From positions 1-21,181 of IMG/VR virus record IMGVR_UViG_3300037119_004555: a DNA stretch of 21,181 nt. One strand, written 5' to 3'. The DNA comes from a virus. The position numbers and the translations under genes are program-made. This document shows positions 1 to 21,181 of the stretch, piece by piece; the first letter of the stretch is position 1, and every line of letters begins with the position of its first letter. A model generated the notes under the pieces. It did no database searches and was not told the origin of the DNA. It saw only the letters and a list, made by a program, of their open reading frames with translations.

Positions 1-269
1 GCATCGTTCACGACATACAAGAGGTAGCTTGGAAACCCATTAAGGGCAGCGAAGTCTACCAACCGAAGTTGGAAATATCTAATCGCGATTACTTAGCCTG
101 TTTAAAGTATGCACTAGCCACGAATCTTACATTCGAGGGAGCCAAACGCCGAGTAATTAGGCCAGCTGGCGGTCGCTCAGAGTGGAGGGGCCCGCAGCGC
201 AAGCAAGGCACCTTCGAGGCTAGATGGCAGCGCGACCGTAAGCCTAAGGACGATTTTGACGACTTTTAG
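1..269 (+). CDS. 3' end of probable terminase large subunit (partial)
   Basis: An open frame enters from the left edge (frame starting at base 3) and stops at TAG 267-269. It encodes about 88 C-terminal residues, so the gene start lies outside the window. A TTG at 70 could serve as a start, but the frame stays open upstream, so truncation by the window edge is the better reading. The segment NRDYLACLKYALATNL resembles the helix near the end of large terminase nuclease domains. The tail is rich in Arg, Gly and Trp and ends in an acidic run. The main support is position: a terminase large subunit directly upstream of the portal is the usual phage order. No catalytic motif is visible in this fragment, so another packaging or head protein is possible. 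Confidence 0.5.
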   Translation, partial: IVHDIQEVAWKPIKGSEVYQPKLEISNRDYLACLKYALATNLTFEGAKRRVIRPAGGRSEWRGPQRKQGTFEARWQRDRKPKDDFDDF

Positions 270-340
270 GAGGCGTACGCGCCTTGCTTTCCAGCTGATA
301 AACTAACACCGCCCGCTCCGACGGGCCGGGGAACGGAAAC
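270..340 (+). promoter_or_regulatory. intergenic regulatory region before the portal gene
   Basis: This 71-base gap holds the hairpin at 271-284, the heptamer CTTTCCA (287-293) and an AT-rich GATAAACTAA. It also holds a second GC-only stem, GCCCG (311-315) with CGGGC (322-326), just upstream of the portal start. The same order of hairpin, CTTTCCA and A/T-rich block recurs at 4034-4070 and 11680-11708. A promoter or processing site is inferred from that recurrence. No good sigma-70 -35/-10 pair is visible. Confidence 0.35.
271..284 (+). terminator. hairpin after the terminase-like stop codon
   Basis: AGGCG (271-275) pairs with CGCCT (280-284) around a TACG loop, with a possible G-T extension. 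It begins two bases after the stop codon and is followed by the T-rich TTGCTTTCC. It could be a weak terminator or an RNA processing site. The stem is short and there is no uninterrupted T run. Confidence 0.3.
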
Positions 341-2539
341 ATGAAAGATGACAAAGAGGCCTTAGAGGGCCGCAAGCATACTCTGAAGGGCGAGATACCT
401 GAAGCGCCCCTACGCGACCAAATTCCTAAAAAGCTAGCCAAGCAGCTTGGTGCGCTTAATGTTGCGTCGATAGTTACAAATACCTGGAACGCCGGCAACG
501 CTAATCGCGCGAAGCGCTTAAAGACCCAGCGTGAACTATTGCAAGAATTCGAAGAATTTATTGAGCCTATCTATGATGCGCCTTACAGCTGGAGCTCCAC
601 CTTACACCTTCCAGTAGCGTACACCATTTGTCGTACATTCCATTCACGCATGAACGCCGCCCTCATGAGCCAAGATCCACCTTTTACTGTGATGGCGCGT
701 AAAGAAGCCAACATGGACCGTGCGCCACTCGTACAAGATTTAATGCGTTACTCCACTAAAGAGTGGGCCAATGAACATACCGGCATCGAAGAAGTTGTAG
801 ATCGTTGGATCTGGAACTGGGTGACCGGCGGTCGTGGCATCGTTAAGTATCGTTGGGAACAAAAGTATTCACGCTTCATAGATGTAGTTCAGGTTCAGAA
901 GCCAGGCCCAACACAATTCGTAGTAGACGAGCAGGGCATGGAACAAGCACAGCCAACACTCAAGATGGTTGATGAAGAGCAAGAAGTAGTAATCCCTTGC
1001 TTCGTCGGCCCGAGCGTCGAGCTAGTTCAGGAAGAAGATTTACTTATCGTTGGCGGCGACGGCGACGTCGACAAAGCCGACTCCGTGATCCACCAACAGT
1101 TCCTCACCGCAAGCGAATTGTGGACACTATCTGACAAAGGTATCTTTGATGAAGAGGCAGTAAAGCAGGTAATCGGCGGCGGCGCTGACATGCTCTCAAG
1201 CGACGTTACAGGCATGAACAAGATGGAGCGTAATTCGATTAGCGGCAACGGTAGCTTAGATGTGCCGTACGATTTAGACAGGTACCGCGTCCTTGAAGCT
1301 TACGTTCGTATGGACGTCGACGGCTCTGGTATTAATTCAGATATTATCGTTTGGGTCGCTGCGAATTCGCGCGCTCTGCTGCGTGCTACTTATTTATTTA
1401 GAGTTAGTAAATCAGGTAAACGACCATTTGCTTGCATCGACTTTCACAGACGCACAGGCACAGAGAATCCAGTTGGCCTAGTTGAATTAACATATTCGTT
1501 AACAAAAGAAATAGATGCTATGCACAACATGAAGGTCGACTTCGGCCTCATGACTACTATGCCATTCGGTTTTTATCGCGCCTCTAGTTCTATGGCACAA
1601 GAGCGTATACCGTTCGAGCCCGGCGCTCTCATCCCTGTAGATAATCCACAGGCTGATGTGTACTTTCCTAATTTAGGAAGTAGGACAGCGTTTGGTTTCC
1701 AGGAAGAAGCAGCACTTTATTCTTACATTGAACGCATGACCTCAGTGAGCGACATGTCTTTAGGCGTGTTAGGCGCTCAGGGTGCCGCGCGAACAGCGTC
1801 TGGCGCTCGCATCGTCAACTCAGAATCCAACACCAACTTAGACATATACCTCAAACGCTTAAACAGGGGCTTCCGAAAGCTCTTACATGGCGTTTTCGAG
1901 ATGTTACAAGAGCGAGTCGAGCCTGGAATGCAATTTAGGCTTTTCGGTGACGACGGCCAAAATTACTGGAAAACAGTACGTTCTAGAGAGGAAATTGCTG
2001 GAAGTTTCGATTTTGAATTAGAGCCAAGCTCTGCAAACAGCAATAAGCAGATCCAAGTAGATACTGCTCAGCAGATTTACCAACTTGTACAGAATCCTTT
2101 AGCAATTCAGTTAGGCATTGTTACTCCAAACGAATTCTACGCAGCACTAAAAAATTATTTACAAACTATTGGCGTAAAAGATTTTAGTAAGTTTGTTAAA
2201 AAACCTGAAGGCTTCTCTAGATTGTTTAGTCCTGAGGAAATTGCGAATCGTATTTTAGCTGGCATCGACATCAAGCTCGGACCTGAGCAAGATTTGGAAG
2301 GCTTCGTAAACTACGTGGAGTACTTGTTCACGCACGACGAAATTTTAGGAACCATCAATGAAGAGCAAACTGTATCGCTTGCACGCAAAATGAAAGAAGC
2401 GCAGCAAATGATGAAGGCTCTGCAAGAGATGGCAGCCCAGCAAGCAAACGCACAACAAATGCAAAACAACGCTCAAATGAGCCAACAGCAAACAGCCCCA
2501 GCAGCCGCTAACCCAGCGGTCACTGGCGGCGCAGCTTAA
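341..2539 (+). CDS. portal protein
   Basis: This 732-aa protein has the size and layout of podovirus portal proteins, which form the dodecameric ring at the capsid vertex through which DNA is packaged and ejected. Family-like features include an N-terminal helical segment, a middle part with SSTLHLPVAYTICRTFHSRM and PLVQDLMRYSTKEW, and the stretch SLTKEIDAMHNMKVDFGLMT. The region around residues 455-510 is Gly- and Ser-rich (MSLGVLGAQGAARTASGARI), as seen in P22-like portals. The last 60 or so residues are Gln-, Met- and Ala-rich and probably helical, like a portal barrel or flexible tail. The gene lies between the terminase-like fragment and the scaffold, as expected. The start ATG follows a GGGGAACGGA stretch that could serve as ribosome binding site. 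The call rests on recognition by eye and gene order. Confidence 0.85.
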   Translation: MKDDKEALEGRKHTLKGEIPEAPLRDQIPKKLAKQLGALNVASIVTNTWNAGNANRAKRLKTQRELLQEFEEFIEPIYDAPYSWSSTLHLPVAYTICRTFHSRMNAALMSQDPPFTVMARKEANMDRAPLVQDLMRYSTKEWANEHTGIEEVVDRWIWNWVTGGRGIVKYRWEQKYSRFIDVVQVQKPGPTQFVVDEQGMEQAQPTLKMVDEEQEVVIPCFVGPSVELVQEEDLLIVGGDGDVDKADSVIHQQFLTASELWTLSDKGIFDEEAVKQVIGGGADMLSSDVTGMNKMERNSISGNGSLDVPYDLDRYRVLEAYVRMDVDGSGINSDIIVWVAANSRALLRATYLFRVSKSGKRPFACIDFHRRTGTENPVGLVELTYSLTKEIDAMHNMKVDFGLMTTMPFGFYRASSSMAQERIPFEPGALIPVDNPQADVYFPNLGSRTAFGFQEEAALYSYIERMTSVSDMSLGVLGAQGAARTASGARIVNSESNTNLDIYLKRLNRGFRKLLHGVFEMLQERVEPGMQFRLFGDDGQNYWKTVRSREEIAGSFDFELEPSSANSNKQIQVDTAQQIYQLVQNPLAIQLGIVTPNEFYAALKNYLQTIGVKDFSKFVKKPEGFSRLFSPEEIANRILAGIDIKLGPEQDLEGFVNYVEYLFTHDEILGTINEEQTVSLARKMKEAQQMMKALQEMAAQQANAQQMQNNAQMSQQQTAPAAANPAVTGGAA

Positions 2540-2558
2540 TTCGGAGAATTCTTTCCGC

Positions 2559-2801
2559 GTGATAAAATCAAAAATAACGGAAGAAGAACAAGAGGCCTTA
2601 AACGACCTCTTAACTTCGGAAGGTTTCAAAGTCTTGGTCAAGTCTATATTGCCTGTCTACTTAGAAGGACAGCAACAACGCGTTTTAACCGTCAACTTAC
2701 CAGACAACAACTCTTCACGATTGATTACTTTAGAACTTGCGAAGCTGCAGGGCGCGCAAGGACTAGTTAACTTTATTAAAGCCCTCAAGGCATCGAACTA
2801 G
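2559..2801 (+). CDS. hypothetical small protein between portal and scaffold
   Basis: This 80-aa protein starts with GTG at 2559; CGGAGA at 2542-2547 is a plausible ribosome binding site. It is mostly helical by composition, with acidic and Leu-rich segments (TEEEQEALNDLLTSEGFKVL) and a short basic/Gln segment. No signal peptide or membrane segment is visible. Small proteins here in other phages include head assembly and chaperone-like factors, but nothing in this sequence identifies one. It sits 19 bases after the portal stop and is likely co-transcribed with it. The function is unknown. Confidence 0.7.
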   Translation: MIKSKITEEEQEALNDLLTSEGFKVLVKSILPVYLEGQQQRVLTVNLPDNNSSRLITLELAKLQGAQGLVNFIKALKASN

Positions 2802-2854
2802 CCTTAATAGTTTGCTCAGCATGCCAGGCTGTAAAAAGGGCAATGGAACTATGA

Positions 2855-3586
2855 ATGGACCAACAGGACCAACAGGGCAGCGCCGCGCCCGCAAGCGACG
2901 AAACGGCAGCCGTAAGCGCCGAAATACAAGTGAAGAATCTCCACTCAGAGATGTCACGCAAAACGCAAAAACTCTCAGAGGACAATCAACGTCTCTCGCA
3001 ACAGCTGACAGAGCTAACAAATCAGCTGAAGAGCCGAAACCAGCCAGCAAGTGGTTCACAGTCAGACGACGAGGATTTAGAGACACTAGCATATCGTGAT
3101 CCAAAAGCGTATGCGAAGAAGGTTGAAGATCGTGCGGCCAGTAAGGCTGACGAGCGAGTAAGAAGCGCACTGAACCAACAGCAACAAAACAATGCGATGC
3201 TGAACCAACTTATCAGTGAGTATCCAGAGCTTAATGATAATTCAAGCGAGCTTACTGTTAAGGCGTTAGAGATTTATAAAAACATGCCAGACCACGAGAA
3301 GGCTACAAGTACTGCATACAAGATTGCAGTTCGCGACGCTGCAGCGGAAGTTGGCGTACTCCCCAAATCAAAACGAAAAACTAATAACAACGACAGTTAC
3401 GTTGGCGGTGGAAGCGGAAGCGTGAACGCTCGTAAAGGCGCTTCGGGGCCAAGCGATGTCGATGTGAAAACATTAGAATTTGCTGAGCGATTAGGCGTGA
3501 ACATCAAAGATAAAAAAATAGTTGAACGATTAAAACAACGAGCGGCCAGAAAAACTTGGAACCGCTATGAATCTTCGGAGAGTTAA
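2855..3586 (+). CDS. probable capsid scaffolding protein
   Basis: This 243-aa protein is highly charged and Gln/Ser-rich. A predicted coiled coil at about residues 30-65 (repeated LSEDNQRLSQQLTELTNQLK) is followed by an acidic linker and then a helical segment with ALNQQQQNNAMLNQLISEYP. The C-terminus is basic and ends near residues 215-243 with KKIVERLKQRAARKTWNRY. A coiled-coil body with a basic C-terminal helix that contacts the capsid shell is typical of phage scaffolds. The position between portal and major capsid also fits. The ATG at 2855 gives MDQQDQQGSAA; an ATG at 2851 lies in another frame. The Shine-Dalgarno site is weak. A capsid maturation protease is unlikely because no catalytic motif is seen. 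Confidence 0.7.
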   Translation: MDQQDQQGSAAPASDETAAVSAEIQVKNLHSEMSRKTQKLSEDNQRLSQQLTELTNQLKSRNQPASGSQSDDEDLETLAYRDPKAYAKKVEDRAASKADERVRSALNQQQQNNAMLNQLISEYPELNDNSSELTVKALEIYKNMPDHEKATSTAYKIAVRDAAAEVGVLPKSKRKTNNNDSYVGGGSGSVNARKGASGPSDVDVKTLEFAERLGVNIKDKKIVERLKQRAARKTWNRYESSES

Positions 3587-3589
3587 ACA

Positions 3590-4042
3590 ATGGCCACTAA
3601 ACCAACATTAAAAGACAAAGAAGCAGTAAGCACTACTCCCCTCTATGACCCAGCAATGTCACTAGATCCGTTTGCAGTTCATCCTGCACTCTTAGAGGAC
3701 ATTAAGCAGAAGAATCTGGCTCACCGCTGGATTAATGCGAAAAAGTTTAAAGATAACTATGGCTACGATTCTAGACAGTGGACGCCGTACAAACCAGACG
3801 TAAAAATAACCTCTTCAATGGAATATTTTGGATATGCAGATCCAGAGGGCTTTATCCGTCGTGGTGACTCCCTTTTAGCTGTTCAACCAATGGCGATTAA
3901 GGAGCGTAGAAGCGCTCAAATAAGCCAAAAGACTCAACATTCAGCTAAAGCACATAGACAGGCGTCTAAGGCACAATTAGAGAGTGCGCTTAAATCTACA
4001 GGCGATTCGAAGGCTAAAGTTCACGAAGGATACGACGACTAA
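3590..4042 (+). CDS. hypothetical head-cassette protein
   Basis: This 150-aa protein has a recognisable middle block: HRWINAKKFKDNYGYDSRQW (residues about 44-63), then YFGYADPEGFIRRGDSLLAV. Blocks of this kind are common in small proteins lying between scaffold and capsid genes in uncultured tailed phages. The C-terminal third is basic, Gln- and Ser-rich and probably helical. The start is supported by GGAGAG at about 3576, and only three bases separate it from the scaffold stop. A minor head or connector role is inferred from position only. The stop codon TAA forms the loop of a small hairpin. Confidence 0.7.
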   Translation: MATKPTLKDKEAVSTTPLYDPAMSLDPFAVHPALLEDIKQKNLAHRWINAKKFKDNYGYDSRQWTPYKPDVKITSSMEYFGYADPEGFIRRGDSLLAVQPMAIKERRSAQISQKTQHSAKAHRQASKAQLESALKSTGDSKAKVHEGYDD

Positions 4043-4047
4043 TCGTC
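4034..4047 (+). terminator. hairpin spanning the stop codon of the 150-aa gene
   Basis: GACGA (4034-4038) pairs with TCGTC (4043-4047). The loop CTAA contains the stop codon of the preceding gene. CCCGTCCCTTTCC follows. It resembles the hairpins at 271-284 and 11680-11692. It is too short and lacks the T run needed to be called a classic terminator. Confidence 0.28.
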
Positions 4048-4137
4048 CCCGTCCCTTTCCATAATGTAGACTCCTCTTAACACGTCGCGTCAGCGGGCAT
4101 TTCGCTCTCGGCGCGCACCAAATTAGGAGGGGCTACG
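4043..4137 (+). promoter_or_regulatory. intergenic regulatory region before the capsid genes
   Basis: This 95-base gap is the longest non-coding stretch in the window. It holds CTTTCCA (4055-4061) directly joined to TAATG, so that CATAAT (4060-4065) matches a -10 box at five of six positions. It also holds a GC-rich part with a weak AGCG/CGCT stem (4092-4106). It ends in a very strong Shine-Dalgarno AGGAGGGG (4125-4132), five bases from ATG 4138. High expression of the decoration and capsid genes is expected. A promoter is inferred; no convincing -35 box was found. Confidence 0.4.
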
Positions 4138-4632
4138 ATGGCCAACCAAGACAGACCACGAGGGTTCGAACCTTACGGTCGAGTTAAACAATGTAATGAA
4201 TACGACGCTAGCGCGATTTGCTATCCCGGCGACCTACTTAAACTAAAAAGTGATGGAACAGTTGAGCCCGCAGCAGCCGGCGCCGCACAAGCAATGGGCG
4301 TAGCTTTGAATTACTGCGCTTCTGGCGGAAAAGTTCTCGTCGCTGATGACCCCACACAATTGTTCATCGCACAAGTCAACGGAGCATCAGTCGATGCAGC
4401 CACTGATTTGAATTTGAATTACGACATCTCTGTCGGAACAGCTTCAACACTTTTCCAACGATCAATGATGGAGATCGCGCACGCATCTGGTGCCACCGAC
4501 TCAAACTTACCCCTAAAAGTTTTGCGAATTACTAAAGAGATCAACAACGCCTTGGGCGCTGATGTTGATGTTGTTTGTTTAATTAATAACCACGCTTACA
4601 AAGGCGGCGGCGTCGGAAGCCTAGGAGTATAA
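4138..4632 (+). CDS. probable capsid decoration or cement protein
   Basis: This 164-aa protein begins MANQDRPRGFEPYGRVKQ. It shows the pattern of phage head-stabilising proteins: an N-terminal arm, a PGDLLKLKSDGTVEPA segment, and a Gly/Ala-rich beta core with IAQVNGASVDAATDLNLNYD. It ends VCLINNHAYKGGG. Such proteins sit just before the major capsid gene and bind the outside of the mature head. The strongest ribosome binding site in the window precedes it, consistent with a product needed in hundreds of copies. It lies only four bases before the capsid gene. A head fibre or other abundant capsid accessory is an alternative. Confidence 0.65.
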   Translation: MANQDRPRGFEPYGRVKQCNEYDASAICYPGDLLKLKSDGTVEPAAAGAAQAMGVALNYCASGGKVLVADDPTQLFIAQVNGASVDAATDLNLNYDISVGTASTLFQRSMMEIAHASGATDSNLPLKVLRITKEINNALGADVDVVCLINNHAYKGGGVGSLGV

Positions 4633-4636
4633 GAAT

Positions 4637-5560
4637 ATGTCAGCACCAGTTTTTGTAAGAGCAAATTATGGCGATCTTTTTGGCTCAACGATGCTTCCAG
4701 TTTTGGAAGAAGTTTTTTGGAGCGAACTGCAACGAGCAGGTAATAACCGAGAAAAGATCTTTAAAACAGTAAGCACTGATCGAGATATTTACCAATCAAC
4801 AGAGATGCATGATTTGCCTCTCTTCTCAGAAATCGCGGAAGGCACTGATTATTCATACAGCCGTCCTCGTCAAGGAAACGATAAGACTATGACCGTATTG
4901 AAATACGGACTGGGCTTCTCAATTTCTGAAGAGGCAGTTGATGATGGTAAGTTCGATTTCATCGCGGACGCTGTTAGAAAGATGGCACGCTCTGGAAAAG
5001 AAAGCCAAGAAATTTCTGGAATGAACGTACTTAACAACGGTTTTTCTACTGCCACTGTTGCAGATGGATTGGCCCTGTTTCACGTAGCTCACTTGTTGCC
5101 ATCAGGACTTACTTTCCGAAATCGCGCAAGCACAGACGTTGATCTTTCTCCTGCAAATTTAGATTCAGCTCTTCAGGATTTTGACACTCAATTTATTGGC
5201 GATACTGGCATAATCTATGCTTCTAAAGCTAAAAAATTAGTCGTGCATCCCTCTAATTATCGATATGCAAAAGAGATCATAGGATCTGACCTTAAAGCAG
5301 ATAGCATGGACAACAACATGAACTCTCTGGCTTCTGAGGGCATCCAAGTCATCTCTTCTCCGCACATCACTGATTCTGATTCTTGGTTCTTGCTTGGTGA
5401 TTCTAGCGAAACTGGACTTCGTATTATCTCTCGTAAACCAATGGAAACAAAAAGTGACGAATCTTTTGACAACGACGCTATCAAGTACAAATCACGATAT
5501 AGAGAAGTTGTTGGAGCAGTTCACGCATTAGCAGCTTGGGGCACCTCAGGCGGGGCGTAA
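4637..5560 (+). CDS. major capsid protein
   Basis: This 307-aa protein has the length and motif order of HK97-fold capsid proteins of the Mu gpT-like type. The N-terminal arm has FGSTMLPVLEEVFWSELQ. A middle part has MTVLKYGLGFSISEEAVDDG, and the region GLALFHVAHLLPSGLTFRN resembles the conserved loop in which the new coat gene product is processed or folded. Near residue 205 the HPSNYRYAKEII block is characteristic of this group. The C-terminus has KYKSRYREVVGAVHALAAWG. Its position after scaffold and decoration genes and its good Shine-Dalgarno (AGGAG at 4623-4627) support the call. No separate maturation protease is seen in the window. A co-chaperonin gene on the other strand may assist its folding (inference). 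Confidence 0.85.
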   Translation: MSAPVFVRANYGDLFGSTMLPVLEEVFWSELQRAGNNREKIFKTVSTDRDIYQSTEMHDLPLFSEIAEGTDYSYSRPRQGNDKTMTVLKYGLGFSISEEAVDDGKFDFIADAVRKMARSGKESQEISGMNVLNNGFSTATVADGLALFHVAHLLPSGLTFRNRASTDVDLSPANLDSALQDFDTQFIGDTGIIYASKAKKLVVHPSNYRYAKEIIGSDLKADSMDNNMNSLASEGIQVISSPHITDSDSWFLLGDSSETGLRIISRKPMETKSDESFDNDAIKYKSRYREVVGAVHALAAWGTSGGA

Positions 5561-5562
5561 TC

Positions 5563-5961
5563 ATGTCTACTACGATCTCAAGGATTACCTGTGCTGGCTT
5601 GACCAACACAGGCACTCTTGTGCAAACAGGAGCTGTATCTTTTGGAGCAGTCACCGCAGCCACTAGCTTAGCAGTCGGTGGCGGTACAGCTATTACAAAG
5701 ATACTTAAAGGCACCGTTTCAGTTACGGTTGCAGCAGGCTTAGCAGCTGCTGAAGAGGACATCTCAGTTACCATCGCTGGCTTAGGTGTCACTGATGTAA
5801 TTGTTTTAACTCCCCTAAATGCGGGCATGGAAACTGGCGTTGCAATCGTTGGAGCTTGGTGTTCAGTCGCAGGCACAATGAAGATTCGCATTTCCAATGT
5901 TCATACTAGTACTTTGACTGGCAGCACTTCCCTTTGGAACTACTGCGTAATTCAGAGTTAA
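5563..5961 (+). CDS. small beta-rich virion protein, paralogue 1
   Basis: This 132-aa protein is read from ATG 5563, two bases after the capsid stop, with AGGCGGGG as ribosome binding site. The upstream in-frame extension to 5536 overlaps the capsid gene and was rejected. It is rich in Val, Thr, Ala and Gly. It ends with the pattern LTPLNAGMETGVAIVGAWCS, then MKIRISN, then WNYCVIQS. Short proteins of this pattern occur in structural cassettes of many tailed phages and are probably all-beta virion components. The next gene is a clear paralogue along its full length. Decoration or tail-surface location is inferred. Confidence 0.75.
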   Translation: MSTTISRITCAGLTNTGTLVQTGAVSFGAVTAATSLAVGGGTAITKILKGTVSVTVAAGLAAAEEDISVTIAGLGVTDVIVLTPLNAGMETGVAIVGAWCSVAGTMKIRISNVHTSTLTGSTSLWNYCVIQS

Positions 5962-5966
5962 TTAGT

Positions 5967-6374
5967 ATGTCTACTACAAGATCTAGAATTACCTGTGCAG
6001 GCGTTACTAATACGGGAACGCTTGTGCAAACAGGCGCTGCTGCACTTCCGGGCACTGTCGCGGCAACAACTAGTATTGCTGTAGGCACTAGTGGAACAGC
6101 TATTACAAAAATGATTAAAGGAATTGTCGAAGTTACTTTAGCTGCAACCGCAGCTGACGCAGAAGAAACAGTTCAAGTAACGATCACTGGAGCAGGCACT
6201 ACAGATGCGCTTCGAATCACTCCGCTCGATGCTGCAATGGAAACAGGAGTAGCTGTTGTAGCTGCATGGGTATCCGCAGCTGATACAGTGAAAATTAGAG
6301 TCTCAAATAGAAATGCCGTAAGCGCCCTCAACGGGTCTACAGCAAATTGGAATTACTGTCTTATACAAAGTTAA
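5967..6374 (+). CDS. small beta-rich virion protein, paralogue 2
   Basis: This 135-aa protein starts at ATG 5967, five bases after its paralogue. The two share the N-terminal pattern MSTTxSRITCAGxTNTGTLV, the TAITKxxKG segment, TPLxAxMETGVA, KIRxSN and the ending WNYCxIQS. The DNA has diverged at many third positions, so the duplication is not recent. The second copy lacks Cys in the GAWCS segment (AAWVS instead). Both may form mixed oligomers on the particle, or one copy may have specialised. There is no enzyme motif. The start context lacks a strong Shine-Dalgarno, so coupling to the upstream stop is likely. Confidence 0.75.
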   Translation: MSTTRSRITCAGVTNTGTLVQTGAAALPGTVAATTSIAVGTSGTAITKMIKGIVEVTLAATAADAEETVQVTITGAGTTDALRITPLDAAMETGVAVVAAWVSAADTVKIRVSNRNAVSALNGSTANWNYCLIQS

Positions 6375-6390
6375 TGGAGTGGTTTAAATT

Positions 6391-6657
6391 ATGGCTAACG
6401 GTAGAGGCGCAAATGTATATTATGTCGACACAGACAATACAACTATTGCTGGCCCAATTCATATCACTGCAATCAAGTATGTAGGCGCGTCTAGCGGCAC
6501 TGCAAATATTAAAGCTGATTCTGATAGCGGCACTATACTCTGGTCTGAAGCAAGTGATACTAATACTTTTAACCAAGTAAATATTCGAACCAATACAAGC
6601 CTCTATGTAAATCTAGCAAATAACGCAGTCATCATCATCTATACCGCTACGAAATAA
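6391..6657 (+). CDS. small probable virion protein
   Basis: This 88-aa protein starts with MANGRGANVYYVDTD and is made of alternating hydrophobic and polar stretches consistent with a small beta-sandwich. GGAG near 6377 precedes the start at ordinary spacing. It has a YVDT element and a C-terminal NNAVIIIYTATK strand that recall the next gene, suggesting distant kinship. No enzyme motif is present. Its place in a run of four small beta-rich genes between capsid and adaptor suggests a virion surface or filler role, which is inference. Confidence 0.65.
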   Translation: MANGRGANVYYVDTDNTTIAGPIHITAIKYVGASSGTANIKADSDSGTILWSEASDTNTFNQVNIRTNTSLYVNLANNAVIIIYTATK

Positions 6658-6669
6658 CGGCGGTGAACA

Positions 6670-6975
6670 ATGGCCAACGCCGTACAATCTAGCTCAGCTT
6701 ACGTAGACACTGCAGGCCTCATTTATACAGGCCGAGTAAAAATAGCCCACATCGTATTTACACCTGACGCCGCTTTCGACGCCCTAGTTCTCCGAGATGG
6801 ATTAACTAATGGTGGAGTCCTAAAACTCTCAATCAAAGCCGCAGTAGCAAAAGACGCTATCCATATTGATTTAAGCACATGTCCAATACAGTTCCAAGAC
6901 GGCGTTTATGCTTCTGTAATTACCGCTGGAGCAATTGCAACCGTTGTATTCACACAACGTGGGGAGGCTGCATAA
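6670..6975 (+). CDS. small probable virion protein
   Basis: This 101-aa protein begins MANAVQSSSAYVDTAG. It contains KIAHIVFTPDAAFDALVLRD and ends with IATVVFTQRGEAA. The layout is a compact beta-rich fold with short loops, as often seen in small virion proteins of aquatic phages. The weak ribosome binding site GGTGA lies at 6662-6666. Its last codons contain GGGGAGG, which acts as the Shine-Dalgarno of the adaptor gene that follows one base later, so translation of the two is probably coupled. The exact role is unknown. Confidence 0.65.
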   Translation: MANAVQSSSAYVDTAGLIYTGRVKIAHIVFTPDAAFDALVLRDGLTNGGVLKLSIKAAVAKDAIHIDLSTCPIQFQDGVYASVITAGAIATVVFTQRGEAA

Positions 6976-6976
6976 C

Positions 6977-9841
6977 ATGTCAGCATATCAACTCACGGAT
7001 TTTTCCGACATTTATACCGCGATCCTAGAAGAGCTTAAAGTACAAGCTTCAGATACGAATACGCTTAATAGAATAAAGCGTATGATTAATATGATCTATA
7101 TTGATGAAGTCGTTCCAGCGAATCGTTGGTATTGGCTTTATGGCAACACTTCAATTACACACAAGGCTTACTACACTGGCGGCACCGTAGCAGTCACGCC
7201 AGGCTCAACAACAGCAACTATCTCTGTGGCCCCAACAAGTGCTTACGGCGATAGCGGTAGCTTTTTAAATCATAGCTTCTCTGTTGATGGCACTAACGAA
7301 GTTTACAAAATCACCGCACACACTGCGCTCGCAACAACATTTACAATCGATCAAGAATTTAATGGTGTGCTAGCGACCGCTGCCGGCTTTAAGATTTGGA
7401 AAGATTCGATACCACTTCCAACGGATTGCCGTGAAACCATAGAGGCTTGGCATGATTTTAAAAGTTCTCCAATGGACGGCTTTGGCTTACAGGAAATGCG
7501 CAAGCTTATGGCTAGCCAGCCTAAAGCCGAAGGCCGCCCATATTGCTATTCAACTTATGATTACTTTGATCCTTCAAGCGGTGACGATGAAACCGAGAGC
7601 GATCGTTATAGAGTATTCAAAGTATACCCGGCCATCTCGACCCTTTCGACCATCGTTAAGGTTGATTACGTAAAAGAAGTTGCAGCATTAGAGAATTCTG
7701 GCGACGAGCCCTTAATGCCAATAGAAGATAGGATAGTACTCTTTTATGGCGCTTTATCCCTTGCATGGGGTAGCATAAACAGGAACCCAGAAGAGGCAGC
7801 AAGAAATCGCCAACTCTTTGAAGCGAAGCTTGCTCGCATGATGGCTAAAGTCCAAGATTCAATGGATAAGCCTCGCTTAGAGCCTGCATCTACTTATGTA
7901 GTAGCAAAGCGTGGTCCTCGCATCTCCAGAGGGGCTAGAGGCTCTGGCAATTTTGCTGGTGGACAAAGTTCTTACTCAGCACCCTCTTATTTAAGTGGTG
8001 TAACAATTAACGGCGCGCTGCTTACAGGCAATGTTACAGCAAACTCTGGAGTAACTATTGATGGGCGCGATCTGTCTATCGACGGCGCAGCAAATGATGC
8101 TCATATTGCAGCATCTACGAATGTTCATGGGCTGACTGGTGGAGCCTCCGTTGTTGGCGATACACAGACGCAAACACTTACTAATAAAACAATTGCAGCA
8201 GGCAGTAACACTATTACAGGGCTCACTAATACTGCTATCAGTGCAAGTGCAGCGATTGCTTACTCTAAATTAAATTTAGCACTCTCTATTTTAAATGCCG
8301 ACATTAGCGCCAGTGCTGCGATTGCATATTCTAAGCTTGCTCTTACAGGCGCGATCTTAAATGCTGATTTAGCAGGCTCAATTGCATACTCGAAATTATC
8401 CCTCACAGGGGCAATATTGAATGCTGACCTTGCTGGCTCTATTGCATATAGTAAACTCTCGCTTACTGGTGCAATTTTAAATGCCGACATTAGTGCCAGT
8501 GCTGCGATTGCATATTCTAAGCTTGCTCTTACGGGCGCGATCTTAAATGCTGATTTAGCAGGCTCAATAGCACTAACAAAACTTGCAGCAACTACTGTTT
8601 CACGAGCCTTAGTATCAGACGGCTCTGGTGTAATTACCCCAGCAACTACCACAGCAGTTGAGATTGGTTACGTAAATGGAGTAACTTCAGCAATCCAAAC
8701 ACAAATGAATTTAAAAGCGCCCCTCGCAGGGCCAACATTCACAGGCACCGTAACAACGCCGGTAACGGCCTCACGCGCGTTAGTAACCGGAGCTAGCTCG
8801 GAGTTAGCTGCAGCAACCACAACAGCAACAGAAATCGGTTATGTAAATGGCGTTACTTCCGCAATCCAGACGCAGCTAAATACACTCGCTGTTTATACAC
8901 CATACTATTTAGGAAATCTTGGTCTTGCATGCTCTGTTTCTGGAAACGCATTAACAATTGCGCTTAAACAAGCGGATGGCTCCACAAATCCTGCGAGTGG
9001 GTCCGGCGCTGTTAAAGTAGCCTTTCGCTCAAGCACACTCACAGACGGTCTCTATAATATCCGCTCTATCACAGGGGCATTAAGCGTTGTTGTGTCCTCA
9101 GGTTCAACTTTAGGTCATAAAAGCGCGACGGCCCACAATATTTATGTTTACCTAGTAGATAATTCAGGCACGCCAGAGCTAGCAGTTTCAACAACACTTT
9201 ATAAAGAAAACAGATTTATCACTACAGTTGCCGAAGGTGGAGCAGGTGCTGCGGACACTAACAACATAGTCTACTCGACTACGGCACGCTCTTCACAACC
9301 ACACAGGCTTATTGCTGTGTTAATTTCGACACAAACAACTGCAGGTACTTGGGCCGCGGTGCCGACGACAACACATATTGGGCTAGTTGACATGCAAACA
9401 ATTGAGACTGTTGGAATGCGTGCAACAAGCGCTTCAACAACTCTCACTTATAATACTGAAGTTGTTGCAGTGAATGGAACCGTTTCTTTCGACACACACA
9501 ACGCATATAACTCTAGTACAGGCGTTTGGACCTGTCCAGTGGCGGGTAAATATGCAATTTCTGCGCAAATATTCTCAACTACAGCAATTACACCAGTCGT
9601 GGCTAGATCATTTACTATATTAGTTTACAAAGACGCTGGCGCTATTAGCCGAAGCGGTTTAGCGATCCAAGCGACGGGTGCAGCGGCAGCTTGGCGAGCT
9701 ACTGTTAATGATGTCGCACAACTTTCTGCAGGGGAAACCATCTCAATTAAAGGCTTTGGGGCTCTTGATGCCTCGACTGCCAATGTCCTTTCAGGAAATG
9801 CGATTGATAATTATTTAAGCATCATGAAGATTGGTGATTAA
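6977..9841 (+). CDS. tail adaptor fused to repeat fibre with C1q-like tip
   Basis: The start is ATG 6977 after GGAGG at 6963-6967, giving 954 aa; an upstream in-frame ATG at 6935 overlaps the preceding gene and was rejected. Residues 1-315 look like a head-to-tail adaptor of the P22 gp4/T7 gp11 kind: helical start, a beta insertion, then VKVDYVKEVA and a C-terminal helix near EDRIVLFYGALSLAWGSINR. Residues 335-640 are a fibre. Six SKL-type repeats of 20-22 aa (about 418-540) carry AILNADLAGSIAYSKL or ISASAAIAYSKL. Two copies of a TEIGYVNGVTSAIQTQ unit follow (542-635). Residues 812-954 resemble a C1q/TNF jelly roll, with VSFDTHNAYNSSTGVWTCPV and AGKYAISAQ. The fibre may let the adaptor ring carry receptor-binding arms directly. 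The fold of the tip is inferred. Confidence 0.75.
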   Translation: MSAYQLTDFSDIYTAILEELKVQASDTNTLNRIKRMINMIYIDEVVPANRWYWLYGNTSITHKAYYTGGTVAVTPGSTTATISVAPTSAYGDSGSFLNHSFSVDGTNEVYKITAHTALATTFTIDQEFNGVLATAAGFKIWKDSIPLPTDCRETIEAWHDFKSSPMDGFGLQEMRKLMASQPKAEGRPYCYSTYDYFDPSSGDDETESDRYRVFKVYPAISTLSTIVKVDYVKEVAALENSGDEPLMPIEDRIVLFYGALSLAWGSINRNPEEAARNRQLFEAKLARMMAKVQDSMDKPRLEPASTYVVAKRGPRISRGARGSGNFAGGQSSYSAPSYLSGVTINGALLTGNVTANSGVTIDGRDLSIDGAANDAHIAASTNVHGLTGGASVVGDTQTQTLTNKTIAAGSNTITGLTNTAISASAAIAYSKLNLALSILNADISASAAIAYSKLALTGAILNADLAGSIAYSKLSLTGAILNADLAGSIAYSKLSLTGAILNADISASAAIAYSKLALTGAILNADLAGSIALTKLAATTVSRALVSDGSGVITPATTTAVEIGYVNGVTSAIQTQMNLKAPLAGPTFTGTVTTPVTASRALVTGASSELAAATTTATEIGYVNGVTSAIQTQLNTLAVYTPYYLGNLGLACSVSGNALTIALKQADGSTNPASGSGAVKVAFRSSTLTDGLYNIRSITGALSVVVSSGSTLGHKSATAHNIYVYLVDNSGTPELAVSTTLYKENRFITTVAEGGAGAADTNNIVYSTTARSSQPHRLIAVLISTQTTAGTWAAVPTTTHIGLVDMQTIETVGMRATSASTTLTYNTEVVAVNGTVSFDTHNAYNSSTGVWTCPVAGKYAISAQIFSTTAITPVVARSFTILVYKDAGAISRSGLAIQATGAAAAWRATVNDVAQLSAGETISIKGFGALDASTANVLSGNAIDNYLSIMKIGD
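8228..8597 (+). repeat. intragenic fibre repeats (six units)
   Basis: Six units of 60-66 bases encode repeats of the NAD[L/I]...SIAYSKL...TGAIL pattern. Units 2 and 5 and the sequences after them form a near-identical direct repeat: 8288-8382 matches 8474-8568 over 95 bases with two differences by eye. Units 3 and 4 encode almost the same peptide with different codons. The mixture points to both old and recent duplication. Recombination between the copies would change fibre length by 62 residues in frame. Confidence 0.85.
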
Positions 9842-11679
9842 TGCCAAGACGCACGCAAGTATTTCAACAGCTTCCTTGGACAGGTGGTATTAACACTTCT
9901 GTCGATAGTGGGGTAATCCCACCAAATGATTTAGTTAAAGCTGAGAATATAGTATTTACTACAAGTGGTGTAAGAAGGAAACGAGAAGGCAGAACCTACT
10001 TTGATGCCCTTAGTGACATTCCAGCAGTCACACACAGAAGTTCTAGTGGTACTACTCGTACACTTAAATTTGCTGCCGCCGTCACCGACGCTACAGTAGA
10101 TAAGCTTTTTGTTGGCGAAGGCATTAATGTAACGACCACAACAACAAGTGGTAATGAATACACTTACTATCAAGTAACCGCCGGCACAGTTGCCGCCATA
10201 ACGACAACAACGATCACCGACGACTCAATCACTTACACTGCAGTCGGCTCGCTCACTGAAACCTCTACTGCAACGACAACCTGCACAGTAGCGCGCGCTT
10301 ACCCAATTGTTAAACTCGTAGACTATTGGCGCTGGACCGGATCGGCGTTAGCCCAACGAATTGTTGGAATAACTTCACAGCCTAAAATAGTTCGTTACGA
10401 TTCTAGTGGCAACCGAAAAGAGATTACTAAAGACAGCGGTGCTACTGCTCGTGTGGGAACCTCCACGAAAGTTTGTAGCGTCGTGTTCAACGAACGCCTT
10501 ATAGTGGCACAAACTCGAACAGGTAACGTGCCCTCGAAATATTACCCAGAAAGCGACACTGATTGGGTAGACTTAGGCGGAACTCCACCAGACTTCTCTA
10601 TCTGCGCAGTCCACTTAAACAGAGTTTGGACTAACGATAAAGCAAACAAAGATCGTTTACACTATTCAGCAACAGCCAATGCCGAGAAGTGGAATGGAGC
10701 AGACGATTCGGGCGCTCTAGATATTCGTCCCGGTGATGGTGATCCGACCGGAATTTCCAGCATATTCGCATTCAAAGGCCGCATCTTTGTAAGTAAACAA
10801 AATAAGATCTACCAAGTTGTTGGTGACTCACCGGAGAACTTTCAGATATTAGATGTCTCTCAAGGCATTGGTTGTATCGCGCAGGATGCAGTAGCAGCAC
10901 TAGATCAAGACGATGTTTACTATGTTTCAAAGCGTGGTGTACACTCTATCGGCGCAACTGCCAGCTTCGGCGACTTCGAAGGCCAATATCTAAGCACCAA
11001 AATACAACCTTCATTTAATGACTGGCTCCCAAGTAGGCTTGAATTTACAAAGACGCTTTATATCCCGTTCCTAAACTCAGTCGCCTTCGCCGTCTCTGAA
11101 GTTGATACGAGCGCGCCCGATATTGTTTGGCTTTATAACATCATAAATAAAGAATGGTATCAATGGCCAGACTTAGCTGCTACAGCTATGACTAATGCGT
11201 TATTCACATCAGTAAACACCTTATTAATAGCTACAAATAGCGGCAAGATAGTAAAAGCGCAAAATGGAACCTTCGTTGACTATACTAATGAAGCAATCCC
11301 CTACTATATAAAATCAGGCACCATTTATCCTGATAATAACGTGCTCACACTTAAAAATTTTAAGCGCGTCACTATATTCTTTAAGCCTCGCGCAGGATAC
11401 TCCCTGTCCGTAATAGCTAAAATAGATACGCATTCTGCCCAAACGCTTACATTTACAGGCAGTTCAAGTGGTGATCTTTTAGGGGTGTCGTTTCATTTAG
11501 GAGTAAGTACTTTAGGGGCTGATACGTTCTTTGCCCCCTACACACTACCCATAGATGGTATTGGCCACGGTATCACACTTGAAGTGCGTCAGAGTGGTCT
11601 GGCCGAAGAGGGCGATATTTATGGCTATGCCATTGAGTGGGAGCCAGCGGAGTTCCCTCAAGAGACCGGCGACGAATAG
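9841..11679 (+). CDS. tail hub/DNA stabilisation protein, P22 gp10 or T7 gp12-like
   Basis: This 612-aa protein starts at ATG 9841, sharing one base with the preceding stop (TAATG), so translation is coupled. It begins RTQVFQQLPWTGGINTSVDSG and continues with NIVFTTSGVRRKREGRTYF, a typical opening of phage proteins forming the tail hub below the adaptor. The middle part carries WGA-type beta-propeller elements: NRVWTNDKANKDRLHYSAT, a D-rich GDPTGISSIFAFKGRIFVSK, and SKRGVHSIG. A Thr-rich insertion lies at about residues 60-150, and the end is beta-rich. Its place straight after the adaptor matches P22 and T7-like gene order. Specific assignment to gp10 or gp12 cannot be made by eye. Confidence 0.75.
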   Translation: MPRRTQVFQQLPWTGGINTSVDSGVIPPNDLVKAENIVFTTSGVRRKREGRTYFDALSDIPAVTHRSSSGTTRTLKFAAAVTDATVDKLFVGEGINVTTTTTSGNEYTYYQVTAGTVAAITTTTITDDSITYTAVGSLTETSTATTTCTVARAYPIVKLVDYWRWTGSALAQRIVGITSQPKIVRYDSSGNRKEITKDSGATARVGTSTKVCSVVFNERLIVAQTRTGNVPSKYYPESDTDWVDLGGTPPDFSICAVHLNRVWTNDKANKDRLHYSATANAEKWNGADDSGALDIRPGDGDPTGISSIFAFKGRIFVSKQNKIYQVVGDSPENFQILDVSQGIGCIAQDAVAALDQDDVYYVSKRGVHSIGATASFGDFEGQYLSTKIQPSFNDWLPSRLEFTKTLYIPFLNSVAFAVSEVDTSAPDIVWLYNIINKEWYQWPDLAATAMTNALFTSVNTLLIATNSGKIVKAQNGTFVDYTNEAIPYYIKSGTIYPDNNVLTLKNFKRVTIFFKPRAGYSLSVIAKIDTHSAQTLTFTGSSSGDLLGVSFHLGVSTLGADTFFAPYTLPIDGIGHGITLEVRQSGLAEEGDIYGYAIEWEPAEFPQETGDE

Positions 11680-11692
11680 AGGCCGAAGGCCT
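11680..11692 (+). terminator. hairpin after the tail hub stop codon
   Basis: AGGCC (11680-11684) pairs with GGCCT (11688-11692) around GAA, extendable by a G-T and an A-T pair to seven pairs, and followed by TTTCC. It starts at the base after the stop codon. It is the most terminator-like of the three hairpins of this kind, but the T run is only three bases beyond the stem. Confidence 0.35.
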
Positions 11693-11746
11693 TTCCATAG
11701 GCTATAATTGGTGCAGCCGGCGGGTATGCGCGAGGTCTAGAAGGGA
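11680..11746 (+). promoter_or_regulatory. intergenic regulatory region before the second fibre gene
   Basis: After the hairpin come CTTTCCA (11691-11697) and a perfect TATAAT (11703-11708). GC-rich CAGCCGGCGGG, then GAGG and AAGGGA, precede ATG 11747. A -10 box without a recognisable -35 box at the proper spacing suggests either an activator-dependent promoter or a phage-specific element. The similarity to the gaps before the portal and capsid genes strengthens the regulatory reading. Confidence 0.42.
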
Positions 11747-12526
11747 ATGTCACAAATAGATATCAGACGAACATATGCGGACACAGTAACACTTTTTGCC
11801 GCTGATTTAGATGCAATCCTAGATGATGTTGAGTCGTTTTTAAACTCTACGAAATTAAACGACGACAATATACAGGACGCAGGCATCACAGCCTCTACTA
11901 AAATCATCGACTCTACAATTACGACGGCCAAGATTGCTACGAATGCTATCACCACAGTTAAAATTACCGATGCTAACGTTACTCGCTTAAAATTAGAAGC
12001 GGTAGAACGAACTCCTGTAGGCGCTGTACTGGCATATGCAGGCACAAGTGCTCCAACTGGCTGGCTCCTTTGTGAGGGGGCGGCAGTCAGCCGCGTTACC
12101 TACGCAACGCTTTTTGGAATAATCGGCGTTACACACGGACAAGGCAACGGCACCACTACTTTTAACGTCCCTGATTACAAAGGCATGTTTCTTCGTGGAC
12201 GCGCAAACTCAAGTGCTAATGATCCAGACAGAGCAACCCGGGTAGCTATGGCTACTGGGGGCGTGACTGGCGATAATGTTGGATCTACTCAAGGAAGCGC
12301 CTACGCATCTCACTTTCACTCTATCGTAGATCCTGGTCATAAGCATCAGCAGGATGGAGCCGCTTACGGCGTTGCTACTGGTAGCGATGCTGCTGGCCGC
12401 GTTTGGAATACGGGCGACACTGACGATACTACTACAAATACAACTGGGATTACAGGCACTGATACTTCTGGAGCCAATGAGACACGACCTATAAACGCTT
12501 ACGTACAATATATTATAAAATACTAA
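11747..12526 (+). CDS. tail fibre protein with phage tail collar domain
   Basis: In this 259-aa protein, residues 1-85 form an N-terminal shaft or attachment part with Thr/Ile repeats (STKIIDSTITTAKIATNAIT). Residues 90-153 form a tail collar domain: VGAVLAYAGTSAPTGWLLCE, then FNVPDYKGMFLRG. Two HxH pairs, H189/H191 and H198/H200, resemble the metal-binding histidines of T4 gp12- and lambda Stf-like receptor-binding tips. The ending ANETRPINAYVQYIIKY is typical of the family. Possible ribosome binding sites are GAGG at 11732-11735 and AGAAGGGA just before ATG. This is a second fibre besides the adaptor fusion. Trimer formation is expected from the family. Confidence 0.85.
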   Translation: MSQIDIRRTYADTVTLFAADLDAILDDVESFLNSTKLNDDNIQDAGITASTKIIDSTITTAKIATNAITTVKITDANVTRLKLEAVERTPVGAVLAYAGTSAPTGWLLCEGAAVSRVTYATLFGIIGVTHGQGNGTTTFNVPDYKGMFLRGRANSSANDPDRATRVAMATGGVTGDNVGSTQGSAYASHFHSIVDPGHKHQQDGAAYGVATGSDAAGRVWNTGDTDDTTTNTTGITGTDTSGANETRPINAYVQYIIKY

Positions 12527-12529
12527 AAA

Positions 12530-12868
12530 ATGATCGAAAAAAGCTTATATGGACAATACATTTTAGAACGCGAAGGGAAGCAGATTATTGAGCGCCCCGA
12601 AGGATTTGCTACGTATTTTTATACAAACGACATGTGTTACGTCGAGAATGTTTACGTCGCACCAGAGTTTAGACGAACTAAAATTGGCCGCGAATTACTT
12701 GAGAAGGCCGCCTCCGAGGCCAAGCTAAGAGGCATTAAAAAGCTTTTAGTTACTGTCAGGCCCAGCGCCAATGGTTCAACGACCTCCTTGAAAGCGGTGA
12801 CTGCATGTGGATTCACGCTTCAAAGCGCTGCTAACGATGCAATCTTTTTCGTTAAGGAAATAAATTAA
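12530..12868 (+). CDS. GNAT-family N-acetyltransferase-like protein
   Basis: This 112-aa protein has a GNAT core: a beta4-alpha3 motif A with CYVENVYVAPEFRRTKIGRE and LLEKAASEAKLRGIKKLLV (residues about 36-75), then a C-terminal GFTLQSAANDAIFFVKEIN strand. The pyrophosphate-binding signature R/QxxGxG/A appears as RRTKIG, so its first Gly is Lys; acetyl-CoA binding may be weak or changed. No clear Shine-Dalgarno precedes ATG 12530, three bases after the fibre stop, so coupling is likely. GNAT-like proteins occur at the T7 gp13 internal-virion position in several podoviruses, which fits this place before internal protein genes. Substrate is unknown. Confidence 0.75.
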   Translation: MIEKSLYGQYILEREGKQIIERPEGFATYFYTNDMCYVENVYVAPEFRRTKIGRELLEKAASEAKLRGIKKLLVTVRPSANGSTTSLKAVTACGFTLQSAANDAIFFVKEIN

Positions 12869-13717
12869 ATGGGCGCTATACTAGATCCTTTCACAGCAAA
12901 AGATCAAACACGCGCTGATGGCACTTCAGGAAGGGAGATTACGCCAGAGAGTGAGTTTGAGCGTATGCTACGTGAGCGCAATCAAGGCCAGTACGGAGAC
13001 ATGAATAAGTTTTTACAAGCTGGCATTGACCCAAATGCAATGTCGAACGCTGCAGGTACCGATCGCGGGCTAGCAGATATGCTTCGTCAATACTCGCAAA
13101 CAGGTGGTCAGCCAAACACGCAAGATTGGAATAATGCTAATGAGTTTGCATCACAAGCATTTGCTCCACAGCAATTACAAATGAACTACGACTTTGATCA
13201 ACAGAATATACAAGCCAAGCAGATGGCTGCGAAGATGGGTCGAAGCGCAAATGATCCACAAATACAAGCACAACTAGCACAGCAGCAATCACAGATGGCT
13301 GGGCAACTAAACCAAGCTCAATCACAGTATGCCTCTAACTTTGCACTCGCACAACCTCGTCAACGTCTAGGCTACACTTCACAGCTTGCTGACGTAAATC
13401 GTTCACGCGCCTCAATGGCCATGCAGAACCAGCAAACAATGCTCGGCATGAGTTCACAGAATTTGGGAATGGAGCGTGATTGGCGCCTTCAAACTGGCGG
13501 ACGTTTTGGCTCACAAGTACAGGAAAGCGGCGGCGGACTTAAAGGCGCTTTAACAGGCTTCATGGGTGTCGCAAGCACAGCGCTTGGTGGATACTCAGCG
13601 TTTAGTGGTGGCGGCAAGCCCCAGCAACAACAAGGCTATGGCCCAATGGCCGGCGGACCTATGGATAACATGGGCCCCCCTGGGTATGGACCAACTCGAG
13701 GTACAATGTATGGGTGA
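12869..13717 (+). CDS. internal virion/ejection protein, paralogue 1
   Basis: This 282-aa protein is rich in Gln, Met, Gly and Ala. The N-terminus has EITPESEFERMLRERNQGQY. A helical core follows with LADMLRQYSQTGGQP and long Gln/Met helices (QMNYDFDQQNIQAKQMAAKM). A Gly-rich end (residues about 218-282) may be membrane-active or disordered: GALTGFMGVASTALGGYSAF and a PQQQQGYGPMAGGP tail. The composition fits podovirus ejection proteins that leave the head with the DNA. AAGGAAA lies nine bases before ATG. The next gene is a full-length paralogue. Role inferred from composition and position. Confidence 0.65.
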   Translation: MGAILDPFTAKDQTRADGTSGREITPESEFERMLRERNQGQYGDMNKFLQAGIDPNAMSNAAGTDRGLADMLRQYSQTGGQPNTQDWNNANEFASQAFAPQQLQMNYDFDQQNIQAKQMAAKMGRSANDPQIQAQLAQQQSQMAGQLNQAQSQYASNFALAQPRQRLGYTSQLADVNRSRASMAMQNQQTMLGMSSQNLGMERDWRLQTGGRFGSQVQESGGGLKGALTGFMGVASTALGGYSAFSGGGKPQQQQGYGPMAGGPMDNMGPPGYGPTRGTMYG

Positions 13718-14549
13718 TGTAGGTAAAGCAGTAGGCGGCTTCTATGGCGCCAGTGTTGGCGGTGTCGCAGGACTTCCTGGAATGTTCGCAGGCGCAGACT
13801 TCGGTAGCGGCGGCGGCCTAGGCTTCAGCGACCCCGACAAAACAGAGAATCGACAATACTCTGGTTATAACTTAGCTCCAGAGAGTGACTTTGAGAAGCA
13901 ACTTCGCGGCAACATAGACAGCCAATATAAAGGTATGGAAGGCTTAGTAAACCAAGGGCCTGGCATGTTCGATGTCCAGGATTCACGAAATAGCTCACAA
14001 GCACTTGCAACTATGCTTCAGCAGTACTCGCAAAATGGCGGCAGGCCAATGCAGTCTGATTTAAGCGAGGCTAACTCGTACGCTCAACAAGTGATGCAAC
14101 CGCAGATGGTGGCAGCACAAGAGCAGTATAGACAGCAAGGCCAAGGTGCCTTAGCACTAGCTGATCAATTGGGCCGACCAGGCAGCGATCCAATATTACA
14201 AAATAAAATGAGTCAGTACCAAGGCCACAGCACAGCAATGATGCAAGCACAGCAAGGCGCTATAGGCGCGCAGTACGCTCAGCAATTACCAGGACAGCGC
14301 ATAGGCTACATGCAAGATGCAAACGCCATCAAAGGGCAACTAGCGATGCAAGCGATGTCTAATCGTCAAGCGCTTCTAGGCTTAGGCTCACAGTTGCAAA
14401 ATCAAGAGCGTGAGTGGCGTAAGACTACTGCTAACAAATGGAGTACGCAAACTGGTGAGAGTGGTGGTGGACCACTGGCTGCATTAGGTATGGGTGCCGC
14501 AATGACTGGAACAGTATTTAAAGGACTATCTGCCTTTGGCGGAGGATAA
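13710..14549 (+). CDS. internal virion/ejection protein, paralogue 2
   Basis: The start is taken as ATG 13710 (MGDVGKAVGGFYGASVGG): GAGG lies at 13699-13702 at good spacing, and the ATG overlaps the previous stop by eight bases. Upstream in-frame codons to 13566 fall inside the preceding gene and were rejected. The 279-aa product aligns with paralogue 1 by eye: APESDFEKQLRG matches TPESEFERMLRE, LATMLQQYSQNGGRP matches LADMLRQYSQTGGQP, and EREWRKTTANKWSTQTGESG matches ERDWRLQTGG...QESGGG. It carries an N-terminal Gly-rich hydrophobic stretch that paralogue 1 lacks. Both could form a mixed channel during ejection, which is inference. Confidence 0.65.
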   Translation: MGDVGKAVGGFYGASVGGVAGLPGMFAGADFGSGGGLGFSDPDKTENRQYSGYNLAPESDFEKQLRGNIDSQYKGMEGLVNQGPGMFDVQDSRNSSQALATMLQQYSQNGGRPMQSDLSEANSYAQQVMQPQMVAAQEQYRQQGQGALALADQLGRPGSDPILQNKMSQYQGHSTAMMQAQQGAIGAQYAQQLPGQRIGYMQDANAIKGQLAMQAMSNRQALLGLGSQLQNQEREWRKTTANKWSTQTGESGGGPLAALGMGAAMTGTVFKGLSAFGGG

Positions 14550-14556
14550 GTAATTT

Positions 14557-15606
14557 ATGTCAGGAATGAGTGATTTTTTAACGTCGTTACAAATGTTGAA
14601 TCAAGGTATACAGCAAGCTGGAACTGCTTATGCGGTTAATAATGCACAGAAAGCTGTCGACGATATTAATTTAAACATACAAGATGAAGGACAGAAGCGC
14701 CAAGCACATCAACAATTGGCTAATGACTTAGCTTTAAGGCTTACAGGTATTGGCACCGATGCTGCCCATATTCAAGGGGCGTTCCAAGCTTTAGCTCCTA
14801 AGAATTTTGGTAGTGTCGAACAATTGCAGATTGAAGCCGGCCTCTCTGGCAATAACCAATTACAGAAGCAAGCGACCACCTTACAGAACCAAAATTATGG
14901 TGAGTGGAATAAGCAAGCCCGCAAGCAAACGGACTATGACATCGAGAAAATAAATGCAAAAGACAAACACGATAGAAGGGCTCAGGGCACTGATGCACAA
15001 GCTAAATTCTTGGAGACTATGGCTGAGCAGAACGTACCTCTTTATAAGATAGCCACAGTTCAGGACCCCCAAACAGGCCAAGTCTCTTTAGATCGCGGCA
15101 AGTACGTGCAGATGTCCAAAGAGGAGGCTACAAAGCATCGAGAAAAGGCCGGAGTGGTAGAAGATATTGCAAGCACCCTTAAGGAAATGGATGCACTCGT
15201 CGAGGATGGCGGTGTCACTAGTTGGAGCGCCCCTTTAAAAAAGCAGCGAGCTAAAACATTAAAAGCCAAATTTACGGACCTGCTATTAAAAGGAAAGGAA
15301 AAGTATAAACTCGGAGTACTTCAAGAATTGGATTTGGAGCAAATGAAACATGTCATTCCAGACGGTAGCGATGCTTGGTCAGGTTATGAATCTTATAAAG
15401 CTGTATCTAATAATTTAAAAGGTAGTTTAGGTAACGAACTAAAGGCAGGAGCACACTCTGTTGGCCGTACAATAGATACCAAAGATTTACAGCGTCTCGG
15501 ATTAGAAATGTCTGATGAGCAAGCAAAACAATTAGGAGCAGTGCCCGCGGACAAGCGTGCAGCGCTCTCAAAATTTAAAATTAATCGTGGACCACAGAGC
15601 AGGTAA
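14557..15606 (+). CDS. internal virion protein (hypothetical)
   Basis: This 349-aa protein starts MSGMSDFLTSLQMLNQGIQQ, a Gln-rich helical opening like the two genes before it. It continues with long helical charged stretches (QKRQAHQQLANDLALRL; EKAGVVEDIASTLKEMDALV). GGAGG at 14543-14547 serves as ribosome binding site at wide spacing. No lysozyme, transglycosylase or protease motif is visible. It is followed by a 679-aa gene that starts on its stop codon (TAATG). The order of small helical, larger helical and then a large protein with membrane segments matches podovirus internal-core cassettes (P22 gp7/gp20/gp16; T7 gp14-16). Assignment to one of them is not possible by eye. Confidence 0.6.
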   Translation: MSGMSDFLTSLQMLNQGIQQAGTAYAVNNAQKAVDDINLNIQDEGQKRQAHQQLANDLALRLTGIGTDAAHIQGAFQALAPKNFGSVEQLQIEAGLSGNNQLQKQATTLQNQNYGEWNKQARKQTDYDIEKINAKDKHDRRAQGTDAQAKFLETMAEQNVPLYKIATVQDPQTGQVSLDRGKYVQMSKEEATKHREKAGVVEDIASTLKEMDALVEDGGVTSWSAPLKKQRAKTLKAKFTDLLLKGKEKYKLGVLQELDLEQMKHVIPDGSDAWSGYESYKAVSNNLKGSLGNELKAGAHSVGRTIDTKDLQRLGLEMSDEQAKQLGAVPADKRAALSKFKINRGPQSR

Positions 15607-17645
15607 TGGCATCAATCACAGAGTATTTACAGCAAGAATATAACGCCAAAGTTATTGGCAAAAACGAAGATGGATCTGCGAAGATTTCTGTTTATGATCC
15701 GCAGTTAGATAAGGACGTTGAGCAAGATATAGACGTGCAAGGTCTACTTAAAGCTGATGGACGTTGGAACGAAGCGGATTTAAAGCAAGTTCCCTTCTCT
15801 AGTCCGGAGCTGCCAATTGCGACTAACGGTATAGGCTTTATGCAAGAGATTGATTTACTTACAGCTAAAACTACCAAAGATAAACATAGAGTGCTCGCTG
15901 CTAACTACGGTGCTGAGAATACACGTATGGATGCTCAAGGTAAGTTTACAGTTAAAAAAGATGGCGAATGGTATACAGCTGAAGATGGAGCAATTGCACA
16001 CGTAGCAAATGAAGCGCTACCAGTGACCGCTTCGATCCTTGGCGGCATCGCTGGAATACCCGCGGGCCCCGCTGGAATAGTTTTAGGTTCTGCAGGCGCC
16101 TATACGGCAGCAAAAGGCTGGCAAATGGCTGAAGCTTCTCGCCGCGGTATTCGCACTGATTTAGATTTAGAGACAGTTAGTAGTGAATTAGGTAAAGAAT
16201 TTATGACAGCTGTAGTATTAGAGATTGCTACACCACTAGCAATAGCCGGCGTAAAAATGGCGGCCCCACTTGCTAGAGCGCCAGCGAAATATTTAGCCTC
16301 AAAAGCAGGCGCGTTTTTTGGGAAGCTAAATAAGGTAGTGCCCAGTAATATGATTGGTACCGCTTCAGATGCACTAGGACAATTAACCAACACCTCAAAG
16401 CTCTCAGGGCGAGTAGCAATCACTCACCCAGAAGCAGTAGAGGCTGCCATGCAATCTGAAATTAAATTTATGGATCAAATCGACAGTCCTGAATTTCGGG
16501 CAGCTGCTCAGCGAGGCGATGCTAGTGTCACTAGACAATTAGGCGAATCTCCAAACAGACAAGCTGCAAGAGAAACACTTGAGGATTCTGTAAGAAAAAG
16601 CGTCATTAAATCTCGAGATATGCACACAGATGAGATAATGGCTTTAGGCCCAGAATTACAGACACAGAAAGTCTCTGTAGATCATACTGCATCATTAGAT
16701 GGTTATTTACAATCTATGGTCAATGAGAAGGTAGCTGAGCGCGGTGAGGATGGCGTCTTTAAATGGATAGGTAAAAGCAAAAATGCCGAGGACCGCTTCG
16801 GTCAAGAGATTGTGCGCTCCAAGGACTTTTCAGATTTAAAAATAATCTTTGAGGATATGTTAGAACTAAAGCGTCGAGCCGCCTCAGGATCATTAACCTT
16901 TGAGCAATTAACCCCAGTCACTAAAAAGCTAAACACAATGATGGAGGGCTCAAAGTTGTTCGAGGGAACTGAGTTAACTTCTAGTGGTCCTACGAAAGCA
17001 TTGATGGCAAAGGCAAGGGCCGGACTTGAGGAGACTAAGTTATGGGCAGCAAAAGAAGTAAGTAAAGATGTGGCGGCAGGTTATGAAAAAGCACAGGCAG
17101 GCGCTTCGAGACGTTTAGGATTAATTGAAGACATACAAAGGAGTGTAGATCCAGCAAAGGTTGATGGAACTATACAACGCATTTTAAACGTTGATGGAAA
17201 AAACGCAGCCCTGCAAAATAGCTTACATCAATTACTTACAGAGACAGGATTGCCCGCAAATAAAATCTTTGATGATCTAGCTATTGCGAACGCTGGAATA
17301 GAGTTTGCCCCCAAATTTATGGAGTCACGCACTGGATGGTCCGCGGTACCCTCAATGGTAACTGGCCCACGCATGGCCGGAAATGCTTTAGTTAAATTAG
17401 GTAAACTTACTAACCACGCGAAAGTTAATAAAATGGTCAGTGAACTACCACAAGCAGCTAAACTAGAAATGTTTACGAACCCACAAGCTAATCAAAACAT
17501 TATGCAATTACTGAACATAGCGCCAATTACTCAAGTACAGAATGCGCAGCAGGCAGTAGAGAAAGTTTCAAATGCTATTCAGACCGGAGATTTAAAGGGT
17601 GTTGGCGAGGATATGAAGAGGGCAGCTAAAACTTATGGAAAATAA
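15606..17645 (+). CDS. large internal virion/ejection protein
   Basis: This 679-aa protein shares its first base with the previous stop (TAATG). Residues 1-130 are a mixed soluble domain. Residues about 138-180 hold a Gly/Ala-rich hydrophobic stretch (ILGGIAGIPAGPAGIVLGSA), and a second lies at about 200-225 (AVVLEIATPLAIAGVKMAAP). These could insert in the host envelope during DNA ejection. The remaining 450 residues are predominantly helical. No muramidase catalytic motif was recognised, unlike T7 gp16. The size, position at the end of the structural block and membrane-like segments support an ejection protein. A tail-length or lytic role cannot be excluded. Confidence 0.6.
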   Translation: MASITEYLQQEYNAKVIGKNEDGSAKISVYDPQLDKDVEQDIDVQGLLKADGRWNEADLKQVPFSSPELPIATNGIGFMQEIDLLTAKTTKDKHRVLAANYGAENTRMDAQGKFTVKKDGEWYTAEDGAIAHVANEALPVTASILGGIAGIPAGPAGIVLGSAGAYTAAKGWQMAEASRRGIRTDLDLETVSSELGKEFMTAVVLEIATPLAIAGVKMAAPLARAPAKYLASKAGAFFGKLNKVVPSNMIGTASDALGQLTNTSKLSGRVAITHPEAVEAAMQSEIKFMDQIDSPEFRAAAQRGDASVTRQLGESPNRQAARETLEDSVRKSVIKSRDMHTDEIMALGPELQTQKVSVDHTASLDGYLQSMVNEKVAERGEDGVFKWIGKSKNAEDRFGQEIVRSKDFSDLKIIFEDMLELKRRAASGSLTFEQLTPVTKKLNTMMEGSKLFEGTELTSSGPTKALMAKARAGLEETKLWAAKEVSKDVAAGYEKAQAGASRRLGLIEDIQRSVDPAKVDGTIQRILNVDGKNAALQNSLHQLLTETGLPANKIFDDLAIANAGIEFAPKFMESRTGWSAVPSMVTGPRMAGNALVKLGKLTNHAKVNKMVSELPQAAKLEMFTNPQANQNIMQLLNIAPITQVQNAQQAVEKVSNAIQTGDLKGVGEDMKRAAKTYGK

Positions 17646-17856
17646 TCAACTTTTCGAAGTAGCTTTAGATATACAAAAACAAGTAGGCGAGATGGGCGCT
17701 ACTGTTGCTGCCATTGAAGCAGACTTAAAAGAACATATGCGTCGGACGCGTGTTCTAGAAACAGAGGTTAAATGGCTCCATAAGCAAAGTTATATTGCCT
17801 ACGGAGCTATTGCTATAATCATTCTTGCTGTGAAGTATTACTCAAAAATCGCATAA
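17635..17856 (+). CDS. XhlA-like holin candidate
   Basis: This 73-aa protein overlaps the end of the 679-aa gene by 11 bases. Residues 1-45 form an amphipathic helix or coiled coil with heptad-like hydrophobics (VALDIQKQVGEMGATVAAIE). A LETEVKWLHKQ segment follows, then one membrane helix (about 50-67, YIAYGAIAIIILAVKYY), and a very short C-terminus. The layout of acidic helix, KWL and single C-terminal TM matches the haemolysin XhlA family of phage holin-like proteins. Its place as the last late gene supports a lysis role. No endolysin gene was found beside it. A membrane anchor for another function is possible. Confidence 0.6.
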   Translation: MENNQLFEVALDIQKQVGEMGATVAAIEADLKEHMRRTRVLETEVKWLHKQSYIAYGAIAIIILAVKYYSKIA

Positions 17857-17998
17857 CTGCTTGATACCAAAGTCTACAGTTATAGTTTCCAACTGCGCTT
17901 CTATCATGAGGATGCACAGCAGAGCTTACGTAAAGCTCCATAAAGTAGCTTTGTATTTCAGCTAAGTCTGCTGTAGAAAGCTCCTTCGCCTCTTTCAT
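17819..17998 (-). CDS. small hypothetical protein (59 aa)
   Basis: The gene reads from ATG 17998 to TGA 17819. Its start overlaps the co-chaperonin stop as ATGA, a strong sign of translational coupling. The product is MKEAKELSTADLAEIQSYFM, then a middle with SSAVHPHDRSAVGNYNCRLW, and the end YQAVMRFLSNTSQQE. It is helical, soluble and has one Cys and two His. No family was recognised. Its 3' end overlaps the 3' end of the holin candidate on the other strand by 38 bases. That makes this the meeting point of two converging transcription units, with no intergenic terminator between them. Confidence 0.7.
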   Translation of the reverse strand: MKEAKELSTADLAEIQSYFMELYVSSAVHPHDRSAVGNYNCRLWYQAVMRFLSNTSQQE

Positions 17999-18417
17999 AA
18001 CTCTAATGCCTTAATGTATGAAGAGAAAGCGTCTTTAGAATCAAAAACAAACTGCACGTCGCCTTCGGTTGTTAGGCCGACTTTGCTACCGCTGTAGCCT
18101 GCGACTCCGGGAAGCGTCGATAAGTACTGCACACCTAAGCTATTAAGCACTACTAAGTTACCGACTTTAACATCGAGAGGCTGGTACTTGTCGCTGTCGG
18201 CGTCGTAATACCCTTCGCCAACTGCTAGCACGTAACCAACATGGGGCTTTTGAATTCGTAGATCCTCTCTGACGTTTGCAGCATTCCCTAATAGTAAGCC
18301 GCCCTTAGTTTTAATTTCGCCAAGTTCTACCCGCTCAATTAATAACTTATTACCCATTAACTTAAAGTGCTTGTTAGCCTTCTTAAAGTTCTGGTCGTAC
18401 TCTAATTTAATTTCCAT
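17995..18417 (-). CDS. GroES/gp31-like co-chaperonin
   Basis: This 140-aa protein matches the GroES (Cpn10) fold order: GNKLLIERVELGEIKTKGG (residues about 22-40) corresponds to the first strand and the roof of the mobile loop. GGLLLGNAAN (39-48) corresponds to the GroEL-binding GGIVL segment of the loop. HVGYVLAVGEGYYDADSDKY then QPLDVKVGNLVVLN correspond to the GEVLAVG...PLDVKVGD strands. The C-terminus is longer than GroES (97 aa), and a 20-residue N-terminal extension precedes Met21. T4 gp31 is likewise a larger variant needed to fold the T4 capsid protein. Here the partner is inferred to be host GroEL and the client may be the 307-aa capsid protein. CAGGAG precedes the ATG, which overlaps the upstream stop by 11 bases. 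Confidence 0.82.
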   Translation of the reverse strand: MEIKLEYDQNFKKANKHFKLMGNKLLIERVELGEIKTKGGLLLGNAANVREDLRIQKPHVGYVLAVGEGYYDADSDKYQPLDVKVGNLVVLNSLGVQYLSTLPGVAGYSGSKVGLTTEGDVQFVFDSKDAFSSYIKALEL

Positions 18418-18829
18418 GGGGCTCCTGCAACTTCATCATAGCTACCATTGTTTTTTGCAAGTTATCTACTCGCTGTTGTAAGCCTTGCATGTGTTGCATT
18501 TGTAGGACTTGTGCTTGCTCTAGGTTGGCTAATTGGTTAGGCGCGAACGTCGCTGCCGGAGTTGCAGTAGGCGCTTCGGGCTCCGGCTCAGCAGGCTCGT
18601 CTGCTGTTAATTCGACAGGCGTTACATCTATTGGGGGCACTTGAGCGCCCATTAAGTTCTTTGTTAAGTAAGCATTCGCCCCAATAAACATTCCATACAT
18701 AGTCGCTAAGAAGCCAGCAACCTCTATATTTAAACCACCGCTGTGGTTCACTTCTAAAGCAATCCCAACTAATGAAATAAACACTAAACCGACGAACTTT
18801 CGTCCGCCTAAACTGTCAAGCATATTCAT
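18407..18829 (-). CDS. two-TM membrane protein with coiled-coil tail, holin-like
   Basis: The start is set at ATG 18829 (MNMLDSLGGRKFVGL): GGAGG (18837-18841) lies seven bases upstream. A longer reading from 18853 would begin before this site. The 140-aa product has two membrane helices (about 10-27 and 34-56), with a polar EVNHSGGLNIE turn between them. A Pro/Glu/Ala linker (PAEPEPEAPTATPAATFAP) follows, then a Gln-rich coiled coil (about 90-135). The GGRKF start and GANAY motif recall small phage membrane proteins sometimes called holins. Its placement beside the co-chaperonin and converging on the XhlA-like gene is notable. Function is unproven; a membrane scaffold is an alternative. Confidence 0.65.
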   Translation of the reverse strand: MNMLDSLGGRKFVGLVFISLVGIALEVNHSGGLNIEVAGFLATMYGMFIGANAYLTKNLMGAQVPPIDVTPVELTADEPAEPEPEAPTATPAATFAPNQLANLEQAQVLQMQHMQGLQQRVDNLQKTMVAMMKLQEPHGN

Positions 18830-18830
18830 G

Positions 18831-19214
18831 CTAGTACCTCCAACGCCGATCAACTAGATCGAGTGTGCAATATTCCTTATTCCAATTTACAATATATCTA
18901 CGGTTTAGTTCTGATGTGACTTCGTTGACGATGCGATTAAAGGGTGCATCATGTGGGTGCCAAAACTTGGCCCCGCCCTCGGAAGCAATTTGCCCAGCCG
19001 ACATCAGGCGCTCTACGTATCCTAGCTCAACATTAAAGAAGAACTTATTTAAGTACTTATAAACATCCTCTAAAGAAAGGTCTATATCTTGATGGCCGTC
19101 CTTCTTACTAAGTTCATAGTAGTTAACAAGAAGGGGCAGCATAGTTATGAGCCCCAATCTTACTTCTTTATCTTTTTTAACTTTTAAATCTTTGCGATTA
19201 ACTGCTGCAGCCAT
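18831..19214 (-). CDS. hypothetical protein (127 aa)
   Basis: This 127-aa soluble protein was not assigned to a family. It begins with a basic segment, MAAAVNRKDLKVKKDKEVRL, then a hydrophobic stretch GLITMLPLLVNYYELSKKDG. A helical middle follows with LEDVYKYLNKFFFNVELGYV. The C-terminus is Arg/Trp-rich (NRRYIVNWNKEY...DRRWRY) and could bind nucleic acid. The ATG at 19214 shares its T with the preceding stop (TAATG overlap). The gene ends two bases before the next start, so co-transcription is very likely. Its neighbours are a beta-rich protein and a membrane protein. No cysteine motif or catalytic signature is visible. Confidence 0.6.
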   Translation of the reverse strand: MAAAVNRKDLKVKKDKEVRLGLITMLPLLVNYYELSKKDGHQDIDLSLEDVYKYLNKFFFNVELGYVERLMSAGQIASEGGAKFWHPHDAPFNRIVNEVTSELNRRYIVNWNKEYCTLDLVDRRWRY

Positions 19215-19642
19215 TATCCCTGTTTGAGCGCTTTGATTCTATCTGCTACACTCGCGCCTGCCGTGGCTTGGTTAATCGGAGTAAGCGTGTTAACGCCAAC
19301 ATTATTGTCGCTATACACGTCTGCAAAGTCTTGCTCTACAGTAAATTTAGTAGAGAGCTTGCCGCCGGAAAGGGCGTCAGCGATACGAGTAATCTTTGTA
19401 TTTGGGCCATCAGTTTTAATCTTGCCGTCTTTAAGTAACCATTTAACGTTGCCAGCAACACTTACTGAAACGCGCTTGCCTTCGATTCGCATAATCAGCG
19501 ACAGTGCACCTGGTGCTCGAACGTGTTTAGATTCATCCACGCCTACTGCGTAGCCTGTAATTGATTCGCCTACTTTAAGTCCTGTAAGCTTTTTAAATCC
19601 GCCTTCGAATCCGGCGTCTTTACTGATATCGGTAAAAGCCAT
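19214..19642 (-). CDS. beta-rich hypothetical protein, possible OB-fold
   Basis: The start is the internal ATG 19642, because AAGGAGG (19652-19658) lies nine bases upstream at ideal spacing; the frame itself stays open back through the HNH domain. The 142-aa product begins MAFTDISKDAGFEGGFKKLT. It has alternating strands: KVGESITGYAVGVDES, ALSLIMRIEGKRVSVSVAGN, VKWLLKDGKI, STKFTVEQDFADV. It ends in ASVADRIKALKQG. The small beta-barrel-like pattern and the acidic-to-basic tail are reminiscent of phage single-strand DNA-binding proteins, but no family match is certain. It ends by overlapping the next ATG by one base. It may also be made as the C-terminal part of an HNH fusion. Confidence 0.6.
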   Translation of the reverse strand: MAFTDISKDAGFEGGFKKLTGLKVGESITGYAVGVDESKHVRAPGALSLIMRIEGKRVSVSVAGNVKWLLKDGKIKTDGPNTKITRIADALSGGKLSTKFTVEQDFADVYSDNNVGVNTLTPINQATAGASVADRIKALKQG

Positions 19643-19645
19643 GTG

Positions 19646-20185
19646 CTTTTGCCTCCTTTTATGTTTATTGTCTTGGCGTGATTGCCAAACGTATTTATTA
19701 TTGTTTGAGCCAGCCAACGACTGTGACTGGTTGATGTTTGCAGCGCCATCATATCGCAAAACGCGCAGTAAGTCAACTAAAAAGAGTGTTTCCTTTACTG
19801 TTAAATGAGAGCCTTTAAGCTTATTACATTGCTCACAGCAGGGGACACTATTCTTTAAAGAGTAGCCATAGCGGTTGTCCATTCTGTCTAGGCCGCTTCC
19901 AGTAGTGTAGCGATCATCTTTACAGTAATAACAGCAGGAGTCCTCTGTGAGGGCCTTATATTCCTTAAAGGTAATAGTGGCTGCTATGCCTCTGGTTTTA
20001 GCATTCTTAGTTAAAGTTCTGAAGCGGCTCTCTGGGGTATACTCTTTATGCTTTATACAGTAACCGGACTTACTACTTGCGGTTAAGGTTCTTTCGCACC
20101 TTGGGTATTTGCACTGATGTCCTTTTAAGGATGGCTGCCTTAACTTGCTCTGTTGTTTCTTCAACTGGAATGATCCCGCCAGCAT
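19646..20185 (-). CDS. HNH homing endonuclease-like domain
   Basis: The HNH-coding region runs in the frame 20185 to 19214 without a stop before the beta-rich gene; its end here is set at the junction. Counted from ATG 20185, an N-terminal zinc knuckle (C25, C30, C43, H46: CKYPRC...YCIKH) is followed by the nuclease core, with CC-YY-C (84-88), GLDRMDNRYGYSLKN, VPCCEQCN and KLKG. The pairs C85/C88 and C117/C120 form a zinc ribbon. In this subfamily DR replaces the usual DH, so the first catalytic His is not obvious. The start is uncertain: no Shine-Dalgarno precedes ATG 20185, and the frame overlaps the upstream gene by 113 bases. It cuts DNA in family terms; the target is unknown. It may be free-standing or fused to the 142-aa protein. 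Confidence 0.75.
19652..19658 (-). promoter_or_regulatory. Shine-Dalgarno deciding the start of the beta-rich gene
   Basis: The minus-strand sequence AAGGAGG lies nine bases before ATG 19642 and inside the open frame of the HNH gene. It is the strongest ribosome binding site in the minus-strand block and supports independent translation of the 142-aa protein. Confidence 0.75.
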
Positions 20186-20318
20186 TGGCAATTAGGAGTG
20201 TCGACTTGTGGGCATCTGAGTAGTAGAACGTGAATATGTTTGGTACGTAGACGACTATTGGTTGTTTAGTGTTTGCATGCATAAGCTCAATAAAGAGCGT
20301 GTAGGCTTCGCCTGTCAT
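20073..20318 (-). CDS. small hypothetical protein (81 aa)
   Basis: This 81-aa protein starts at ATG 20318, overlapping the upstream stop as ATGA. It has a strand-rich middle, PIVVYVPNIFTFYYSD and TLLIANAGGIIPVEET, followed by a helix TEQVKAAILK and a basic tail KVRKNLNRK. The order of strand, small loop, strand, Gly-Gly-Ile-x-Val-x-Glu, helix resembles small FlbD-like proteins common in phages, whose role is unclear. Its last 113 bases overlap the N-terminal HNH frame, so either the tail or the HNH start may be altered by the endonuclease insertion. Confidence 0.6.
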   Translation of the reverse strand: MTGEAYTLFIELMHANTKQPIVVYVPNIFTFYYSDAHKSTLLIANAGGIIPVEETTEQVKAAILKRTSVQIPKVRKNLNRK

Positions 20319-20686
20319 AGGAGCGCCTTTACACGTTTATTGATCGCTTCTAGGTGTGCCAGCATATGCTTAGTGCGAAGGATGTAGGCGTCAACGCCTT
20401 CGGGAGTTATTCGCGCCTTCTCCGCAAGCTTAGGTAGCGCCTTCTCTTGAATTGTATTTATACCTGCATCAGTGAGCTCTTCTATAGCTCGTAAGTGTCG
20501 ACGTTGCATTGATACCTCTATATCTGTTTGTGTAGGCAGCACATCCTGCGTAAACTTGTTTAAGAGCTCCTTGTAAAGGTTAAACTCTGCCTTATTCGCT
20601 TTCTTGTTAATCGCGGCCCTAACTAATCTGTCTAAGCTTATGTAAAGGAGGGCAAATTCTTCGCCGTTAAAGCTAATCTTGGCCAT
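20315..20686 (-). CDS. hypothetical helical protein (123 aa)
   Basis: This 123-aa protein is almost all helical by composition, with charged heptad-like segments: LDRLVRAAINKKANKAEFNL, YKELLNKFTQDVLP, MQRRHLRAIEELTDAGINTI and HMLAHLEAINKRVKALL. No catalytic motif, signal or membrane segment is seen. GGAGG (20695-20699) lies eight bases before ATG 20686. The start overlaps the 36-aa membrane gene by 14 bases and the stop overlaps the next start as ATGA, so it belongs to one tightly coupled operon. Function unknown. Confidence 0.7.
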   Translation of the reverse strand: MAKISFNGEEFALLYISLDRLVRAAINKKANKAEFNLYKELLNKFTQDVLPTQTDIEVSMQRRHLRAIEELTDAGINTIQEKALPKLAEKARITPEGVDAYILRTKHMLAHLEAINKRVKALL

Positions 20687-20783
20687 CGTCGTCGCCTCCA
20701 GTAATCATCTTCTCAAATAGAACTAATCCTAAGCCAAAGCCGAAGAAGAAAAACGATAAGTAGATTATCCCTTCTGGTGTCAT
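20673..20783 (-). CDS. single-pass membrane micro-protein (36 aa)
   Basis: The frame runs from ATG 20783 to TAG 20673. GGAGG (20790-20794) lies six bases upstream. The product is MTPEGIIYLSFFFFGFGLGL then VLFEKMITGGDDDGQD: one membrane helix (about residues 6-23) with Phe/Gly/Leu content and an acidic C-terminal tail. Its start overlaps the preceding 28-aa stop as ATGA. The downstream gene start lies inside its last codons. Small size and coupling suggest a real gene. It could be a regulator of membrane proteins or part of a lysis or superinfection system, but no family was recognised. Confidence 0.65.
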   Translation of the reverse strand: MTPEGIIYLSFFFFGFGLGLVLFEKMITGGDDDGQD

Positions 20784-20866
20784 TCGTTACCTCCACGACT
20801 AGTTGAAACGATTATGCACATGATAAATATAAAGCTTATAAAAAATGAGTAATAAAACACACTCAC
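20780..20866 (-). CDS. single-pass membrane micro-protein (28 aa)
   Basis: The frame starts at GTG 20866, overlapping the upstream stop as GTGA, and ends at TGA 20780 overlapping the next ATG. The peptide is VSVFYYSFFISFIFIMCIIV then STSRGGNE, one strongly hydrophobic helix with a short polar end. Purine-rich AGGGGGAAA just upstream could act as ribosome binding site. A second GTG two codons later is an alternative start. Both ends coupled to neighbours support translation, though at 28 aa chance cannot be excluded. It could be a partner of the 36-aa peptide. Confidence 0.5.
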   Translation of the reverse strand: MSVFYYSFFISFIFIMCIIVSTSRGGNE

Positions 20867-21181
20867 ACTTTCCCCCTTCGAAGCGCCAAATGTTCGAATG
20901 GCGTTTTAAGTAATTTAACTTCGTAAACTTCATCGTCTGGCATTCTGATCTTTCGAACTTGCTCGCTTGCCAGCACAGCGCAAAGCTCCTTCTCAGCTTG
21001 GTCCTTGATCTGTTGGGCCTCGCCCGCTGACAAGTAAACCTTGTAAGCAGTCAGCGCTGCTTCCTGCGCACCCTCAGAGAGCACATCAAAGTTAGTCGGC
21101 CACTGCTTAGGCGCAAACGCCTCCTTAAACCAAGCCTTCAAAGCACTCTTCTCACCCCAGCATTCCTTCTTATAGTTATCT
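20863..21181 (-). CDS. hypothetical protein, N-terminus cut by window edge
   Basis: The frame ends at TGA 20863 and remains open to the right edge: before the TTG at 21141 it reads DNYKKECWGEKSAL, so the true start lies outside the window. About 105 residues are visible. They include FDVLSEGAQEAALTAYKVYL and SAGEAQQIKDQAEKELCAVL (helical, charged) and end with a strand pair EVYEVKLLKTPFEHLALRRG. No domain was recognised. Its stop overlaps the start of the 28-aa membrane peptide as GTGA. It is the furthest-upstream visible gene of the minus-strand operon. Confidence 0.7.
   Translation of the reverse strand, partial: DNYKKECWGEKSALKAWFKEAFAPKQWPTNFDVLSEGAQEAALTAYKVYLSAGEAQQIKDQAEKELCAVLASEQVRKIRMPDDEVYEVKLLKTPFEHLALRRGKV

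Follow-up and report, generated by a model that had tools for sequence, protein, structure and literature searches.

A predicted podovirus head-tail adaptor continued on the same chain by a probable repeat fibre with a C1q-like tip

In a lineage of uncultured short-tailed phages, the protein identified here as the head-tail adaptor is continued on the same chain, behind the point at which free-standing adaptors end, by what we consider quite likely to be a tail fibre. The stretch of DNA analyzed (the window) is a virus record of 21,181 bases from a metagenome, the reads of which are not open to inspection. Its gene at 6977-9841 on the plus strand is a single open frame of 954 amino acids. The initial annotation had proposed that this one chain combines an adaptor, a shaft of SKL repeats, and a C1q-like tip, and that proposal is borne out by homology, by structure models, and by fifteen fused relatives.

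The plus strand of the window encodes the structural proteins of a short-tailed phage. A portal of the SU10 type (341..2539; Pfam SU10_portal, 5.1e-30) and a major capsid protein (4637..5560; Pfam Phage_capsid_4, 2.6e-19) come before the adaptor-fibre gene, whose ATG at 6977 is preceded by GGGGAGG, a good ribosome-binding stretch. The tail hub/nozzle gene (9841..11679, +), which is syntenic in relatives and 39% identical to a “phage stabilization protein” of phage MW202601, adjoins the adaptor-fibre gene with no separate fibre gene in between. It is followed by a separate short fibre that contains a Tail Collar domain (11747..12526, +; Pfam Collar, 1.7e-19; tail collar fibre phrog_523, 2e-31), the first 83 amino acids of which are kept beside the hub in relatives. 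Directly 3′ of this fibre lies a GNAT acetyltransferase (12530-12868, +; Pfam, 1.4e-10), a candidate modifier of fibre or host, and a GroES/Cpn10 homologue (17995-18417; Pfam, 7.7e-10; a co-chaperonin in PHROGs) is encoded on the opposite strand near the structural genes. The minus-strand frame at 19214-20191 resembles HNH endonuclease and Srd anti-sigma families, and part of it also matches a frame located between the portal and capsid genes in one relative, L030 (relatives are designated here by L numbers). Two overlapping frame pairs on the plus strand, at 5536-6374 and 12869-14549, have partners that match the same places in relatives, as if each pair were a tandem duplicate.

Residues 1-316 (6977..7924, +) are predicted to form a podovirus head-tail adaptor of the gp11 type, an identification made through structure and synteny only. 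Over residues 1-311, the domain is 40% identical to a free-standing protein of 311 amino acids, UOF79082.1, from MW202601, and the gene for that protein lies directly 5′ of the “phage stabilization protein” gene, the same position as in the window; in the window and in relatives, the adaptor gene is found between the capsid genes and the hub/nozzle gene. An AF2 model of residues 1-330, built with 18 relatives (pLDDT 84.4), consists of a four-helix bundle, a beta domain, and a C-terminal helix. Its top matches in the PDB are podovirus adaptors, with Z scores from 14.6 to about 8, including those of cyanophage A4 (14.6), Pseudomonas phage Pa223 (13.7), SU10 (13.6), GP4 (12.3), and T7 gp11 (10.9), and comparison with solved adaptors by Foldseek gives E values down to 4e-7. 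The domain is left unnamed by Pfam and by PHROGs, the best match being phrog_10775 (“tail protein,” E 0.0025), and no significant match was obtained when the adaptor alignment was used as a profile against PDB sequences. In T7, the C-terminal helix of gp11 embraces the portal stem beside the fibre dock (PMC6702177); in the model, a helix at residues 305-312 occupies the place along the chain expected for such an embracing helix, in a region with pLDDT 42-59, and is a candidate for this role on the portal.

Behind the adaptor, a Gly/Ser-rich linker (residues 317-338; 7925..7990, +) begins where free-standing relatives end, with pLDDT below 50 for model residues 317-330. This is followed by a start-of-shaft module (residues 339-415; 7991..8221, +; TINGA..TGNVT...GVTIDGRDLS...) that is kept behind the adaptor in fused relatives and whose motif, GVTIDGRD/GVTIDGVD, also opens the shaft in many unrelated, separate fibre-like proteins. 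The SKL-repeat shaft (residues 416-545; 8222..8611, +) contains six SKL/TKL copies in residues 430-534, and Tandem Repeats Finder reports a 60-bp unit in 4.5 copies at 8291-8572. The end of the shaft and the middle domain (residues 531-784; 8567..9328, +) are homologous to a separate fibre gene of L064. Because shaft and middle domain model poorly, with pLDDT mostly below 50, no fold is called for the middle domain (about residues 641-800). Phage tail fibres are characterized by a repeat shaft and an exchangeable distal tip, and both features are present here in the SKL repeats, the homology to the L064 fibre, and the exchange of tips described below.

The chain ends in a domain (residues about 806-954; 9392..9838, +) that is predicted from profile and fold matches to have the C1q/TNF jelly-roll fold. 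Taken alone, the window tip scores below the gathering threshold of Pfam C1q (19.2-20.1 bits against 23.7; E 0.0014), whereas six of the seven members of the tip alignment match that family, the best at 7.8e-9, and the profile of all seven identifies human C1q chains among PDB entries (1.3e-13). The C1q-like tip of the initial annotation is thus recovered by profile searches at the level of the tip family, with the single window sequence remaining sub-threshold. The tip model matches C1ql1 with a Z score of 18.4 and an rmsd of 1.7 Å over 123 residues, and C1q domains are its best PDB matches in Foldseek (E 1e-8).

A DNA search of deposited phage genomes found no close relative of the window, and a protein search of deposited phage genomes matched the adaptor only in MW202601 and MW202604, with weak matches for the shaft and middle domain; bacterial and archaeal genomes, searched for prophages, gave no match. 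When viral contigs were searched, with the adaptor alignment as one query and the linker as another, 25 distinct adaptor proteins were recovered, including that of the window. The comparison proposed at the outset as a way to tell a fixed fusion from a split one finds both states: a C-terminal extension begins at the same joint in 16 of the 25 (the window and fifteen from separate contigs, among which the extensions of L028 and L071 run off their contigs), and the remaining nine are free-standing proteins of about 310-400 amino acids that end at about the start of the linker, with gene order unchanged, but because the linker served as one query these counts give no estimate of the frequency of fusion. 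On the adaptor tree, fusion is a clustered trait, requiring three changes against 7.6 with shuffled labels, and the hypothesis that all fused forms make up one clade is rejected (p-AU 0.0013). In the simplest history, fusion was gained in one main event and later lost in L031, and a short extension that lacks a shaft arose separately in L019.

Other variations among the adaptors were also encountered. An insertion of about 80 residues occupies the same place in the adaptors of L023 (3634-4839) and L033 (40-1260), one of which is a free form and the other fused, and BFVD contains longer adaptor-like proteins, of 519-581 amino acids, that may represent insertions rather than fibre fusions. The record of L001, which is MW202601, is titled “Siphoviridae,” yet its adaptor and hub are of the podovirus type.

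The initial annotation correctly saw a fusion in the window but missed that it has two layers, as most relatives fuse only a short stub to the adaptor, with a separate fibre gene adjoining. In L064, the fused adaptor, made up of adaptor and stub, is 49% identical to window residues 1-414, and the separate fibre (5676-7358) is 58% identical to window residues 531-784 over 256 columns (E 3e-77). Because the L064 counterpart consists of two adjacent genes, the window gene is read as a double fusion that has taken in the fibre gene otherwise found, as a rule, between adaptor and hub. Compared with L064, the window lacks the small head of the first gene and the attachment end of the second; the gap between the two L064-like parts is filled by the SKL repeats, and the C1q tip replaces a Gly-rich tip. 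The join near residues 415-531 is seen in the window contig only. Among fused relatives whose contigs include the downstream side, 11 have a separate long gene, fibre-like or of another kind, between the fused adaptor and the hub or the end of the contig, and the fused proteins of these eleven have 428-828 amino acids. The hub follows the fused gene directly in the window and in L034, and in L026 only a 63-residue frame intervenes; these three genes, which have no separate fibre gene between them and the hub, encode the longest fused proteins (1535 amino acids in L034, 954 in the window, and 890 in L026). In a first step, the adaptor of the lineage may have acquired the start of a shaft and a small head, with a separate fibre gene retained behind it, and the window lineage may then have absorbed the separate fibre too, placing adaptor, shaft, and tip on one chain.

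Tips are exchanged among the fused relatives, which end in a small beta head, a Gly-rich tip, or a C1q domain. The same small beta head, of about 105 residues, ends the proteins of L018, L019, L025, L027, L029, L064, L066, and L073; a Gly-rich tip is found on L026 and C1q-like tips on L030 and the window. By adaptor sequence, L027 is the closest relative of the window (64% identity), and the two proteins are alike to about residue 432, yet they end in different heads. C1q-fold tips also end separate fibres in L009, L016, and L019. In L019, one separate fibre (10743-12659) carries three tandem C1q-like heads, and the small beta head ends three genes: the fused adaptor, the fibre next door, and a gene after the hub. 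The tip of L034 looks C1q-like by eye, but the tip profile gave no match and no such claim is made for it. The suggestion that the fusion could define a distinct receptor-binding design stands insofar as the architecture is lineage-wide and its tips are exchangeable; that those tips bind a receptor is a conjecture.

How such a chain might work can be sketched from known adaptors. The adaptor part would form a ring under the portal, in twelve copies if homology with SU10 and T7 is a guide. The flexible linker behind the C-terminal helix would let the fibre chains exit at the collar. The chains would then associate over the length of the shaft, in all likelihood as trimers, and expose the C1q-like knob to bind the host. 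The covalent fibre would take the place of the long fibre that in SU10 and T7 is a separate protein docked on the adaptor, with the collar-domain protein (11747-12526) serving as a second, short fibre at the hub. C1q-fold chains and phage fibre chains are usually trimers, and the mismatch between a twelve-fold ring and docked, separate fibre trimers, as in T7 and SU10, is a textbook problem of phage assembly. Twelve full-length chains associated as trimers would give four arms at most and so would clash with the six-fold hub; cleavage, mixed chains, and single arms are alternative answers to this clash. That twelve covalent chains leave the ring, either as four trimers that break the six-fold plan or as up to 12 single arms, can be proposed only tentatively, with the balance somewhat against it. 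The T7 adaptor places its C-terminus against the portal, near the capsid, and a similar placement here would require an exit path for about 600 residues, which counts against a fibre tethered in this way.

Other explanations of the single frame differ in what they ask of the sequence. An artefact of assembly or sequencing, in which two genes were joined by a lost stop or in a chimeric contig, would be in keeping with a metagenomic record of this length whose reads cannot be inspected and with the free-standing adaptors of relatives. The loss of a stop near residue 320 had been named from the beginning as the finding that would undo the fusion; the frame contains no stop there and stays open, and the same joint, together with a homologous linker, recurs in fifteen other contigs, which rules out a lost stop or chimera at the junction of adaptor and shaft. 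GC content is even across the joint, and no in-frame ATG, GTG, or TTG from which a separate fibre could start occurs between residues 296 and 481, so an artefact is highly improbable. The same stretch without start codons bears on the proposal that one chain is made and then cut, or that an internal start is used, with the result that adaptor and fibre would reach the virion as free proteins and in differing copy numbers, as they do in ordinary podoviruses. Such a scheme would solve the 12-against-3 stoichiometry, and an in-frame TTG at 8417 (residue 481), with an AGGGG stretch five bases upstream, could be put forward as the start; this site, however, lies inside the repeat rather than near the start of the shaft, a search near the joint for slippery heptamers of the simple X-XXY-YYZ type was negative, and no protease site was identified, leaving the scheme decidedly unlikely. 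A fibre translated separately from an internal start near the joint was rejected, as was a short adaptor released by frameshifting, given the lack of starts in residues 296-481 and of a slippery heptamer.

The role of the extension can also be read differently, as a stub resembling a collar or whisker, which would shield the neck or serve as the anchor of another fibre, with the collar-domain protein at 11747-12526 binding the host. Most fused relatives have only the small beta head with a separate fibre gene adjoining, and the collar-domain fibre after the hub is conserved, both in keeping with this reading. Many fused relatives have retained a separate fibre gene, so in those phages the chief receptor binder could be something other than the fused extension. 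In the window, however, the hub is not preceded by a separate fibre, and residues 531-784 correspond to the separate fibre of L064. Relatives also have separate fibres that terminate in a C1q fold, and exchange of the kind seen here is usual for tips that bind receptors. A stub is accordingly judged unlikely for the window, and a fibre continuing the adaptor chain is the reading retained.

Several known systems share parts of this arrangement. SU10, a Kuravirus, has a dodecameric adaptor to which six trimeric long fibres dock, and its short fibres bind the nozzle (PMC9509320). The window resembles it in adaptor fold (Z 13.6), SU10-type portal, adaptor-borne fibre, and second short fibre at the nozzle, but whereas gp11 and gp12/gp13 of SU10 are separate and associate non-covalently, the shaft and tip of the window continue the adaptor chain. 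T7 gp11 has the same adaptor fold (Z 10.9), with helix bundle, beta domain, and C-terminal helix; the gp17 fibre of T7, unlike that of the window, is the product of a separate gene and is bound between gp11 and gp12 (PMC6702177). The statement that adaptor and fibre are separate in model podoviruses is true of T7 and SU10, in which the adaptor and the fibre it carries are distinct polypeptides, as they are not in the window gene, and nine relatives likewise have a free adaptor. MW202601 (Manatee Spring phage, Caudoviricetes sp. ct7ZZ929) shares the order of portal, capsid, adaptor, and hub and an adaptor 40% identical to that of the window, but there the adaptor is free-standing at 311 amino acids. 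Fibres of extracellular contractile injection systems (PMC12923769), like those of L009, L016, and L019, bear a C1q fold at their ends, but in all of these the fibre has its own gene and is not part of an adaptor.

Each part of the window protein is therefore of a known kind, and what was not found described is the placement of adaptor and fibre on one chain as the trait of a lineage. No earlier description of such a fusion was found among the open-access papers searched, which is weak evidence of novelty as most subscription papers fall outside that search. For annotation, the finding is a warning that environmental phage proteins labeled “hypothetical” or “tail fibre” may carry an adaptor. 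With adaptor and fibre joined covalently, and with tips that recombine while the adaptor stays fixed, the lineage could serve as a natural experiment on what sets fibre number and symmetry and on how a signal of fibre binding passes from the adaptor to the hub. If fibres are indeed built from the ring itself, the ring would set their number, and a separate step of fibre attachment would be absent from the assembly of these phages.
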